DNA of 64,000 nucleotides from Aliiglaciecola lipolytica. Its GTDB lineage: Bacteria > Pseudomonadota > Gammaproteobacteria > Enterobacterales > Alteromonadaceae. The translations under genes were made by a program, and so were the position numbers. Within the stretch, counting starts at the first letter, position 1. Each line of letters begins with the position of its first letter. Location of the stretch: assembly GCF_018860635.1 (NCBI RefSeq), contig NZ_JAHKPT010000033.1, forward strand, positions 1 through 64,000, written 5' to 3'. The notes beneath the pieces are model-generated. The model was not told where the DNA came from and did no database searches. It saw only the letters and a list, made by a program, of their open reading frames with translations. Positions 1 to 64,000 of the stretch are shown here, piece by piece.

Positions 1-18
1 TACTGTGGGGATTCTTCA

Positions 19-110
19 GGATAAATCCCGTGCTACAGGGATGTGTAGCCATGGGTTTTTAGCCTATGGAATGTTGGTGTATGCCCAACGGGATAAATCC
101 CGTCCTACAA
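19..110. repeat. Three GTAG-headed REP-like palindromes
   Basis: Two copies of GGATAAATCCCG(T/C)CTACA-type sequence (19-37 and 91-109) flank a third palindrome at 44-69. Read on the strand that puts the head first, each starts with GTAG followed by an imperfect palindrome: GTAG-CACGGGATTTATCC, GTAG-CCATGGG..CCTATGG and GTAG-GACGGGATTTATCCC. A GTAG-like tetranucleotide before a hairpin is the known layout of REP elements mobilised by RAYT transposases. The first and third copies face opposite to the second, as in BIME-type arrangements. They sit directly downstream of prsT and may also act as its transcript end. Assignment to the REP class is inference; no RAYT gene is in the window. Confidence 0.6.
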
Positions 111-2930
111 TCAACCTTTGTTGATTTCTTCAAGCAGTGCTTGAGCGTTAGATTTTTCGGCGAAATACACATTTTCAGCCAGTATCTCGTTAAGTAGCCG
201 CTCAGCTTGTTTGATTTTGTCTAGTTTTGTTAATGTGTAAGCTAGATGATATTTCAGGTTTGGATTGCTTGCATCTCGAGTCATCGCGTCGCGCAATACA
301 GTGATACTTTTTTCGTAATCGCCTTGTTTGGCAAGTATCCATCCATAGTTGCTTAGAATATTTACATTGTCGTCATCCAGTGCCATAGCTTGCAAAGAAT
401 AATCTGCGCTTTTGTTCAAATCATCTGGTAAGTATAAATAAGCCAAACGATTAAGTAGTGCCGCTTTATTTGGCATATTATCGGTCTCTAGAAGATGTTG
501 ATAGTGTTCGATAGCAATGGATGATTGACCATAGTAAAAATGGAATTGCGCAAGTAGGCTTCGTGGAAAATAGCTCTGTGGATATTTGTCTACAATTTGA
601 TTGAGCACGGTTAAAAACTCATTTTCTGACATTCCATTGGCAACGTGTGCATAAAGTTTTGCCAAGGCTAATTCGTATTTGTCGTCTATTTTTAATATTT
701 GTAAATAGTACTGTTTGGCAACGTCAAACTGTTGTTTTGCATCATTTAACTCGCCAAGTTTTAATAATACATCTGGGTTATCTGAATTGCTTTGAACTAG
801 TTCGTTAAGTTGTTTTTCAGCTTGCTTGAGATTGTCTGAAGTAATTAATTGAGACACCCATTGTAAGTGTAAACTGATGTCATTAGGGTTTAGTTTATGG
901 GCTTGTGCGACAGCGGATAACGCTTTTTCTTTCTCATTTACGGCTAAATACAACTGACTAAGCGCCAGTAAATTAAATGCCGTTTTTTCAATAAGCTTTT
1001 CGTATTTACTAATTGCTCTTAAAGCTTTTGCTTCGTCTTTTAACTTTATGAGAAGTTGTGCTTCTTTTAACACATACAGCGGGTAACGCGGTTCTAAGCG
1101 TTGAAGACTTTGCGCTAGACGCAAGGCTGGAGTGAAGTTGCCCTGACTTTCGTTTATTTGTAACAAACCTTCCATTGCCTGTAAATTATTTATATCTTGC
1201 TTCAAAATCGACTGATATAGGTTGCTAGCCCTATCTGTATTAGACATAGCTAAGTTGATTCTGGCTAAACGTAGTTTAACTGCAATATCGCTGGTATTAA
1301 TACTGAGTAATTTTTCTAGTGTTAGTAGCGCTTCTGGGTAACGCTTTAAGCGACTTTGCACAGTCGCAAGGTTATATAAAGCAGAATAAGACTCTGGGTT
1401 TTCTGCTAGTACATTTTGTATCGCGTCCATTGCTGCAAAATCTTGTCCTTGCATGATTAGCATAGCCGTATTTAGGTTCTTAACGTCCACATCGTTAGGC
1501 ATTAACTTTTTGAGTGTGGTTAGACTTCGATCTGCAGAATTAAGCTTCTTTGCATCCATGTTTACCATGCAATGTTCAATTAGGACCTTCTTATTTTCGG
1601 GGTAGGCAATCATCAACTTTTCTAATTCAGCCAAAGCGATGTCAGTTTTTCCCCTTGCTATAGCTACCTGAACAGCAAATAGTTTGTATTCCACTTGTTC
1701 AGAAAAGCCATCTTCAAGCCTATCTAATAATGCCACAGCCCTATGAGGTTTATGGTTTACCAAATACAGACCGCCTAAAAATAATGACTGGGAAAGATTA
1801 TTGGTTATTTGTAACTGATATTTTTCGAATACGTCTAACGCAGCATCAAAGTCGTAAAGTGCCGAATAGGTTTTAGCTAACAGGTAGGCCGACTGAAACT
1901 CGCCACCGGAGCGTAAATTGTATTCTGCTAAATCGTCTCTCGCGCTTTGATACTGGCCAAGTAGAAAGGAAACCGTCCCTCTGAGGTATGAAAATGTCGG
2001 ATACTCATCGATCAAATATCTTGGTAAACCATTGAGTCGATTTGCCAATACTTGCATTTGTTTATAACCGTCACTCTGGTTAGCAGTTTTAACCGCTAAC
2101 CAGTTGCGTGCGAATTGCACGTATAAGTCATTGGGAGACTCTACTAATAACTTGTCTGATAAAGAAAATGCTTTATCGAGGTCATTACTGGCAATGTAAG
2201 CATCGACGAGGTTACGGGCGATTGCTGGTTCACGGGGATTGATCTCAAGGGCTCTGTTTAAGAACATGATTGCTTGTTCAATATCACCTTGAGATCGAGC
2301 TAGTTGCCCTCTTAAACGCCAAGTTTCTGCGTTTTCTGATGAGATTTTTAAGGCTTTTTTTATTAATTTGTCGACCTGTGAATAGTTTTTTTCGATCAAC
2401 GCTATTGCGGCTTGTCCATTAATTGAATCAATGTGACCGGCATCAATAGCTAAATTTTGTTGATAAAACTGATTGGAGCATTGGTAATCGCGCAAGTTGA
2501 TGCAGGCTGTTGCTTTGAATATATTCCATTTCATTTGATTTTTTTGCGATAGCCTACCGCTATAGTCGAGCTCTACTAAATATTTATACTTTTTAAGGTT
2601 GAGCAGGGTCTCTGCCCAATCAGCAAACACTAGGTTAATATCTACATGGGAGCGGATGGCTTCGCCAATCTGTTTTTCTGCATCTTCATATAGTTTGTTT
2701 TTTACTAGCAACTTGCTCAATAGCACTTTCGCTGATAAATCATTAGGGTTGTCTTGAAGTGCATTTTTCACGTGGATATAGGCTTCTTCATATTGTCCCT
2801 GGTCGAAGTTCGAAAGTGCTTTTTCATAATCAGAGTTGTTTGCATTGACAACCTGAGTGAGCGTGCAAGCGGCTATCAAAATGATTAATTTAATTTTGTA
2901 AAAACGGTACTTCAGGTAATTTCTTTTCAT
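111..2930 (-). CDS. prsT: PEP-CTERM system TPR-repeat lipoprotein PrsT
   Basis: A 939-residue protein made almost entirely of tetratricopeptide repeats after a short basic/hydrophobic N-terminus. The hydrophobic stretch ends in LIAAC (Cys22), a plausible lipobox, so the mature protein is probably an outer-membrane lipoprotein facing the periplasm. Length, N-terminal lipid anchor and uninterrupted TPR make-up match PrsT, the large TPR protein that accompanies exosortase XrtA/PEP-CTERM systems and is thought to help export or assemble exopolysaccharide or sorted proteins. Two PEP-CTERM substrates are encoded within 5.5 kb, which supports the assignment; the exosortase itself and prsK/prsR are not in this window. 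A generic TPR lipoprotein is the alternative. Confidence 0.75.
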   Translation of the reverse strand: MKRNYLKYRFYKIKLIILIAACTLTQVVNANNSDYEKALSNFDQGQYEEAYIHVKNALQDNPNDLSAKVLLSKLLVKNKLYEDAEKQIGEAIRSHVDINLVFADWAETLLNLKKYKYLVELDYSGRLSQKNQMKWNIFKATACINLRDYQCSNQFYQQNLAIDAGHIDSINGQAAIALIEKNYSQVDKLIKKALKISSENAETWRLRGQLARSQGDIEQAIMFLNRALEINPREPAIARNLVDAYIASNDLDKAFSLSDKLLVESPNDLYVQFARNWLAVKTANQSDGYKQMQVLANRLNGLPRYLIDEYPTFSYLRGTVSFLLGQYQSARDDLAEYNLRSGGEFQSAYLLAKTYSALYDFDAALDVFEKYQLQITNNLSQSLFLGGLYLVNHKPHRAVALLDRLEDGFSEQVEYKLFAVQVAIARGKTDIALAELEKLMIAYPENKKVLIEHCMVNMDAKKLNSADRSLTTLKKLMPNDVDVKNLNTAMLIMQGQDFAAMDAIQNVLAENPESYSALYNLATVQSRLKRYPEALLTLEKLLSINTSDIAVKLRLARINLAMSNTDRASNLYQSILKQDINNLQAMEGLLQINESQGNFTPALRLAQSLQRLEPRYPLYVLKEAQLLIKLKDEAKALRAISKYEKLIEKTAFNLLALSQLYLAVNEKEKALSAVAQAHKLNPNDISLHLQWVSQLITSDNLKQAEKQLNELVQSNSDNPDVLLKLGELNDAKQQFDVAKQYYLQILKIDDKYELALAKLYAHVANGMSENEFLTVLNQIVDKYPQSYFPRSLLAQFHFYYGQSSIAIEHYQHLLETDNMPNKAALLNRLAYLYLPDDLNKSADYSLQAMALDDDNVNILSNYGWILAKQGDYEKSITVLRDAMTRDASNPNLKYHLAYTLTKLDKIKQAERLLNEILAENVYFAEKSNAQALLEEINKG

Positions 2931-3032
2931 GGGGTCTCTGACGAATCAGGTTGCTATTTATAAGGGAAATACAGGCTTTAATTTACCTCGAAATGGGTCA
3001 TTTAAAAAGCCACTTTGATTAATACTAGATAT

Positions 3033-3060
3033 AAAAAAGCCCGCTAATTAACGGGCTTTG
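3033..3060 (-). terminator. Rho-independent terminator of the choice-of-anchor A gene
   Basis: On the minus strand AAAGCCCG-TTAATTAG-CGGGCTTT is followed by a run of Ts, 17 bp past the stop codon of the PEP-CTERM gene at 3077. It separates that gene from prsT, so the two are probably transcribed independently. Confidence 0.85.
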
Positions 3061-3076
3061 AATTGATATAAAGTGC

Positions 3077-3997
3077 TTAAGATTTGATTCTACGTTTTCT
3101 GATCACTAGTAAACCCGAAAGTAACATCAAACCAAACAAAGAAGGTTCCGCTATCTGCGTTGATGTTGGAGGGGTATAATTGAATGTATAATTATGGAAT
3201 TCTCGAGCACCAGTGTATGACACAGCAGCAAATGAGCCATCAAAAGATGCGCCGCCACTTGTATCTGCATATGGCGCTAAAACAGAACCTTTAGATGCTA
3301 AACTATTAAAATCGATATTAGTTGCTTCAAAGAAATTCCAAACAATATTAGAAAATGCTGCGTCGCCATTAAAACCGTTGTTAAGGTTAACACCGCCACC
3401 GATATTAATATCAGTGCCAGACACATTAATGATAACCGTTTCAGCGCTTCCCCAATTCATTGATAAGTTGCTGTTTTGGGCAAAAACATCGGCAGCAGAC
3501 ACAGCAAAAATTGCCAAGTCTCCTGAGCCAGTATAATCAAAATTACCACTGGAAAAACTACCTGTGCTTGTGAGACCAGCGAAATAGGCTGTATCAGCGT
3601 ACAACTCAGCTTGGATGTCAGCAACGGTCAATGATGAATCATGTATTAACTGGCCGTCATTTCCATCGTTCAACTCTACGGCGGTACCGTTTAAATCACC
3701 ACCATAAACCAAATTATTATCACGTAATACACGAACGCGACTCGCGTTGATATCGCCAACAATAGTTACCGCATCAATAGCTGTGTCGGTATTGGTTAGT
3801 CTGCTACCAAACTCTACTGGATTAGATGAATTCAAATCACCACCAATAAACGTTTGTCCTTGGACATCTCCGCCATTGAAATTATAGTCGCCAAGCAATA
3901 AAAGATTATATTTGCCAATAGTGCCACTGGTTGCGGTGGCTGCGCCCGAAATCGAGGCCAGTAATGCAAATGCGAATAATGATTTTACCAATTTCAA
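3077..3997 (-). CDS. PEP-CTERM sorting-domain protein with choice-of-anchor A domain
   Basis: An exported protein of 306 residues. Signal peptide at residues 1-22 (LKLVKSLFAFALLASISGAATA), then a choice-of-anchor A region beginning GKYNLLLLGDYNFNGGDVQG and rich in Asn, Asp and Gly. It ends in a PEP-CTERM tail: AEP, a hydrophobic segment LFGLMLLSGLLVI, and the basic stop RKRR. The tail is the recognition signal for exosortase, which removes it and delivers the protein to the surface or exopolysaccharide matrix. The start chosen is TTG at 3997, preceded by AGGAAG. The longer reading from TTG at 4057 begins inside the putative sigma-54 promoter and lacks a signal peptide at its N-terminus. Confidence 0.85.
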   Translation of the reverse strand: MKLVKSLFAFALLASISGAATATSGTIGKYNLLLLGDYNFNGGDVQGQTFIGGDLNSSNPVEFGSRLTNTDTAIDAVTIVGDINASRVRVLRDNNLVYGGDLNGTAVELNDGNDGQLIHDSSLTVADIQAELYADTAYFAGLTSTGSFSSGNFDYTGSGDLAIFAVSAADVFAQNSNLSMNWGSAETVIINVSGTDINIGGGVNLNNGFNGDAAFSNIVWNFFEATNIDFNSLASKGSVLAPYADTSGGASFDGSFAAVSYTGAREFHNYTFNYTPPTSTQIAEPSLFGLMLLSGLLVIRKRRIKS

Positions 3998-4041
3998 TCT
4001 ACTTCTTCCTATTACTAAAATATGAATATTTACGCCATACA

Positions 4042-4057
4042 GACATGTTTCGTGCAA
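4042..4057 (-). promoter_or_regulatory. Putative sigma-54-type promoter of PEP-CTERM gene
   Basis: On the minus strand the 16-mer TTGCACGAAACATGTC resembles the -24/-12 element GG-N10-GC, with TG-N10-GT in place of the consensus dinucleotides. It shares the core GCA(C/T)GAAACATG with the site at 8431-8446, which lies in the equivalent position of the other PEP-CTERM gene. The predicted transcript would start about 34 bases before the TTG codon. Confidence 0.5.
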
Positions 4058-4175
4058 TTCAAAGCTTAAAGCCTACCTGAGTATTCCGTTCTCAATCTTT
4101 AAGCAATAAACAAGCCGAAATTTAAGTCTTTGTATTTTATAAAAAATAACTCCATTTAACTGCCCTTCCTGAGTA

Positions 4176-4196
4176 AAGTGTAAAAAAATCAGACTC
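4176..4196 (-). promoter_or_regulatory. Conserved upstream motif of PEP-CTERM genes (copy 1)
   Basis: On the plus strand AAGTGTAAAAAAATCAGACTC matches the 21-mer at 8504-8524 at 19 of 21 positions. It lies about 120 bp upstream of the sigma-54-like element, the usual distance for an enhancer-binding activator. The candidate activator is PrsR of the XrtA/PEP-CTERM regulon (inference). Confidence 0.5.
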
Positions 4197-4276
4197 GGAG
4201 TCGCTTTACGCCAGAAAATTCGCGCATAATATAACATATTATCAACTAGCGAGTTACTCAGATAAGCCGAATTTAG

Positions 4277-5215
4277 TTATACTTTAGTAAGGTTGCCCTC
4301 ACCTTTATCAGATTCTGGCTTCAAAACTAAAATGTCGCAGGGCATTGCTTCTGTTAGGGTCATTGCGGTGTCACCAAAGATCTTATCCATAAAATGTTTA
4401 TCTTCATTATTACCAATAACGGCTACTTCAGCATTCAAACGCGCGGCTTTTTCAGGCAAAACTTCATCTGGAATACCTTCGATAGAATGAAGAACTTCAT
4501 TAGCAAGGGAATATTCTTTGATATAAAGCTCTAACTTTTCTTGATGTTTTTGTTTCAACGTCGCCTCTCGTTTAAAGCCTCGCTGACTATTATAATCGAT
4601 GTGAAGTGTGCCTATTTCGCCATCATAACAATCAATAACATGCATTTGCCCACCGATTGCCTGGGCCAGTTTATCGCTGACGGCTAAAATCCTACGATTC
4701 AGTAAATGATTATCAAAATCATCGTCTTTCATATCTACACAAGCTAAAACCTCGAGTTGTTTGTCCCACAGTCTTGGCTTAACCATCCATATAGGAAGAG
4801 GGCAGTTAGCAACGAAATAGTGATCCAGTCCACTGGTAAACAATCGTTTAAAATCACTTTGCAGATAAGGTGCCTTCAAGACTAAATTAAATGTTGTTTG
4901 AGTTAATAAATTCGCTACGGCTAGAGAAGGTTTCTGCTGCCATGACAAAACAATATCTTCAACAAATTCACTTGCTTCCCATTTTTCCAATATATTTTTA
5001 ATTGAATTTTGATGATTAACCACAACCTTGTTCAGGTCATCTGCTAAGTTGAGATTGGCTTTAGGGTAGAAATAATTGTGCAGAGAAACGAACACCGTCA
5101 TTTTGCCAGAATAGGCCCTGCACAAACGAGTAGCTCTAGCCAAAGGTATAGACGGATCTTCATCTGCTTGCAGTACGACTAAAATATGATTAAAGGGGCT
5201 GATTTCCATGTTCAT
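4277..5215 (-). CDS. uspE: Tandem universal stress protein, UspE-like
   Basis: 312 residues, the size of E. coli UspE (316), with two Usp folds in tandem (about 8-150 and 155-305). UspE-like landmarks are visible: HILVVLQADED at the start, a mid-protein block NLVLKAP followed by CPLPIWMVKP, then GIPDEVLPEKAARL before the last strands and CDILVLKP at the end. The ATP-loop of the second domain is poor: VIGNNEDKHFMDKIFGDTA keeps only parts of the G-2x-G-9x-G(S/T) pattern, so nucleotide binding is uncertain. UspE proteins are cytoplasmic and support stress resistance and motility or adhesion. It stands alone between two PEP-CTERM-related genes. ATG at 5209 is an alternative start. Confidence 0.8.
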   Translation of the reverse strand: MNMEISPFNHILVVLQADEDPSIPLARATRLCRAYSGKMTVFVSLHNYFYPKANLNLADDLNKVVVNHQNSIKNILEKWEASEFVEDIVLSWQQKPSLAVANLLTQTTFNLVLKAPYLQSDFKRLFTSGLDHYFVANCPLPIWMVKPRLWDKQLEVLACVDMKDDDFDNHLLNRRILAVSDKLAQAIGGQMHVIDCYDGEIGTLHIDYNSQRGFKREATLKQKHQEKLELYIKEYSLANEVLHSIEGIPDEVLPEKAARLNAEVAVIGNNEDKHFMDKIFGDTAMTLTEAMPCDILVLKPESDKGEGNLTKV

Positions 5216-5471
5216 TATTGTTTTACCTTCTTACCCTAATTAGTTGAACTAAAATTGTAGACGACTATTTAGCCAATGGTTAGAAAATAAATCTATGAGC
5301 AACAAATACCTATGAGGTATTGCTCAACTTACGAACGATTGATTTTAGTACTAAATTAAGCCAACATAAGCCGTATAAAAGACTCTTTCACGCTAAGTGT
5401 GTCGCACGCTCTTGTTTCGAAATGACAGTATTCTCTTAGTAACCTATTTTATAGCATTACTCAGGATATTT

Positions 5472-7613
5472 ATGTTTAAGACCTTGGTGTCTGAAGTGCG
5501 TCGTCGCAATGTGCTGCCTACTGTAATTCCTTACTTAGGTCTTATTTGGTTGTTACTGCAAGTGGTTTCCGTTATCCAACCAATGCTTAATTTGTCGCCG
5601 CTGTTTGGCACCTTAACCGCTGTGATCTTATTTGCGGGTTTTCCAATTGTATTATATTTGTCCTGGTATTTTAACTTCACCCTTAATGGTTTAGAGCCAA
5701 TAAGTGATGAGGACAGTGGGGAAGTAATCGCTTTCGGTGCCGGGAAGTGGGTGTTGCTGATAATTATTACAATTGCATCAGGTGGTTTAGGCTATGTGTA
5801 TTTTACTGATCTAAAACAGCAAATAGTTAAGCAAGAAGAAGGAATAAGCCAGATAAAGTCGGTAACTTCAATTGCGGTTTTACCATTTAGAGATTTGAGC
5901 CCTGATAAAGACCAAAGTTATATTAGTGACGGCTTAAGCGAAGAGTTAACTGCATTATTGGGTAAAGTTAGCCAATTAAAAGTTGCCGCTGCAGGTTCTG
6001 CTTTTAGTCTCGCTGAGCAAAATCTAACAGCGACCGAATTTGGTCAGCGCTTGAATGTGGATGTCGTTGTAAGTGGTAGTTTGCGTGTGACGGGCAATCG
6101 GTTAAAAATTCGTACCGAACTAATTGATAGTAAAGACGGAATGTCATTGTGGTCTGAAACCTTCAGTCGCAAGTTTCAAGACATCTTTTCTATTGAAGAA
6201 GAAATTAGCCGCACAATAGTCAACCTTCTTGAAGATCGTTATTTAGAGTCTGGGCAGGTAACCACTCAATCGAAAACTGCCAGCACTGATGCTTATGTGA
6301 TGTATTTAAAAGGACGGGAACAATATCGTAAACAAACTACAGAATCGATAAAGGCCGCCCGCCAATTTTTTGAACAAGCAATAGCATTAGACCCCGAATA
6401 TGTCGCTGCTTACGTGGCGTTGGCAGATACTATTTTATTATTAGAAAAAGGCGAAAGTCGATTCGGTATTTTGGAAACTGAGATTGCAATTCAACTTGCG
6501 GATCAACAGCTAGCAAAAGCTTTTGTTAGAGATGACGGTAATGCAAGATCCTATGCTATTCAGGGAAAATCATTTGAACTAAAACAGGAGTTTGATAAGG
6601 CAATTTCTAGTTACGATAAAGCGATTTCAATTAATCCCAGTTTAGCTGTGGCGCATATGTGGCAGTTTTTAGTATATAAAAAACTCAATAAGCACAATGA
6701 AGCAATGGACTCAATTTCAAAGGCTTACGCTTTAGATCCACTTTCCATTTCGATTATAACTAATTACGCATTAGAGTTAACATTTAGAGGTGAATTCGAG
6801 TCATCCTACGTCATTTTTCATAATTTGTTGAAAGAGCATCCAGAATCGCCTTTCGGCTATGCGGGATTAGCTACTCATGCTTTTATGCAAGGAAATTTGG
6901 CCGAAAGCTTAATTAACTGGAAGCGCGCGTCTGAACGTTCACCAGAAAATGAAGCGTACAAATATAATTACCTGGACACGTTAACAAGCTTAAAATTGGT
7001 GGAGGAGCTTGAAAAGTCCACAGATGACCCAGCTTATAATGCCTCAATCTTTATTATTAAACAGGATTATGAAAGTTTGTTTAAAGAAATGGATTTTATC
7101 TTGCAAGCTTATCCAGACGATCCTTGGGCACAATTTGAGGCTGGCTGGTATCAACTATTGTATGGTGAAAAAAGCCGAGGAATAGCACTGCTTTTGCAAG
7201 CCAAAGACGGGTTAAGTGATGAGGATTTATTTGCCATGCCGATGTGTAGTCCAGGGATAGAAATTGCTTGGGCATTGCAACAACAAGGAGCAATTGATAG
7301 CGCTAAACGCATCATTTCCCGTTGTGAAGTGCAGGCCAAATTAGCCGAGGATACATTGTTAAAGGATAGTTTTGTGGACTATTTAAAAGTACGTATTTCC
7401 GTTCTAAATGGCAGTTCAGCGTTGGATACAAAGAATAAACTAAACCAAGCGATTGTTCATGGATGGAGAGAATGGTGGACAGATAAGGATCCCGTCCTTT
7501 CCAAATTTGCCAGTAGCACTGAATTACAAGAACCTTTTGCGACGATTAAGCAACAATTAGCCCAGCAGAAACAGTTAGCTAAATCTTTGCTTTTGGCGTC
7601 TGATTCCCATTAA
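5472..7613 (+). CDS. Membrane protein with TolB-N-like domain and TPR repeats
   Basis: 713 residues from ATG 5472, which has AGGA eight bases upstream; an upstream ATG at 5397 adds 25 residues without support. Three hydrophobic spans follow a basic start (about residues 15-35, 42-62 and 90-108). Next comes a TolB N-terminal-like (COG5616) domain with the typical SIAVLPFRDLSPDKDQSYIS-DGLSEEL opening and VVSGSLR..LKIRTELID, about residues 135-260. The rest, about 285-640, is TPR. In related proteins this module often follows a CadC/ToxR-type HTH or cyclase domain; neither is present here, so it is not itself a DNA-binding regulator. Function unknown; probably an inner-membrane protein involved in sensing or assembly. 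Its last 39 bases overlap the convergent gene. Confidence 0.75.
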   Translation: MFKTLVSEVRRRNVLPTVIPYLGLIWLLLQVVSVIQPMLNLSPLFGTLTAVILFAGFPIVLYLSWYFNFTLNGLEPISDEDSGEVIAFGAGKWVLLIIITIASGGLGYVYFTDLKQQIVKQEEGISQIKSVTSIAVLPFRDLSPDKDQSYISDGLSEELTALLGKVSQLKVAAAGSAFSLAEQNLTATEFGQRLNVDVVVSGSLRVTGNRLKIRTELIDSKDGMSLWSETFSRKFQDIFSIEEEISRTIVNLLEDRYLESGQVTTQSKTASTDAYVMYLKGREQYRKQTTESIKAARQFFEQAIALDPEYVAAYVALADTILLLEKGESRFGILETEIAIQLADQQLAKAFVRDDGNARSYAIQGKSFELKQEFDKAISSYDKAISINPSLAVAHMWQFLVYKKLNKHNEAMDSISKAYALDPLSISIITNYALELTFRGEFESSYVIFHNLLKEHPESPFGYAGLATHAFMQGNLAESLINWKRASERSPENEAYKYNYLDTLTSLKLVEELEKSTDDPAYNASIFIIKQDYESLFKEMDFILQAYPDDPWAQFEAGWYQLLYGEKSRGIALLLQAKDGLSDEDLFAMPMCSPGIEIAWALQQQGAIDSAKRIISRCEVQAKLAEDTLLKDSFVDYLKVRISVLNGSSALDTKNKLNQAIVHGWREWWTDKDPVLSKFASSTELQEPFATIKQQLAQQKQLAKSLLLASDSH

Positions 7614-8393
7614 CCCTAATAACATTAAAGCTAGTATTGCAGGTTCAGCAACCTCAACTTGTTGTTCTGCAAGAATGACTAGTCTTTCTGCATAGCGGGC
7701 TGAAAAAGACAATGTATCGGATGAGTAAAAAGAGGTGTATCCACAAACGTCATTTACAGTATCGCAATCATATTGAAATGAATTACCTTCACCTGAAGCA
7801 TCATAATAAAAATTAGCATCTAGACCTGAATACAAGGTGATATCCAAATCGACTTGGTACTCGCCTGGTATTAATTCCGAGGGCATTAATATGTCTAACA
7901 GAATATCGCCGTTATCAAAGGCACTAATATTTTGATTTATTGTTAAGTCGGGTTGACCTAGTTGGGAAATAGTCCAAATAATTTGTGCGCTTTGCGCAAG
8001 GTTAAATGCGAATGGACTAAACCCGTTTAAGGTTAGTCTTTCTTCATTTTCATAAAATTCGTAATAACAAGGCTCTTCTATAAAAAAGCCATTGTCTATA
8101 GCAAAGTTATAATCTGAAAAAGATCCTAAGTTTCTCATGCAATCGCTAGGCGTTGTAAGTAAATGGGGATCTTGACTATTTTTGGATAACATTTGAATAG
8201 CCATAAAATCTTCAGCTATTCCGACCGAATTCAGATAAAGATTATCAATTAAGTAGTAAGCATCAGTTGCCGAGTCAGTATAGGTTCCTCTTCCACCGCC
8301 CCTGACCAGCCGTGCATCTGCAAACGCGTGAAATAAAAATAGTATTGAAGCTAAGGAGTAAATAACGACTCTACAGGAGGGGAGTGTAAACAT
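7575..8393 (-). CDS. PEP-CTERM sorting-domain protein
   Basis: 272 residues: an N-terminal signal segment (hydrophobic from about 9 to 26, SLASILFLFHAFADA), a body rich in Asp, Tyr, Asn and Ser without a family I recognise, and a PEP-CTERM tail at the end (VAEP, hydrophobic AILALMLLGLMGI, basic RRQKQR). Three Cys in the body (PSDCMRN, EPCYYEF, CDTVNDVCGY region) could form disulfides, consistent with export. Expected fate is exosortase-dependent delivery to the cell surface or biofilm matrix. It shares its sigma-54-like promoter and upstream motif with the other PEP-CTERM gene. The C-terminal sorting signal is encoded exactly where the gene overlaps the convergent TPR gene. Confidence 0.85.
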   Translation of the reverse strand: MFTLPSCRVVIYSLASILFLFHAFADARLVRGGGRGTYTDSATDAYYLIDNLYLNSVGIAEDFMAIQMLSKNSQDPHLLTTPSDCMRNLGSFSDYNFAIDNGFFIEEPCYYEFYENEERLTLNGFSPFAFNLAQSAQIIWTISQLGQPDLTINQNISAFDNGDILLDILMPSELIPGEYQVDLDITLYSGLDANFYYDASGEGNSFQYDCDTVNDVCGYTSFYSSDTLSFSARYAERLVILAEQQVEVAEPAILALMLLGLMGIRRQKQRFS

Positions 8394-8430
8394 AGTCTTT
8401 CTTATTTCGGATTTGGTGGTTAAAATTTAA

Positions 8431-8446
8431 GCATGTTTCATGCCTT
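8431..8446 (-). promoter_or_regulatory. Putative sigma-54 promoter of PEP-CTERM gene
   Basis: On the minus strand AAGGCATGAAACATGC contains a perfect GG-N10-GC arrangement for the -24/-12 element, ending 38 bp before the ATG. The core is shared with the element at 4042-4057. This fits the known dependence of XrtA-type PEP-CTERM genes on RpoN with PrsK/PrsR (recalled, not checked). Confidence 0.6.
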
Positions 8447-8503
8447 AAAATAAACTTACTAAAAAACAATAAGTAAGATTTTGTATTATTTTTCTATGTT
8501 TAT

Positions 8504-8526
8504 AAGTGTAAAAATATCAGACACTT
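8504..8526 (-). promoter_or_regulatory. Conserved upstream motif of PEP-CTERM genes (copy 2)
   Basis: AAGTGTAAAAATATCAGACAC plus TT. The outer bases form an inverted repeat AAGTGT..ACACTT, as expected for a dimeric activator site. It lies about 60 bp upstream of the sigma-54-like element. See copy 1 at 4176-4196. Confidence 0.55.
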
Positions 8527-8632
8527 ATAGCATGAAATACAAAGAATGCTGAAATATAATTTTGGCAGTTTAAACCTTTCTGATCTACTCTGCGACTAAC
8601 TCTTCAACACAATATAAAAAACGACAAGCATA

Positions 8633-9199
8633 TTGAATACACAAGGAAATGTTGTTTCTGCTCAACGCGCATTCGAAGATAAGTCTGAGCGGGATTTAAT
8701 TAAAGCAGTACAACAGGGCGATAAAAAAGCATATCAAACCCTATATCAAACCTATATTGGTCAGGTATATGGTCTGTGCTTTCGGCTTACTAGTGATAAG
8801 TCGTTAGCAGAAGATGCCGCTCAAGAAGTGTTCATTCAACTGTGGCGAAAAATGGGTAATTATAAAGGAGACAGTAAGTTCTCCACTTGGTTACATACAG
8901 TAACTTCAAACATTACCATTTCTTATTTGCGTAAGCAGCGAGGTTGGGTGAAACGTATGTTCAATATTGAAGATTCAGAGGCAAATTTTTATGCTGCGGA
9001 GCAATCCACTGATCTAAGTGAATTAGAACGTCATGTCGCCAGATTGCCCGAACGAGCGCGGATTGTTTTTGTGTTGCATGCAATAGAAGGTTACCGCCAC
9101 GAAGATATTGCTAGCATGATGAATATGGCGGTTGGCTCCAGTAAAGCACAGTTTCACCGTGCCAAGCAGTTGTTAAAGGAGTGGATGGGTTATGAGTAA
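8633..9199 (+). CDS. ECF-family RNA polymerase sigma factor
   Basis: 188 residues with a sigma-70 region 2 (about 35-100: YIGQVYGLCFRLT, DAAQEVFIQLWRKM, FSTWLHTVTSN) and a region 4 helix-turn-helix (about 130-185: LPERARIVFVLH, GYRHEDIASMM, AVGSSKAQFHRAK). It would direct RNA polymerase to a small extracytoplasmic regulon. The start is TTG at 8633; no strong ribosome binding site is visible and no ATG lies near. It overlaps the next gene by 8 bp, and that gene looks like its membrane-anchored antagonist. A DUF4097 protein completes the operon and is a likely output or sensor of the response. Confidence 0.9.
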   Translation: MNTQGNVVSAQRAFEDKSERDLIKAVQQGDKKAYQTLYQTYIGQVYGLCFRLTSDKSLAEDAAQEVFIQLWRKMGNYKGDSKFSTWLHTVTSNITISYLRKQRGWVKRMFNIEDSEANFYAAEQSTDLSELERHVARLPERARIVFVLHAIEGYRHEDIASMMNMAVGSSKAQFHRAKQLLKEWMGYE

Positions 9200-9698
9200 T
9201 ATGAATTTTGAAAAAGATTTACGAGCGCAAATAGATGCTCTGAGTAACGAAAAACAACCTGAAAGAGATCTGTGGGCTGGGATTGAAATAGCGCTAGCCG
9301 AAGAACCTGCGCCTCTTGAGCAAGTTCAAAAAAGTAAAAGTGAGTCGAGCTTCAAGGTGATTGCTATTGCAGCTTCTTTCGCGTTTGTTTGTGTTCTTAG
9401 TTGGTTCTCTCTAAACCCCACATCTGAGCAAATGACGGGGCAAGATCTAGTCGCAGCATTAAGTAGTCAGCATAAAATGCAAAAAGATGCGTTATTGGTG
9501 AAATTTCAAGATCAGCCTGCGTTGACGGAAAATTGGCAAAAGCAATTAACGGAGTTGGATGAAGCAGCTGATGCTATCAAGGCTGCTTTGAAGCACGATT
9601 CAAACAATATTGCACTGTTGAAAATGCTGCAAAACGTGCATCAACAGCAAATTGATTTAATTGAACGAGTTCATGCTCCCAAATGGAGACAAATTTGA
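9192..9698 (+). CDS. Putative anti-sigma factor, single-span membrane protein
   Basis: 168 residues. A cytoplasmic N-terminal part carries the pattern PERDLWAGIEIAL, often seen in membrane anti-sigma partners of ECF sigmas. One transmembrane helix follows at about 54-75 (FKVIAIAASFAFVCVLSWF), then a largely helical periplasmic part without Cys. It has no HxxxCxxC zinc anti-sigma motif, so recognition rests on gene order (8-bp overlap with the sigma gene), topology and the N-terminal pattern. Its stop codon overlaps an ATG at 9698 in the frame of the next gene. Confidence 0.65.
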   Translation: MSNMNFEKDLRAQIDALSNEKQPERDLWAGIEIALAEEPAPLEQVQKSKSESSFKVIAIAASFAFVCVLSWFSLNPTSEQMTGQDLVAALSSQHKMQKDALLVKFQDQPALTENWQKQLTELDEAADAIKAALKHDSNNIALLKMLQNVHQQQIDLIERVHAPKWRQI

Positions 9699-9787
9699 TG
9701 GAACTGCAACAAGATAGCACTCGCACCGCGTTGCAGTACTGCAAGAATCATCACTGCCAGTCAGTGGATGTAAATAAGGGTATTAGA

Positions 9788-10738
9788 ATGAAACAAATAT
9801 TGTTTAGTGTTGGTTTTTGCTTGATAAGCTCTTTTACCTTCGCCGGTGAGAAAGTTGATCAAACGCTAAAAGCCGATAACAACGGTTATGTACAAATTGA
9901 ACACCTCGGAGGCTATGCCAACATAAAAGGCTGGTCGAAGAATGAGGTACGAGTCGTGGGTGAATTAGGTGACCGTACAGAGAAGTTTATTTTTGAGCGT
10001 GATGGCAATGAAGTCATTATTAAAGTGAAGGTTAAAAATAACAAAGGTACTTGGAGTTGGGGGTCAGAAGATGGTGATGATCTGGAAATTTACGTGCCAT
10101 TAGATAGCCATATAAATTATAACTCCACAAATGCCAATGTAGAGGTTACACAAGTACGCGGAAGTGCTGATATAGATACCGTAAATGGGAATATTGAAGT
10201 CACAAATCTCTCTGGTAGGTTACGTATTGAAGCCGTTAATGGCGATGTTACGGCTCGATCACTGCAGGGCAATATTAAAATTCAAACTGTAAATGGCGAT
10301 ATTAAAGACAGTGACTCTACAGCAAGTGAAGCTGCATACGAATCGGTTAATGGAGATATTGACGTTGTTGTTTCAAGTCCGGAAGTAAAAGCGGAAACCG
10401 TCAATGGGGATATTGAGTTAACATTAGGAAAGGTTGAGCACCTGAACTTGAACACGGTAAATGGTAGTGTGCAAGCGAGCATGGCGTTAGCGTCTCAAGG
10501 AGATGTTCGGGCTACCAGTGTTGGTGGTGGCATCAGTCTATATTTTCAGCCAGATGTTTCCGCGCGCTTTGATTTACAAGGTCATGCCGGTGGTCGGATT
10601 ATTAACAAAATTACCCAAGATAAAGAACATAAAGCCAAATATGGGCCTAGTCGCTGGCTTGAATTTTCCCATAACGGCGGAAACGGTCAAGTTAAGGTGT
10701 CTACCGTCAGCGGCAGAATTAAAGTCGACAAAAAATAA
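9788..10738 (+). CDS. Exported DUF4097-type beta-strand repeat protein
   Basis: 316 residues from ATG 9788, which has AAGGG eight bases upstream and is followed by a clear signal peptide (MKQILFSVGFCLISSFTFAG). The frame is open upstream to 9683, but that would bury the signal peptide. The mature protein carries at least six VNG(D/N/S) turns (TVNGNIEV, AVNGDVT, TVNGDIK, SVNGDID, TVNGDIE, TVNGSVQ) spaced about 20 residues apart, as in DUF4097 right-handed beta-helix/adhesin-like folds. Such genes commonly sit next to ECF or PspC-type regulators. Function is unknown; it probably lies in the periplasm or at the surface. Third gene of the sigma/anti-sigma operon. Confidence 0.8.
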   Translation: MKQILFSVGFCLISSFTFAGEKVDQTLKADNNGYVQIEHLGGYANIKGWSKNEVRVVGELGDRTEKFIFERDGNEVIIKVKVKNNKGTWSWGSEDGDDLEIYVPLDSHINYNSTNANVEVTQVRGSADIDTVNGNIEVTNLSGRLRIEAVNGDVTARSLQGNIKIQTVNGDIKDSDSTASEAAYESVNGDIDVVVSSPEVKAETVNGDIELTLGKVEHLNLNTVNGSVQASMALASQGDVRATSVGGGISLYFQPDVSARFDLQGHAGGRIINKITQDKEHKAKYGPSRWLEFSHNGGNGQVKVSTVSGRIKVDKK

Positions 10739-10751
10739 TAAACATACTAAA

Positions 10752-10916
10752 CCTGTAGTCGGTGGCTTTAGCCCCGAGATGGATGGGTTAAACCCTGAGA
10801 GGAACCCATGGCCTGAAGACCATGCTACAACCTCTATATTGGATTGGGAAACCCCCGAGATGAACCCATGGCCTAAAGGCCATGCTACACCTGTAGTCGG
10901 TGGCTTTAGCCCCGAG
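10752..10916. repeat. Cluster of GTAG-headed REP-like elements
   Basis: Two identical 27-bp copies of CCTGTAGTCGGTGGCTTTAGCCCCGAG (10752-10778 and 10890-10916) enclose a tandem pair of a 49-bp unit (10781-10829 and 10841-10889). Each unit contains a small GGG..CCC hairpin and then CCATGGCCT(G/A)AAG(A/G)CCATGCTACA, which reversed is GTAG followed by a palindrome. The outer copies therefore face one way and the inner ones the other, as in a BIME. Open frames that run through this stretch are by-products of the repeat. It lies in the intergenic space between the DUF4097 gene and dnaB. Confidence 0.75.
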
Positions 10917-11021
10917 GAGATTCCCAATTAAACGAATCAACAACCTCCCTGTACCGGCGAAAAGAATTCGCCAATCGATTCCAACAAATCCTGATTTGCT
11001 GATAAATTTTCACAATACACT

Positions 11022-11050
11022 TTGATGCAGTATCAAACTTAGCGCATAAT
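11022..11050 (+). promoter_or_regulatory. Probable sigma-70 promoter of dnaB
   Basis: TTGATG, a 17-bp spacer and CATAAT, with the -10 ending 33 bp before the GTG start of dnaB. The palindrome TTTGATGCAGTATCAAA overlaps the -35. Confidence 0.5.
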
Positions 11051-11083
11051 ACTCGGCCCATTGTTAAAAGATTTAAGAGTGTT

Positions 11084-12472
11084 GTGAAAGCCGTTCCGGA
11101 TAAAAACAGAGACGATAAAGTTGAGAAACTGAAAATCCCGCCGCATTCCATGGAAGCTGAGCAATCAGTGCTTGGGAGTATGTTAATTGCTCCCGATTCT
11201 TGGGACAAAGTAGCGGAAGTCGTTGTTGAAGAAGACTTTTATAACCGTTCGCACCGTACTATTTTCCGCGCAATTGTTCGTTTGTTATCTGCTAACCAAC
11301 CTGTTGATATCATCACAGTTTCTGAAGAGTTAGAGAATCACGATGAATTGGAAGAAGCCGGTGGCTTCACGTATTTAGGCGAACTAGCTCAGAACACGCC
11401 AAGTGCAGCTAACGTAGTGGCCTACGCAGAAATCATTAAAGAACGTGCTATCACACGGGAGCTTATTGGTGTTGCACATTCTATCGCTGATGTTGGGTAT
11501 AATCCTGAAGGCAGAGATAGTAGTGAGATCCTCGATCTTGCCGAGACACAGGTTTTCCAAATCGCTGAAAAGCGAATGGGTAGTAATGAAGGGCCCAAAG
11601 ATGTTGAGTCTGTATTAGGTAAGACAATAGATCGTCTTGAAGCCTTAATCAAAACCAACAAAGAAGTGACTGGGGTGTCTACCGGCTATACCGATCTAGA
11701 TAAAAAAACCAGTGGGTTGCAGGGTTCGGACCTTATTATTGTGGCAGCTCGTCCTTCCATGGGGAAAACAACTTTTGCCATGAACTTGTGCGAAAATGCC
11801 ATGTTATTGGAAGAGAAACCGGTATTAGTGTTTTCCCTAGAAATGCCGGCCGAGCAAATTATGATGAGGATGCTCGCCTCTTTGAGTCGGGTCGACCAGA
11901 CCAAAATCCGTACCGCTCAGTTAGACGATGAAGACTGGGCACGTATTTCCAACACAATGGCTATGTTGAAAGACAAAGATAATCTGTTTGTTGATGATTC
12001 ATCTGGCCTAACACCTATGGAAGTGCGTACTCGAGCCCGTAAGTTAGCGCGTGAGCGTGGTGGTATCAGTATGATCATGATTGATTACCTGCAGCTAATG
12101 CGAGTGCCATCATTAAGTGATAACCGTACCTTAGAGATAGCCGAAATATCCCGTTCATTAAAGGCATTGGCAAAAGAGTTAAATGTGCCTGTTGTGGCTT
12201 TGTCACAGTTAAACCGGAGTTTGGAACAACGGGCTGATAAACGTCCGATAAACTCAGACTTACGTGAATCTGGTTCTATCGAGCAGGATGCCGATTTGAT
12301 TATGTTTATCTATCGAGACGAAGTTTATAATGAAAATACTGATCTTAAGGGGATTTCGGAAATAATCTTAGGAAAACAACGGAATGGTCCTATTGGTACG
12401 GTACGTCTTACATTCCAAGGTCAATTTTCCCGCTTTGACAATTATGCTGGTCCCGCTTATTCCGACGAATAA
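11084..12472 (+). CDS. dnaB: Replicative DNA helicase DnaB
   Basis: 462 residues, the usual DnaB length. The N-terminal primase-interacting domain (about 15-125, MEAEQSVLGSMLI) is followed by a linker and a RecA-type helicase core with Walker A ARPSMGKTT (about residue 225), Walker B IMIDYLQLM, and the C-terminal block SDLRESGSIEQDADLIMFIYR. It forms the hexameric ring that unwinds DNA ahead of the replication fork and recruits DnaG. The start is GTG 11084, close to the predicted promoter; the protein begins a few residues before the conserved IPPHSMEAEQ. It is followed by a REP-like element and a terminator rather than by alr, the frequent neighbour elsewhere. Confidence 0.97.
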   Translation: MKAVPDKNRDDKVEKLKIPPHSMEAEQSVLGSMLIAPDSWDKVAEVVVEEDFYNRSHRTIFRAIVRLLSANQPVDIITVSEELENHDELEEAGGFTYLGELAQNTPSAANVVAYAEIIKERAITRELIGVAHSIADVGYNPEGRDSSEILDLAETQVFQIAEKRMGSNEGPKDVESVLGKTIDRLEALIKTNKEVTGVSTGYTDLDKKTSGLQGSDLIIVAARPSMGKTTFAMNLCENAMLLEEKPVLVFSLEMPAEQIMMRMLASLSRVDQTKIRTAQLDDEDWARISNTMAMLKDKDNLFVDDSSGLTPMEVRTRARKLARERGGISMIMIDYLQLMRVPSLSDNRTLEIAEISRSLKALAKELNVPVVALSQLNRSLEQRADKRPINSDLRESGSIEQDADLIMFIYRDEVYNENTDLKGISEIILGKQRNGPIGTVRLTFQGQFSRFDNYAGPAYSDE

Positions 12473-12495
12473 TGTGAGCTTAAATTGTTTTCAAA

Positions 12496-12532
12496 CAGGA
12501 TAAATCCCGTCCTACAGGTGTTTGTAAACACC
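12496..12532. repeat. REP-like element plus 16-bp perfect palindrome
   Basis: CAGGATAAATCCCGTCCTACAG is the same family as the copies at 19-37 and 91-109 (reversed: GTAG-GACGGGATTTATCC). It is directly followed by the perfect palindrome GGTGTTTGTAAACACC. It lies between dnaB and the terminator shared with the OmpA-type gene. Confidence 0.6.
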
Positions 12533-12562
12533 GATGCCAAATCATGATTAAATTTCAGGTAT

Positions 12563-12590
12563 AAAAAAAGCGGCTTAAAAGCCGCTTTTA
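12563..12590. terminator. Bidirectional terminator between dnaB and ompA-type gene
   Basis: AAAAGCGGC-TTAAAA-GCCGCTTTT. The T-run is strong on the minus strand (end of the OmpA-type gene, 16 bp away) and short on the plus strand (end of dnaB). Confidence 0.85.
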
Positions 12591-12606
12591 ACGTAAATAT
12601 TGCGTA

Positions 12607-13788
12607 TTAACGTAATACTTTTTCTTTCTTAGTAGCTGTTACAACAGCTTCAATACGACGGTTCACTTTATGTGCTGCTGCAGTATTGCTTGTATCTAAT
12701 AATTGAGTTTCACCAAAACCTTCAGCGCTCAATCTGCTTGCATCAATACCGTAGTCATCGATAAGCAATTGTCTAACTGCTCTTGCACGCTTAAGTGAAA
12801 TAGTCATGTTGTAATCCGCACGACCTGGTGCAGAAGCGTGACCTTCAATTGTAGTGTGAGTATTCGGGAAACGATTCAAGAAATCAGCGAATTCTTGGAA
12901 CTTAGGATCCTTCGGATTTTGAATAACACTGCTGTTATTTGCAAAAGTTACTTTAAGTGTTTCACGAACTTCTACTTCTTCAAAAACACTACAGCCCATT
13001 GAATCTACTTTATCTGTAAGAGGCGTGTCAGCACACTGATCTACATTATCAAGAACGCCATCTTGGTCGCTATCAAGTTCTAAACTACAACCTTTAGCAC
13101 CTACAGGTGTACCAGCTGGAGTATTTGGACATTGGTCAATGTCATTCAATACGCCGTCGCCGTCTAAATCTATGCTACAACCGTTGCTGTCTACTCGTGC
13201 ACCGATAGCAGTGTTAGGGCATTGATCAAGATTGTCGTTAACGCCATCTTGGTCAGCATCACCAGGAGCTTTAGGACCAGTAGAACCAAATGTGTAAGCT
13301 AAACCTAGTTTAGCGCTTACGTCATTGTATGCCTGTCCGAAATCATGGTAAGCAGCTACTTCAGTAATTAGCTTAACTTTTTCAGATAGGTCCCAGTGCT
13401 TACCAAGACCAAGGTTAGCCATACTTCCAGAGTCAACCATATCGATATGTTTCAAACCACCAAATATATACATTAGGTCGTCATCTAGGAAATACATTGC
13501 ATCAATACCGAAACGTATTGCGCTGTCATCTTCTAGGTTAGCATCACTTTGTAAGTTAACTTTAGATACTTCGAAACGACCACCCCAGTGCTCGCTTTCT
13601 CTAACACCAACTTCAGCACCTAGTCCTAGGCCAGCATCAAAAGAAGTAAAGTCGAAGCTTTTCTCTTCATCTGGCTTATAAATCTCAGTAAAGCCGCCTA
13701 TCCAGTATTTGTCTGAAGAATCTTCAGCTGCGAAAGCGTTACTTGAAATAGCAGCTAAAAGACTTGCTGCGATTAATGATTTTTTCAT
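12607..13788 (-). CDS. OmpA-family outer membrane protein with thrombospondin type 3 repeats
   Basis: 393 residues. Signal peptide (MKKSLIAASLLAAISSNAFA), an N-terminal beta-barrel region (about 25-170), three calcium-binding type 3 repeats (DADQDGVNDNLDQCPNT, DLDGDGVLNDIDQCPNTPAG, DSDQDGVLDNVDQCADT; about 175-265), and an OmpA C-terminal peptidoglycan-binding domain (about 275-385: TTIEGHASAPGRADYNMTIS, LKRARAVR, NRRIEAVV). The family tethers the outer membrane to peptidoglycan and is usually abundant; its own terminator and single-gene transcription fit that. Paired Cys in the repeats probably form disulfides. It differs from E. coli OmpA by the Ca-binding linker, which is common in Alteromonadales and Pseudomonas OprF-like proteins. 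Confidence 0.9.
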   Translation of the reverse strand: MKKSLIAASLLAAISSNAFAAEDSSDKYWIGGFTEIYKPDEEKSFDFTSFDAGLGLGAEVGVRESEHWGGRFEVSKVNLQSDANLEDDSAIRFGIDAMYFLDDDLMYIFGGLKHIDMVDSGSMANLGLGKHWDLSEKVKLITEVAAYHDFGQAYNDVSAKLGLAYTFGSTGPKAPGDADQDGVNDNLDQCPNTAIGARVDSNGCSIDLDGDGVLNDIDQCPNTPAGTPVGAKGCSLELDSDQDGVLDNVDQCADTPLTDKVDSMGCSVFEEVEVRETLKVTFANNSSVIQNPKDPKFQEFADFLNRFPNTHTTIEGHASAPGRADYNMTISLKRARAVRQLLIDDYGIDASRLSAEGFGETQLLDTSNTAAAHKVNRRIEAVVTATKKEKVLR

Positions 13789-13873
13789 GTTTCCATCCCG
13801 TGTGTAGTGGTTGTCTAAATTAAAAGTAAATTTTTCAAATTATTGTCAATTCTACGTGTCAAAAATATAGTTT

Positions 13874-14305
13874 TTACACGTCTTTTTCGAGTCCTTGTAG
13901 TGTCGCCACTATATTTCTTTGGGTCCCATGGTCTCGGTGCTCACCTAAGTATATCCCTTGCCACGTCCCCATTTCCAGCTTACCTGAGCTAATGGGGATA
14001 TTTAAATTGTTACCAAAAATACTCGCTTTAATATGTGCTGGCATATCATCATCACCCTCAATATCATGCAAGTAATGTTCCGAACCTTCAGGAATCATCC
14101 GATTTATTTGAGTTTCGAGATCAATTCTTACTGTAGGGTCTGCATTTTCGTTAATTGTGAGGCTTGCACTGGTGTGTTGAATAAATAAATTCAACATCCC
14201 TACAGACATCTCTCGTATTTCAGGCAGCTGTCCAAGGATTTCTTGGGTAATTAAATGAAACCCTCTTGCTTTGACTCTTATTGTTATTCTTTTCTGTATC
14301 CACAT
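13874..14305 (-). CDS. yjbQ: YjbQ family protein (UPF0047)
   Basis: 143 residues, close to E. coli YjbQ (138) along the whole length: MWIQKRITIRVKARGFHLIT, the block FIQHTSASLTINENADPTVR, then GDDDMPAHIKAS and GTWQGIYLGEHRDHG. The conserved His and Asp/Glu residues in these blocks form the metal or active site in solved structures; members can supply thiamin-phosphate synthase activity in E. coli, but the true role is unsettled. It lies 7 bp downstream of the CheX-like gene on the same strand and may be co-transcribed with it. Confidence 0.92.
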   Translation of the reverse strand: MWIQKRITIRVKARGFHLITQEILGQLPEIREMSVGMLNLFIQHTSASLTINENADPTVRIDLETQINRMIPEGSEHYLHDIEGDDDMPAHIKASIFGNNLNIPISSGKLEMGTWQGIYLGEHRDHGTQRNIVATLQGLEKDV

Positions 14306-14312
14306 TGCGACA

Positions 14313-14777
14313 CTATTTATTAAAGCATATTTCTAAATATGCTTTTCCTGCCTCGCTGGTAAACGGCATAACTAATTTAGCGCCGTCAACCTGATGATTA
14401 ATTGTATGGTTTTTACCAAAAACTACAATAGGTGTGGCCATACCAAATTCTTGACTTGTTTCAGCAAGCGTACTTTTCGCGCCACCACAAACCATATTTA
14501 CAACTTCTCCAACCATGTCCTGAACATCGTCATCTACACTTGTTGGTTTTTCGCCTAGCATTTTATGCATTATATCAAGTGCTAAGGATTCCTCGAAAGT
14601 GATCGACAAAGAACCTTTAATATCGTCACCAATCATTCCGATTAAACCTGACACATCACCGCAAGCCTTAGAGTCGACCTTTTCTAGTGCTTCTCCTGGC
14701 TTCAATTCGGTTTGAGCCATGGTCAACAACACATTTATAAAAGATGCAATAAATGGCTTAATGAATTCGGCGTTCAT
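14313..14777 (-). CDS. CheX-like chemotaxis phosphatase family protein
   Basis: 154 residues with the CheX/CheC/FliY phosphatase fold pattern: GDVSGLIGMIGDDIKGSLSI, then MVGEVVNMVCGGAKSTL with the catalytic-type E-x2-N pair at Glu91 and Asn94, and a C-terminal strand pair. CheX dephosphorylates CheY-P in other bacteria. No other chemotaxis gene lies nearby and only one E-x2-N motif is present, as in CheX. Stand-alone CheX-like proteins are frequent in Alteromonadales and Shewanella, where the partner response regulator is often elsewhere. It is directly upstream of yjbQ (gap 7 bp). Confidence 0.85.
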   Translation of the reverse strand: MNAEFIKPFIASFINVLLTMAQTELKPGEALEKVDSKACGDVSGLIGMIGDDIKGSLSITFEESLALDIMHKMLGEKPTSVDDDVQDMVGEVVNMVCGGAKSTLAETSQEFGMATPIVVFGKNHTINHQVDGAKLVMPFTSEAGKAYLEICFNK

Positions 14778-14861
14778 AGAACTAGTGTTTCCTTATCCCG
14801 TTCTAGCATTTACGGAGGTAAAACAAATTTACCCAGAACTAAATGAAGATGGAATGGATGA

Positions 14862-15293
14862 CTACTGACAAAGTGCGCAGGTTCCATGTGCTTCAATCGT
14901 TTGTTTACTCACTTTGAATCCAACAGAGTTTGCCTGTTTATCCAATGTTTCTTTCAATCCTTCTGACTGAATTTCTTTTACTAAGCCGCATTTATCGCAG
15001 ATTAAAAACTGAACTGGATGACTGCAATCAAAATGATGACAGGCAACAAAAGCATTGGTGGATTCTAATCTATGAACCAAACCGAATTCGAGTAAAAAGT
15101 CTAAGGTACGATAAACAGTCGCAGGTTTGGCGCCGCTTTCAGTCACTTTTAATTCATCTAATAACTCGTAAGCACCTACAGAACTACTTTTGTTCAACAG
15201 TAATTCATAGACTTTTTCTCTCAGGCTTGTGAATCGAGCACCCTTACCTTCACAGTATTCTTTAGCTCTAGACAATTGTGCATCAATATTCAT
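14862..15293 (-). CDS. zur: Fur-family zinc uptake regulator Zur
   Basis: 143 residues with a winged-helix N-terminal half (KPATVYRTLDFLLEFGLVHRLEST) and a dimerisation half holding the structural zinc Cys pairs C99-x2-C102 and C139-x2-C142. The segment ESTNAFVACHHFD and the ending IEAHGTCALC resemble E. coli Zur more than Fur or PerR. It would repress zinc uptake genes when zinc is plentiful. No zinc transporter is adjacent. The protein stops right after the second Cys pair, so the longer Cys/His tail of E. coli Zur is missing. Confidence 0.88.
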   Translation of the reverse strand: MNIDAQLSRAKEYCEGKGARFTSLREKVYELLLNKSSSVGAYELLDELKVTESGAKPATVYRTLDFLLEFGLVHRLESTNAFVACHHFDCSHPVQFLICDKCGLVKEIQSEGLKETLDKQANSVGFKVSKQTIEAHGTCALCQ

Positions 15294-15319
15294 TATAGCT
15301 AGTTATGTCCTTTTTAACC

Positions 15320-15775
15320 CTATTTATTCAGGGATTGAAGCAACTGATCTTCTAATTCAAATCGTGCTTCTAGTTGTTGACCTAAAAACGAAAGCTTATC
15401 GTCAAAATTCGCTAAATTCTTATCTGAGGAAACTTCGGCGAATAAATCATTAAACGCTAGTGCTTCTTCAGTTGTCTCTGAAATGCGAGGATATATAGAC
15501 TTTTCAAGACTCTGATCGTTATTATTCTTTTGTGGATCTGAAGCCAGTTTATCATAAACTTCAAAATGCCCAGTGGATACATAATCCACTAAGGTTTCGC
15601 AGAAGGTCCTGATTTCACTTATTTCCGGCAACCCAGAAGTTTGCTTCTCAAACGGCGGCAAGCCCGCCAATTGACAATATTGTACCAGTAATTTTTGACG
15701 CTCTTGCAACCATATATCTACAGACTTATGGTAGCCACTCCATTTTTGCTTAGCGAGTTCGACTTTGGTCAACAT
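15320..15775 (-). CDS. rsd: Rsd/AlgQ family anti-sigma-70 regulator
   Basis: 151 residues with the Rsd/AlgQ helical pattern: VDIWLQERQKLLVQYCQLAG near the start, FCETLVDYVSTGHFEVYDKL in the middle, and LGQQLEARFELEDQLL at the end. Rsd binds the primary sigma factor in stationary phase and favours alternative sigma use. It is divergent from nudC, as rsd and nudC are neighbours in enterobacteria. GGAT lies five bases before the ATG. An FNR/CRP-like site sits in the shared upstream region. Confidence 0.9.
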   Translation of the reverse strand: MLTKVELAKQKWSGYHKSVDIWLQERQKLLVQYCQLAGLPPFEKQTSGLPEISEIRTFCETLVDYVSTGHFEVYDKLASDPQKNNNDQSLEKSIYPRISETTEEALAFNDLFAEVSSDKNLANFDDKLSFLGQQLEARFELEDQLLQSLNK

Positions 15776-15855
15776 TGTAGATCCTTACAAGAGTCCATTT
15801 CATTGAAACATAGTATATCATTGGCAATAGTGTAACTAAACTATGCTTTAGTCTA

Positions 15856-15869
15856 TTGACGTAGATCAA
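15856..15869. promoter_or_regulatory. FNR-type site between rsd and nudC
   Basis: TTGACGTAGATCAA differs from the FNR consensus TTGAT-N4-ATCAA at one base. It lies 81 bp upstream of the rsd start and 124 bp upstream of the nudC start. Confidence 0.4.
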
Positions 15870-15992
15870 TTGTAACATCTGACTTTCAAGAAAGGCTAGA
15901 AATCGTGTTAAACTAATTTCATCATTCTGACTTCAAATTGTGGTAATTATACCTTGTTTTGGTGTCTCTAAAAGACGACATGTGTGTGACTT

Positions 15993-16814
15993 ATGCTAAT
16001 AAATATTAAAGAAATCGGCGTTAATACTGAAGTTCAGTGGATTATTTTTATGGGCGACCGTGTTGTCGCAAATAAGGAACAGCAAGAGTTGCTAAGAGCC
16101 ACTTGGCAAGATCTGGCAATGATTCATCATTACGACGATCAAATCATTTCATTGGGTGAGTTCGACGGAACTCCCTGCCTAGCAGTCGATGTAGGCAATG
16201 AACAGCTGGTTATTGAAGAATACGAAACTATTAGTCTCCGTGGCATTTACCTTGGTAATAATTTTCCTTTGTTCCAGACTGTCGCCCGTGCTTGGCAATG
16301 GATATTGTTTAGACGAACCCATCGTTACTGTGGTCAGTGTGGAAGTGCGATGCAGCAAGTGAATTGGGAAATGGCAACCCAGTGCTTTAATTGCCAGCAT
16401 CGCTGCTACCCGCGTGTTTCACCTTGTATAATTGTTGCTATCCGTAAAGGAAATAAAATATTACTAGCACAAGGTAAAGCACAACGAGATCGAAAAATGT
16501 TTTCTACCTTAGCCGGATTCGTAGAAAGTGGTGAAAGCTTAGAGCAAGCGGTTCATCGAGAAGTATTTGAAGAGGTTGGGATTAAGGTAAAGAACCTTGA
16601 GTATTTTGACAGCCAACCTTGGCCGTTTCCCCATTCTTTGATGATGGGGTATTTAGCTGAACATGACAGCGGAGAAATTGAAGTTGATGGCGATGAGATT
16701 TTAGAAGCTCATTGGTACGAACCTGACCAGCTGCCAATAATTCCGCCGCGAATATCTATTGCTGGGCAATTAATTGAAGAAACCTTGCGACGCATAGCGC
16801 AATCCGATAATTAA
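15993..16814 (+). CDS. nudC: NAD+ diphosphatase NudC
   Basis: 273 residues. The three NudC landmarks are all present: a four-Cys zinc ribbon (CGQC.. CFNC around residues 108-130), the Nudix box GFVESGESLEQAVHREVFEEVGI-type motif (about 171-193, in which GESLEQAVHREVFEEVG is the core), and the NADH-specific tail SQPWPFPHS. It hydrolyses NAD(H) to NMN(H) plus AMP and removes NAD caps from RNA. The ATG at 15993 has only a weak ribosome binding site; ATG 16050 is possible but would cut into the N-terminal domain. Confidence 0.95.
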   Translation: MLINIKEIGVNTEVQWIIFMGDRVVANKEQQELLRATWQDLAMIHHYDDQIISLGEFDGTPCLAVDVGNEQLVIEEYETISLRGIYLGNNFPLFQTVARAWQWILFRRTHRYCGQCGSAMQQVNWEMATQCFNCQHRCYPRVSPCIIVAIRKGNKILLAQGKAQRDRKMFSTLAGFVESGESLEQAVHREVFEEVGIKVKNLEYFDSQPWPFPHSLMMGYLAEHDSGEIEVDGDEILEAHWYEPDQLPIIPPRISIAGQLIEETLRRIAQSDN

Positions 16815-16830
16815 GCTTATTAGAAATAAA

Positions 16831-16850
16831 AAACCCTGCTGAGCAGGGTT
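16831..16850. terminator. Terminator after nudC
   Basis: AACCCTGC-TGA-GCAGGGTT, 18 bp past the nudC stop. The T-run is weak on the plus strand and strong on the minus strand, so it may work in both directions. A second small hairpin, GCTCG-TTAAT-CGAGC, follows at 16871-16885. Confidence 0.7.
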
Positions 16851-17109
16851 GTAATATTTTAGCGTCGAGGGCTCGTTAATCGAGCTTCTTAATTGTTAGA
16901 ACTTTTACACCATTATTTTATAGCAAATGGTGATAACGTAAATCAAGAATTATTTTTAAAATATGTTATAAAAAACTAAAAATCGATAAATATACCCTCA
17001 ACAACACTTTTTTACTAAACTATGCCGCAATTTTAAAATAATGAGCTTCTCACTAATTCACAAAAATTACTGTTGGCTCGGCTTAACCCCTTTAATAAAC
17101 GGATAAATC

Positions 17110-18180
17110 ATGCAGTTAAAAAACGATCGCTATCTACGCGCTTTGCTTCGTCAACCAGTCGATGTCACCCCAGTGTGGATGATGCGCCAAGCCGGTCGCT
17201 ATTTGCCAGAATATAAAGCGACTCGTGCAGAAGCGGGCGATTTTATGTCACTTTGTAAAAATGCCGAATTGGCCTGTGAAGTGACTTTACAACCTTTGCG
17301 ACGCTTTGATTTAGATGCTGCTATTTTATTTTCCGATATTTTGACTATTCCTGATGCAATGGGACTTGGTCTGTATTTTGAAGCTGGGGAAGGTCCTAAA
17401 TTTAAACACCCATTAACTAGTCGCTCGCAAATCGAGGCACTGCCTATTCCTGATCCTGAAGATGAACTGGGTTATGTTATGAATGCAGTGCGTACTATTC
17501 GACGCAACTTAAAAGGGGAAGTGCCATTAATTGGATTCTCTGGCAGTCCATGGACGCTTGCCACTTATATGGTAGAAGGCGGTGCTAGCAAAGCATTCAC
17601 TAAAATTAAGAAAATGGCATTTGCAGATCCTCAGTCATTGCACTTATTGCTAGATAAACTTGCAGATTCAGTGATTTCGTATCTGAATGCACAAATAAAA
17701 GCCGGTGCACAATCGGTAATGGTATTTGATACTTGGGGAGGGGTGCTAACTCCAAGAGATTATCAATTATTTTCATTGCAGTACATGCACAAAATTGTTG
17801 ATGGCCTGATTAGAGAATATGAAGGACAGCGCATACCAGTTACATTGTTTACTAAAAATGGTGGGGCATGGATTGAGAAAATCGCCGACACCGGATGTGA
17901 TGGTGTGGGACTTGATTGGACCATTGATATTGCAGACGCTAAGCGCCGAGTAGGCGATAAAGTAGCGTTACAGGGCAATATGGACCCGTCCATTCTTTAC
18001 GCGGATGCTCCTCGCATTGAAGAAGAAGTTAAAACGATATTGGCTGGATTTGGTGAAGGCACTGGCCACGTATTTAATCTCGGCCACGGTATTCATCTAG
18101 ATGTGCCACCTGAAAATGCAGGTGTATTTGTAGAAGCGGTGCATAAATTCAGTAAGCCCTATCACCAAACTGCAAAATAA
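17110..18180 (+). CDS. hemE: Uroporphyrinogen decarboxylase HemE
   Basis: 356 residues, the normal length. Signatures are [15 protein letters not shown] (about residues 21-35, holding the substrate-binding Arg), [12 protein letters not shown] (catalytic Asp), [13 protein letters not shown] and [15 protein letters not shown]. It decarboxylates the four acetate side chains of uroporphyrinogen III to give coproporphyrinogen III in haem synthesis, in the cytoplasm. The 258 bp before it hold the nudC terminator and AT-rich sequence in which I see no confident promoter. Its stop TAA overlaps the ATG of the next gene by one base, so the two are probably co-translated. Confidence 0.98.
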
Positions 18181-18800
18181 TGAAATCGCCGTTTGTTTTA
18201 TGGGTTAGTGCTGGATTAATATTCTTTGCTGGATATTGGTTCGGCACTGTTCAATCGGAACATAACGGCGACATTGTTAACAAAGAGGTATTAGTTGAAA
18301 TTGAGCAGAAAAGTGAACAGCCGCTAACTGAAAATACGCATACCACTTCGAATCAGCAGACGACCAAAGAAATCGAGATTCAAATAAAAGCCAAGGATGA
18401 AAACCTTAGCTTGTTAGATGATAAAAATAACCAACAAGATCAAGATTTAGCTGAGTTAGGTGAAGCATTTCAGCAATCGAAATTGTCTCGTCAACTAACA
18501 GAATTAACAGAGGTCGATTTTGAACAGGGTTACTCTGCCAACCACACCAACTTAACCGCGCAAAATCAAATCAGTGATTTTTTGTCTTTACACCAAGATG
18601 CTGAACTAATTGATCTTTATCGACTTGATTGTGATAACAGCCGATGCCAAATGATTGGCGAATATGCTGGTGAACATCAAGATTGGGCTAAGGTAATATC
18701 TGGTATGCGAGGCTCTGATTGGTGGGATTATGTTGGTACCTCGTCATCCACTACAAGCAAAGATGGAAAAACTTATTTTCACATTTTTTTAGATAAATAG
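18180..18800 (+). CDS. Single-span membrane protein of unknown function
   Basis: 206 residues. An N-terminal signal-anchor (about 4-24, FVLWVSAGLIFFAGYWFGT) is followed by an acidic, Gln/Glu-rich low-complexity stretch (about 35-95) and a compact C-terminal part with a Cys pair (RLDCDNSRCQMIGEYAGEH, about 144-162) that may form a disulfide in the periplasm. I do not recognise a family. It overlaps hemE by one base, but nothing in it suggests a haem-related role; genes in this position after hemE in related marine genera are likewise uncharacterised (inference). Confidence 0.7.
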   Translation: MKSPFVLWVSAGLIFFAGYWFGTVQSEHNGDIVNKEVLVEIEQKSEQPLTENTHTTSNQQTTKEIEIQIKAKDENLSLLDDKNNQQDQDLAELGEAFQQSKLSRQLTELTEVDFEQGYSANHTNLTAQNQISDFLSLHQDAELIDLYRLDCDNSRCQMIGEYAGEHQDWAKVISGMRGSDWWDYVGTSSSTTSKDGKTYFHIFLDK

Positions 18801-18839
18801 GCCGCTACTCACGCATTAATCAGCCCAACAGATAATCAA

Positions 18840-19991
18840 TCAGGCATCTCTTGGCAGACCTTTTTCCACACTTCTAATTAGTCGCTTTGTGAGTCTCTGA
18901 GTTTGCGCCGTTCTGGGCACGGATTGTTGGCGTTCGAGCTGTTGTTGTATAGCCCATTGAATGTGTTCCGAAACCATTTCACTAGTATCTTTCAATTGTG
19001 CTTGTAGTGCGTCCAAAATAGACTGGTCGAATTCTGCGTTACCCATAGCTACCGCTATATTTCTTTGCCATTTTTGGAAACCGATTCGACGGATGGCGGA
19101 TCCTTCCGTATTAATAAGAAATTGCTTTTCATCCCACGAAAATAACGTAATTAAGTCAGCGCCTTTAATGACTTTTCTACCATAAAAATCTTTTTCTTGG
19201 GTCAGTTGGGCGTATCGATTCCATGGGCAAATCAATTGACAGTCATCACAGCCATAAATGCGGTTTCCTATGGCTGTTCGGAAATGCTCAGGAATCACTC
19301 CATCATACTCAATGGTTAAATAAGAAATGCAACGTCGTCCGTCAACAACATAAGGCTCTACAATGGCTTGCGTAGGACAGATAGTTAGACAGGCTGTGCA
19401 ACTACCACAATTTTGCTCCACGGGTTGGTCGACGGGGAGCGGAATATTGACAAATAATTCACCTAGAAAAAACCAAGAGCCAGCTTCTTTATTGATCGTT
19501 AACGAATGCTTACCGGTCCAGCCTATACCGGCTTTTTCTGCAACCGCATGTTCTAATACAGGCGCAGAGTCCACAAATGGACGAAATTCTAAATCAACAA
19601 ATTGTTGTTTGATTTGTTCACCGAGTTTTTTAAGTCGGTTACGCACCAGTTTATGGTAATCACGACCCACAGCATAACGACTTATGTAGGCGGTTTTAGA
19701 GCGTTTTAAATCTTTTGCAAAACTAGCGTCAGGGGGGAGATAGTCCATTCTTACACTAATCAATCGCAAAGTGCCTTCGAGCAACTTGGCTGGATCTGCG
19801 CGTTTTTCTTGATTTCGCTCAAAAAACTGCATATCTCCGTTGAAGCCTTTGTCTAGCCAGCTTTCGAGGTGAGCCTGATGTTGAGATAAATCGGTATCGG
19901 TAATTCCCACTTGCTGAAAACCTAGCGCTTTGCCCCACTCCTTGATATTTTTGGCTAACCTATCCAGAAAATCGGGAGATAATTGTGTCAC
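18840..19991 (-). CDS. queG: Epoxyqueuosine reductase QueG
   Basis: 383 residues from GTG 19991, which has AGGA upstream; the frame is open to 20033 but the extra 14 residues read like promoter-side sequence. Two ferredoxin-type cluster motifs are visible: CGSCTACLTICP (about 190-201) and CDDCQLICPWN. A cobalamin-binding N-terminal domain precedes them (YISRYAVGRDYHK, ..VDSAPVLEHAVAEKAGIGW). QueG reduces epoxyqueuosine to queuosine in tRNA, using cobalamin and two 4Fe-4S clusters. It is divergent from nnr with the start codons overlapping by 7 bp, which is the same arrangement as the E. coli yjeS-yjeF pair. Confidence 0.95.
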   Translation of the reverse strand: MTQLSPDFLDRLAKNIKEWGKALGFQQVGITDTDLSQHQAHLESWLDKGFNGDMQFFERNQEKRADPAKLLEGTLRLISVRMDYLPPDASFAKDLKRSKTAYISRYAVGRDYHKLVRNRLKKLGEQIKQQFVDLEFRPFVDSAPVLEHAVAEKAGIGWTGKHSLTINKEAGSWFFLGELFVNIPLPVDQPVEQNCGSCTACLTICPTQAIVEPYVVDGRRCISYLTIEYDGVIPEHFRTAIGNRIYGCDDCQLICPWNRYAQLTQEKDFYGRKVIKGADLITLFSWDEKQFLINTEGSAIRRIGFQKWQRNIAVAMGNAEFDQSILDALQAQLKDTSEMVSEHIQWAIQQQLERQQSVPRTAQTQRLTKRLIRSVEKGLPRDA

Positions 19992-21496
19992 AGCGGTCCT
20001 TAAAAGCAGAATTGTCAGAACAAAGGTTATCACAAAATCTTTATACAGCGCAGTGTGTAAGAGAAGGCGAAGTGGAAGCGGCTAAACAGATGTCTATTCC
20101 TCTTTACGACGTTATGCTGATCGCTGGCGAAAAGTTATTTCAATGGATTCAGAAACATTTCGATCATCAGACCAATATTTTAGTGGTGGTTGGAACGGGT
20201 AATAATGGCGGGGACGGCTATGTTGCTGCCAGTCTGCTATTGGATGATGGTTATAAGGTGTCGCTCGCATCTATCGATCCGGCTCGACAATTATCTGGCG
20301 ATGCTGCTTTGGCGCAAAAAAGTTGGGTAGCCAGCGGTGGCGAAGTGGCTGATATTCGATTGTTAGATACCGAACATTTTGAGCTAATTGTAGACGGACT
20401 TTTAGGCACTGGATTAAATGGACCTGTATCATCCGCCTATCAGTCTGTTATTCAGCGAATTAATCAATCGGCGGCTCATATTTTATGTATTGATATTCCA
20501 TCGGGTCTTGATGCCAATACAGGCGCAACGCTAGGAGCCAGTATTAATGCAGATACCACCATTACATTTGTTGGTATAAAAACCGGATTGGTCACCGCTA
20601 ACGGCAAACAAAAATCGGCTAATTTAATATTTGAAGAATTGAACATTGGTGAAACCTTTGCGCATCTCACTGAGCCTAAAGCACGCTTAGTCGAATACGC
20701 TGACTTTGCTCCTTTACCTTCACGTGCTTTATATAGCCACAAAGGAAATAATGGTAAATTGCTGTGTATCGGCGGTAATAATGGGATGGCTGGAGCGATT
20801 CGTCTTACCGCTGAGGCAGCTATGCGCACGGGGGCCGGGCTGGTAAAGGTTTACTGTCATCCCAGTTCAGCGTCATCGATTGTGCAGGGTAGGGCAGAAA
20901 TAATGGCTAGCAGTGAAAATTTGTTGCAGCTATTAGATTGGGCAGATTGTATCGTATTTGGTCCTGGTTTAGGTCAAACTTCTTGGAGCCAAGAAACCTT
21001 TAATCAATTATTGAGTTATCTGGTTGATCAAGATAAACCACTAGTAATTGACGCCGATGGCTTAAATTTATTAAGTCAGCAATTGCACGCGTTGAATTTA
21101 TCTTATTTGATAATGTCTCCTCATAGTGCCGAAGCGGCAAGGTTGCTAAATATAAGCATCGAAAGTGTGGAAAATGATCGCTATCAAGCGGCATCAAAAT
21201 TGGTCGAAACCTATGGCGGAAATTGTATTCTAAAAGGTGCTGGCAGTATTGTTCATGGACCCTTAGGCACATATGTATGTGCAAATGGCAATCCAGGTAT
21301 GTCGACAGCAGGAATGGGGGATGTTCTTTCAGGTGTTCTGGGATCTCTAGCAGCGCAAGGGATGACAGCAACTGATGCGAGCTTATACGGCACCTGCATT
21401 CATTCCGCGGCCGCCGATTTAGTGGCGGACAACTTTGGTCAACGTGGTATGATTGCCAGTGATTTATTTGATTATTTAAGACAACTAGTTAATTGA
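19985..21496 (+). CDS. nnr: Bifunctional NAD(P)HX epimerase/dehydratase Nnr
   Basis: 503 residues. The N-terminal YjeF_N epimerase domain (about 15-220) shows VVVGTGNNGGDGYVAASLL and DGLLGTGLNGPV; the C-terminal ADP-dependent dehydratase domain (about 235-495) shows the ATP-site block NPGMSTAGMGDVLSGVLGSL. It repairs hydrated NADH and NADPH. The GTG start at 19985 has GGGAG upstream, inside the queG coding region. It heads a long operon continuing with tsaE (overlap or abutment), amiB, mutL and on to hflC. Confidence 0.95.
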   Translation: MSQRSLKAELSEQRLSQNLYTAQCVREGEVEAAKQMSIPLYDVMLIAGEKLFQWIQKHFDHQTNILVVVGTGNNGGDGYVAASLLLDDGYKVSLASIDPARQLSGDAALAQKSWVASGGEVADIRLLDTEHFELIVDGLLGTGLNGPVSSAYQSVIQRINQSAAHILCIDIPSGLDANTGATLGASINADTTITFVGIKTGLVTANGKQKSANLIFEELNIGETFAHLTEPKARLVEYADFAPLPSRALYSHKGNNGKLLCIGGNNGMAGAIRLTAEAAMRTGAGLVKVYCHPSSASSIVQGRAEIMASSENLLQLLDWADCIVFGPGLGQTSWSQETFNQLLSYLVDQDKPLVIDADGLNLLSQQLHALNLSYLIMSPHSAEAARLLNISIESVENDRYQAASKLVETYGGNCILKGAGSIVHGPLGTYVCANGNPGMSTAGMGDVLSGVLGSLAAQGMTATDASLYGTCIHSAAADLVADNFGQRGMIASDLFDYLRQLVN

Positions 21497-21498
21497 AA

Positions 21499-21957
21499 AT
21501 GAAATATACGCAGTTTTTGCCAGATGAGGCAGCTACACTCAATATTGCTAAACGAATTTCCCAACTGACCACCCAGCATTTAGTTATTTATTTGTCTGGT
21601 GATCTTGGTGCAGGTAAAACCTCGTTTAGTCGAGGCTTTTTGCATGGTTTGGGGCATGTCGGGAACGTTAAAAGTCCCACCTATACTATCGTCGAGCCTT
21701 ATGAAGTGCCACCTTGGAGAGTTTTTCACTTTGATTTATATCGCTTAGCAGATCCTGAAGAGCTCGAATATATGGGAATTCGCGATTATTTTGCAGAAGA
21801 CTGCATTTGCCTAATTGAGTGGCCCGATAAAGGCGCTGGTCTATTGGCAACAGCTGATTTAGAGATTAGTATAGAATTCGAAGCTGGTGGAAGGCGCATC
21901 CATCTAGCCTCCCATTCTGATGTCGGGCAAAAAATTGTAGAGATATTACAAAAATAA
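21499..21957 (+). CDS. tsaE: tRNA threonylcarbamoyladenosine ATPase TsaE
   Basis: 152 residues from ATG 21499, two bases after the nnr stop; a TTG at 21493 is an alternative. The P-loop GDLGAGKTS lies at about 34-42, followed by VKSPTYTIVEPY, HFDLYRLADPEELEYMG and LIEWPDKG, all typical of TsaE. It drives the TsaB-TsaD complex that makes t6A37 in tRNAs reading ANN codons. Essential in most bacteria; its place between nnr and amiB is the conserved gammaproteobacterial order. Confidence 0.96.
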   Translation: MKYTQFLPDEAATLNIAKRISQLTTQHLVIYLSGDLGAGKTSFSRGFLHGLGHVGNVKSPTYTIVEPYEVPPWRVFHFDLYRLADPEELEYMGIRDYFAEDCICLIEWPDKGAGLLATADLEISIEFEAGGRRIHLASHSDVGQKIVEILQK

Positions 21958-21959
21958 TA

Positions 21960-23300
21960 ATGATGAATACTGTATCTAGACTGATAGCTCAAATATTGAG
22001 CGGCACTTTGATGCTGCTTATCAGTCATTTCTGTATTGCACAAAATGCAATTGAAGCGTTGCGCCTGTGGCCTTCTCCGGATAATACTCGGGTGGTTTTA
22101 GATCTCACCGAGCAACCTGAATACTCCTATTTCACCCTTTCAAACCCTGAGCGGTTAGTTATCGATTTGGCGAATACTAAGGGCGATATTGATCTTGCTA
22201 GTTTTGCTAAATCATCCGATTTAGTTAAAAAAATAAGGTACAGCTCTGCCAAAGATGCTTCGTCAGTGCGGGTTGTACTCGAACTAAATCGAAAATTGAA
22301 TACCGAAATCTTTGCGTTACCGCCTACTGCGCCATATAAAAATCGTTTAGTGATAGATTTAAGTGACCACTCGAACAGCACCCAGCAGGTGGTAATGAGT
22401 TCAGAAAGCTCGACTCGAGATCGAGATATTATCATTGCTATTGATGCTGGACACGGTGGAGAGGATCCCGGTTCAATTGGCAGAGCGGGTACCTATGAAA
22501 AAAATATCACACTGAGCGTAAGCAAAAGATTGGCAGATCTGATTAACGCCGAGCCAGGGTTAAGAGCTGTAATGACACGCACTGGAGATTATTATATTTC
22601 GCCTAATGCACGCCCAGATATTGCCCGCAAAAACAAAGCTGATTTATTTATCTCAGTTCATGCTGATGCGTTTACCACTCCCCAGCCAAAAGGTGCTTCA
22701 GTTTGGGTTTTATCTATGGGCAGAGCGAATTCTGTTTTAGGTCGATGGATGGAACGCACTGAACGTCACTCTGAATTGTTAGGTGGCGCTGCCGAGGTGA
22801 TTCAAGATACGGCAAGTGAACGTTATTTAGCTCAAGCGTTGTTAGATATGTCGATGGACCACTCGTTAACTACCAGCTACGACATCAGTAAAATGGTTAT
22901 ATCTGAATTGAAACAAGTGACCAGCTTGCACAAAAAAATGCCACAAGCAGCCAGCTTAGCGGTACTAACCTCTCCGGATATTCCTTCGATACTTGTGGAA
23001 GTGGGCTTCATTTCTAATCCAACTGAAGAAAAAAACCTTAATTGGAATCAACATCGCCAAAAATTAGCAAGTTCGGTATTTTCTGCAATCAAACAGCATT
23101 TTAGAAAACTCCCGCCAGATGGTACGCTATGGGCGAATAACGCACGTTCTGAAAAACGCACTCACAGAGTCAGAAGTGGTGAGTCATTATCATTATTGGC
23201 ACAACGCTATAAAGTGCGAATTAGCGCCATAAAAGAAGCAAATAATATGCGTAATGATACGGTGAGGATTGGTCAAGTACTGACAATTCCAAGCACCTAA
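21960..23300 (+). CDS. amiB: N-acetylmuramoyl-L-alanine amidase AmiB/AmiC type
   Basis: 446 residues: signal peptide (to about 29, SHFCIAQ), AMIN domain for septal targeting (about 30-125), a zinc-dependent amidase_3 catalytic domain (about 157-375) with the metal ligands in IAIDAGHGGEDPG, the Glu in GTYEKNI, and SVHADAF, plus the catalytic Glu in SILVEVGFISNP, then one LysM repeat at the end (about 400-445, HRVRSGESLSLLAQRYKV). It cleaves the stem peptide from glycan in the periplasm during cell separation, probably activated by an EnvC-like partner encoded elsewhere. ATG 21963 is an equally good start. Its place before mutL is conserved. Confidence 0.95.
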   Translation: MMNTVSRLIAQILSGTLMLLISHFCIAQNAIEALRLWPSPDNTRVVLDLTEQPEYSYFTLSNPERLVIDLANTKGDIDLASFAKSSDLVKKIRYSSAKDASSVRVVLELNRKLNTEIFALPPTAPYKNRLVIDLSDHSNSTQQVVMSSESSTRDRDIIIAIDAGHGGEDPGSIGRAGTYEKNITLSVSKRLADLINAEPGLRAVMTRTGDYYISPNARPDIARKNKADLFISVHADAFTTPQPKGASVWVLSMGRANSVLGRWMERTERHSELLGGAAEVIQDTASERYLAQALLDMSMDHSLTTSYDISKMVISELKQVTSLHKKMPQAASLAVLTSPDIPSILVEVGFISNPTEEKNLNWNQHRQKLASSVFSAIKQHFRKLPPDGTLWANNARSEKRTHRVRSGESLSLLAQRYKVRISAIKEANNMRNDTVRIGQVLTIPST

Positions 23301-23342
23301 ACAATAAGTTATTCCCGCCCAAAAAATTAATAAAGGTTTCCT

Positions 23343-25208
23343 GTGTCAATTCAAATTCTATCCCCACAACTTGCCAACCAAATTGCCGCTGGTGAAGTAG
23401 TTGAACGGCCCGCTTCTGTGGTCAAAGAATTGGTTGAAAACTGCTTGGATGCAGGTGCCAGCAGCATTGAAATTGAGATAGATAAAGGTGGACATAAACG
23501 TATTTCTATTCGCGATAATGGTAAAGGCATCCCGCAGCAAGAGTTAGAATTGGCGCTGAGTAGACATGCAACCAGCAAAATATCCAAACTCGACGATTTA
23601 GAAAATATTTGTAGTCTTGGCTTTCGCGGAGAAGCGTTAGCCAGTATTAGTTCTGTGTCACGATTAACCTTAACTTCAAAACCACAAGAACAACATCAAG
23701 CATGGCAAGCTTGCGCAGAGGGAAGGGACATGCAAGTGACACTTCAGCCTGCTGCACACCCCAAAGGTACCAGCATTGAAGTACTTGATTTGTTTTTCAA
23801 CACGCCAGCTAGACGTAAATTTTTGCGCGCTGAAAAAACCGAGTTTAACCATATTGATGAAGTGATAAGGCGAATTGCCTTGAGTCGATTTGATGTGGCG
23901 TTGAACCTTAAACACAATGGCAAGACGGTTAGAAAATATCCAGCGATTAAGGATGACGGGTCGCATATCAAACGGATTGCTGCGGTTTGCGGTAGTGATT
24001 TTGCGGATAACTCTCTTGCTATAGACAGTGAGTATGAGGGGATAAGGCTTAACGGCTGGTTAAGCGCCGCTGGCGCGAGTCGTATGCAAAGTGATCTGCA
24101 ATATGTTTACGTTAATGGTCGCGTGATGAAAGATAAACTAATTAATCATGCAATTAGGCAAGCATATGAAGGTTTGATTGAGCCTAACACTCACCCAGCA
24201 TTCGTGCTGTTTCTGTCTTTGGATCCTATGCAAGTTGATGTCAATGTTCACCCAGCTAAACATGAAGTGAGATTTCATCAATCCCGACTTGTCCATGACG
24301 TTATATTTCGCTCTGTTTCAAAAGCGCTGACTGAATCGTTCGCTGATCATACGGAGCATGCTGAGAGCGGCGGACAAGTCACACCAACGACATTGCAAGA
24401 AGTTGCTCCTAGCCACCAGTATATCCGTCCGTTGAGCAGGGTAATTGATAAGCCAAGCCAGAGTGAACAGCCGTTGCGATCAACCACTGAAATTCATGAG
24501 CAGGTCACTAATCAGCAACCTAAAACATTCAGGTACAGTGCTCCGGCTCATTCAAAGTCAGGGGCCAAGCATTACAAAAATTTAATGACTCCGCATTCCC
24601 CTGAACACTCTCAAAGCAACCTGTTGAGTTTTATGCAGATTGCTGATAATCGTTTATTGATCGAATGTGCAGGGGCGTATTATCTGTGTAAGGCAGAAGA
24701 ATTAGCTGCTAAAAAATTACACGATGATGGGCAGTTTAATCAACCAGTGATGCAACCTCTTTTAATGCCCATTTCGCTGGCGTTGAACCAGATAAAGCTG
24801 ACGATAGAGCCATCATTAATTCAAAGCATTAAAAGCTTAGGTATTGAGCTTTCTATTGTTAATCAACGTATACTTTTGAAGCAAGTCCCTTCCGGAACCC
24901 GAGCTTTGGATTGGGCCAGTGTGCTGCTGAGTTTGTTTGATAGATTGGAGCTAGCGCTCAATCAAAGTACCAAGGAAAATGCGACTCTGCCTATTCGTAA
25001 ATTTGACCAAGACAGTGACAAACAACTATTACTTGAAAGTTTTTACACTGTGTTAGCAGAGCACCAAATCAAAGGGTCAGCAGCACAACATACTAATATG
25101 AACTTTCTGTGTGAATGGTTAACTAAACAACTCAATGCTGAAGAAATACTTAAATCTTGCGCTAAATTAATCCCATTAAAAAATTGGTTATCACAATTTG
25201 ATGAATAA
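23343..25208 (+). CDS. mutL: DNA mismatch repair protein MutL
   Basis: 621 residues. GHKL ATPase motifs are clear in the N-terminal half: [35 protein letters not shown] and [13 protein letters not shown] variable linker (about 335-430) leads to the C-terminal dimerisation domain (about 430-610). The endonuclease motif DQHAxxExxxxE is not seen, as expected for a gammaproteobacterium that uses MutH. It links MutS mismatch recognition to MutH and UvrD. The start is GTG 23343 with AAAGG upstream. It overlaps miaA by 8 bp. Confidence 0.97.
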
Positions 25209-26145
25209 AAAACAAACCGAAAACTTACCGCCAGCGATTTTTTTAATGGGGCCAACAGCCTCTGGTAAGACTGATTTGGCATTAGAAATAAGCAAAAGGC
25301 TCCCCTGTGAAATCATTAGTGTAGATTCGGCGCTAATCTATCGTGGTATGGACATAGGCACGGCCAAACCAACTCCCGAAGAACTATCTCAAGTTCCCCA
25401 TCGACTCATTGATATTCTCGACCCTGCAGAATCTTATTCGGTTGCGAATTTCAGGAACGATGCGTTAAATGCGATGAAAGCGGTAACTGAAAATGGAAAG
25501 ATTCCTTTACTGGTTGGTGGAACTATGATGTATTTCAAGAGCTTAGTTGATGGTTTATCAACATTGCCAGCTGCCAATGAAGAAGTTCGTGCGCAATTAA
25601 CCCAAGACGCACAAAACCAAGGCTGGGACGCATTGCATAACCGATTAGAACAAATCGACCCAATTTCAGCTAAACGTATACATCCAAATGATCCTCAGCG
25701 TTTGTTAAGGGCTTTAGAAGTATTTGTATTGAGCGGAAAGACGATGACGGAGTTAACTGCGGCAAAGTCCAGTAGTCTCCCATATTCGGTAAAAGAATTT
25801 GCCATCATGCCCAGTGATCGGGGTATACTCCATGAGCGTATAGAAAAACGATTTAATGATATGCTTGATAAAGGCTTTCAACAAGAAGTCGAAGATCTTA
25901 AGCGTCGCGGAGATTTACATCTAGATTTGCCTTCCATGCGGTGTGTGGGTTACCGTCAAATGTGGCAGTATCTCGATGGTGACTATAATCACGAGGAAAT
26001 GGTATTTAAAGGTGTGGCGGCAACGCGTCAATTGGCAAAAAGACAAATAACCTGGCTAAGAAGCTGGAAAAATATAACTTTTTTAGATGGTATTGAAAAA
26101 GACAATTTGACTACCATATTGAATGTCAGCAATACTGTACCCTAA
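25201..26145 (+). CDS. miaA: tRNA dimethylallyltransferase MiaA
   Basis: 314 residues from ATG 25201, overlapping the end of mutL by 8 bp. The P-loop GPTASGKTD (about 17-25), [28 protein letters not shown] and the C-terminal [13 protein letters not shown] are diagnostic. It adds a dimethylallyl group to N6 of A37 in tRNAs that read codons starting with U. The C-terminal [10 protein letters not shown] fits the usual end. In E. coli promoters for hfq lie inside miaA; a TATAAT at 26176-26181 here is a candidate for a local hfq promoter. Confidence 0.97.
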
Positions 26146-26231
26146 TAGGCAGCTATACAGCCCCATGTTTTACTGTATAATTTGTATATCAGGTGAAAAT
26201 CATAATAAAAAGAAAAGGATAAGGAATAGTG

Positions 26232-26480
26232 ATGGCAAAGGGGCAATCTTTACAAGACCCGTTTTTGAATGCGTTAAGAAAGGAGCGTATTCCTGTCTCA
26301 ATTTATTTAGTCAATGGAATCAAGTTACAAGGTCAAGTGGAATCGTTTGACCAGTTCGTGATTCTGTTAAAAAACACTGTTAGTCAGATGGTATACAAGC
26401 ATGCCATTTCAACTGTTGTGCCTTCTCGGGCCATTAATATGTCAACCGGCGCACAACCTGACTCTGATAACGGTGAATAA
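26232..26480 (+). CDS. hfq: RNA chaperone Hfq
   Basis: 82 residues from ATG 26232 (a GTG precedes it directly). The Sm core is intact: [40 protein letters not shown] (Sm1) and [12 protein letters not shown] (Sm2). The C-terminal tail is short and acidic ([10 protein letters not shown]) compared with the 102-residue E. coli protein. It forms a hexamer that pairs small RNAs with mRNAs. AAAGGATAAGG upstream provides a strong ribosome binding site. Confidence 0.98.
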
Positions 26481-26499
26481 AACCTTATAGGAGAAAAGC

Positions 26500-27789
26500 T
26501 TGTTTGACCGTTACGAAGCAGGCGAGCAGGCTGTTTTAGTTCATATTGATTTTTCTGATGATTCTAGCAAAGAAGATCTGCAAGAGTTACAAATGCTAGT
26601 GTCATCTGCCGGTGTTAATGCAGTTGAAGTGATAACCGCTTCACGGCAAGCACCTCATCCCAAATACTTTACGGGTAGTGGCAAAGCTGAAGAGATTGCT
26701 AATGCTGTGCGTACCAATAACGCAGATGTCGTTATTTTTAATCACCCTCTATCGCCTTCTCAAGAAAGAAATTTGGAAGCATTGTGCAAATGTCGCGTGT
26801 TAGATCGTACCGGTCTGATTTTAGACATTTTTGCGCAACGAGCCCGTACTCACGAAGGTAAATTACAAGTAGAGTTAGCGCAACTTCGGCATATTTCAAC
26901 TCGATTAATTCGAGGTTGGACTCACTTGGAACGTCAAAAAGGTGGAATTGGCCTACGCGGTCCCGGTGAAACTCAGCTGGAAACCGATAGACGACTTTTG
27001 CGAGTCAGAATTAAGAGTATTCAACGTCGCTTAGCCAAAGTACAAAAACAACGTGAACAAGGCCGCAGAGCTCGTAAACGCGCGGAAATGCCAACGCTCT
27101 CGCTGGTGGGATATACGAATGCGGGTAAATCGACTTTGTTTAATACTATTACTGATGCGGGAGTCTATGCGGCAGATCAATTGTTCGCCACACTAGATCC
27201 AACCTTGCGAAAAATTCAGTTACAAGATGTTGGTAACGCTATATTGGCTGATACAGTTGGATTTATCCGGCACTTACCACATGATTTAGTGGCGGCATTT
27301 AAAGCCACTTTACAGGAAACTCAAGAAGCAGACCTGTTATTGCACGTTGTGGATTATTCGGATGACCAATATCTAGACAATATTGATCAGGTGAATGATG
27401 TTTTGGAAGAAATTGATGCATCTGAAATTCAACAGCTAATGATTTGCAACAAAATTGACAGAATGGAAGGGGTTGAACCCCATATAGACCGCAATGATGA
27501 AGGAATTCCCATTCGAGTCTGGATTTCTGCTCAACAAGATCAGGGCATTGATTTATTATTTAATGCCCTCACTGAATGTTTATCGCAAAGCATAGTGCAA
27601 TTTACATTACGCATTCCGCCTAAAGAAGGTAAACTTCGAGGCGCATTATTTGGAATGAACTGTATCGCTGCAGAATCGTATGCAGAGGACGGCGATTGGC
27701 TGGTGGATGTCAGAATGCCAACCAGTGATTGGAACCGATTGGAAAAAAGATCAGAGATAGACTTATCCAGTTTGGTAGTAAAGCATTAG
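26500..27789 (+). CDS. hflX: Ribosome-associated GTPase HflX
   Basis: 429 residues starting MFDRYEAGEQAVLVHI, the same start and start codon type (TTG at 26500) as in E. coli, with AGGAGA upstream. The HflX N-terminal domain (APHPKYFTGSGKAEEIA, FNHPLSPSQERNLEALC) is followed by the glycine-rich GGIGLRGPGETQLETDRR hinge and a G domain with P-loop GYTNAGKST (about 204-212), DTVGFIRHLP and NKID. It splits stalled 70S ribosomes after heat or antibiotic stress. It lies 19 bp after hfq. Confidence 0.97.
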   Translation: MFDRYEAGEQAVLVHIDFSDDSSKEDLQELQMLVSSAGVNAVEVITASRQAPHPKYFTGSGKAEEIANAVRTNNADVVIFNHPLSPSQERNLEALCKCRVLDRTGLILDIFAQRARTHEGKLQVELAQLRHISTRLIRGWTHLERQKGGIGLRGPGETQLETDRRLLRVRIKSIQRRLAKVQKQREQGRRARKRAEMPTLSLVGYTNAGKSTLFNTITDAGVYAADQLFATLDPTLRKIQLQDVGNAILADTVGFIRHLPHDLVAAFKATLQETQEADLLLHVVDYSDDQYLDNIDQVNDVLEEIDASEIQQLMICNKIDRMEGVEPHIDRNDEGIPIRVWISAQQDQGIDLLFNALTECLSQSIVQFTLRIPPKEGKLRGALFGMNCIAAESYAEDGDWLVDVRMPTSDWNRLEKRSEIDLSSLVVKH

Positions 27790-27866
27790 TATATGCAAAT
27801 TAAGTTAACTTCTGATGGTAGTATCGGGGTTGCGTAGATTTAGACTTAACCTAACGGAGAGTGATG

Positions 27867-29024
27867 ATGGCTTGGAATGAGCCCGGTGGAAAGAATAACG
27901 ACCCTTGGAAAAATAAGGGGGGACGTGATCAAGGCCCGCCTGATTTGGATGATATATTCAAAAATTTGTTTGGTAAATTCAGCAAAGGTGGCGGCGGTGA
28001 CGGCTCATCTGGCGGTAAAAGCTTAGGTGGAGTTGGCTTAACTGTGATCGCAGTTTTGCTAGTTGTCGTTTGGTTTATTAGCGGTTTCTACACTATTCGT
28101 GAAGCAGAACGTGGTGTGGTATTACGTTTTGGTGAGTTCAGTCAATTCGTAGAGCCTGGTTTACGTTGGAAACCAACATTCGTAGATGAAGTCATTCCAA
28201 TTGACGTGCAATCTATTAAGTCGATGTCTTCAGAGGGCAGCATGCTCACAGAAGATGAAAACGTGGTTAGCGTTGAAATGGAAGTTCAATATCGAATCGT
28301 AGAGCCTTTCAAATATAGCTTTGCGGTAACTAACCCAGAACAAAGCCTTAGTCAGGCGTTAAATAGTGCCATTCGTTACGTGGTCGGACATTCAAAAATG
28401 GACGATGTGTTAACCCGCGGTCGTGAATCAGCCCGTCAACAAGTTTGGCAAGAGTTAGAAGGCATTATTAATCCTTATGATATGGGTATTTCAATTGTCG
28501 ACATTAACTTTAAAGATGCTCGTCCACCAGATGCGGTGAGAGCGGCTTTTGATGATGCTATTGCTGCACAAGAAGATGAACAGCGTTTCATCCGCGAAGC
28601 AGAAGCTTATTCTCGTGAAATCGAGCCTCGCGCTCGTGGTCAAGTGAATAGAATGGCAGAAGAAGCACAGGCTTATAAAGAGCGTGTTACTTTAGAAGCG
28701 CGCGGTGAAATCGCACGTTTTGAAGAGTTATTACCTCAATACAATGCGGCACCTGAAGTTACCCGTCAGCGTATCTATCTTGAAACTATGGAACAGGTGT
28801 ATCAAAACACTACTAAGATCATGATAGATAATGAGGGAAGTGGCAATATGATGTATTTGCCTTTAGATAAAATTCTAGAGAGCCAAAATAGTCAAGCACC
28901 TAAAGAGAACTCTCGCAGTACGCTTGAAGGACTACAACAAAATAGTATTTCCTCTTCGCAAAGTAGTAATTCCACTCCGAGCACTACGTTACGTAGTGAT
29001 CGAACTAGAACAGGGAGAAATTGA
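27867..29024 (+). CDS. hflK: FtsH modulator HflK (band 7/SPFH membrane protein)
   Basis: 385 residues from ATG 27867, seven bases after GGAG; GTG 27861 and ATG 27864 precede it in frame. The start MAWNEPGGKNNDPW matches HflK. A Gly-rich stretch leads to one transmembrane helix (about 56-76, VGLTVIAVLLVVVWFISGF), then the SPFH domain (about 77-330) and a Ser/Thr-rich tail. HflK and HflC form the large inner-membrane cage around FtsH that limits its access to membrane substrates. Confidence 0.96.
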   Translation: MAWNEPGGKNNDPWKNKGGRDQGPPDLDDIFKNLFGKFSKGGGGDGSSGGKSLGGVGLTVIAVLLVVVWFISGFYTIREAERGVVLRFGEFSQFVEPGLRWKPTFVDEVIPIDVQSIKSMSSEGSMLTEDENVVSVEMEVQYRIVEPFKYSFAVTNPEQSLSQALNSAIRYVVGHSKMDDVLTRGRESARQQVWQELEGIINPYDMGISIVDINFKDARPPDAVRAAFDDAIAAQEDEQRFIREAEAYSREIEPRARGQVNRMAEEAQAYKERVTLEARGEIARFEELLPQYNAAPEVTRQRIYLETMEQVYQNTTKIMIDNEGSGNMMYLPLDKILESQNSQAPKENSRSTLEGLQQNSISSSQSSNSTPSTTLRSDRTRTGRN

Positions 29025-29026
29025 TA

Positions 29027-29911
29027 ATGAAAAATCTAAGTATTGGAGTCGTAGTACTCGTTATCATCGCAGTTTTTCTTTCATTGTTTGTTGTGCCTGA
29101 AGGCGAAAAAGCAATTAAAATTCAATTCGGAAAAGTTGAGCGAGATGCTTCAGGTGAAACTGTTGTCTTTTCACCCGGTTTGCATTTTAAAATTCCATTG
29201 ATTGACCGCGTTGTTAAGCTCGATGCCAGAATTCAAACGCTGGATGATCCTGCTGGACGTTTTGTTACTTCAGAGAAAAAAGACTTAATCGTTGATTCTT
29301 ATGTAAAGTGGCGGATTAAAGATTTTGCAACTTACTACTTGTCAACTGGTGCTAACAAATTACAAGCAGAATCACTATTAAAACAAAAAGTTAATAATGG
29401 TTTGCGCTCTGAATTTGGTACTCGTACTATTTCTCAAATCGTATCTGGTGAGCGCTCAGAATTGATGGATGAAGCCATGAAGCAAGCGTCAACTAGTTCG
29501 GATGAGCTTGGTATTGAGATTGTTGATGTAAGAGTTAAACAAATTAATCTACCACCTGAAGTGAGTAATTCTATTTTCCAACGAATGAGAGCAGAGCGAG
29601 AAGCTGTGGCAAAAGAGCACCGCTCAGAAGGTAGAGAGCAAGCCGAAATCATTAAGGCAACAATTGATGCTAAAGTGACGGTTATGCTGGCAGACGCAGA
29701 ACGGAACCTACGTAAGATTAAAGGTGAAGGTGAAGCCCAAGCCGCACAGATTTATGCTGAAACTTATTCTAAGAGCCCTGAGTTCTATGCATTTTTAAGA
29801 AGTATGGATGCTTATAGAGCGAGTTTCGATAGTAAACAAGACGTTTTAGTTGTTGAACCAGACAGTGATTTCTTTAAATACATGAAAGACATGTCAGGTG
29901 CTAGAAACTAA
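29027..29911 (+). CDS. hflC: FtsH modulator HflC (band 7/SPFH membrane protein)
   Basis: 294 residues from ATG 29027, two bases after the hflK stop, with GGGAG upstream. An N-terminal anchor (IGVVVLVIIAVFLSLFVV) is followed by the SPFH domain (VPEGEKAIKIQFGKVERD ... DARIQTLDDPAGRFVTSEKK) and a C-terminal coiled region with SKSPEFYAFLRSMDAYRASF, all typical. It is the partner of HflK and the last gene of the operon, ended by the terminator at 29926. Confidence 0.97.
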   Translation: MKNLSIGVVVLVIIAVFLSLFVVPEGEKAIKIQFGKVERDASGETVVFSPGLHFKIPLIDRVVKLDARIQTLDDPAGRFVTSEKKDLIVDSYVKWRIKDFATYYLSTGANKLQAESLLKQKVNNGLRSEFGTRTISQIVSGERSELMDEAMKQASTSSDELGIEIVDVRVKQINLPPEVSNSIFQRMRAEREAVAKEHRSEGREQAEIIKATIDAKVTVMLADAERNLRKIKGEGEAQAAQIYAETYSKSPEFYAFLRSMDAYRASFDSKQDVLVVEPDSDFFKYMKDMSGARN

Positions 29912-29925
29912 ATTTAAGTGTTGAT

Positions 29926-29952
29926 AAAAGCGCCGTGAAGGCGCTTTTTTTA
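29926..29952 (+). terminator. Rho-independent terminator after hflC
   Basis: AAAAGCGCC-GTGAA-GGCGCTTTTTTT, 15 bp past the hflC stop. It closes the nnr-hflC operon. Confidence 0.92.
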
Positions 29953-29986
29953 TCACTAAAATCGTCATTATTAAACGAGAGTGCTT

Positions 29987-30505
29987 ATGTTTGAATTTCA
30001 TATTAGAGATGCGGTTCAGGATGACTTTTCTGAAATTAAACGCTTAAACGATAAATTTGTACACTTTACCAGCCCAATGGAGCTAGCTCGCATCGAGCAG
30101 TTACATAACCTCAGTGCGTATCACCGGGTGATAGAGCAGCATGACAAACAGACATCTGAGGTCTCCACTGTCGGCTTCCTACTTGCTATGAAACCCGCCA
30201 CAGACTACAGCAGTGATAATTACCAATGGTTCGACTTACGTTACAAGCACTTCTTGTATGTGGACCGGGTAGTGATTGATTCTACGGCGCAAGGAAAAGG
30301 CTTGGGAAAGAAGCTGTATGATGATTTATTTTGTTTCGCACTCAAACATAGAATTGAACTTATTTGTTGTGAATACAATTTAATTCCAGCCAATCCCATT
30401 TCAGCAAATTTTCATCAATCCTATGGTTTTCATCAGGTTGGTCGATTGGATGCAGACGATAAAAGCAAGGTTGTTTCCATGCAAATTGTAAAATTACCTA
30501 ATTAA
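29987..30505 (+). CDS. GNAT-family N-acetyltransferase
   Basis: 172 residues from ATG 29987 (GAGAG upstream). The GNAT fold shows the acetyl-CoA loop VIDSTAQGKGLGKKLYDDL (about 97-115, R/Q-x-x-G-x-G/A type) and a C-terminal NFHQSYGFHQVGRLD. The substrate cannot be read from sequence; members of this subgroup acetylate small molecules or protein N-termini. It stands alone after the hflC terminator and is followed 21 bp later by the acyl-CoA dehydrogenase gene, with which it may be co-transcribed. Confidence 0.85.
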   Translation: MFEFHIRDAVQDDFSEIKRLNDKFVHFTSPMELARIEQLHNLSAYHRVIEQHDKQTSEVSTVGFLLAMKPATDYSSDNYQWFDLRYKHFLYVDRVVIDSTAQGKGLGKKLYDDLFCFALKHRIELICCEYNLIPANPISANFHQSYGFHQVGRLDADDKSKVVSMQIVKLPN

Positions 30506-30526
30506 TATTAATTCGGGACCCTTAAA

Positions 30527-31696
30527 ATGACTAAATTCAATTGGCAAGATCCTCTCAATCTAGATTCCTTATTAAACGAAGATGAGCGGATTTTAAGAGA
30601 TAGCGTTCATCAGTTTTGCCAACAACAGTTGATGCCCGGTATCTTGCAGGCTAATCGGACTGAACACTTTGATATCGGCATCATGCAGGAAATGGGGCAT
30701 TTAGGGTTATTGGGCGCAACCCTGCCCGAAAAATACGGTTGCTCCAACATCAATTATGTTTCCTATGGATTAATAGCAAGAGAAGTTGAAAGGGTAGATA
30801 GCGGTTATCGTAGCGCTATGAGTGTTCAGTCTTCATTAGTGATGCACCCTATTTTTACTTATGGAAGCGAACAACAACGCCAGAAATACCTGCCTAAATT
30901 AGCAACCGGAGAGTGGATCGGCTGTTTCGGTCTTACTGAACCAAACTCGGGGTCTGATCCGTCAAGCATGAGTTCCCATGCTAAAAAAGTAGCAGATGGC
31001 TACCTTCTCAATGGTAGTAAAATGTGGATTACCAATTCACCTGTAGCACATGTATTTGTAGTGTGGGCAAAGTTGGACGGTGTGATACGTGGTTTCATTT
31101 TAGAAAAGGGAATGAAGGGCTTAAGTGCGCCTAAAATAGAAGGTAAATTTTCATTAAGAGCATCCATTACCGGTGAAATTGTGATGGATAACGTGTTTCT
31201 TCCTGAAGAGAATATCTTACCTAATGTTTCAGGGTTGAAAGGGCCTTTTGGTTGTTTAAACAAAGCGCGTTACGGAATTGCTTGGGGGGCTTTGGGAGCG
31301 GCCGAATTTTGTTGGCATGCGGCTCGACAATACTGCTTGGATCGTCAGCAATTTGGACGTCCATTGGCTGCCAATCAATTGGTACAGAAGAAACTAGCCG
31401 ACATGCAGACAGATATCTCCCTTGGTTTGCTGGCGTGCGTGCAAGCCGGAAGATTGATGGATGCTGATTTATTGGCACCTGAAGCCATTTCTCTAATAAA
31501 ACGTAATTCCTGTGGCAAAGCCTTGGATATTGCTCGTACCGCAAGAGATATGCATGGCGGTAATGGTATTGCGGATGAATACCACGTTATTCGTCATGTT
31601 ATGAATTTAGAAGCGGTAAATACCTACGAAGGTACCCACGATGTACATGCGCTAATTTTGGGCCGTGCACAAACCGGGCTGCAAGCTTTCACTTAA
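30527..31696 (+). CDS. gcdH: Glutaryl-CoA dehydrogenase (acyl-CoA dehydrogenase family)
   Basis: 389 residues with the three acyl-CoA dehydrogenase domains. Landmarks: [14 protein letters not shown] (FAD-binding signature), [31 protein letters not shown], and the catalytic base Glu in [15 protein letters not shown], the position used by glutaryl-CoA dehydrogenases. Length and the N-terminal [13 protein letters not shown] also match GcdH. It would oxidise and decarboxylate glutaryl-CoA to crotonyl-CoA in lysine/tryptophan breakdown, passing electrons to ETF. No other lysine-degradation gene is adjacent. Confidence 0.88.
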
Positions 31697-31733
31697 CTCA
31701 GGTTAATTCTAGTTTGCAGCCGAGTTGGCATAA

Positions 31734-33875
31734 TCAGTTTGATTGTTGTTTATCAGAATGTTTCTCTGTTATTAGAAGTTCACAAAACTCTTCAAATGGT
31801 AGGGGTTTGCTGAATAAATATCCTTGCGCAGTATTACATTTATTATCGAGTAAAAACTTAGCCTGATATTGATTCTCAACCCCTTCAGCAATAACCCCTA
31901 ATTTTAAGCTGTGTGCCATGGCAATCACGGCCAAAATAATCGCTTTGTCATTCTCGTTCTGTTCTAAATCAATAACAAAAGAGCGATCTATTTTAAGGTT
32001 ATCGATAGGTAACTTTTGCAAATAAGAAAGGGAACTATAGCCAGTTCCAAAGTCATCGATTGAAGTAGAAATACCAATTTTTCTCACTTGGTCTAATAAG
32101 TTTTTAACTTTGTCATAATTATCAATTAATACCCCTTCAGTTAGCTCTAATTCCAAGTTTTTGGATGGAATCCCACTGTGCTGAATGGCTTGAGTAACAA
32201 AATCAAACAAGTGTCTATCGGCAACTTGACGAGGAGATAAGTTGACCGATACTTTTAGATTAGGCTGATGTTGAATAATCACTTTCAACATATCTGTCGC
32301 ACGACTAATCACCCATTTGCCAATAGGTACAATTAACCCGGTCTGCTCTGCAAGAGGAATAAACTTATCTGGGCTGGTTATAGTGCCATCAGCTAAGCGC
32401 CAGCGAATTAACGCCTCTGCTTTAGCGATTTTGCCCGTGCTTAAATCGATGATTGGCTGTAAATAGAGTTCAAACTGATTTTCATCGATGGCTTTTTTAA
32501 GCGCATTTTCTAATTCAAGCCTGTGCATTGATGCTTCTTTAAGGGCTTTTGAGTAAAAACGCAATTTGCTCTTATCTTCTTTTTTAGCGGAAAACATGGC
32601 TAAGTCAGCAAACTTCATTAACTCTTCAGAATCTGACGCATCACTAGGGAAATGGGCCGCACCGAGATTGAGTCCAATCTGCACCTTTTGTTTTGATTCG
32701 GTATAAAAAGGAAATTCGGTTGCTTCTATTAAACGATTGGCAAACTCAATACAGTCTGATTGCTCTTTAGCTCCGGATAAAATAATACCAAACTCATTAC
32801 CCCCAACCCGTGCACATAAATCCGCTGTAGATAAACATTGTTGGATCCGCTCAGCGAGGGTCACCAATATATGGTCACCAGCTTGATGACCATGTAATTC
32901 ATTGATTTGTTTAAAGTGTTTTACATCCAAGTAAACGATGAAAAATGGTTTATCTTTCTCAATTTGGTGTTCTAATTTTTGCCAGAAAAATTGCCGATTG
33001 GGAAGATTGGTAACATTATCATAGAGATTTAACTTTTCATTTCTTTGTAATAGGTATTTGACGCGACTGACATCGCTGAAAATGAATATCCAATTTTGCA
33101 AATTTTGCATTTCGTCGGTAACTGGATATAACGCTAATTTTAACCACTTGCTAGAATACGGCGGTTTATGCCAAAAAAGCTCTCCATGCCAGCGACTGCC
33201 AGTTTCAAAGACCCGCTCAAACTCAGCACATTGGTGTTTAAACAATTCGAGTAAAATCGTAAAGGGGGAAGCCTCATTGGATGCTTCAGAGGTTTCGAAA
33301 AAACTATAAGAATTTGGGTTTTGGCTAATGATATTTAATTGGGAATCGGTAATTACAACACCAAAGTCGGCATTTTCAATGACCTGCTTAATCGGCTCTT
33401 GTAATGATTGTAGTGTCTGGTTTTCACGAAGAACTTGATCTAAACGTTCATGAATATACTCGTGTTGGGCGAGGATTTTATCATTCGATATCAGCAGTTC
33501 GCGGGCCACCTGCAGAGTTTGTTGTTGTTTTTTGTATTCTGCTTGCAAATTGTGAATGACTAAATAAGCTTCGCCCTTTGAAACTGCTGCAATGGCTTCT
33601 AAACGTAATAAATCATCTTTGGATTGTTCGGACCAAATCCCCGACTGAATTTGCCCATCATTACCAATTTGCCAAAAATCTTCGGCATCAATAAAAAAGT
33701 CTTCTAAGTAGGCGGAGTTACCAATAAATTCGAAAAATTCGCTGCCAATTGCCTCTGGCGCTATAGCATAAAACCAATCTTCACTGCAGTGTAATAATTG
33801 GAATTTACGATTTTCTACTCGCTTTAAAATCGCGCAGTTAATAATGCCTAAAGCTTGAATAAGTGATTGTTGCAT
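31734..33875 (-). CDS. PAS-GGDEF-EAL protein, GGDEF degenerate (GGNEF)
   Basis: 713 residues without a transmembrane segment. An N-terminal sensory-like part (1-130) and a coiled stretch (about 130-165) lead to a PAS-like domain (about 168-285, VIENADFGVVITDSQLNIIS), a GGDEF domain (about 295-450) and an EAL domain (about 465-705). The GGDEF signature reads GGNEF, which probably abolishes or weakens cyclase activity. EAL residues look intact: EALIRW, NLSPRQ, ELTEG, DDFGTGYSSL, KIDRSF, IAEGVE. So a c-di-GMP phosphodiesterase is most likely, perhaps GTP-activated through GGNEF. It starts 6 bp after the small GTPase gene and seems to be the last gene of that operon, which suggests it is an output of the GTPase. 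Confidence 0.9.
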   Translation of the reverse strand: MQQSLIQALGIINCAILKRVENRKFQLLHCSEDWFYAIAPEAIGSEFFEFIGNSAYLEDFFIDAEDFWQIGNDGQIQSGIWSEQSKDDLLRLEAIAAVSKGEAYLVIHNLQAEYKKQQQTLQVARELLISNDKILAQHEYIHERLDQVLRENQTLQSLQEPIKQVIENADFGVVITDSQLNIISQNPNSYSFFETSEASNEASPFTILLELFKHQCAEFERVFETGSRWHGELFWHKPPYSSKWLKLALYPVTDEMQNLQNWIFIFSDVSRVKYLLQRNEKLNLYDNVTNLPNRQFFWQKLEHQIEKDKPFFIVYLDVKHFKQINELHGHQAGDHILVTLAERIQQCLSTADLCARVGGNEFGIILSGAKEQSDCIEFANRLIEATEFPFYTESKQKVQIGLNLGAAHFPSDASDSEELMKFADLAMFSAKKEDKSKLRFYSKALKEASMHRLELENALKKAIDENQFELYLQPIIDLSTGKIAKAEALIRWRLADGTITSPDKFIPLAEQTGLIVPIGKWVISRATDMLKVIIQHQPNLKVSVNLSPRQVADRHLFDFVTQAIQHSGIPSKNLELELTEGVLIDNYDKVKNLLDQVRKIGISTSIDDFGTGYSSLSYLQKLPIDNLKIDRSFVIDLEQNENDKAIILAVIAMAHSLKLGVIAEGVENQYQAKFLLDNKCNTAQGYLFSKPLPFEEFCELLITEKHSDKQQSN

Positions 33876-33881
33876 AATTGA

Positions 33882-34373
33882 TTAATTCAACGTTAGTTGC
33901 GCGATAAATTTGAACATTTCTTCAACCTGGTCGCCTGTTTTGGCGCTAGTAGAAAAACTGCGAATAAATTCTTTGCTGTAGCCATTGAGCTCATTTTCAG
34001 TCCAATGCCAAGCTACATCAAGGTCGCTTTTATTAATAATTAGAATTGCAGGAATATCGCTTATTTCTCTTACCATGCGATGAATTTCCATTCCTTCTAC
34101 AAGACTTTGAGAGCGTGTTTGGTCGGTAACTATTGCGTAAGCTGAGGCCCCTCTAAGGTATTTAGGTTGAAACCCACAGTAGCGGTCAATCCCTTCTAAA
34201 TCCCAAATCATAAGTTGCACTTGTTCGACTACTAAATCTACAAGTTTTTTATCAATTTTGACACCAATTGTGGTCAGGTATTTTTCAGAAAAAATACCTT
34301 CAACAAATTGCTTTACCAAACTGGTTTTCCCTACTCCCGAGGGGCCAAGTAGGCAAATCTTTTTTTGCAACAT
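33882..34373 (-). CDS. Ras-like small GTPase (bacterial Rab-type)
   Basis: 163 residues and single-domain, like eukaryotic Ras/Rab proteins. Motifs in order: P-loop G10PSGVGKTS18, switch I YLTTIG (31-36), G3 WDLEG (57-61), NKSD (114-117), SAK (143-145). The residue after DxxG, catalytic Gln in Ras, is Ile62 here, so intrinsic GTP hydrolysis is probably slow or needs a partner. No lipidation motif. Genes on both sides lie on the same strand with gaps of 20 and 6 bp: the OmpA-type membrane protein before it and the GGDEF/EAL protein after it. MglA is the best-known bacterial relative; sequence similarity to MglA is not obvious by eye. The GTPase call is sure; the role is unknown. Confidence 0.88.
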   Translation of the reverse strand: MLQKKICLLGPSGVGKTSLVKQFVEGIFSEKYLTTIGVKIDKKLVDLVVEQVQLMIWDLEGIDRYCGFQPKYLRGASAYAIVTDQTRSQSLVEGMEIHRMVREISDIPAILIINKSDLDVAWHWTENELNGYSKEFIRSFSTSAKTGDQVEEMFKFIAQLTLN

Positions 34374-34393
34374 AATGCGGTTGATGTCCTTAT

Positions 34394-36163
34394 TTAATCA
34401 GTCTTAAAATTGATGATATTAAAAATCACTTTACGTAATCCTGAGCCCGACGCTTTATTTTCTACAACACCCAATCCTATGGCATTTAAATACTGAGCCT
34501 CAATTCCTTGCTCAACTAAAAATTGCCGAGCTGCTAATGCCCGTTTTCGACTTAAAGACTGATTAAATTGCATGGAGCCAGTTGAATCACTTGCGCCCAT
34601 AATAATCAAGCCTACATTTAACTCCAATTTTTTAGACAATTCAATCGCCGCTTTAAGGTAACTCGCTAGGGCAGCCAATTGCTCTTGTGCCTTTTCGTTG
34701 AGTTCACTTTGGCCTTGTTCAAATTCAACCTGGGTACTATCTATTTTTGCCCTATTGATTTCGAAAAGTGCCAAGAGTATTTCTGGGCTATCATCATTGA
34801 TTGTAGCCAATTCTTCGGCGCTGATCCCAGAAATTAACTCTTCCGCATAAGTTAAACCTGGAATGGCATGTATTTCTCTGGCTAACGCTAAGCGCTGAAC
34901 GTTTGGCAGTACACCGCTTAAAACAGGTACAGAAGATTGCCAATCAACGCTTATTTGTGGGTATCGGTCTAATAACTTTTTGAGTCTAGCCTTAACCAAT
35001 GGTGCTTCTAGGGATAAATATTGTTTTTCAATTACTTGTACACTGCTGGTATCGATTTGCTTTTCAGACATCCATTGCCTTACGGTTATGGCCTCGGGGT
35101 CACGTAAGATTGACAGCTTGATATCCTGCCATCCTGCTCTTTCTAATTTACTTATGACGATACCCGGTTGTTTACCGATTTGCGAAACATTTTCTAATAG
35201 TTGAGTGTGTTGGTAATTGTTAAATCCTAAATAGCCTAGTCCGATGAAAATGAGTAACAGCAAACCAATGGCGAGAATCGGCTTTCTTTTTCGTTTTTTT
35301 ATTGCTTCCGGGCGCATCTCCGCAACCAAACAATCTCGAAGTTGTTGGGATGTGGGTTCAAACACAATAGTGTCGCCATTAAAATTAGCAATTTCTTTGG
35401 CATAGAGCTTATGAATATACTCATTGGTAATTTCAAATTTGGTAGATATATCCTGTGGAATATTACCCGTAACAGCAGCGACCAAAAGCAACTTTGGCCC
35501 GCGCTTTATCAGCAACGAAAAATCTTCGGTTTTTATAACCTCTAGATTTTGTTCTGTGGATTCCTGTTGTGAATTAAATGAATCAGATACAAAGTCATTT
35601 ATTGCCGTCAGCATTGCTGAAACAAGATCTCCATCGGCAGATTCATTAACCGATTGAGATACCGAATTAAGTAAAATCCCAGTTTCCCTGTGGATTAACA
35701 AAACTTGCTCAACTTTAAATACGAAAGTTTGACTCGCCACATATTGAGAAAAGCTTACGCCTGATTGCCACGCTTTAAAGCGCCAGGCCATCCCTTTAAA
35801 CGTCAGGCTATTTTCAATTAATACATTGGTTTTTTCTAAAAATTCACTTAGAAATGAGGTGACAGATTTGCGAACTAAGCGACCTACCAGTGGGTATAAA
35901 TAACCAACAAATTGTTCACTCTGTTCTTTGACTGATTTTTCCACTGACTGCTGCACGACGGGAGTCAGCACGTTGGTGAATTCGTCATTGCGTTTTTGCC
36001 GATCGTGAATCGCTTCAATCACAACCTCGCCGACAATTTCACGCGCATTGTCTTTGAGGACTTGTTTAATTTGTTCTCGATTTTTCCCCAATAAAAGCTC
36101 ACGCAGCTGTTGCATGGCTACGTCATCTTCATGTGGTTCGCTGTTATTTGGATGGTCAGCCAT
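34394..36163 (-). CDS. Single-span inner-membrane protein with C-terminal OmpA domain
   Basis: 589 residues. Residues 1-290 are cytoplasmic and helical at first; about 150-265 (VEQVLLIHRETGILL .. GDLVSAMLTAINDFVSDSF .. LLIKRGPKLLLVAAVTGN) have the alternation of a roadblock/longin-like fold, the type that partners small GTPases (my inference). A transmembrane helix at 296-314 follows KKRKRK, placing the rest in the periplasm. About 330-440 looks like BON-type repeats, and 478-587 is an OmpA C-terminal domain (GASDSTGS, LSRKRALAARQFL) for peptidoglycan binding. It could connect the cytoplasmic GTPase with the cell wall. Its gene lies 11 bp after the coiled-coil gene and 20 bp before the GTPase gene. 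Confidence 0.8.
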   Translation of the reverse strand: MADHPNNSEPHEDDVAMQQLRELLLGKNREQIKQVLKDNAREIVGEVVIEAIHDRQKRNDEFTNVLTPVVQQSVEKSVKEQSEQFVGYLYPLVGRLVRKSVTSFLSEFLEKTNVLIENSLTFKGMAWRFKAWQSGVSFSQYVASQTFVFKVEQVLLIHRETGILLNSVSQSVNESADGDLVSAMLTAINDFVSDSFNSQQESTEQNLEVIKTEDFSLLIKRGPKLLLVAAVTGNIPQDISTKFEITNEYIHKLYAKEIANFNGDTIVFEPTSQQLRDCLVAEMRPEAIKKRKRKPILAIGLLLLIFIGLGYLGFNNYQHTQLLENVSQIGKQPGIVISKLERAGWQDIKLSILRDPEAITVRQWMSEKQIDTSSVQVIEKQYLSLEAPLVKARLKKLLDRYPQISVDWQSSVPVLSGVLPNVQRLALAREIHAIPGLTYAEELISGISAEELATINDDSPEILLALFEINRAKIDSTQVEFEQGQSELNEKAQEQLAALASYLKAAIELSKKLELNVGLIIMGASDSTGSMQFNQSLSRKRALAARQFLVEQGIEAQYLNAIGLGVVENKASGSGLRKVIFNIINFKTD

Positions 36164-36174
36164 AAAAATTGGCT

Positions 36175-36726
36175 TTAATCTTCGTCAGATTCTAAATTAA
36201 CAGCCATGGTTGCAAGTAGTTTGGCCAACGTCTTCCTATCTGTTTTAGTTGAACTGAGTTCTTTGGTAACCTGATCCAACCTTTCCAACGCTTCGGCAAA
36301 TCGAGCGTCATATTTCTCGGTGAGCATGGCAACTTCTTTATCAACTCGAGTATGCAGTTCATCAGTCTCTTGACGGCCATTGGTGTCTGACATTTCTAAT
36401 TCAGAAGATAGTTTGTCGGCATAGGCGTTAAGTTCAGAGGTTTTATCTTCGTAGACTTTGTCCACTGAATTGACTTTAAGCTGTAAATCTTCAAAGCCAT
36501 TGTGCATGGATTTATTCAAGTCTTTGACGTGTTCTGCTAACTTTTGTTCAGCCTGTTGGAAGCGTTCTAACATTCGGCTTTCTAAATCTGACAACCTATG
36601 TTCAATATCTGCTTGAGCAGCACCGAACACAATTTGTCGTAAAGTAGCTAGTTCTGATGGGGTTTCACTACTGATATTGGGGGTCTCATCGACTACGGTT
36701 TTATTGTCTGACTTGTTATTCGCCAC
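36175..36726 (-). CDS. Coiled-coil protein of unknown function
   Basis: 183 residues from GTG 36726, with AAGGAA upstream; the frame can be read from GTG 36750. Residues 1-30 are polar and disordered-looking; about 40-170 is a continuous coiled coil (ADIEHRLSDLESRMLERFQQ and onward), and the tail is acidic (ESDED). No signal peptide, so it should be cytoplasmic. It is the first gene of the cluster with the OmpA-domain membrane protein, the small GTPase and the GGDEF/EAL protein. A scaffold or spacer role is the only inference the sequence allows. Confidence 0.75.
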   Translation of the reverse strand: MANNKSDNKTVVDETPNISSETPSELATLRQIVFGAAQADIEHRLSDLESRMLERFQQAEQKLAEHVKDLNKSMHNGFEDLQLKVNSVDKVYEDKTSELNAYADKLSSELEMSDTNGRQETDELHTRVDKEVAMLTEKYDARFAEALERLDQVTKELSSTKTDRKTLAKLLATMAVNLESDED

Positions 36727-36750
36727 TTTCACTTCCTTCTGCTTAAACAC

Positions 36751-37378
36751 CGATAATCAATCATAGCCCAAAAAAACAACTTTATGCACGGGAAATAATC
36801 GATGCTAATTACTTTTTCTATCCATTATTTTCGCGCCTAGTAAATCTTTAAACCGCTGATATATGGTTATTTCCGGTTAATTGGATAAACCTTATTACCG
36901 CCGCACATACTGAAACGTCTCCTTTACCGCTTTCTACAATCTCTACATGAGTATCTTGTGCTTTGTTTTATCAATTTCGTTTTAAGGCGGTTTAGTGACG
37001 TAACAATATCGCCCACAAGTTTGATCGTGTTTTCTATTTTTGCGGCGATTAACTTAGGTTTGCTGCCTTTCGAAATTAAAATATTGATCTAATAACACCT
37101 GCACAATTAGAGTAAAAGTTGGCAAAAACATTAAATTCTGGGGTTAATGGCGAAGTTATGTCGATTGAAGAAAATGTTGCAACTGCAAAAGATTCGTTAC
37201 AGCAAGCTGTAAATGTAGAGGCTTAATCGGCTAACGATAAGTATATGCCGCGAATGATTGAAAGCTTTAACCTTGTATAAGCAACCACCCTAAATCTGTC
37301 TACAACTGCTTATTTGTGTCATAGACTGCACTTTGCGGATTTATTTCGCTATCATATGCAAAAAAATAATAAGGACTT
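36751..37378. other. 628-bp intergenic region with possible gene remnants
   Basis: No full gene. An open stretch at 36886-37091 (plus) encodes a hydrophobic ending (IFAAINLGLLPFEIKILI) but has no usable start. A TTG-initiated 35-residue frame at 37119-37226 (plus), containing MSIEENVATAKDSLQQAV, has coding-like composition but only a weak ribosome binding site. Both may be remains of a decayed gene. AAGGA at 37372-37376 serves the abgT start. The promoters of the coiled-coil operon and of abgT must lie here, but I cannot place them. Confidence 0.35.
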
Positions 37379-39025
37379 ATGCCCAATGGAGTTGGTGATA
37401 AAGTCCGTAAAGACAGAGGAATAGTTTTGGTACAAGATCAGACAAACAATAAGTCTTCAGATGAACAAAATACGGGATGGTTTTCACGGTTTCTGGCAAC
37501 AGTAGAATGGCTTGGTAATTTACTCCCGCACCCTATAACCCTATTCGCCTTACTGGCACTTTTCATTGTTATTCTCAGCGGTATTCTTGGTTATTTTGAT
37601 GTTGCCGTTTTAGACCCGCGTCCGTTAGGGGCCAAAGGGCGAGATCCGGATGGATTGATTGAAGTCATTTCGTTATTTAATGCCGAAGGACTACAACGGA
37701 TTGTCACGGGGTTAGTGACGAACTTTACAGGGTTTGCACCGCTAGGCACTGTGTTGGTTGCTTTACTTGGCGTATCAGTTGCAGAACATTCAGGTTTACT
37801 CTCAACGGCGATGCGAGCAATGGTAATGAATGCCTCCGAACGCATGGTTACTATTACCGTAGTATTGGCCGGTATTTTATCGAATACGGCATCTGAACTT
37901 GGCTACGTTGTGTTGATTCCACTAGCGGCAATGATTTTCCATTCCCTTGGCCGTCATCCATTAGCGGGCTTGGCCGCAGCTTTCGCAGGTGTATCTGGCG
38001 GCTACAGCGCGAATTTGTTGTTAGGCACAGTAGACCCGTTATTATCTGGTATTACTGAATCAGCAGCACATATGATTGAACCTGATTACATGGTTGGTCC
38101 AGAAGTAAACTGGTACTTTATGATTGTAAGTACCTTCGTGGTTGCCGCTATGGGGGCGTTTGTAACTGAGAAAATAGTAGAACCGAGACTAGGCAAATAT
38201 GATCCTAGTGAAGCTTCGGTTGAGTTAGAAAAACAAGAAATGACAGCACCCAGTGCATTAGAAAAGAAAGGTCTTAAAATGGCCGGTCTGTCCTTTGTTA
38301 TTTTATGTATTTTATTGGCGCTTACGATCGTGCCGGAAAATGGCATCTTACGACATCCTGAAACGGGACTTGTTGCCTACTCGCCATTTTTGAAAGGCAT
38401 TGTGGCCTTCATTTTTATCACGTTTGCAATACCGGGTTTCGTGTACGGCAAAATCGTTGGCACCATGAAAAATGACAAAGACGTAATCAATGCGATGTCT
38501 AAAAGCATGGGGTCGATGGGTCTTTACATTACCTTAGTATTCTTTGCTGCACAGTTTGTAGCATTCTTTAAATGGACTAATCTAGGAACAGTTTTAGCGG
38601 TTAAAGGTGCATCCTTGTTAACTGTGCTTGGCTTAGATGGCCCAGAAGTGTTTATTTTATTTATATTGATGTGCGGCATAGTGAACTTGTCGTTGGGTAG
38701 TGCCTCGGCCCAGTGGGCAGTAACGGCGCCTATATTTGTACCTATGTTAATGCTAATTGGTTATTCTCCTGAAGTGATTCAAGCTGCCTATCGAATTGGT
38801 GATTCTGTCACCAATGTCATTTCGCCGATGATGAGTTACTTTGGATTGATTTTGGCCATTGCAGCCCGTTATAAAAAGGATTTGGGCATGGGGACGTTAA
38901 TTGCAACAATGTTACCCTATTCAATCACCTTTTTTGTCGGTTGGACGTTACTTTTCTATGTTTGGGTATTTTGGTTAGGGATGCCTGTAGGACCAAATGT
39001 AGAAACGCTATATAATGGAGGCTGA
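37379..39025 (+). CDS. AbgT-family transporter
   Basis: 548 residues with about 13 hydrophobic segments. AbgT/MtrF-family marks include WFSRFLATVEWLGNLLPHPIT at the start, GFAPLGTVLVALLGVSVAEHSGL, ILSNTASELGYVVLIPLAA, SGGYSANLLLGTVDPLL and, near the end, RIGDSVTNVISPMMSYFGL. The family includes E. coli AbgT (p-aminobenzoyl-glutamate uptake) and Neisseria MtrF; several members export sulfonamides. Substrate here is unknown. No abgA/abgB hydrolase genes are adjacent, which makes a salvage role less certain. ATG 37379 has AAGGA just upstream. It is followed by hemH after a 99-bp gap with a weak hairpin (AACCG-TTAG-CGGTT). Confidence 0.9.
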   Translation: MPNGVGDKVRKDRGIVLVQDQTNNKSSDEQNTGWFSRFLATVEWLGNLLPHPITLFALLALFIVILSGILGYFDVAVLDPRPLGAKGRDPDGLIEVISLFNAEGLQRIVTGLVTNFTGFAPLGTVLVALLGVSVAEHSGLLSTAMRAMVMNASERMVTITVVLAGILSNTASELGYVVLIPLAAMIFHSLGRHPLAGLAAAFAGVSGGYSANLLLGTVDPLLSGITESAAHMIEPDYMVGPEVNWYFMIVSTFVVAAMGAFVTEKIVEPRLGKYDPSEASVELEKQEMTAPSALEKKGLKMAGLSFVILCILLALTIVPENGILRHPETGLVAYSPFLKGIVAFIFITFAIPGFVYGKIVGTMKNDKDVINAMSKSMGSMGLYITLVFFAAQFVAFFKWTNLGTVLAVKGASLLTVLGLDGPEVFILFILMCGIVNLSLGSASAQWAVTAPIFVPMLMLIGYSPEVIQAAYRIGDSVTNVISPMMSYFGLILAIAARYKKDLGMGTLIATMLPYSITFFVGWTLLFYVWVFWLGMPVGPNVETLYNGG

Positions 39026-39124
39026 TAACCGTTAGCGGTTTGCATTGTTTAGCTTTAAGTTTTGTGCGCTAATCCAATTACGTGATTAGTGCGTAAAACT
39101 TATAAAATTGAGACCAAGTCATTA

Positions 39125-40204
39125 ATGAAATATACAGGCAGTCCGAACTTTAAGCACAACCAGCCAGATAAAATAGGTGTATTGATAACCAACTTAGGTA
39201 CACCGGAAGCGCCGACTAAGAAGGCTCTTAAAACTTATCTAAAAGAATTCTTATCCGATCCGCGAGTGGTTGAAATTCCCCGATTGTTATGGTGGATGAT
39301 TCTCAATTTAGTGATTCTAAATATTCGTCCCAAGCGCTCAGCTAAAGCCTATGCAACTGTGTGGGAAGATGAGGGCTCACCTTTGATGACCCATTCAATA
39401 AACCAAGCTGCGGCACTGAAAAAGACAATACAAGCAAAGTATGGCGAAGGAGTGATAGTTGACTTTGCTATGCGCTACGGCTCACCTAGCATCTCAGGTA
39501 CGGTTGAAAATATGATGCAACAGGGCGTACGTAAGTTAGTGGTTTTGCCTTTGTATCCGCAATATAGTGCTTCTACCTCAGCATCTACATTTGATGCCAT
39601 AGCCGCAGATTTTGAAAAACGTCGTTGGATACCTGATTTGAGATTTATTTCACAATACTGCGATCACCCTGAATACATACAAGCAGTCGCGGACAAAATC
39701 CGTCAGCATTGGCAACAACATGAACGTGCTGACAAATTAATATTTTCCTACCACGGCATTCCTGAACGTTATTTAACTAATGGTGATCCCTACTTCTGCC
39801 AGTGCCACAAGACCTCGCGCTTAATTGCTGAAAACTTAGGGTTGCAAAAAGATCAATTTCTAATTTGTTTTCAGTCTAGATTTGGTCGCGAAGAATGGTT
39901 AAAACCTTATACCGATCATACCTTGCAAAGCCTTCCAAAATCCGGTGTTGAGTCAGTCCAAATCGTCTGCCCTGGATTCTCTGTTGATTGTCTGGAAACG
40001 ATAGAAGAAATTGGCGTAGAAAATCGTGACTATTTTTTAGAGGCCGGAGGAAAACGTTACGAATATATTCCTGCCCTTAATGATGATCCTGCGCACATCG
40101 ATATGATGGCATCTATCATTGGCAGTAATCTTCATGGTTGGGATTTGGCAGCAGACAATTCTTCTCGAGCAAATTTAGCTAAAGCTAAGGGTGCAACAAT
40201 ATGA
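39125..40204 (+). CDS. hemH: Ferrochelatase HemH
   Basis: 359 residues from ATG 39125; a GTG at 39089 would add 12. Landmarks: KIGVLITNLGTPEAPT, the catalytic region FSYHGIPERYLTNGDPYFCQCHKTS (in two parts: SYHGIPER with the active-site His, and DPYFCQCHKT), FQSRFG..EWLKPYT, and CPGFSVDCLETIEEIG with the conserved Glu. It inserts ferrous iron into protoporphyrin IX at the inner membrane, the last step of haem synthesis. It overlaps the DUF4112 gene by 4 bp (ATGA), so the downstream pair is translationally linked. Confidence 0.96.
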   Translation: MKYTGSPNFKHNQPDKIGVLITNLGTPEAPTKKALKTYLKEFLSDPRVVEIPRLLWWMILNLVILNIRPKRSAKAYATVWEDEGSPLMTHSINQAAALKKTIQAKYGEGVIVDFAMRYGSPSISGTVENMMQQGVRKLVVLPLYPQYSASTSASTFDAIAADFEKRRWIPDLRFISQYCDHPEYIQAVADKIRQHWQQHERADKLIFSYHGIPERYLTNGDPYFCQCHKTSRLIAENLGLQKDQFLICFQSRFGREEWLKPYTDHTLQSLPKSGVESVQIVCPGFSVDCLETIEEIGVENRDYFLEAGGKRYEYIPALNDDPAHIDMMASIIGSNLHGWDLAADNSSRANLAKAKGATI

Positions 40205-40635
40205 ATGGTAACGCCGCAGCTTCTATTGCCGCGCCAAAAGCTTTGGTACTGGCGCAAAAGCTAGCCAATATGTCCGATACGGCGGTACGGATACCGTTTA
40301 CTAAAGTAAAATTCGGCCTCGACTTTATCATTGGATTGATTCCTGGGATTGGCGACATGGTCATGTTAATCGTGGGCGCTGTGATCATTATATTGGGCAA
40401 AAGTATTGGTTTACCCGGCCCGCTAATTTTAAAAATGTTGAAGAATAGTGTTATTGATTTTGTGTTAGGTTTAGTGCCCTTTATAGGCGATATTGCAGAC
40501 ATTTTTTACAAATCAAATCAATCGAATGTACGAATAATGGAGCGCTGGTGGCTGAGTCAAAACAAAGCAGCTATTGATGCTCATACCCAACAAACATTGG
40601 CAAATTGGCAGGATACTAAAAATGAAGATTTATGA
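40201..40635 (+). CDS. DUF4112 membrane protein
   Basis: 144 residues with the DUF4112 pattern: an N-terminal amphipathic region (KLANMSDTAVRIPFTKVKFGLDFIIGLIPGIGD), a hydrophobic helix (VMLIVGAVIIILGKSI), and a second PxxGD turn (LVPFIGDIADIFYKSN). Two or three membrane-embedded segments are likely. The function of the family is unknown. It is coupled to hemH by the ATGA overlap, and its end overlaps the GST gene by 14 bp. The linkage with hemH hints at haem- or membrane-related work but proves nothing. Confidence 0.85.
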   Translation: MNGNAAASIAAPKALVLAQKLANMSDTAVRIPFTKVKFGLDFIIGLIPGIGDMVMLIVGAVIIILGKSIGLPGPLILKMLKNSVIDFVLGLVPFIGDIADIFYKSNQSNVRIMERWWLSQNKAAIDAHTQQTLANWQDTKNEDL

Positions 40636-41230
40636 CACCCACACAGCGCCGACACCTAGAAGAGTAAGAATATTTCTAGCCGAAAAAGGCATTGATATGG
40701 AATATGTGCAAGTGGATTTAGCAAAAGGTGAAAATATTAGCCCCGAAATGCGCTTGAAAAACCCCATCGGAAAAGTTCCTATCCTTGAATTAGACGACGG
40801 CACTTGTATTGGTGAATCTGTGGCAATTTGTCGATATTTCGAAGCATTACAACCTGAGCCTGCGTTAATGGGCACGACTCCACTACAACAGGCACAGATT
40901 GAAATGTGGCAGCGCCAAGTTGAATTCGCTTTGTTTATGCAGGTAGGTATGTGCTTTCAGCATACCACAGGCTATTTTAAAGACCGCATGACCCCTGTAC
41001 CAGAATACGGGGAAGTGGCTGGGATTTCTGCGAGTAAATACCTCAATGTGCTTGAGAAACGCTTGGGGCAAAGTGAATATGTAGCTGGAGATACTTTTTC
41101 CATTGCTGATATTACCGCTATGTGTGCAATTGATTTTGCGCGAGTGGTAAAAATCAAGCTCAAAGATGAACAAGTTAACTTGCAGCGTTGGTATGACTCG
41201 GTCAGTGCTAGGCCCAGCGCCAGTGCGTAA
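40622..41230 (+). CDS. Glutathione S-transferase family protein
   Basis: 202 residues from ATG 40622, inside the end of the DUF4112 gene; the open frame upstream to 40574 lies in DUF4112 codons. The thioredoxin-like N-terminal domain has IYDTHTAPTPRRVRIFLAEKG, GKVPILELDDG with the cis-Pro, and ESVAICRYFE for glutathione binding. The C-terminal helical domain has YVAGDTFSIADITAMCAIDFA. A Thr/Pro-Arg start (TAPTPRR) replaces the Cys or Ser of the catalytic N-terminus in several classes, so the catalytic residue is unclear. Substrate unknown. Confidence 0.88.
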   Translation: MKIYDTHTAPTPRRVRIFLAEKGIDMEYVQVDLAKGENISPEMRLKNPIGKVPILELDDGTCIGESVAICRYFEALQPEPALMGTTPLQQAQIEMWQRQVEFALFMQVGMCFQHTTGYFKDRMTPVPEYGEVAGISASKYLNVLEKRLGQSEYVAGDTFSIADITAMCAIDFARVVKIKLKDEQVNLQRWYDSVSARPSASA

Positions 41231-41238
41231 TCACTGAC

Positions 41239-42132
41239 TTAATTTAAATTAAGCCAGAGAGACTTGTCTTGTATGGGCGTGGAATTCGACATGATTGGAT
41301 TTTCTAGCCTAAATATAATCCGGTTATCAACAGGAATTTGCTGCAACGCTTTTGAATGACCAGGATAGGCATAAAAATGTGTATCGAATGAACCATCTGC
41401 TAGCGCTGCTTTTAAGCCGAATTTGATACGTTCGGCTAATTGCTTATTTTGTTTCGTGACGAAAAAATAGATCGCGCTGGGGTAAACTAATAGGTGATGC
41501 GGATCGATTATTAAACTGTCGTCACCATTGCTCTCCATTTCCTCAATCACTTCAAGCAAAGATCGGGGAAAGTAGTCGACAATATTGCCTGCAACTAATT
41601 TATACATCGAACTGTGGGATATGGTCTTTTCGACTTTTAATCCGGCATTCTCTAAAACATAAACGTCCGGCCAATCGTGTCCCTGAATGGCGCTAAGCTC
41701 CGCCAGTTGAGCAAGACTCTTAATGTTTGCAAAGCTGGCTTCTTTGGTCTTATTAATTACCAATACTCTGTGCCCAATGAGCCCTTTTAAAAGAGGAATG
41801 CGTATGGCTAACGCGTTTTCTTCTCGACGAGTTGATGTGACTGTCCACATTAGGTCAATTAGCCCCGACTCGATGCTCTTGAACTGTCTTTCTTGACGCA
41901 TTGCAACAGGTACGCCCTCGATTGCATAGTCACCGTATTTCACTTTGGATTTTTCGAGCGCCAACTTCAATACGCTAATAAAATAAGCGCCGTGTTTGTC
42001 TACACTATCTGTATTGTCGATATATTTGATTGGTTGCGCATTTAATGACATTGAAGTCAATGAAGAGAAAAAGAATACGACAAAGGTCAGCGGCCTAATA
42101 AAAATCATTATGCTAGGTTTGATTGGAGCCAT
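41239..42132 (-). CDS. Periplasmic substrate-binding-like protein (SBP_bac_3 type)
   Basis: 297 residues: a signal peptide with its hydrophobic core at about 10-30 (FIRPLTFVVFFFSSLTSMSLNA), then a two-lobe fold that resembles extracellular solute-binding family 3 (YFISVLKLALEKS, RQFKSIESGLIDLMWTVTS, YKLVAGNIVDYFPRSLLEV). No transporter gene is next to it, and many such orphan proteins in marine gammaproteobacteria have lost transport partners. AAAGG lies six bases before ATG 42132. It ends 8 bp from the convergent GST gene; its upstream neighbour on the same strand is aguB, 98 bp away. Confidence 0.75.
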   Translation of the reverse strand: MAPIKPSIMIFIRPLTFVVFFFSSLTSMSLNAQPIKYIDNTDSVDKHGAYFISVLKLALEKSKVKYGDYAIEGVPVAMRQERQFKSIESGLIDLMWTVTSTRREENALAIRIPLLKGLIGHRVLVINKTKEASFANIKSLAQLAELSAIQGHDWPDVYVLENAGLKVEKTISHSSMYKLVAGNIVDYFPRSLLEVIEEMESNGDDSLIIDPHHLLVYPSAIYFFVTKQNKQLAERIKFGLKAALADGSFDTHFYAYPGHSKALQQIPVDNRIIFRLENPIMSNSTPIQDKSLWLNLN

Positions 42133-42229
42133 AAACGACCTTTGTCTTTTACTTAATTTTCGTCGACCTAATAATAGTCAATTGCGCAAAAATAAGAAGG
42201 AATCAAATGCAATTCTGAACTTTTATCGC

Positions 42230-43123
42230 TCAATCTCGCCATCTACGGGTGATGTCTTGATACTCATCGATGCGTCTGTCTCTAAAATAAGGCCAAATTC
42301 GTTTAACTTTTTCTGTTCTTGCTAAATCTAACTCTACCATCAGGGTTTCTTCTTTGTCGCTGCTAGCTTGAGCAAGTACTTCGCCTTGAGGTCCAGTGAT
42401 AAAGCTCTGTCCCCAGAACTGAATACCAGGATCACCGGCTACCGGAGATGCTTCGAATCCTGTGCGATTAGCCACAATAACAGGAACTGAATTGGCCACG
42501 GCATGAGAGCGTTGAATCGTTTGCCATGCATTAAATTGACGTTCTCTTTCGTCCGCAGTGTCGGTGTTGTCCCAGCCAATTGCGGTAGGGTAAAACAGCA
42601 TATCTGCTCCTGCCATCGCCATTAATCGAGCTGCTTCTGGATACCATTGATCCCAGCAGACCAATACGCCTAGTCGACCAACACTAGTGTCAATGGGTTC
42701 AAAGCCTAAGTCTCCAGGGGTAAAATAGAATTTTTCATAAAACCCGGGATCATCTGGAATATGCATCTTGCGATACTTTCCAACCATACCCGCTTGGCGA
42801 TCAAACACCACGGCAGTATTGTGATACAGACCGGAACCACGCTTTTCAAATAATGACGTAACTAAAACAATATTATGTTTAGCGGCCAACTCTGCAAAGT
42901 AATCGGTTGCAGGACCTGGAATCGTCTCAGCTAAATCAAAGTAATCGGTATTTTCTTCTTGGCAGAAATAAAGGGTACTGTGCAGCTCTTGTAACAGCAC
43001 CAACTCACAACCATCAGCTGCAAGTTTGGCAACTTGCTTGGCACTTTTTTCCCAATTTTGGTTTTTGTCGTTGCTAGCAACCGCTTGTTGCACCAAGCCA
43101 ACTTTTAACTTGTTTTTATTCAT
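42230..43123 (-). CDS. aguB: N-carbamoylputrescine amidohydrolase AguB
   Basis: 297 residues from ATG 43123, one base after the aguA stop; earlier in-frame ATGs at 43132 and 43141 would overlap aguA, and none of the three has a clear ribosome binding site. The nitrilase triad is visible: Glu in LVLLQELHS, Lys in GKYRKMHIPDDPGFYEKFYF, Cys in GVLVCWDQWYPEAARL. These blocks are very close to plant and bacterial N-carbamoylputrescine amidases. It converts N-carbamoylputrescine to putrescine, CO2 and ammonia, the step after AguA. The pair forms the agmatine route to putrescine. Confidence 0.95.
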   Translation of the reverse strand: MNKNKLKVGLVQQAVASNDKNQNWEKSAKQVAKLAADGCELVLLQELHSTLYFCQEENTDYFDLAETIPGPATDYFAELAAKHNIVLVTSLFEKRGSGLYHNTAVVFDRQAGMVGKYRKMHIPDDPGFYEKFYFTPGDLGFEPIDTSVGRLGVLVCWDQWYPEAARLMAMAGADMLFYPTAIGWDNTDTADERERQFNAWQTIQRSHAVANSVPVIVANRTGFEASPVAGDPGIQFWGQSFITGPQGEVLAQASSDKEETLMVELDLARTEKVKRIWPYFRDRRIDEYQDITRRWRD

Positions 43124-43124
43124 T

Positions 43125-44189
43125 TTATGCATCACATCCATAAACAGTTAAGCCATCGCTAAGGTTGTCGAGCACCTCAGGTTTTAATGTCCCCTTCGGG
43201 ATCTGCATACTAATACAGTGCACACTGCCAAATTGTTGAACTAAAGGCAAACTATCTATGGGCACTATTGTGTAATCTGGATAGGCACTTGCGATTATAT
43301 CCAGAGCCAGTTGATCTTCAGGTTGACGATATATAGGGCACAATACCTGATGATTTGAAATAAGGTAATTTGCATAAGATGCAGGTAAGCGCTCACCAAC
43401 TTCATTGACTATATTTGGTAGGGGTAGCTCAAAAATTTCATGTTGAGGTAACAGTACTTTTAATTCATTCACAAGGGCATTTAGTCCGCTAAAATGAGTG
43501 TCCTCTGGTCGGTTAAAACAGGATTGAATTACAACACCATTGTCTTCAGTGAATCGCACTATGGTATCAATATGTCCATCTGTATCGTCGCCTTCTAAAT
43601 GGCCATTTTCTAGAATGCTAACGCGACTAGCGCCCAAGTGTTTAATAAACATGGATTGATAGGCGGCAAGCGACAAATCGCCATTACGTTGTGGGTTTTG
43701 TAAACACAAAGCGGTTGACAATAAATGGCCGTGTTGATCTATTTCTAGCGCACCGCCTTCTGCTACTAACTCAACACTTTTAAGGGGCTCTTTACACAGC
43801 TTTGCCAACACATTTGCGTTAACCTTGTTGTCTAAAGATGCATCAAACTTATTGCCCCAACCATTAAAGGTAAACTCAATGGGCTGCATTTTTTTATCGT
43901 GTTGCAATGTTAAGAAACAATAATCTCTACACCAGGTATCGTTATAGTTAGTAATCACAAACATTAATTTGCAACAATTTTTGAGGAGCTCCTTAGCAGT
44001 ATCTACTTCTTGCTCTCTAATCAGTAAGATCACCCCTGTATTATTTTGGGTTATGGCTTCAATTAGTTGCTTATAAGTATTTCTGACCTCTTTTAACCAA
44101 GGTTTCCAATCGGTTCTTTTGTCTGGCCACGCTAAAATAATGGCTTCTTGGGCATGCCATTCAGGCAACAATTTAAATTCTGGATTCAT
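43125..44189 (-). CDS. aguA: Agmatine deiminase AguA
   Basis: 354 residues of the peptidyl-arginine deiminase superfamily. Conserved marks: PEWHAQEAIILAWP, NDTWCRDYCFL, VAEGGALEID, NGHLEGDDTDGHIDTIVRF (catalytic Asp/His) and the nucleophile Cys in GSVHCISMQIP. It hydrolyses agmatine to N-carbamoylputrescine and ammonia. It is followed directly by aguB. No arginine decarboxylase or aguR-type regulator is next to it, so agmatine must come from elsewhere or from uptake. Confidence 0.94.
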   Translation of the reverse strand: MNPEFKLLPEWHAQEAIILAWPDKRTDWKPWLKEVRNTYKQLIEAITQNNTGVILLIREQEVDTAKELLKNCCKLMFVITNYNDTWCRDYCFLTLQHDKKMQPIEFTFNGWGNKFDASLDNKVNANVLAKLCKEPLKSVELVAEGGALEIDQHGHLLSTALCLQNPQRNGDLSLAAYQSMFIKHLGASRVSILENGHLEGDDTDGHIDTIVRFTEDNGVVIQSCFNRPEDTHFSGLNALVNELKVLLPQHEIFELPLPNIVNEVGERLPASYANYLISNHQVLCPIYRQPEDQLALDIIASAYPDYTIVPIDSLPLVQQFGSVHCISMQIPKGTLKPEVLDNLSDGLTVYGCDA

Positions 44190-44361
44190 GAGTTATTTGG
44201 GTAATTAGATTCTGCGGAAATTATAACCTCAACCAATAATGTAACGGTACATTTTTATCTGTAGTCAATAAAACCAGATCCGTGGTCTTTTGATTAAGCC
44301 AATGGACTTTACCAATGAGCATGTTAAGTTAACCGCAATATTATCAACTTTGGAGCAAATT

Positions 44362-45111
44362 ATGGCGCAATGGCATGATGGAAAAATTGTGAATCGAGTT
44401 GATTGGAATGATCATTTGTTTAGTCTGCAGTTTCAATGTGACCAGTTTCCTAAATTTGTGGCAGGTCAGTTTACCAAAGTGGGTCTCACTCAAGCCGATA
44501 ATACAGTTCTATCTCGACCATATTCATTGGTCAACTCGCCGAACGACGAGTATTTGGAAATAATTGCAGTTCCCGTTGAACAAGGCAGTCTCTCCCCTAA
44601 ATTACATGAATTAAAAATAGGGGATAGCGTGAAAGTGATGTCACCTGCAACTGGATTTTTGGTTTTAAATGAAGTACCACAAAGCGACATATTGTTTCTG
44701 ATCGCCACTGGAACGGGGATCGGCCCCTTTCTATCGATATTAGAAAGTGATGAAATTTGGACAAAGTATAAGCATGTGGTGCTGGTTTATGGTGTAAGAC
44801 ACAATAGCGATTTAGCCTACCAACAGAAAATTCAAAAATGGCTCGAGCTTAAGTCTACGCAGTTTCATTTTGTGCCTATTGTTAGCCGCCAGCAGTGCGC
44901 TGATGCATTGACAGGACGTATTCCTGAGTTAATTAGAAACGGTGATATACAACGAAGTTGTGGATTTGAATTTGATCCTATCACTTGTCAGGTTATGTTG
45001 TGTGGCAACCCTGAGATGATTAAAGATACGTTAGAGGTTCTTTCGGCTTTTGGTCTGAAAAAGCACCTGCGTCGTTCGCCTGGACAAATTAGTGTAGAGC
45101 GGTATTGGTAA
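44362..45111 (+). CDS. fpr: Ferredoxin-NADP+ reductase Fpr
   Basis: 249 residues from ATG 44362, with GGAG seven bases upstream, equal in length to E. coli Fpr (248). The frame is open to 44290 but the extra 24 residues are not needed. FAD-binding RPYSLVNSP, EQGSLSPKLHELKIGD, the NADP-binding GTGIGPFLSIL, VYGVRH and MLCGNPEMI, and the ending RRSPGQISVERYW are typical. It moves electrons between NADPH and ferredoxin or flavodoxin and takes part in defence against redox stress; in E. coli it belongs to the SoxRS regulon. Confidence 0.95.
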   Translation: MAQWHDGKIVNRVDWNDHLFSLQFQCDQFPKFVAGQFTKVGLTQADNTVLSRPYSLVNSPNDEYLEIIAVPVEQGSLSPKLHELKIGDSVKVMSPATGFLVLNEVPQSDILFLIATGTGIGPFLSILESDEIWTKYKHVVLVYGVRHNSDLAYQQKIQKWLELKSTQFHFVPIVSRQQCADALTGRIPELIRNGDIQRSCGFEFDPITCQVMLCGNPEMIKDTLEVLSAFGLKKHLRRSPGQISVERYW

Positions 45112-45166
45112 GTTGCTCAGTATTAACGAATTGTGACGCAACAGTATATGTTTAAGGATAAAGTGA

Positions 45167-46357
45167 ATGAAAAGACAGCCATTGAAAACCATTGGACTCT
45201 TAGCAATGTTAATTGGGTTGGGAGCTTGTCAAACTGCTAATGTAGTGACGTCTGATGATTCATTGCAAAATAAACATGAACCTAAAGTGTCTTTGAGTTG
45301 GCAATCTACTTTATTTACGCCTAGAGAAGTCGCTTCTGTCGATGATATTTTTCAGTTGACACAAAAGCAGCAAGAGGACTTCGAAGCCTATTATTTTGCC
45401 GAAAAAAACGCTCATATTGAAGGACATGAACGTCTCTACAACTATTTAGATATGATTCTGTATGGTTTTGATTACCGAGGGGATACTTATACTGCATCTG
45501 ATGCCCTAACTAAGCACAGTGGTAACTGTCTTTCATTGGCGATTTTAACCACAGCATTGGCAAATTTAGTGGATTTAGACATTCGTTACCAGCGCGTAAA
45601 TGCCGCGCCAATTTATCAGCGCTACCATAACGTGATGACCTTATCGTCGCACGTAAGAACCCATGTCTTTGCGCCGGAAACGGAGGTTAAGGAAAACGAA
45701 ATTGTTGTTGCTAGAAAAAAAATGATAATCGATTACTTCCCAGAAAAGGGAAATGTAAGAGGTGACTTTCTGAATGAATCGCAATTCTTATCAATGTATT
45801 ACCAAAATTTAGCGGGCGATAGTTTAATCGCTAAAGATTATGACCTTACCTATTCGCTGCTAGCTAAAGCAATGGAAATCAACAGTGAAGATCCAGAAAC
45901 GTTAAACACGCTTGCGGTTTTATACAAAAACCTGGGTGACTTAGCGAGGGCTGAGAAAATTTATCATTACGCTTTAAATAACACCTCGGGCTCAGTCAAT
46001 ATTTTAAGCAACTATGCAATGCTACTAACAGAGCAAAACCGACAAGATGAACTATCACGTTTGCAGGAAAAGCTATCGTCCATTGAGGATGATAATCCCT
46101 ATCGTTGGTACGATATCGCTAATCGACATTTTGATAGAGATGAGCTTATCTATGCTTTGCGATATTTTAAAAGGTCGGTTAAAGCCGCTCCATACTTGCA
46201 TGAAGGTTATTTCGGTTTAGCAAAAACCTACTATCAAATGGGCAAAATAGAATCAGCCAAGCAGAATATGGATACAGCGGTGGAATTAGCCTTTACCCCT
46301 CAAGATAAAGTCTTGTATCAGGCAAAATTGAAGGTATTAGCCATAGAAAAAAACTAG
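45167..46357 (+). CDS. TPR lipoprotein with transglutaminase-like core
   Basis: 396 residues. Lipobox IGLGAC puts Cys21 at the mature N-terminus. About 60-195 resembles a transglutaminase/SirB1-like papain fold: the Cys of HSGNCLSLAILTTALANLV, then RTHVFA with a possible catalytic His, then IIDYFPEKG with Asp. About 205-390 is TPR (ETLNTLAVLYKNLGDLARAE and further units). So it is probably a periplasm-facing outer- or inner-membrane lipoprotein. Related proteins in Alteromonadales and Xanthomonadales are uncharacterised. A plausible ribosome binding site (AAGGATAAAG) precedes ATG 45167. Substrate unknown. Confidence 0.78.
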   Translation: MKRQPLKTIGLLAMLIGLGACQTANVVTSDDSLQNKHEPKVSLSWQSTLFTPREVASVDDIFQLTQKQQEDFEAYYFAEKNAHIEGHERLYNYLDMILYGFDYRGDTYTASDALTKHSGNCLSLAILTTALANLVDLDIRYQRVNAAPIYQRYHNVMTLSSHVRTHVFAPETEVKENEIVVARKKMIIDYFPEKGNVRGDFLNESQFLSMYYQNLAGDSLIAKDYDLTYSLLAKAMEINSEDPETLNTLAVLYKNLGDLARAEKIYHYALNNTSGSVNILSNYAMLLTEQNRQDELSRLQEKLSSIEDDNPYRWYDIANRHFDRDELIYALRYFKRSVKAAPYLHEGYFGLAKTYYQMGKIESAKQNMDTAVELAFTPQDKVLYQAKLKVLAIEKN

Positions 46358-46370
46358 TTTCTAAAACCCG

Positions 46371-46727
46371 TTAATTTAACTGTTTTTTTAACAACTGGCC
46401 GTTACGTTCAATTACATCAATCAGCGGAATGAAACCCGCCGGTGTAGATAGGTTTGCAAAACCGTTTGCCATCTCCACCAAAACGTCTCCAAATTTAGAT
46501 TGTCTGCTAGGCTCTGGCGCGTAATCCACAGATAAATTATCGACATTTACCCATGCGGTTGGTCCACCAGATGCAGCAAAAGCGATATCTAATTCTGAGT
46601 GTTTAACCCGTGTTGCTAACTGATATAAATGAATATTCTGGATGACTGTAGAAATGAGTACTCTTTCGTTTTCCACATTAGCCAGCAAGTCCATTAGTTT
46701 ATCTTGTGCGTGAAAAACATAGATCAT
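46371..46727 (-). CDS. Hypothetical protein
   Basis: 118 residues, no signal peptide or membrane segment, no family I recognise. The N-terminus has helical, amphipathic character (QDKLMDLLANVENERVLIST), and the middle an unusual FAASGGPTAWVNVDNLSVDYAP. GAGG about six bases before ATG 46727 supports translation. It follows the small zinc-ribbon gene by 21 bp on the same strand, so the two probably form an operon. It is convergent with the TPR lipoprotein gene, 13 bp apart. Confidence 0.6.
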   Translation of the reverse strand: MIYVFHAQDKLMDLLANVENERVLISTVIQNIHLYQLATRVKHSELDIAFAASGGPTAWVNVDNLSVDYAPEPSRQSKFGDVLVEMANGFANLSTPAGFIPLIDVIERNGQLLKKQLN

Positions 46728-46748
46728 GATTGCCTCGATATCGGTTTG

Positions 46749-46937
46749 TTATCCCATTACAATCACATTTTTATCATTATCGACACCATTGGCAATGATA
46801 ATTTCAAAACTAGACTTGCATTTTTGACAACCCATGGTTTGCGGTTTGTTCATGATTTTGGTTTGATGATTATCGAGGCTATTTGCGGATAAGCAAATAG
46901 GGCACAAACATTCCAATAAAGCTTCTGTTTTAAGCAT
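46749..46937 (-). CDS. Small zinc-ribbon-like protein
   Basis: 62 residues with two CxxC knuckles, CPIC (about 12-15) and CQKC (about 37-40), the layout of a four-Cys zinc ribbon. AAGGAAATGTC before the ATG is a good ribosome binding site. No family is recognised. Small ribbons like this bind nucleic acid or a protein partner; the gene 21 bp downstream (118 residues) is the likely partner gene. Confidence 0.65.
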   Translation of the reverse strand: MLKTEALLECLCPICLSANSLDNHQTKIMNKPQTMGCQKCKSSFEIIIANGVDNDKNVIVMG

Positions 46938-47188
46938 GACATTTCCTTTTGTCTTGTTGGTTTTAAATTTGAATCAGAACAGAGAACCAACTGCGTGCAT
47001 ATTTTGACGGTATTAATTTTTGATGCAAGTGTTTTTGTTGGAATTATGTTCAACTCGGGGCAAGATAACACTCATCAGTCCAGTGAAAATCCCTTTTTAC
47101 CCTCTTTTTGAAGGGTTTTCGAGGACTAGTAGCCCCATGAAATGTGATAACTTAAAATTTAATACCATTTTCAGCGAGCAAATTTAGT

Positions 47189-47416
47189 ATGCCAATTATG
47201 GATACATTCATCGCTTTTTCCATTGCCTCCATAATAATGAGTGTGTCACCAGGCCCGCCAAAGCTGTATATATTGGCCAGAACCATGGCTGATGGACATA
47301 AATCTGGTATTGCGGCTGCCTCTGGAATGGCAATAAATTCATATGTAGTAGTTCATTCCTCTAACTTAATGGATCAAGCTAGAGGAATGCTGAAGGTTGC
47401 GCTTAGTGGAGCTTAA
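47189..47416 (+). pseudogene. Truncated LysE/RhtB-family exporter remnant
   Basis: A 75-residue frame whose first 50 residues match the start of LysE/RhtB exporters: a first transmembrane helix ending in SVSPGPPKLYILARTM and then DGHKSGIAAASGMAIN. Functional members have about 205 residues and six helices, so roughly three quarters is missing. After residue 52 the sequence (VVVHSSNLMDQARGMLKVALSGA) no longer looks like LysE. The end overlaps the 3' end of the convergent ndh gene by 14 bp, so a deletion or rearrangement joined the two. Confidence 0.7.
47354..47389. repeat. 10-bp inverted repeat near the 3' end of ndh
   Basis: CATTCCTCTA and TAGAGGAATG are separated by 16 bp, 14 bp past the ndh stop on the minus strand and inside the lysE remnant. 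It may be a T-poor terminator for ndh or mark a rearrangement joint. Confidence 0.4.
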
Positions 47417-48695
47417 GTTTAGGGCCCACAATATTGCTCACTTTGCGACTTAGTAAAACCAAAATCGCCTTTAACCAGCCGTGCACCGCAAATTGATGCA
47501 TGTTGTACAGTGAAATATAAACCAGTCTTGCCAATCGTCCTTCAATAAACATACTACTACTTACTAGGCTGCCCATCAGACTACCCACGGTACTGTATTT
47601 GCTGAGGTGGACTAATGAACCATAATCCACATATTTGTAGTCTTTCATCACATTGCCGCGGACTATGCCAATGATATTAGCTGCGACTGTATTGGCCATT
47701 TGATGGGCTGATTGTGCTCTAGGTGGTACCCATTTACCGTTGTCCTGCATAAAGCCACAGCAGTCGCCTAAAACAAAAATGGTTTCACAGGTCGTGCTTT
47801 GCAAATGTTTATTAACTAAGATTTGCTGCGCTCTGTTGGTCTCAAATACACCTAATTGTTGAATGAAATCGGGGGCTTTTACACCTGCCGCCCAAACCAG
47901 CAGATCAGCTTCAATAGGCTTGTCGTCTGAGGTGATGAATGCGCCTTTCCTAGCACTTGAAATTCGTGTATTTTCCAACACATCGACACCCAGCTTTGTT
48001 AGTGCGATACGAGCAGAGGTGGCAATACGTTCTGGTAGAGCAGGCAAGATACTTTCACCGGCTTCAATAATACTTATTTTTAATCGTGAAGCTGACATTT
48101 CAGGCATACCATAATTTTTAGCTAAATTTGCCACATGATGTAATTCGGCAGCTAATTCAGTACCTGTTGCACCGCCTCCAACAATGGCAATACTCAACTT
48201 TGCTGAATCAGACTTTTCTTGATTAATTCGCAAAAGCTGATTTAACAGTGCTTTATGGAAACGTTCCGCTTGAGATAGAGAATCTAAAAAGAAACTGTGC
48301 TCGGCAACACCTGGGGTACCAAAATCATTACTAACGCTACCAACGGCTAGCACTAAATAGTCGTAGTTGATGGTTCGTTCTTTTAGCAATAACTCACCAG
48401 CATCGTCATACAAGGGGTCAAGATAAATAGTTTTATTCTCAGCATCCACGTTACTCATTGTGCCTAACTGAAAATGATACCCAAATCGAGCTGCATGCAT
48501 TCGGTAATCCACACCATCTGAGTTTTTATCAATCACTCCAGCGGCCACCTCATGCAACAAGGGTTTCCATAGGTGTGTTTGGTTTCGATCAACCAAGGTG
48601 ATGTGGGCTAATCCTTTCTTGCCTAACTTTTTACTTAACTTACTAACAAGTTCGAGTCCGCCGGCGCCTCCGCCAACAATGACAATTCTTAACAT
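47403..48695 (-). CDS. ndh: Type II NADH:quinone oxidoreductase (NDH-2)
   Basis: 430 residues from ATG 48695, with AGGA upstream; the open frame reaches 48731. Two Rossmann folds are visible: FAD-binding IVIVGGGAGGLELVSKL at residues 3-19 and NADH-binding IAIVGGGATGTELAAEL (about 168-184). LADLLVWAAGVKAP-type and FVLGDCCGFMQ blocks are typical of NDH-2, and the C-terminal amphipathic helices (about 390-430) anchor it to the inner membrane. It passes electrons from NADH to quinone without pumping protons. Its neighbour soxR and nearby fpr and bd oxidase make this a redox-related region. Confidence 0.92.
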   Translation of the reverse strand: MLRIVIVGGGAGGLELVSKLSKKLGKKGLAHITLVDRNQTHLWKPLLHEVAAGVIDKNSDGVDYRMHAARFGYHFQLGTMSNVDAENKTIYLDPLYDDAGELLLKERTINYDYLVLAVGSVSNDFGTPGVAEHSFFLDSLSQAERFHKALLNQLLRINQEKSDSAKLSIAIVGGGATGTELAAELHHVANLAKNYGMPEMSASRLKISIIEAGESILPALPERIATSARIALTKLGVDVLENTRISSARKGAFITSDDKPIEADLLVWAAGVKAPDFIQQLGVFETNRAQQILVNKHLQSTTCETIFVLGDCCGFMQDNGKWVPPRAQSAHQMANTVAANIIGIVRGNVMKDYKYVDYGSLVHLSKYSTVGSLMGSLVSSSMFIEGRLARLVYISLYNMHQFAVHGWLKAILVLLSRKVSNIVGPKLKLH

Positions 48696-48841
48696 ATTGA
48701 TTCCTAAATAGTATTTTGAAATTGGTGGCAAACAAAAAAGACGGTATTGAAGTCAGAAGAAGAGCGCCAAAGCGTGACATGAATGAGCTGATTACCGGAA
48801 AAATGCCTTACCTGAATCATGCCAAATAAAGCGTAAAAAGT

Positions 48842-49309
48842 CTATGTATTATCCTTCAGATCAGATGATCTCTGGCGGTCTAAGAGCACGGGGCCAGGAC
48901 CTTCAATGGCGAGGTTATCTTGGGGGTTATATATAGGGCAAGATTTCATCGATAAGCAGCCGCAGCCGATACAGCCGTCTAACGAATCTTTTAGTTTTAT
49001 CATGCTTTGAATGCGCGCTTCTAACTGTTGTTGCCAATTCCGAGATAGCTTGGCCCAATCTTGTTTTGTCGGCGTTCTTGACTGAGGTAAGGTTGCAAAA
49101 GTGAGTTTAATGTCTTGTAGACTGATGCCTATTTTTTGGGCGGCTTTTATCACCGAGACTCGTCTTAAAACATCCGCTTTATAACGTCGTTGATTTCCTG
49201 AATTACGCCAACTTTGAATGAGACCCTTTTGTTCGTAGAAATGCAGCGTTGATACTTTTACACCGCAGCGTTTGGCCACAAACCCAACGCTTAGCTCTCT
49301 TTCGGCCAT
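48842..49309 (-). CDS. soxR: Redox-sensitive transcriptional activator SoxR
   Basis: 155 residues, MerR family: the HTH (GFVAKRCGVKVSTLHFYEQKGLI), the dimerisation helix, and the [2Fe-2S] ligand set C113-x2-C116-x-C118-x5-C124 that defines SoxR. Redox-cycling agents oxidise the cluster and switch on promoters with an overlong spacer. A perfect SoxR box lies 49 bp upstream, in the divergent promoter at 49354-49384. There is no soxS gene in the window, which fits the non-enteric pattern where SoxR acts directly on a few target genes. Confidence 0.96.
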   Translation of the reverse strand: MAERELSVGFVAKRCGVKVSTLHFYEQKGLIQSWRNSGNQRRYKADVLRRVSVIKAAQKIGISLQDIKLTFATLPQSRTPTKQDWAKLSRNWQQQLEARIQSMIKLKDSLDGCIGCGCLSMKSCPIYNPQDNLAIEGPGPVLLDRQRSSDLKDNT

Positions 49310-49353
49310 GATGATTCCTTTTGTCGTTTTTTAAAGAATATGAAAAAAAGTCC

Positions 49354-49384
49354 TTTACCTCAAGTTAACTTGAGGATTTATTCT
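49354..49384 (+). promoter_or_regulatory. SoxR-controlled promoter with perfect SoxR box
   Basis: The -35 TTTACC (49354-49359) and -10 TATTCT (49379-49384) are 19 bp apart, the overlong spacing of MerR/SoxR promoters. The spacer region carries the perfect 18-bp palindrome CCTCAAGTTAACTTGAGG (49358-49375), which is the same as the E. coli soxS operator. It points toward the 48-residue ORF and the VOC gene; the SoxR gene itself is divergent and may be autorepressed. Confidence 0.93.
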
Positions 49385-49424
49385 GTGCTCATAGACAACA
49401 AAACATATAACTTTGGAGAGCATC

Positions 49425-49571
49425 ATGCAGACACCTCAAGAAAATCAATTACCAACAAAACAACAGCAAACTCGAAAACTATTACAGTTCAAACCTTGTA
49501 TAGCCAAAACATCAACTATTCGTTTAGACAATTTTTTAAGTTTGTTTAATAACACAATGAAATTAAAGTGA
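49425..49571 (+). CDS. Unlisted 48-residue small protein, first gene of the SoxR-driven transcript
   Basis: The ATG at 49425 is preceded by GGAGAG (five to six bases away), about 40 bp downstream of the SoxR -10. The frame encodes a Gln/Thr/Lys-rich, basic protein starting MQTPQENQLPTKQQQ, with one Cys, and stops at TGA 49569. That stop overlaps the GTGAGG ribosome binding site of the VOC gene, so translation is likely coupled. No signal peptide or membrane segment. No family recognised. It could be a leader peptide, a small stress protein or a by-product; the strong ribosome binding site and its position argue for real translation. Confidence 0.6.
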   Translation: MQTPQENQLPTKQQQTRKLLQFKPCIAKTSTIRLDNFLSLFNNTMKLK

Positions 49572-49580
49572 GGTATGCAA

Positions 49581-50003
49581 ATGATCCGTTTAGAACATAT
49601 CAATATTGTCGTCAAAGACATGCAAGAAACATTAAATTTTTATCAAGCCGCGTTTCCACACTGGTCTATTCGCCACCAAGGCAATGCTAATTGGTATGGA
49701 ACCCAAAGAAATTGGCTACATTTGGGCGATGAATATAACTATCTTACGTTCAACGACAATGGAAGCGGTGAAAATAGGGACTTAAAAGGTAGTCAATTAG
49801 GGCTGGCCCATATGGCGTTTGAGGTAAGGGATATTTCGGCACTTTTAACTCGAATGCAAAGTGCTGGTTTCGAACCCCACAACCTAGGCGCTAAAAATCA
49901 ATTTAGAAAAAACATGTATTTTATTGATCCGAGCGGCTTTGAAATAGAATTTGTCGAATATCTATCAGACATACCCAGTCAAAGGAATAACGCCGACGAT
50001 TAA
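49581..50003 (+). CDS. VOC (glyoxalase/bleomycin resistance) family protein, SoxR-controlled
   Basis: 140 residues from ATG 49581, seven bases after GAGG; ATG 49575 is too close to the ribosome binding site. Two beta-alpha-beta-beta-beta VOC modules: MIRLEHINIVVKDMQETLNFY and GLAHMAFEVRDISALLTRMQ, ending FIDPSGFEIEFVEY. Metal ligand candidates are His in LEHINI, His in LAHMAF and Glu in EIEFVE. Substrate unknown. It lies behind the SoxR promoter, so it is probably induced by redox-cycling compounds and may modify or bind one of them. Confidence 0.85.
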   Translation: MIRLEHINIVVKDMQETLNFYQAAFPHWSIRHQGNANWYGTQRNWLHLGDEYNYLTFNDNGSGENRDLKGSQLGLAHMAFEVRDISALLTRMQSAGFEPHNLGAKNQFRKNMYFIDPSGFEIEFVEYLSDIPSQRNNADD

Positions 50004-50046
50004 CTAAGTGGAAAAGTTCGCTGGCATAGGTTGATGGATGTGACAC

Positions 50047-50060
50047 GGGGGCTAACCCCC
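50047..50060. terminator. GGGGG-CTAA-CCCCC hairpin between convergent VOC genes
   Basis: A perfect five-base-pair GC stem between two convergent genes. T-runs are poor on both sides, so terminator function is possible but unproven. Confidence 0.4.
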
Positions 50061-50068
50061 TTATCACT

Positions 50069-50458
50069 TTAATCTTGGTACACTTCTAATGGTAAGTTGT
50101 CAGGATCGGCGAAAAAGGTAAACTCCCGGTTTGTATATTCATCAATTCGAATCGGCTCGGGAATAATACCTTTGGTCCGCAAATAATCGCAAAAATCACT
50201 TACCGAATCGACTTTAAAAGCCAAATGTCTGAGTCCCTGAGCTTCCGGTCTAGAGGGCCGTTGAGGGGCTCCGGGAAATGAAAACAGTTCGATTTGGCTG
50301 CCATCAGGAAGTGCTAAGTCGAGTTTGTATGAGTCTCGCTGAGCACGGTAATTTTCTGCAACTATTTGAAATCCTAAAATATCAGTATAAAAGGCTTTAG
50401 AATGCGCATAGTTGCTACAAATAATTGCCACATGATGAAAGCCTTTTAATTTAGTCAT
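50069..50458 (-). CDS. gloA2: VOC-family metalloprotein GloA2/YaeR
   Basis: 129 residues, the same length as E. coli YaeR and alike across its length: GFHHVAIICSNYAHSKAFYTD-type start (HHVAIICSNY, SKAFYTDILGF), then RAQRDSYKLDLALPDG, ELFSFPGAP, RPSRPEAQGLRHLAFKVD and FFADPDNLPLEVYQD. Metal ligands would be His9 (or His8), Glu in IELFSF, His in LRHLAF and Glu in LEVYQD. YaeR-type proteins are related to glyoxalase I but their physiological substrate is not settled. It lies 17 bp downstream of the amylase gene on the same strand. Confidence 0.88.
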   Translation of the reverse strand: MTKLKGFHHVAIICSNYAHSKAFYTDILGFQIVAENYRAQRDSYKLDLALPDGSQIELFSFPGAPQRPSRPEAQGLRHLAFKVDSVSDFCDYLRTKGIIPEPIRIDEYTNREFTFFADPDNLPLEVYQD

Positions 50459-50475
50459 ACTCGTCTCTGAATAAG

Positions 50476-52590
50476 TTAATTGATGTGGTTGATAGTACGT
50501 TCAACATCTGTATTTTTTTCAAGGGAAAAAGTATGTACTACGCTTTTTCCTTGCCAATCGCTAATCGAAACTCGAATATCCTTGGCTGCCAGCCGGATAA
50601 ATTTTTGCTTATCAATAATGGCTGAATATGGCGGGGTGTTATCTTTGGCGACTAATTCATATTCGCCTTGTTGATTGCTAATTTCAGTGGTTACTTCAAA
50701 CAGTGGTAATGGGCTTGAAACTTGTTCAGCAAGTCGGTAGTCAAAACGTATTACACGCCCTTGAGATTCCGTTCCTAAAAATTCCAGTTCTACTAACTCG
50801 GTATTCTCAATGGCTGAATTTGCTTTTAAAACTGTATAGCTAAGAGCTGGCAAGGTAATTAGTATGTCATTGTTATCCATACTAAATTTTCTGCTACCAT
50901 CTATCCATTGATAGCCGTCACTGCTGGCTTTTAACCTAATAGTTTGCGGCTGATTAGTTGGATTGAAGGCCAGTAAATATTCTGTAGAGTCTTGTTTATC
51001 CACTCTGGATATTGCAAAAGCATATTCACTACCTTCGCTGGCGCGGTTAAAGGCGAATCCACGACGCAAAGTAGGGTGATCCATACGCAGTTGTGCTAGT
51101 TTTTGCAAAGCGCGATATATTGGGTGGTTTTGATCAAAGTTCTCCGTTGCCGTTGTTGCTTCTGTGCCAAGTAAATCCAATTCATTATAGGCAGCTACTT
51201 TTGAAGCAAACATATCTTCTCGTGCGCCAACATCGCCCCCAGTGCCAACAAAGCCTTGTTCATCACCATAATAGACCACCGGAATGCCACGAGATAAGTA
51301 CATGAAAGCATGAGAGAGTATATCTCGCTTGAGCTTTTCTTCTGCACTGGCATTAGGCAAACTTTGATTGATAAAAAATCCGGCCCTTCCCATATCGTGA
51401 TTTCCTAAAAAATTCATTAATAAATCAGATTGACTGTCATTGTCGTTGTAAAAGTCATCATTTTCAAAAAGCTGATAGATTTCTTGAGCCGGCTTATTTC
51501 GATAAAATACATTGGCGGTCGCGTCCTGAAATCCAAAGTCGAGGACCGAAGGCATTTTACCCAAAGTTGTATAGCTACTTAGTTCTATAGGATCCGCACT
51601 GTATACTTCACCAAAAATATGAAAGTTAGGTATGCCTTGTTGTTTTGCATGGTTTAAAATTGCCGGACTAAACGAAGACCAAAACACCATATCCACGTGT
51701 TTTACGGTGTCGATTCGAAAACCATCAGGTTTGAATTCGCTAATAATGTTTTTATAAATTTCGATCATACCGGCAATCACTTGTGGATCTTTTGTATTTA
51801 AGTCGTCAAGCCCTGCAAAGTCACCGTTAATTGCGCTCTCGCCTTGCCATATACTATCACCCTGATTGTTATAGTATTTAGGGTCATTCAGCCACGCGGG
51901 AACTTTCACATTTTCGTTGCCTGCAGGCACAAATGCTGTGTACTTGTCGCCACTTTCTAATTGCGTTTTGGATTTATAAGGGCAGGTCCTTTCGTCTATA
52001 AAACTGCCGTCTGAGTTATGACACTCTTGATAACTGATAACATCCGCAGTGTGATTAGTAATGATGTCGAAAAATATTTTGATACCCTTATCATGAGCAG
52101 CGCTTATTAAATCCTTAAGGTCTTGGTTGCTGCCAAAATGCGGGTCGATTTGGGTAAAGTCGAGAATCCAGTAACCGTGATGAGCATAACCATCGGATTG
52201 AATTGCTTTGTTGCGTAAAATCGGTGTCATCCAGATTGCACTGATCCCGAGTTCCTTCAGGTAATCTAATTTTTGCTCTAATCCTTTGATATCACCGCCA
52301 TGAAATCCTTTAATGTCATCAATACTATATCCACCTTGGGAGATTGGAATGGATTTTGAACCCATATCGTTATCGGGATTGCCATTGTAAAAACGGTCAG
52401 GCATAACGAAGTAAAAAATATCGTCGCGCACATCTCGATTTAAATAGTCGTCGTAAATATCAGGGAAAGATAAAGTTATTGGATCTGATATGACTTTTTG
52501 CGTACCTGATGAGGGCAGCTCTTGCTTGGAACAAGCAAATAAAAGAGAGCAACTGAATATCAGAGTAAGTAGGGTATTTAGGTATTTCAT
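50476..52590 (-). CDS. GH13 alpha-amylase family lipoprotein
   Basis: 704 residues. A signal peptide with lipobox LLFAC (Cys20) indicates a lipid-anchored enzyme facing the periplasm or outside. The (beta/alpha)8 barrel spans about 50-545 with all four GH13 regions: DIITNHT, GFRIDTVKHV (nucleophile Asp), FGEVYSADP (acid/base Glu) and FLGNHDMGR (third Asp). A beta-sandwich C-domain follows (about 550-620), plus an extra domain of about 75 residues (RLAEQVSSPLPLFEVTTEIS to the end). It should hydrolyse starch, glycogen or related glucans into oligosaccharides. No maltose transporter or regulator is adjacent. ATG 52590 has AGAGAG upstream. Confidence 0.92.
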   Translation of the reverse strand: MKYLNTLLTLIFSCSLLFACSKQELPSSGTQKVISDPITLSFPDIYDDYLNRDVRDDIFYFVMPDRFYNGNPDNDMGSKSIPISQGGYSIDDIKGFHGGDIKGLEQKLDYLKELGISAIWMTPILRNKAIQSDGYAHHGYWILDFTQIDPHFGSNQDLKDLISAAHDKGIKIFFDIITNHTADVISYQECHNSDGSFIDERTCPYKSKTQLESGDKYTAFVPAGNENVKVPAWLNDPKYYNNQGDSIWQGESAINGDFAGLDDLNTKDPQVIAGMIEIYKNIISEFKPDGFRIDTVKHVDMVFWSSFSPAILNHAKQQGIPNFHIFGEVYSADPIELSSYTTLGKMPSVLDFGFQDATANVFYRNKPAQEIYQLFENDDFYNDNDSQSDLLMNFLGNHDMGRAGFFINQSLPNASAEEKLKRDILSHAFMYLSRGIPVVYYGDEQGFVGTGGDVGAREDMFASKVAAYNELDLLGTEATTATENFDQNHPIYRALQKLAQLRMDHPTLRRGFAFNRASEGSEYAFAISRVDKQDSTEYLLAFNPTNQPQTIRLKASSDGYQWIDGSRKFSMDNNDILITLPALSYTVLKANSAIENTELVELEFLGTESQGRVIRFDYRLAEQVSSPLPLFEVTTEISNQQGEYELVAKDNTPPYSAIIDKQKFIRLAAKDIRVSISDWQGKSVVHTFSLEKNTDVERTINHIN

Positions 52591-52608
52591 AATGGGCTCT
52601 CTTTAAGG

Positions 52609-53580
52609 TTAAGGTAATTCACAACCACGGGCTGTTACAAACAGTGAATACCAATGTTCCCTTGTTAGTTCAAATTGTGACGCTTGGCTACAGGCTTGAA
52701 TTCTCAGTGGATTGGTTGTGCCAATAATGGGTTGGATTTTCGCTGGGTGGCGCATTAAAAAAGCCAACAAAATCGCCTCTGCAGAGGTTTGGTAATCTGC
52801 TGCTAGTTTACTGACTAAATCTGCGGTCTGCTGAATATGATGTGGTTGATTTGTTAAACTCTTGCCAGACAAGGTGCCTTGGCAAAGGCTTCCCCAGGCT
52901 TGTACTTGAACATTGTTGAGTTGGCAATATTCCATAGTACCGCTAGGAAAGGATAGGTCTTTTGCCTGAGGATGGTTAGCCAGCACAACATCCTCTAAGA
53001 AATCTAAATGGGTTAGATTCAATTCAATTTGGTTGGCAACCAAAGGCATGTCTAACGCCGATTGCAATAGTTTCATTTGATGGGAATTTTGATTGGATAC
53101 ACCAAATTGTTTTACTTTGCCACTGGCTTTGAGTATCGAAAATGCCTCGGCGACTTCATCGGCTTGCATCAATGGATCTGGGCGGTGCAGCAGGAAAATA
53201 TCAATATATTCAGTATTGAGTCGGTTGAGGATCCCGTCTACAGATTTTAAAATGTAGTGTTTTGAAAAGTCGAATCGTTTTGGGCCTTTTTCATCTTCAA
53301 AAACAATTCCACATTTAGATTGCAGTAGGATATTTTCGCGTAATTCAGGGCGTGCTTTTAATACTTCACCAAAAACCTGTTCTGCTTTTCCCATGGTGTA
53401 AATATCAGCATGATCAAAACTGTTAATTCCACAATCTAATGCCGCGTCAACCGCAGTATGTGCCTGTGTAACATGTTTAGATTCAAATGGAGCTGTGCCC
53501 CAAGATCCACCTAATCCCATACAGCCTAGGGATATCTGACTCATGCTTGGAAAATACGAATTCAACGGTATTTGTTTCAT
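52609..53580 (-). CDS. Aldo/keto reductase (YdhF-like)
   Basis: 323 residues with the AKR barrel: LGCMGLGGSWG at the start, NSFDHADIYTMGKAEQVFGE with catalytic Asp and Tyr, SKCGIV with catalytic Lys, and YIDIFLLHRPDPLM with catalytic His. The NADPH site is QPIIGTTNPLRIQAC near the end. The order and the GSLCQGTLSG block resemble E. coli YdhF. Substrate is unknown. It is 18 bp upstream of the amylase gene on the same strand and may be co-transcribed with it, but a link to glucan metabolism is only a guess. Confidence 0.88.
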   Translation of the reverse strand: MKQIPLNSYFPSMSQISLGCMGLGGSWGTAPFESKHVTQAHTAVDAALDCGINSFDHADIYTMGKAEQVFGEVLKARPELRENILLQSKCGIVFEDEKGPKRFDFSKHYILKSVDGILNRLNTEYIDIFLLHRPDPLMQADEVAEAFSILKASGKVKQFGVSNQNSHQMKLLQSALDMPLVANQIELNLTHLDFLEDVVLANHPQAKDLSFPSGTMEYCQLNNVQVQAWGSLCQGTLSGKSLTNQPHHIQQTADLVSKLAADYQTSAEAILLAFLMRHPAKIQPIIGTTNPLRIQACSQASQFELTREHWYSLFVTARGCELP

Positions 53581-53658
53581 GCCAACGTCTTTTAAAATGA
53601 AATAATTCAGTCATTCTAATCAGTTTACAAAAAGATTACATTGAATACGTATGCGTTA

Positions 53659-53688
53659 GGTCAATTCACACTCGTCGGTGAATTGACC
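53659..53688. terminator. 11-bp stem hairpin after cioB
   Basis: GGTCAATTCAC-ACTCGTCG-GTGAATTGACC, a perfect 11-bp stem located between the end of cioB (75 bp away) and the aldo/keto reductase start. No T-run follows on the minus strand, so it may be a weak terminator, an RNA-stabilising hairpin or an operator. Confidence 0.4.
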
Positions 53689-53762
53689 ACTCATTTTATA
53701 AGCGCTGCAATGAAATTCAGCTATTTATCAGCGTGAACCTAAGTAAGCTGAAAATGGCTATT

Positions 53763-54761
53763 CTAATGGTATTCCAAATCTCTTACTTTTCCCCAGAACA
53801 CACGGTATGAGAACAAGGTGTAAGCAAAAATACAGGGAATAACAATAAGTGCGCCATACAAAATAACCCGTAGAGACTCAGGTGCACTTGCTGCTTGCCA
53901 GATATTCAATTCGCCTGGCACCACAAAAGGATAAAAACTAAATGCTAAGCCGACAAAACTGAAGGTGAAAATGGCTGTACAGAGTACAAAGGGTAACCAG
54001 CAACCAGCGTCATCTTCTAACGGTAATCTTTGCAGCGTGAAATACCCAATCACAAAAAAGGCAAAACATAATATTGGTACCAACGCGATAAAATAGGCTA
54101 GCGGAGGTTGCGTCCAGCGTTCGAACACAAAGGGATTAATTAACGGGTTGATAATACACACAGCAAGGATCCCCACTAAACATACTTTCCCCGCATTCTT
54201 TGCCCATTTTACCGATCTAATTTGTAACTCGTCTTCCGTTTTCATGATTAGCCAGCACGCGCCAATGAGCGCATACGCCATTGCTACACCTGCGGCACTG
54301 AGTAAACTGAAGCCAACGGCTTCTATACTGGTTTCAAATCCCATCACAAACATGCCCAACATATAACCTTGAGAAGCGGCCGCAATGAAAGATCCTAATT
54401 TAAATAGCTTGTCCCAACGGTCTTTTTTATGAGCGATTACCTTGGCTCTAAAATCAAAGGACACTCCTCGAATTATTAACCCAATCAATAACATGGCGGT
54501 AGGCAAATAAAGTGCTTTCAAAATAATACTGTGGGCACTAGGAAAAGCGACTAACATCAACCCGACTGCTAATACTAACCAAGTTTCATTCGCATCCCAA
54601 AATGGGCCAATTGAGGCGATCATTTTGTCTCTTTGTTGTTGATTGTCCATAGGTAAAAGCAAACCAACGCCGAGATCGTAACCGTCGAGAATCGCATAAA
54701 CTAGTACTGAGAACGCCATTAAACCGGCAAAAATAATAGGTAAATCGTGGTCTAAGAACAT
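53763..54761 (-). CDS. cioB: Cytochrome bd-type quinol oxidase subunit II (CioB/CydB)
   Basis: 332 residues with about eight transmembrane helices. Marks: AFSVLVYAILDGYDLGVGLLLP at the start, GPFWDANETWLVLAVGLMLVAFP, ALYLPTAMLLIGLIIRGVSFDFR, and the C-terminal VILYGALIVIPCIFAYTLFSYRVFWGKV. It pairs with subunit I, and the two genes overlap by one base. Shorter than E. coli CydB (379). The heme-bearing subunit I is encoded upstream. No CydX-type small subunit gene follows within the 180 bp to the next gene that I can recognise. Confidence 0.93.
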   Translation of the reverse strand: MFLDHDLPIIFAGLMAFSVLVYAILDGYDLGVGLLLPMDNQQQRDKMIASIGPFWDANETWLVLAVGLMLVAFPSAHSIILKALYLPTAMLLIGLIIRGVSFDFRAKVIAHKKDRWDKLFKLGSFIAAASQGYMLGMFVMGFETSIEAVGFSLLSAAGVAMAYALIGACWLIMKTEDELQIRSVKWAKNAGKVCLVGILAVCIINPLINPFVFERWTQPPLAYFIALVPILCFAFFVIGYFTLQRLPLEDDAGCWLPFVLCTAIFTFSFVGLAFSFYPFVVPGELNIWQAASAPESLRVILYGALIVIPCIFAYTLFSYRVFWGKVRDLEYH

Positions 54762-56122
54762 TAGTTGGCCTCCGCAGTCGCTGTGGTGCGAGCTGGTGTG
54801 TACTCAGCCGCATCGTATTCTTCAATTTCTACTGACTTTCTTGCCATGTAAAACAAAGTTTTTATGTATGCAAACAGTAAGAAAGCATACAGCGTCAAAT
54901 ACATCGCCAAGCTGACCCCAACGTTTTCTGGCGCAATATCAGTTACCGCATCCGCCGTGGTTAATATGCCGCTTACTAAATAAGGTTGGCGACCTATTTC
55001 GGTAACGTACCATCCCGCCAAAGTTGCCACCCAACCTGAAAATGTCATCCCAATGAAGAATTTCAGCATCCATGGTGAAAGTGACTTTTTCCGCCATAAG
55101 TAGAAGCTCGCTAACCAACTACTGAATAGCATGAGCATTCCTAGTCCAACCATGATTCTAAAGCCATAGAACACCGGCTTAACGGGGGGATGTTTGCCTT
55201 CAAATTCGTTTAGACCTCTAATTTGTCCGTCTGGATCATGGGTTAAGATAACGCTGGCCATCTTTGGAATGGCGATTTCTAAATGGTTAGTGCGCTGCTC
55301 TTCATCAGGGACAGCAAATAACAGTAGTGGTGCGCCATTTGTTGTTTCCCAAACGCCTTCCATTGCTGCAACTTTTTGAGGCTGATGCTCAAACGTATTA
55401 AGCCCATGCATGTCACCCATAATCACTTGTAATGGTGTGAGTATTGCGGCTAGGAAGATAGCCGTTTTTAAAGCTAAATTAGGGGCTTTTTTGTTATCGC
55501 CTCGAAGGATTCGGTAGGCTGAAATTCCGGCAATTAAAAAACAAATGGTTAACCCTGATGCTAACAGCATGTGCCCTAATCGATATGGAAATGATGGATT
55601 AAAAATAATCTCAAACCAGTCAACCGCATAAGCTACGCCATCGCGCATCTCAAAACCTGTTGGGGTATGCATCCACGAGTTAAGGGCTAAAATCCAAAAC
55701 GCTGAAAGTGAGGTTCCTATTGCAACTATAAAGGTAGATAAAGTATGGAGCCAAGGCGGCACGCGGTTAATACCAAATAACATCACGCCTAAGAAGGTTG
55801 CCTCTAAGAAAAACGCAGTCATTATTTCGTAGGCCAAGAGTGGCCCCGCAATATTACCTACCGTAGCCATGAAACCTGGCCAGTTGGTGCCAAATTGAAA
55901 TGACATTGTAATGCCACTCACCACACCCATTGCAAACGTGAGGGCGAATACCTTTACCCAAAAACGGTAGATTCGCATCCACACTGGATGTTTACTAATG
56001 TGAAAACGAACGCGGAAATAGAAAAGCATCCAGCACATAGCAATGCTTATGGCTGGAAATAAAATATGAAAACTAATGTTAGCTGCAAATTGAATGCGAG
56101 AAAGTAGCATTACATCTGCCAT
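54761..56122 (-). CDS. cioA: Cytochrome bd-type quinol oxidase subunit I, short Q-loop (CioA type)
   Basis: 453 residues, nine transmembrane helices. His19 (ISFHILFP), the b595/d ligand position, is present; a second conserved His lies in YRLGHMLLASGL. Quinol-binding marks include GRQPYLVSGILTTADAV and the Q-loop, here short (KVAAMEGVWETTNGAPLLLF then about 60 residues to the next helix). A short Q-loop is the mark of the cyanide-insensitive CioA group rather than E. coli CydA (522 residues). It reduces oxygen to water at high affinity in the inner membrane and resists cyanide, sulfide and NO. The gene follows the GbsR-like regulator by 104 bp. Confidence 0.9.
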   Translation of the reverse strand: MADVMLLSRIQFAANISFHILFPAISIAMCWMLFYFRVRFHISKHPVWMRIYRFWVKVFALTFAMGVVSGITMSFQFGTNWPGFMATVGNIAGPLLAYEIMTAFFLEATFLGVMLFGINRVPPWLHTLSTFIVAIGTSLSAFWILALNSWMHTPTGFEMRDGVAYAVDWFEIIFNPSFPYRLGHMLLASGLTICFLIAGISAYRILRGDNKKAPNLALKTAIFLAAILTPLQVIMGDMHGLNTFEHQPQKVAAMEGVWETTNGAPLLLFAVPDEEQRTNHLEIAIPKMASVILTHDPDGQIRGLNEFEGKHPPVKPVFYGFRIMVGLGMLMLFSSWLASFYLWRKKSLSPWMLKFFIGMTFSGWVATLAGWYVTEIGRQPYLVSGILTTADAVTDIAPENVGVSLAMYLTLYAFLLFAYIKTLFYMARKSVEIEEYDAAEYTPARTTATAEAN

Positions 56123-56226
56123 TGAAACCCCCTAGCGGCGCTGATTTTAGCCGTTGTTTATTTAAATTTAAAACTCGATGAATTTAACCCTGCGTACGAC
56201 GATAATCTGCTTTTTGCATGTTTGAT

Positions 56227-56772
56227 TTAACTGCTTTTTAGGAACTTATCCTTCATATCTAAGACCTTTCCGACGCCTGAACCTAACTTCATTAAGGTTG
56301 CCATTTTTTCAGGACTCAGACGTTGCAGTTCTTCACTCCACTGTGTGACGTTTTCTAATAAGTCATGGATCTCTTGTAACTGTCGTTGCGCATATTCTTC
56401 TTGTTGATTTGCCGGTGTAACCAAAAGAGTATCTCGAAGCACGCTCATAGTGGGTTCAATTTCCCGTTTTCGACGCTCTTCAAATACTTTATTGGCCATA
56501 TCCCAAATGCTGCCTAAAGATTTAAAATAGTCTTTTCTATCTCCGGGAACATGATGCATTTGCACTAGTCGCCACGACTGTAATTCTTTCAATCCCATAC
56601 TGACGTTACCGCGAGAAACATTCAGGGCCTCTGCAATATCATTTGCGCTTAAAGGCTCTTCACTTATTACTAAAAGCGCATACATTTGACCAACAGTTCG
56701 ATTAAAACCCCATCGACTACCCATTTCACCGAAATGCATAACGAAGGTTTCTATCATGGGTGTCATTTTCAT
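56227..56772 (-). CDS. GbsR/MarR-family transcriptional regulator
   Basis: 181 residues from ATG 56772 (TTG 56778 precedes it). Winged HTH: FGEMGSRWGFNRTVGQMYALLVIS, LSANDIAEALNVSRGNVSMGLKELQSW, VQMHHVPGDRKDYF. This is the GbsR-type MarR subgroup, whose members regulate glycine betaine, choline or ectoine genes and, in several bacteria, other loci. It lies upstream of and in line with cioAB, so it is probably its local regulator. A palindrome at 56794-56811 just before its start could be its own operator. Confidence 0.85.
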   Translation of the reverse strand: MKMTPMIETFVMHFGEMGSRWGFNRTVGQMYALLVISEEPLSANDIAEALNVSRGNVSMGLKELQSWRLVQMHHVPGDRKDYFKSLGSIWDMANKVFEERRKREIEPTMSVLRDTLLVTPANQQEEYAQRQLQEIHDLLENVTQWSEELQRLSPEKMATLMKLGSGVGKVLDMKDKFLKSS

Positions 56773-56793
56773 AATCAAGACTCTTTTCTGAAG

Positions 56794-56811
56794 TTTCAGT
56801 AATTTCTGAAA
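56794..56811. promoter_or_regulatory. Candidate GbsR-family operator
   Basis: TTTCAG-TAATTT-CTGAAA, an 18-bp dyad 22 bp upstream of the regulator's start, with a further TTCTGAA half-site beside it (56786-56792). Position and symmetry suit autoregulation by the GbsR/MarR protein. Confidence 0.45.
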
Positions 56812-56825
56812 ATTATAAACACTAA

Positions 56826-56839
56826 TTGATGCAGATCAA
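56826..56839. promoter_or_regulatory. Perfect FNR-type site upstream of the gbsR-cioAB cluster
   Basis: TTGATGCAGATCAA fits TTGAT-N4-ATCAA exactly, 54 bp upstream of the regulator's ATG. It suggests oxygen-dependent control by FNR/EtrA; CRP is an alternative as the sites overlap in sequence. Confidence 0.65.
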
Positions 56840-57258
56840 ATATTATTTTATTTATTTGTGTTTGCTATTGGCGGAATGGTTAAGAGTTTCGGTGAGGATT
56901 TTTGTATGAAATATGCTTTTTGTATTGAGCGAAGAATAATATTTAAACCAAATTAGCAGCGTTTATTGCGATTAGATCCCTACTTAATCGCCAATAAAGG
57001 GGGTCTTTTTGGATGTTTTTTTCAACACATTTTAGCCGTTAGAAAGCGAACTGGCGATGGAGGCAGCTAATTGATATTCATAAAAATTTTATACTTTTTC
57101 ATTTTTTGTTAATCCACTTCTTAAACAAAATAATTTTCTAAATAAAATATTTTTTTGAAATTTTAACGAAAGGCTAATGGTCTTTAACTTACATAATGGA
57201 CTACATTGTTCAAAAAGTAGCCCGTTTTTCACAACTAAATATTTTGAGGATACGATTT
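56840..57258. other. AT-rich intergenic region upstream of bufA1
   Basis: No gene is visible. An open frame from ATG 57196 runs into bufA1 but lacks a ribosome binding site and would hide the signal peptide. Very AT-rich runs (57080-57170) probably contain the bufferin promoter, which I cannot pin down. No CueR- or CopR-type palindrome stood out by eye. Confidence 0.4.
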
Positions 57259-57612
57259 ATGAAACATAACAATTCGATTAAAACTGCTTTACTTATTGGT
57301 GCCACTCTTGCCGCTTCTCAAGTCGCCGTTGCTAAACCAAATGATCAATTATCATTAGCAGATGCGACACCTGAAAAAGTGAAAGTCGCTTTCCAAGAAT
57401 GGAAAGATGGCAATAGACTACGTGGACGTAAAGACAAGTGTTATGGGATTGCTTTAGCCGGTGAGAACGATTGTAAAGCTGGCGCTGGCACAAGTTGTGA
57501 AGGGACTTCTACCGTTGATTTCCAAAAAAATGCATGGACTTATGCACCTAAAGGTTCATGTGAATACATAATCACACCAAATGGTGCTGGTTCTAAAGAC
57601 CCAATTGCTTAA
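57259..57612 (+). CDS. bufA1: Bufferin precursor BufA1 (DUF2282)
   Basis: 117 residues from ATG 57259 (GAGGA upstream). The signal peptide ends at about residue 25 (SQVAVA). The mature part shows the four-Cys DUF2282 signature: Cys61 in DKCYG, Cys72 in ENDCKAG, Cys80 in TSCEGTS and Cys101 in GSCEYI, separated by 10, 7 and 20 residues, with WTYAPKG before the last. In characterised bufferins (Caulobacter) some of these Cys are converted to thiooxazoles by the MNIO enzyme, and the exported peptide buffers copper in the periplasm. All partner genes follow directly: BufB, BufC, DoxX. Confidence 0.93.
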
Positions 57613-57627
57613 GCGTTTCATTTCCGA

Positions 57628-58476
57628 ATGATAAAGCTAACTGAATTGCCCGCAGATGCGGGCATTTGTTTAAAACCAGAACATTTTGACGCTATACCAA
57701 GTAAGGTTGATGGTCATTTATGGTTCGAAGTTCATGCAGAAAACTACCTGATGCAGGGTGGTCCTAGACTTGCAAAATTACAGGAAGTTGCACAGCGATT
57801 TCCGTTAAGCATTCATGGTGTTGGGGCTTCGCTTGGTGGACCAAACCCACTTAATCCCGAGCATCTCAAGCGATTGGTTCGTTTAGTCAATTCGGTTCCT
57901 ACCGCAGCTTTTTCTGAACATATAGCTTGGTCAGGTGCTGACGGAAATTATATGGGCAATTTAATGCCTACACCAATTACCACTCAATCTCTTCTTCGTA
58001 CTGCCGAGAATATTGACCAGTTACAAAATGCAATTCAACGGCCCATACTGATAGAGAATCCTGCTAATTATCTCAACTTTAAATCTGACATGTCCGAAGC
58101 GGAATTTATGATGTTTTTGGTGAATAAGACTGGCTGCGGTATTTTGCTGGATGTTAACAATTTATTTATAAGCGCGAACAACACTGGGATTGACCCACAG
58201 CAATACATTGGCAATCTTGAAGCTACAGCTATCGGTGAGATTCATGTGGCTGGTCATTCGGTTGACCCTATCGAGAAAGATTTGTTAATTGACTCTCATG
58301 ATAGTGATGTGTCGAATGCGGTTTGGGCACTTTTAAATGATGCTTTAAGTCACATTGGTCCTTGTCCTGTGCTGATAGAGCGAGATGCAAATTTACCGCC
58401 GTTTGCTGAACTGCTGGCAGAACGCAATATTGCACGAGAGCTAATCCAAAGTAGTAAAGTTGTTAGCTATGAGTGA
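57628..58476 (+). CDS. bufB: MNIO-family (DUF692) oxidase BufB
   Basis: 282 residues of the multinuclear non-heme iron oxidative enzyme family. TIM-barrel landmarks: GICLKPEHFD, VHAENYLMQGGP, SIHGVGASLGGPNPL, FSEHIAWS, LIENPANYLNF, GCGILLDVNNLFIS, GEIHVAGHS and VLIERDANLPPFAEL. The His, Asp and Glu residues in these blocks bind two or three iron ions. It modifies Cys residues in the BufA1 precursor, with BufC presenting the substrate. The ribosome binding site before ATG 57628 is weak, suggesting translational coupling to bufA1, 15 bp upstream. Confidence 0.93.
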   Translation: MIKLTELPADAGICLKPEHFDAIPSKVDGHLWFEVHAENYLMQGGPRLAKLQEVAQRFPLSIHGVGASLGGPNPLNPEHLKRLVRLVNSVPTAAFSEHIAWSGADGNYMGNLMPTPITTQSLLRTAENIDQLQNAIQRPILIENPANYLNFKSDMSEAEFMMFLVNKTGCGILLDVNNLFISANNTGIDPQQYIGNLEATAIGEIHVAGHSVDPIEKDLLIDSHDSDVSNAVWALLNDALSHIGPCPVLIERDANLPPFAELLAERNIARELIQSSKVVSYE

Positions 58477-59209
58477 TTTTCATTTCGCCTTAATGGGCTA
58501 TGTACAAACTGGAGACATACAAGATGTCACCGAACATCTTGATGATGGACAAAATAAACGTCGCTTGGCGGTATATCGGAACACCTTTATTAGTAGTTGT
58601 ATTGATGCGTTGCAACGCAAGTACCCAAGTGCTGAGAAGTTATTAGGTGAGGACTTCTTTAAAACCTTAACTCGACAATTCTGTTTAACTAACCCGCCCA
58701 CATCACCTGTTTTGGCAGAATATGGTGAAATTTTTCCTGAGTATTTAAACGATTTTTTGCAACATAATCATCCTGAACTTAGGTATTTATGGGATATATG
58801 TAAATTGGATCGAGCTTGGCATCATGCCTATTTTGCCGATGATAAACCTTCTCTTGGTCAAGATGAAATTGAATCCCTAATTGAAGATATCGAATCGAAA
58901 TCACTGTCTTTGCACCCCAGCGTGCAGTTAATCAAAAATGATTGGTCGGTATCGTCTTTATGGGCACAGTTAAGAGTCAGTAACCTAAGCGAACAAGTCG
59001 CCATCGAGAATACAACTGAAAACCTTCTATTGTGGCGAGACAATAGCAGCATTTTGCATCGAGTCATTTCTGAATCAGAGAGCCTATTTATTTCTAGTAT
59101 TTACGCAGGCCGAACTTTAGGTCAAGCCGCGGATGTGGCGATGCAAAATGGTGAAATAGACATAAGTGAAATATTTAGTCAGTTACTACTTAATAAATTA
59201 CTAACATAA
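58469..59209 (+). CDS. bufC: BufC, MNIO partner protein (DUF2063/HvfC-like)
   Basis: 246 residues from ATG 58469, overlapping bufB by 8 bp (TTG 58460 is the outer possibility). The N-terminal DUF2063 domain shows RRLAVYRNTFISSCIDALQRKYPSAEKLLGEDFF-type sequence (VYRNTFISSC, YPSAEKLLGE) and PPTSPVLAEYGEIFPEYL. The C-terminal half is a second helical domain (LDRAWHHAYF onward). In MNIO systems this protein binds the precursor peptide and brings it to the oxidase. Its place after bufB and before doxX is the usual order. Confidence 0.9.
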   Translation: MSDFHFALMGYVQTGDIQDVTEHLDDGQNKRRLAVYRNTFISSCIDALQRKYPSAEKLLGEDFFKTLTRQFCLTNPPTSPVLAEYGEIFPEYLNDFLQHNHPELRYLWDICKLDRAWHHAYFADDKPSLGQDEIESLIEDIESKSLSLHPSVQLIKNDWSVSSLWAQLRVSNLSEQVAIENTTENLLLWRDNSSILHRVISESESLFISSIYAGRTLGQAADVAMQNGEIDISEIFSQLLLNKLLT

Positions 59210-59221
59210 GAGAAAAAAAAT

Positions 59222-59752
59222 ATGAAAGCCCTAATGAACCTATATGCTGACATCACGGCCAAAGTCAGCTTGTATTTGACCGACATAACATTACTTCTTG
59301 CTAGGCTATTAGCAGCAAGTGTGTTTTTTCAATCAGGATTAACAAAGTGGAATGGGTTTCTTAGTTTTAATCCGGATAAATATGATTTATTTTTATATGA
59401 ATTTTTCTGTCCAGATCCAGTTCGTGAGGGGGCGTTACTGCTGTGTGATCCTAATACGTTAGATTACGTCGAAGGGTCTACTATTGTGTCCTTTATTGAA
59501 ACACTTGCTGTTTCTGCTGGGGTGGCTGAAATCGTGCTTCCGGTGATGCTCGCTTTTGGCTTTCTGACTCGTGTTGGAGCTGCTGGCTTAATTGGTATGA
59601 CGTTATTTATTCAATTAGCTGTATTCCCTTCGTGGGATCACTGGTGGAATCCTGCAGTTTGGTGGTTTATTGTATTGTTGGCCGTACTTAGTATGGGGCC
59701 AGGGAGGATATCTCTCGATAAATTATTGGGCTTAGAAAAAAGCCGAGCATAA
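59222..59752 (+). CDS. DoxX-family membrane protein of the bufferin operon
   Basis: 176 residues with four hydrophobic helices: LLLARLLAASVFFQSGLTKWNG, then VSAGVAEIVLPVMLAFGFLTRVGAAGLIGMTLFI and WWFIVLLAVLSMG. DoxX proteins are inner-membrane proteins with an uncertain, possibly quinone-linked role. They are frequent last genes of bufferin and related MNIO operons. Between helices 1 and 2 is a longer loop with a Cys pair (FFCPDPV, LLCDPN) that could form a periplasmic disulfide. It starts 12 bp after bufC. Confidence 0.88.
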   Translation: MKALMNLYADITAKVSLYLTDITLLLARLLAASVFFQSGLTKWNGFLSFNPDKYDLFLYEFFCPDPVREGALLLCDPNTLDYVEGSTIVSFIETLAVSAGVAEIVLPVMLAFGFLTRVGAAGLIGMTLFIQLAVFPSWDHWWNPAVWWFIVLLAVLSMGPGRISLDKLLGLEKSRA

Positions 59753-60280
59753 TGTATCCCTTGCTAAGTTAGTTAGCCAGAGTTTGGGTTGACTAAAGTA
59801 TCCTTAAATATAGGCGCCTACATCAAAAGTAGTGCGTCTATGCCATTTATTCCACTGCTTCCGATATAACTCGATATTTAGCACTCATCTTCAATTTATA
59901 TTTTCCTACGCAGTACATGAGATAAATATTCCTGCTCTGTCCTTAGTCGCTTCGAGCAAGCTTTATTTGCCGCCTTTAGTGCAGCGCAAAGCGCCATCTA
60001 TTAATAATCAATTAAACTAACTCATGAATTACAGTCATGTATTAATGAAATAATATCATTTTTATTCATGAGTTGAACCGCGTATAAAACCCACTCTGCT
60101 TCGACTTTAGATTTTTACTTTACACATATTGCCGTTGATTCTTGATAGTCCGTTAGGCCCAAACCCTGAGGCTGTGAAAGCGATGGCCGACAAGGAAGGC
60201 CGCAAAATAAAGTTGCAAAGTCTAAAACAAGCTAACAATAAATTTAGGTTTTATCTCAGATAAATTGGATACAAATCACG
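59753..60280. other. 528-bp intergenic region with gene remnant
   Basis: No full gene. An open stretch ending at TAA 60261-60263 (plus) reads LDSPLGPNPEAVKAMADKEG then RKIKLQSLKQANNKFRFYLR. From its only ATG (60183) it would make 26 residues; it looks like the C-terminal fragment of a lost gene. I do not recognise the parent family. The nested inverted repeat at 60019-60074 is listed separately. No riboswitch or MetJ-box series was recognised upstream of mesX. Confidence 0.35.
60019..60074. repeat. Nested inverted repeat between doxX and mesX
   Basis: AACTCATGAAT (60019-60029) and ATTCATGAGTT (60064-60074) form perfect 11-bp arms around 34 bp, with an inner AATGA..TCATT pair (60044-60060). 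It could fold into a long AT-rich cruciform. A small mobile (MITE-like) remnant, a terminator for the bufferin operon, or an operator are all possible. Confidence 0.5.
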
Positions 60281-61255
60281 ATGACTAAAGATTTTATATT
60301 TACTATTAACAAGGTTGCTTTTGATGAAAATTATCATCCCTCAGACAACACTCGTATCACGACCAATTTTGCTAATTTAGCAAGAGGACAGAGCCGTCAA
60401 AAGAACTTACGCAACGCTTTAAATATGATTGACAATAGTTTTAATGGCATGGCCTGTTGGGATAATCCCAATGGAGATCGTTATTCGGTAGAACTTGATA
60501 TCATCACCGTTGATATTGACATTGAAGGCAGTGGTCGTAGCTTCCCATCGATTGAAATTTTAAAAACCAATATTGTTGACCACAACACCAACAAACGCAT
60601 AGAAGGCATTGTCGGCAATAACTTTTCCTCTTATCTGCGAGATTATGATTTCAGCGTATTGTTGTTAGAGCATAACAAGAATCAACCGAAATTTAGCATT
60701 CCCGATAATTTTGGCGACCTCCACGGGAAACTGTTTAAATCTTTTATTAATTCAGATGCCTATAAACAGCACTTCAAAAAACTCCCAGTTATCTGTCTCA
60801 GTGTTTCGGATAACAAAACCTATCACCGGACTGAAAATCAACATCCGATATTAGGTGTTGAATACCAGCCAAATGATTCATCGTTGACGGAACTATATTT
60901 CAAAAAAATGGGATTACAGGTTCGTTATTTTATGCCGCCCAATAGTGTCGCGCCTTTGGCTTTTTATTGTTGCGGTGATTTGCTTAATGATTACACAGCG
61001 CTTGAGTTGATAAGTACCATCAGCACCATGGAAACATTTCAAAAGATCTATCGACCTGAAATCTATAACGCCAATGCAGTTGCGGGAAAATGCTATCAAC
61101 CAAATTTGCAAAATCAGGATCATTCACTGACTCAAATCGTGTATGACCGCGAAGAACGCAGCCAGTTGGCTAATGAGCAAGGAAGATTTGCTGAGGAGCA
61201 TTTCATTAAACCCTACCAAAGAGTCCTTGAGCAGTGGTCTGCTAATTACGCTTAA
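60281..61255 (+). CDS. mesX: MesX (DUF1852), accessory protein of folate-independent methionine synthase
   Basis: 324 residues of DUF1852, beginning FTINKVAFDENYHPSDNTRITTNFANLARG (first 20: FTINKVAFDENYHPSDNTRI), with a central LDIITVDIDIEGSGRSFPS and a conserved end AEEHFIKPYQRVLEQWSANYA. The family always occurs next to a short MetE-like protein. Genetic work on folate-independent methionine synthases named this pair MesX and MesD and showed that MesX is required for MesD function together with oxygen. The adjacent gene, 31 bp downstream, is the expected MesD. The biochemical role of MesX is unknown. No ribosome binding site stronger than AATTGGAT is seen before ATG 60281. Confidence 0.9.
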   Translation: MTKDFIFTINKVAFDENYHPSDNTRITTNFANLARGQSRQKNLRNALNMIDNSFNGMACWDNPNGDRYSVELDIITVDIDIEGSGRSFPSIEILKTNIVDHNTNKRIEGIVGNNFSSYLRDYDFSVLLLEHNKNQPKFSIPDNFGDLHGKLFKSFINSDAYKQHFKKLPVICLSVSDNKTYHRTENQHPILGVEYQPNDSSLTELYFKKMGLQVRYFMPPNSVAPLAFYCCGDLLNDYTALELISTISTMETFQKIYRPEIYNANAVAGKCYQPNLQNQDHSLTQIVYDREERSQLANEQGRFAEEHFIKPYQRVLEQWSANYA

Positions 61256-61286
61256 CATTTAACTCCAATATAAGACTTTATTTATT

Positions 61287-62315
61287 ATGAAAACACTATT
61301 ACCTACATCAACTGCCGGCAGTTTACCTAAACCCTCTTGGCTTGCGCAGCCTGAGACACTTTGGTCACCTTGGAAATTACAAGATGAAGCGCTAATTGAG
61401 GGGAAACGAGACGCTTTACGCTTGTCATTACAAGATCAACAGCAAGCAGGAATTGATATTGTCAGTGACGGTGAGCAAACCCGTCAGCATTTTGTGACAA
61501 CTTTCATTGAACACCTTGATGGTGTCGATTTTGAAAAACGTAAAACCGTTAAAATTCGTGATCGTTATGATGCCAGTGTACCCACTGTCGTTGGTGCTGT
61601 TGCTCGTCAAAAGCCAGTTTTTGTTGAAGACGCCAAATTTTTACGTCAGCAAACCAATCAACCGATTAAATGGGCCCTACCAGGTCCTATGACGATGATA
61701 GATACCCTGTATGATAACCATTACAAAAGCCGTGAGAAATTAGCTTGGGAATTCGCCAAAATTCTCAATCAAGAAGCCAAAGAATTAGAAGCAGCTGGTG
61801 TTGATATTATTCAATTTGACGAGCCTGCATTTAATGTGTTTTTTGATGAGGTAAACGATTGGGGAATTGCTGCTTTGGAAAGGGCAATCGAAGGGCTTAA
61901 ATGTCAAACTGCTGTACATATTTGTTATGGTTATGGCATAAAAGCTAATACAGATTGGAAAAAGACGTTGGGCTCTGAGTGGCGACAATATGAAAAAGCC
62001 TTTCCCAAATTGCAAACATCTAATATCGATATTGTTTCACTGGAATGTCAAAACTCTCGTGTTCCTATGGATCTGATTGAACTTCTTAGAGGTAAAAACG
62101 TGATGGTAGGGGCGATTGATGTCGCAACCAATAAAATAGAGACAGCAGAGGAAGTGGCTAGTACCTTAAGAAAAGCCTTAGAGTTTGTCGATGCTGACAA
62201 GCTCTATCCTTCAACCAACTGTGGCATGGCTCCTTTATCACAACAAGTGGCACGAGCTAAACTTGCTGCTTTGAGTGCAGGGGCAGAAATACTGCGAACA
62301 GAACTCTCTAGTTAA
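61287..62315 (+). CDS. mesD: MesD, short MetE-like folate-independent methionine synthase
   Basis: 342 residues, only the catalytic C-terminal barrel of cobalamin-independent methionine synthase; full MetE has about 750. Barrel marks: LLPTSTAGSLPKPSWL, GIDIVSDGEQTRQHF, WALPGPMTMIDTL, GVDIIQFDEPAFNV, AVHICYGYG with His and Cys zinc ligands, and a final YPSTNCGMAPL with the last Cys. The DUF1852 gene beside it marks it as MesD, which makes methionine from homocysteine without folate; the methyl donor is not known. Its stop codon lies in the loop of a hairpin (62302-62322). Confidence 0.9.
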   Translation: MKTLLPTSTAGSLPKPSWLAQPETLWSPWKLQDEALIEGKRDALRLSLQDQQQAGIDIVSDGEQTRQHFVTTFIEHLDGVDFEKRKTVKIRDRYDASVPTVVGAVARQKPVFVEDAKFLRQQTNQPIKWALPGPMTMIDTLYDNHYKSREKLAWEFAKILNQEAKELEAAGVDIIQFDEPAFNVFFDEVNDWGIAALERAIEGLKCQTAVHICYGYGIKANTDWKKTLGSEWRQYEKAFPKLQTSNIDIVSLECQNSRVPMDLIELLRGKNVMVGAIDVATNKIETAEEVASTLRKALEFVDADKLYPSTNCGMAPLSQQVARAKLAALSAGAEILRTELSS

Positions 62316-62322
62316 GAGAGTT
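62302..62322 (+). terminator. Hairpin at the end of mesD
   Basis: AACTCTCT-AGTTA-AGAGAGTT spans the mesD stop codon. The following TTCGACTT is a poor T-run, so it may be a weak terminator or protect the 3' end. Confidence 0.4.
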
Positions 62323-62404
62323 CGACTTAACAATATTTACCTATAAGTTCGCAACCTAATTTTAATTGAGTGTTAAAAGCAAAAAGGCAGTGAACCTAAA
62401 ATAT

Positions 62405-63259
62405 ATGAATATCATTAAGTATTTAGTTTGTTTGCAAGTTTTCTTGGCAACAGAGGTTTTAAGTGGGGAGACATCGTTATTTTTAGATAATGGTGAATAT
62501 CAAATCCCCGCTATTTACTCCGCTCCAACTGGTATGGACAAATATCCCGCGATAATTTTACTCCACGGTACTGCATCGAATAAAAATGAAGTAGGTGATT
62601 TATATGCGATATTAGCCAAAAGGCTAAGAGACAATAATATCGCATCGATTAGAATTGATTTTGCGGGTACTGGCGATAGTGAAGTGGACTATAGTCAATA
62701 CACATTAGCCAGTGCAGTGCGTGATGCAGATATGGCAAGGGGGTTTTTAATCGAACAGCCGAAAATTCTAGCCGATTCTCTGGCGGTACTGGGATTTAGT
62801 CAAGGCGGGTTGATTGCGCAATTGTTAGTGATAGAGCATCCCGAACTCGCTGCACTGGTAACTTGGTCATCGGTTGCGGGCGATGGTGGTGAACCGTTTT
62901 CAAGCCAGTTTGAGCAGTATTATGCTGAAGCTAAAAATAACGGCGTGGCTGAATTAACATTCGAGTGGCGCGCACCGTTAAATTTAAGTTTGCAATGGTT
63001 TGAGCAGGTTAAAAAACAGAAGTCATTAACTGAGCTGGCGAATTATCCTGGTGCAGTTTTAGCCATTGCTGGTGGTGCAGATACTATTGTTGACCCTATA
63101 TCTTCGCTTAGATTGATACAGGCAGCAGGCTCTGAGGATGCTCAAGCGGTAGTATTGAAAGGGGCGGATCATGTATTTAATGTTCTCGACCCAACGGCAA
63201 CAGAAGACGAGGTTTTACTGAAAATTACTTTGCAATGGTTACTGGAAAAGTTACATTAA
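62405..63259 (+). CDS. Exported alpha/beta hydrolase
   Basis: 284 residues from ATG 62405, which gives a signal peptide (MNIIKYLVCLQVFLATEVLSG); a TTG at 62366 opens the frame earlier but would place 13 polar residues before it. Alpha/beta hydrolase fold with oxyanion strand PAIILLHGTASNKNE, nucleophile elbow GFSQGG (Ser about 135 of the mature region), Asp in GGADTIVDP and His in GADHVFNVLD. The topology resembles dienelactone hydrolase/serine aminopeptidase-type enzymes. Substrate unknown; it should act in the periplasm or outside. Confidence 0.82.
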   Translation: MNIIKYLVCLQVFLATEVLSGETSLFLDNGEYQIPAIYSAPTGMDKYPAIILLHGTASNKNEVGDLYAILAKRLRDNNIASIRIDFAGTGDSEVDYSQYTLASAVRDADMARGFLIEQPKILADSLAVLGFSQGGLIAQLLVIEHPELAALVTWSSVAGDGGEPFSSQFEQYYAEAKNNGVAELTFEWRAPLNLSLQWFEQVKKQKSLTELANYPGAVLAIAGGADTIVDPISSLRLIQAAGSEDAQAVVLKGADHVFNVLDPTATEDEVLLKITLQWLLEKLH

Positions 63260-63320
63260 ATTCACACTTAACCTTTGATTAGGTGCATTTTAACTAAAAT
63301 AGACTGAGTGAATTTAACCG

Positions 63321-63782
63321 TTGGAAAATATAAGTATACGAAAAGCGATAATAGGCGACCTTGAAAAGTTAATAGAATTAGAGCAAAAGTTGATTGCGGC
63401 CGAACGTCCCTTTAACTCGATTTTAAAAGCAAAAGATGCAACTTATTACGATATTGAAAATTTAATAACCAGTCCATCGTCATATTTGGCGGTAGCTGAA
63501 TTCGAGGGCGAGATAATAGCCACGGGTTATGCGCAAATTCGAGAGTCGAAACGAGCCCATAAACACGATCATCATGTTTATTTAGGCTTTATGTTTGTAG
63601 CTCAAGAGTATCGTGGTCAGGGGATTAATAAACGAATTATGCAAACATTAATTGCTTGGGGCAGGGAACAAAATTTGGATGATTTTTATCTGGATGTTTA
63701 CGCCACTAATGAATCAGCGATCAAAGCTTATCGAAAAGCGGGGTTTGCTGAATCCACTTTTGAAATGAAACTAAACTTTTAG
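63321..63782 (+). CDS. GNAT-family N-acetyltransferase
   Basis: 153 residues from TTG 63321. The acetyl-CoA loop is FVAQEYRGQGINKRIMQTLI (about 93-112, with the R-G-x-G-I core), followed by DDFYLDVYATNESAIKAYRK and AGFAEST, a typical GNAT C-terminus. The N-terminus begins ISIRKAIIGDLEKLIELEQ. Substrate is unknown. A fairly conserved HKHDHHVYLGFMFV strand carries several His. It lies between the hydrolase gene and a lipocalin start, on its own transcript as far as can be seen. Confidence 0.82.
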   Translation: MENISIRKAIIGDLEKLIELEQKLIAAERPFNSILKAKDATYYDIENLITSPSSYLAVAEFEGEIIATGYAQIRESKRAHKHDHHVYLGFMFVAQEYRGQGINKRIMQTLIAWGREQNLDDFYLDVYATNESAIKAYRKAGFAESTFEMKLNF

Positions 63783-63895
63783 ATAAACGCTACCTTTTGA
63801 ATTAAATTTTTAATCAATGTAAGTGATACAAATAAGCTATTTGTGCGTTAAAACTACTAGGTTTAGACATTTTTAGTTAATTAGGTTTGGTATTT

Positions 63896-64000
63896 ATGAA
63901 ATTTAAGCTCGGTTTTCTTTTAATCATAAGTTTGTTCGTTGCTTCATGCACATCGATTCCTCAGGGAATAGAACCGGTCAAGAATTTTGAGTTGAATAAA
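63896..64000 (+). CDS. blc: Lipocalin Blc-type lipoprotein, start only (cut by window end)
   Basis: 35 residues visible. A signal peptide ends in FVASC, a lipobox with Cys18, and the mature part begins with GIEPVKNFELNK, which matches the region before the GTWYE motif of bacterial lipocalins (in E. coli Blc: GVTVVNNFDAKRYLGTWYE). The outer-membrane lipocalin binds lysophospholipids or fatty acids under envelope stress. The rest of the gene lies beyond position 64000, so the identity needs the missing part. Confidence 0.65.
   Translation, partial: MKFKLGFLLIISLFVASCTSIPQGIEPVKNFELNK

Follow-up and report, generated by a model that had tools for sequence, protein, structure and literature searches.

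The window analyzed here is a 64,000-nt stretch of Aliiglaciecola lipolytica DNA (NZ_JAHKPT010000033.1), in which positions 31734-36750 hold a cluster of four genes, all on the minus strand. In order of transcription, they encode a coiled-coil protein, an OmpA protein, a small GTPase, and an output protein (Table 1). The coordinates of the open reading frames, listed by script at a length of at least 90 aa, and the Pfam matches bear out the sequence-only reading, which had described four same-strand frames separated by gaps of 11, 20, and 6 bp. For the coiled-coil gene, the GTG at residue 9 is the probable start codon, since its homologues begin there. Of 72 bacterial loci from named records, 68 keep the four genes in one order and on one strand, so the gene set is real and not a product of chance. 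The exceptions are L097 and L108 on short contigs, L109 with a diverged kinase output, and L085 with no output recognized. Promoter-like sites number 8, compared with 15.6 in shuffles, and terminator-like sites number 8, compared with 4.9 (sd 2.6); these figures were given no weight.

Table 1. Genes, domains, and motifs of the cluster in the order of transcription; residue numbers refer to the respective product.
Feature	Coordinates	Strand	Basis or remark
Coiled-coil cytoplasmic protein	36175..36726	-	Listed frame extends to 36750; start more likely at the GTG of residue 9
LRQIVFG motif of coiled coil	36622..36642	-	Common to the OmpA protein
Inner-membrane OmpA protein	34394..36163	-	Cytoplasmic helical region, predicted longin-fold domain, one TM helix, periplasmic region, OmpA domain
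LRELLLG motif of OmpA protein	36086..36106	-	LRxILFG type
Predicted longin-fold domain (residues 147-283)	35315..35725	-	AlphaFold2 model of residues 13-293
Membrane helix (residues 293-317)	35213..35287	-	Hydropathy scan; sole helix in the OmpA protein
Predicted OmpA peptidoglycan-binding domain (residues 481-572)	34448..34723	-	Pfam; D526 and R541 kept
Small GTPase, assigned to Rup Group 1, 163 aa	33882..34373	-	Pfam Ras, G motifs, Rab relatives
G3 motif WDLEGI	34188..34205	-	Asp kept; Ile at the catalytic Gln position
Output protein	31734..33875	-	PAS-like N-domain and long helix, second PAS, GGDEF (GGNEF), EAL
Predicted PAS-like N-terminal domain and helix (residues 1-164), with Q122 and R125	33384..33875	-	AlphaFold2, Foldseek, conservation
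GGDEF domain, motif GGNEF (residues 284-435)	32571..33026	-	Pfam, alignment
EAL phosphodiesterase domain (residues 457-691)	31803..32507	-	Pfam, catalytic residues

The GTPase matches Ras in Pfam (E 5.5e-27), and among solved structures Rab35 and Rab23 come closest to it in sequence. It is the only single-domain Ras match of its own genome (5.03 Mb in 36 contigs); four more Ras matches fall in long frames. Across 71 aligned GTPases, the one in the window included, the G3 Asp is kept in all 71 and a Gln is found in one. The sections of PMC4316618 (Wuichet and Søgaard-Andersen, 2014) available to us describe the same absence of the catalytic Gln from G3 of the Group 1 Rup GTPases, and the module belongs almost certainly to that family. 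According to the same sections, Group 1 Rup is very similar to eukaryotic Rab/Ran/Ras/Rho and placed next to them, and no Rup member had been experimentally characterized as of 2014; the available part of PMC4915359 likewise presents Rup as the group nearest Rab/Rho/Ras/Ran. MglA was considered as an identity for the GTPase and ruled out: the G3 Asp is present, and both the Thr of TxxG and YTVPGQ are absent. As YTVPGQ is the G3 in 20 of 20 GTPases found among the 25 Planctomycetota roadblock loci fetched, the window GTPase, which reads WDLEGI, is not MglA.

The OmpA domain at the periplasmic end of the membrane protein (E 8.9e-11) keeps Asp526 and Arg541 in 11 of 11 sequences from the same genus and order. 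In OmpA C-terminal-like domains, such an Asp and Arg bind diaminopimelate, and the known chemistry of the domain is its grip on peptidoglycan. With both residues in place, it is predicted to bind peptidoglycan in the manner of this class. On the cytoplasmic side, a roadblock/longin-like pattern had been noticed over residues 150-265, and the AlphaFold2 model and structure comparison support it as a predicted roadblock/longin fold. In the model, the strands and the C-terminal helices have ten-residue blocks at pLDDT 88-97, and the topology is beta-beta-alpha-beta-beta-beta-alpha(-alpha), as in longin-fold domains. The top longin rows of the structure comparison outscore the roadblock rows and include eukaryotic longin-domain Rab GEFs, namely TRAPP, Mon1-Ccz1, and Fuzzy-Inturned. 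Also high in the ranking are SNARE longins and subunits of clathrin adaptors, neither of which is known to act as an exchange factor. The model thus points to a longin fold as very probable; we did not set our confidence higher because the most conserved motif of the domain sits in its first helix, which is modeled at pLDDT 58-65.

Searches by sequence returned little for this region. The N-terminal region had no useful match in the PDB (five rows, best E 0.49), PHROGs gave nothing below E 0.025, and the longin-fold domain had no Robl_LC7 match in Pfam. Robl_LC7 was found in 0 of 60 genomes, the own genome included. Comparison by hhalign with an alignment of roadblock-locus sequences gave a probability of 0.2, controls giving 0.6 and 0.1; this alignment holds 22 of 25 sequences fetched, three in long frames having been left out, and its frames for L231 and L232 are off center and may be wrong. 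No fusion of GTPase and longin domain was noticed among the matches listed. Long frames with a GTPase match (L104, L205, L206, L210, L213, L217, and others) run from stop to stop across neighboring genes and are probably read-through, not fusions.

The comparison with MglA and MglB made in the sequence-only reading holds as a general likeness, in that a small GTPase stands beside a neighbor of the roadblock/longin superfold, but not in its particulars: the GTPase is not MglA, its neighbor shows no Robl_LC7 sequence similarity, and longin rows stand above roadblock rows. MglA-type G3 is TVPGQ and MglB is a separate Robl_LC7 protein, neither of which was found here. An MglA/MglB-like polarity system, with the GTPase marking a pole and the OmpA protein serving as a roadblock-type GAP, shares that general likeness and is nevertheless improbable, given a GTPase lacking the G3 of roadblock-adjacent GTPases, the missing Robl_LC7 signal, and outputs that are second-messenger enzymes or kinases. 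The actinobacterial conservon (CvnA-D) similarly combines a small GTPase, a roadblock-type partner, and a signaling enzyme in one operon, but there the GTPase belongs to the MglA type (Group 2) and the MglB homologue is a protein of its own, and the available text of PMC4316618 mentions no OmpA anchor for it.

A coiled-coil homologue occurs in 112 of 113 bacterial loci, the exception being L216, one of the histidine-kinase loci. An LRxILFG-type helix opens the coiled coil in 107 of these 112 loci, the OmpA protein in 83, and both in 79; shuffled segments gave 0.2 and 0.6 and other ORFs 6 of 864, and all these counts are descriptive, since the pattern was drawn up after viewing the sequences and the loci are related. 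Profile comparison of the two proteins over 34 columns gave a probability of 90 (E 1.6e-6). We infer that the coiled coil and the OmpA protein may dock on each other or on one common partner.

The output protein matches PAS (E 7e-4, below the curated cut-off), GGDEF (E 5.5e-40), and EAL (E 9.6e-74) in Pfam. AlphaFold2 modeled its first ~165 residues at a mean pLDDT of 91.8, with a long helix behind a PAS-like domain. The top Foldseek rows for this N-domain are mostly LOV and other PAS proteins, with a best E of 1.1e-3 and none below 0.001, and the best E by sequence against the PDB was 1.5. A membrane helix suggested by hydropathy at residues 644-664 lies inside the EAL domain and was dismissed as a false alarm. 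In the profile alignment of the 82 outputs with a recognized N-domain, that of the window included, Arg125 is kept in all 82 and Gln122 in 77; Gln122 is replaced by Asn in four GGDEF-type outputs and by Thr in one kinase. Outputs without a recognized N-domain comprise 11 of cyclase, 4 of kinase-receiver, 2 of kinase, and 1 of GGDEF type. All 11 cyclase-type outputs carry QQ at a similar position and lack the Arg; profile comparison gave a probability of only 6.2.

All 62 outputs with an EAL match have the EAL Glu, a count made irrespective of the EAL pattern; an earlier count of 56/56 used rows picked by that pattern and was true by construction. The other residues of the domain, which we take to be catalytic (N, two E, DD, K, E, and Q), are present in 60 of the 62, with gaps in the remaining two. 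In the window, the EAL signature is intact and every tested catalytic residue is present. The signature position of GGDEF is Asp in 24, Asn in 20, and another residue in 12 of 56 outputs. Since the EAL residues are kept while the GGDEF signature residue varies, breakdown of c-di-GMP by the EAL domain is the likelier activity of the window output.

Among the 113 loci, the output is GGDEF-EAL in 61, a histidine kinase in 14, a kinase-receiver in 4, a class III nucleotide cyclase in 11, and GGDEF in 6; in another 10 loci with a GTPase, the output is unrecognized or cut, and the last 7 have no GTPase. Pfam Guanylate_cyc matched the four cyclases scanned (E 1.8e-47, 9.7e-17, 7.9e-21, and 5.3e-23), the other seven being assigned by our own profile. 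Five of the GGDEF outputs are single-domain proteins (L103, L107, L219, L220, and L221, from Campylobacterota by record title or search center). The sixth, L046, has a split frame and is better read as a broken GGDEF-EAL; it supplies the sole Gln of the GGDEF class. Judged by these domain assignments, different members of the family carry different, exchangeable output enzymes. Hence the proposal of c-di-GMP breakdown as the output fits the locus in the window, with its intact EAL and GGNEF, but does not extend family-wide. There is only a slight chance that the module makes c-di-GMP, or only senses it, instead of breaking it down: the five GGDEF-only outputs and a GGDEF signature intact in some relatives would agree with synthesis, against which stand the GGNEF and intact EAL of the window, an Asp in fewer than half of the outputs aligned, and the EAL Glu without exception.

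The neighborhood is kept far beyond close relatives, as the sequence-only reading would have it. The nearest named loci are from Aliiglaciecola, at 88 and 85% identity over the compared region, and the locus was matched in 9 of 9 genomes of the genus. Of the 148 genomes sampled from the order, 111 gave a match, long in only 5 including the own genome; the remainder are short and, among the matches listed, nearly all in the OmpA domain. An N-terminal profile found 50 of 398 genomes of the phylum sample. It extends to Bacteroidota (11/247), Campylobacterota (4/150), and Planctomycetota (12/199, one weak), counts that include the center genome and take their phylum labels from the titles of metagenome-assembled records. 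The tallies on 113 bacterial loci with flanks do not include archaeal L110-L116 and L222, L001-L037, or the short-flank L117-L146; L013-L037, which match in the OmpA domain only, were unused. A GTPase is present in the OmpA-protein locus in 106 of the 113, 105 of them with a coiled coil. By frame coordinates, the two genes share a strand in 104 of the 106, and the GTPase is directly downstream in 95. It lies on the opposite strand in L199 and L205 and is displaced in L215; the other non-adjacent cases are due to split or overlapping frames and wider gaps. The seven loci without a GTPase include L097 and L108 on their short contigs, and Bacteroidota L202-L204 have the coiled coil and OmpA protein with no GTPase within 12 kb. 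The longin-fold domain is also carried by Marine Group III archaeal proteins. In two of three such genomes a Ras match is absent, and in the third it lies near a contig end; beside the archaeal domain there is no GTPase domain, only a P-loop of STAND/AAA type.

The statement that no named system has this make-up has to be withdrawn, as the Group 1 Rup neighborhood was published in 2014 (PMC4316618). The available sections of that paper describe the same components: a Rup GTPase without the G3 Gln, a coiled coil, a protein composed of an unknown domain, a TM helix, and OmpA, and a c-di-GMP enzyme or histidine kinase with a conserved N-terminal Gln. They name a DGC/PDE fusion and a histidine kinase as the typical outputs and remark on the Gln, and they report Group 1 Rup as not coupled to MglB homologues, which agrees with the lack of Robl_LC7 in the 60 genomes. 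New relative to these sections are the predicted longin fold of the unknown domain and the predicted PAS-like N-domain, together with, from sequence comparison, the apparent class III cyclase outputs, the conserved Arg, and the shared LRxILFG motif. We found no mention of class III cyclase outputs or the conserved Arg in them, and the accessible text of the open-access literature searched names no longin domain in a Group 1 Rup system.

Our explanation, towards which we lean slightly, is a Group 1 Rup module with the longin domain as regulator of the GTPase and the output enzyme downstream. The OmpA protein would be anchored in the inner membrane, with its OmpA domain gripping peptidoglycan. 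Its longin-fold domain, for which we see an even chance of being the regulator, would bind the Rab-like GTPase and, acting as a GEF or GAP, control its nucleotide state. For the remaining connections, we put the chance somewhat below even. The coiled coil would probably assemble with the longin-fold protein via the LRxILFG motif, and the state of the envelope would thereby set the switch. GTP-bound GTPase would bind the PAS-like domain and helix of the output; there, Gln122 and Arg125 might help to complete the active site of the GTPase or to sense it, an idea taken for the Gln from PMC4316618 in its available part and new here for the Arg. Such binding would control the enzyme attached to this domain, which in the window most likely means c-di-GMP breakdown by EAL; in other lineages the enzyme is, by sequence, a diguanylate cyclase, a histidine kinase, or a class III cyclase. 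Domain knowledge underlies the two ends of this chain, and conservation and fold the links between them.

The same two residues might make the output protein alone, as GAP and effector, the regulator of the GTPase, leaving the longin domain only to dimerize or scaffold the OmpA protein. We regard this as unlikely. Their conservation, the Gln missing from the GTPase, the remark on the Gln in the sections of PMC4316618 available, and the two archaeal genomes with a longin domain and no Ras match speak for it; yet the Gln is Asn or Thr in 5 of 82 outputs, cyclase-type outputs lack the Arg, and the GTPase gene stays in the OmpA-protein locus whatever the output (106/113).

Against the favored longin-regulated module, we counted the loci without a GTPase, the opposite-strand and displaced GTPases, and the archaeal domains without a Ras match. 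Also counted were outputs without a recognized N-domain, the Q122 variants, the high-ranking SNARE and adaptor rows, and the helix at pLDDT 58-65, as well as the missing roadblock sequence similarity (hhalign 0.2) and useful PDB sequence match.

The system is real and widely conserved, known since 2014 as a predicted one, and the structural identification probably gives its unknown domain a role: with a predicted longin partner in the same operon, that domain becomes a testable regulator. Like TRAPP, Mon1-Ccz1, and Fuzzy-Inturned, the module places a longin-fold domain beside a Rab-like GTPase; it differs from them in being built on a single wall-anchored bacterial membrane protein, with no sequence similarity detected and a putative exchange role. 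To our knowledge, and in line with the accessible part of PMC11188069, such pairing is otherwise known from eukaryotes and some archaea. We suggest, with distinctly less confidence than the module itself, that in bacteria a longin-fold regulator anchored in the membrane is the partner of a Rab-like GTPase, and that the two form a switch between wall and cytoplasm whose outputs can be exchanged; the pair may retain an ancestral pairing of GTPase and longin that gave rise to the eukaryotic Rab GEF platforms. If the partnership is true, bench experiments could address whether GTPases and longins were paired before eukaryotic membrane traffic arose, and the exchangeable outputs offer direct read-outs in c-di-GMP, cyclic nucleotide, or phosphorylation. 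In its own genome, where EAL domains are common (26 matches), the operon would be one of many c-di-GMP inputs.

Among the bacterial loci, the fourth gene of the module varies. It encodes a class III nucleotide cyclase in L223-L227, L147, L148, L157-L159, and L209, which suggests a cyclic-nucleotide output in these lineages. Three Bacteroidota loci (L202, L203, and L204) have the coiled coil and the OmpA protein, and neither GTPase nor output gene was found within the 12 kb fetched. In one Planctomycetota locus, L212, the GTPase gene and the output N-domain each occur twice within about 6 kb, perhaps as a result of tandem duplication. In L046 and L066, frame breaks split module genes, which were kept unrepaired.

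An LRxILFG/LRxLLLG motif is common to the N-terminal parts of the coiled coil and the OmpA protein, and it also occurs in loci of other phyla. The periplasmic repeats of the OmpA protein range in number from one to about six (L147, L130, L209, and others), and one repeat of the L209 protein matches Pfam BON with an E-value of 1e-8. Variation of these repeats may tune the reach of the protein from membrane to wall.

Positions of the N-terminal motif in the window
Feature	Protein	Position
LRxILFG/LRxLLLG motif	Coiled coil	36622-36642
LRxILFG/LRxLLLG motif	OmpA protein	36086-36106

A longin-like domain as in the OmpA protein is also present in giant proteins of Marine Group III archaea (L110-L116), its likeness being biased because the pattern used for retrieval favoured the conserved helix. 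In L116:1-7176, an ectodomain of NosD/beta-helix, laminin-G, and PKD-like parts is followed by one membrane helix, a STAND/AAA-type NTPase, and the longin-like domain. In one Marine Group III genome, a contig end (L222) bears a Ras-type GTPase, which could be the genome's own or contamination.
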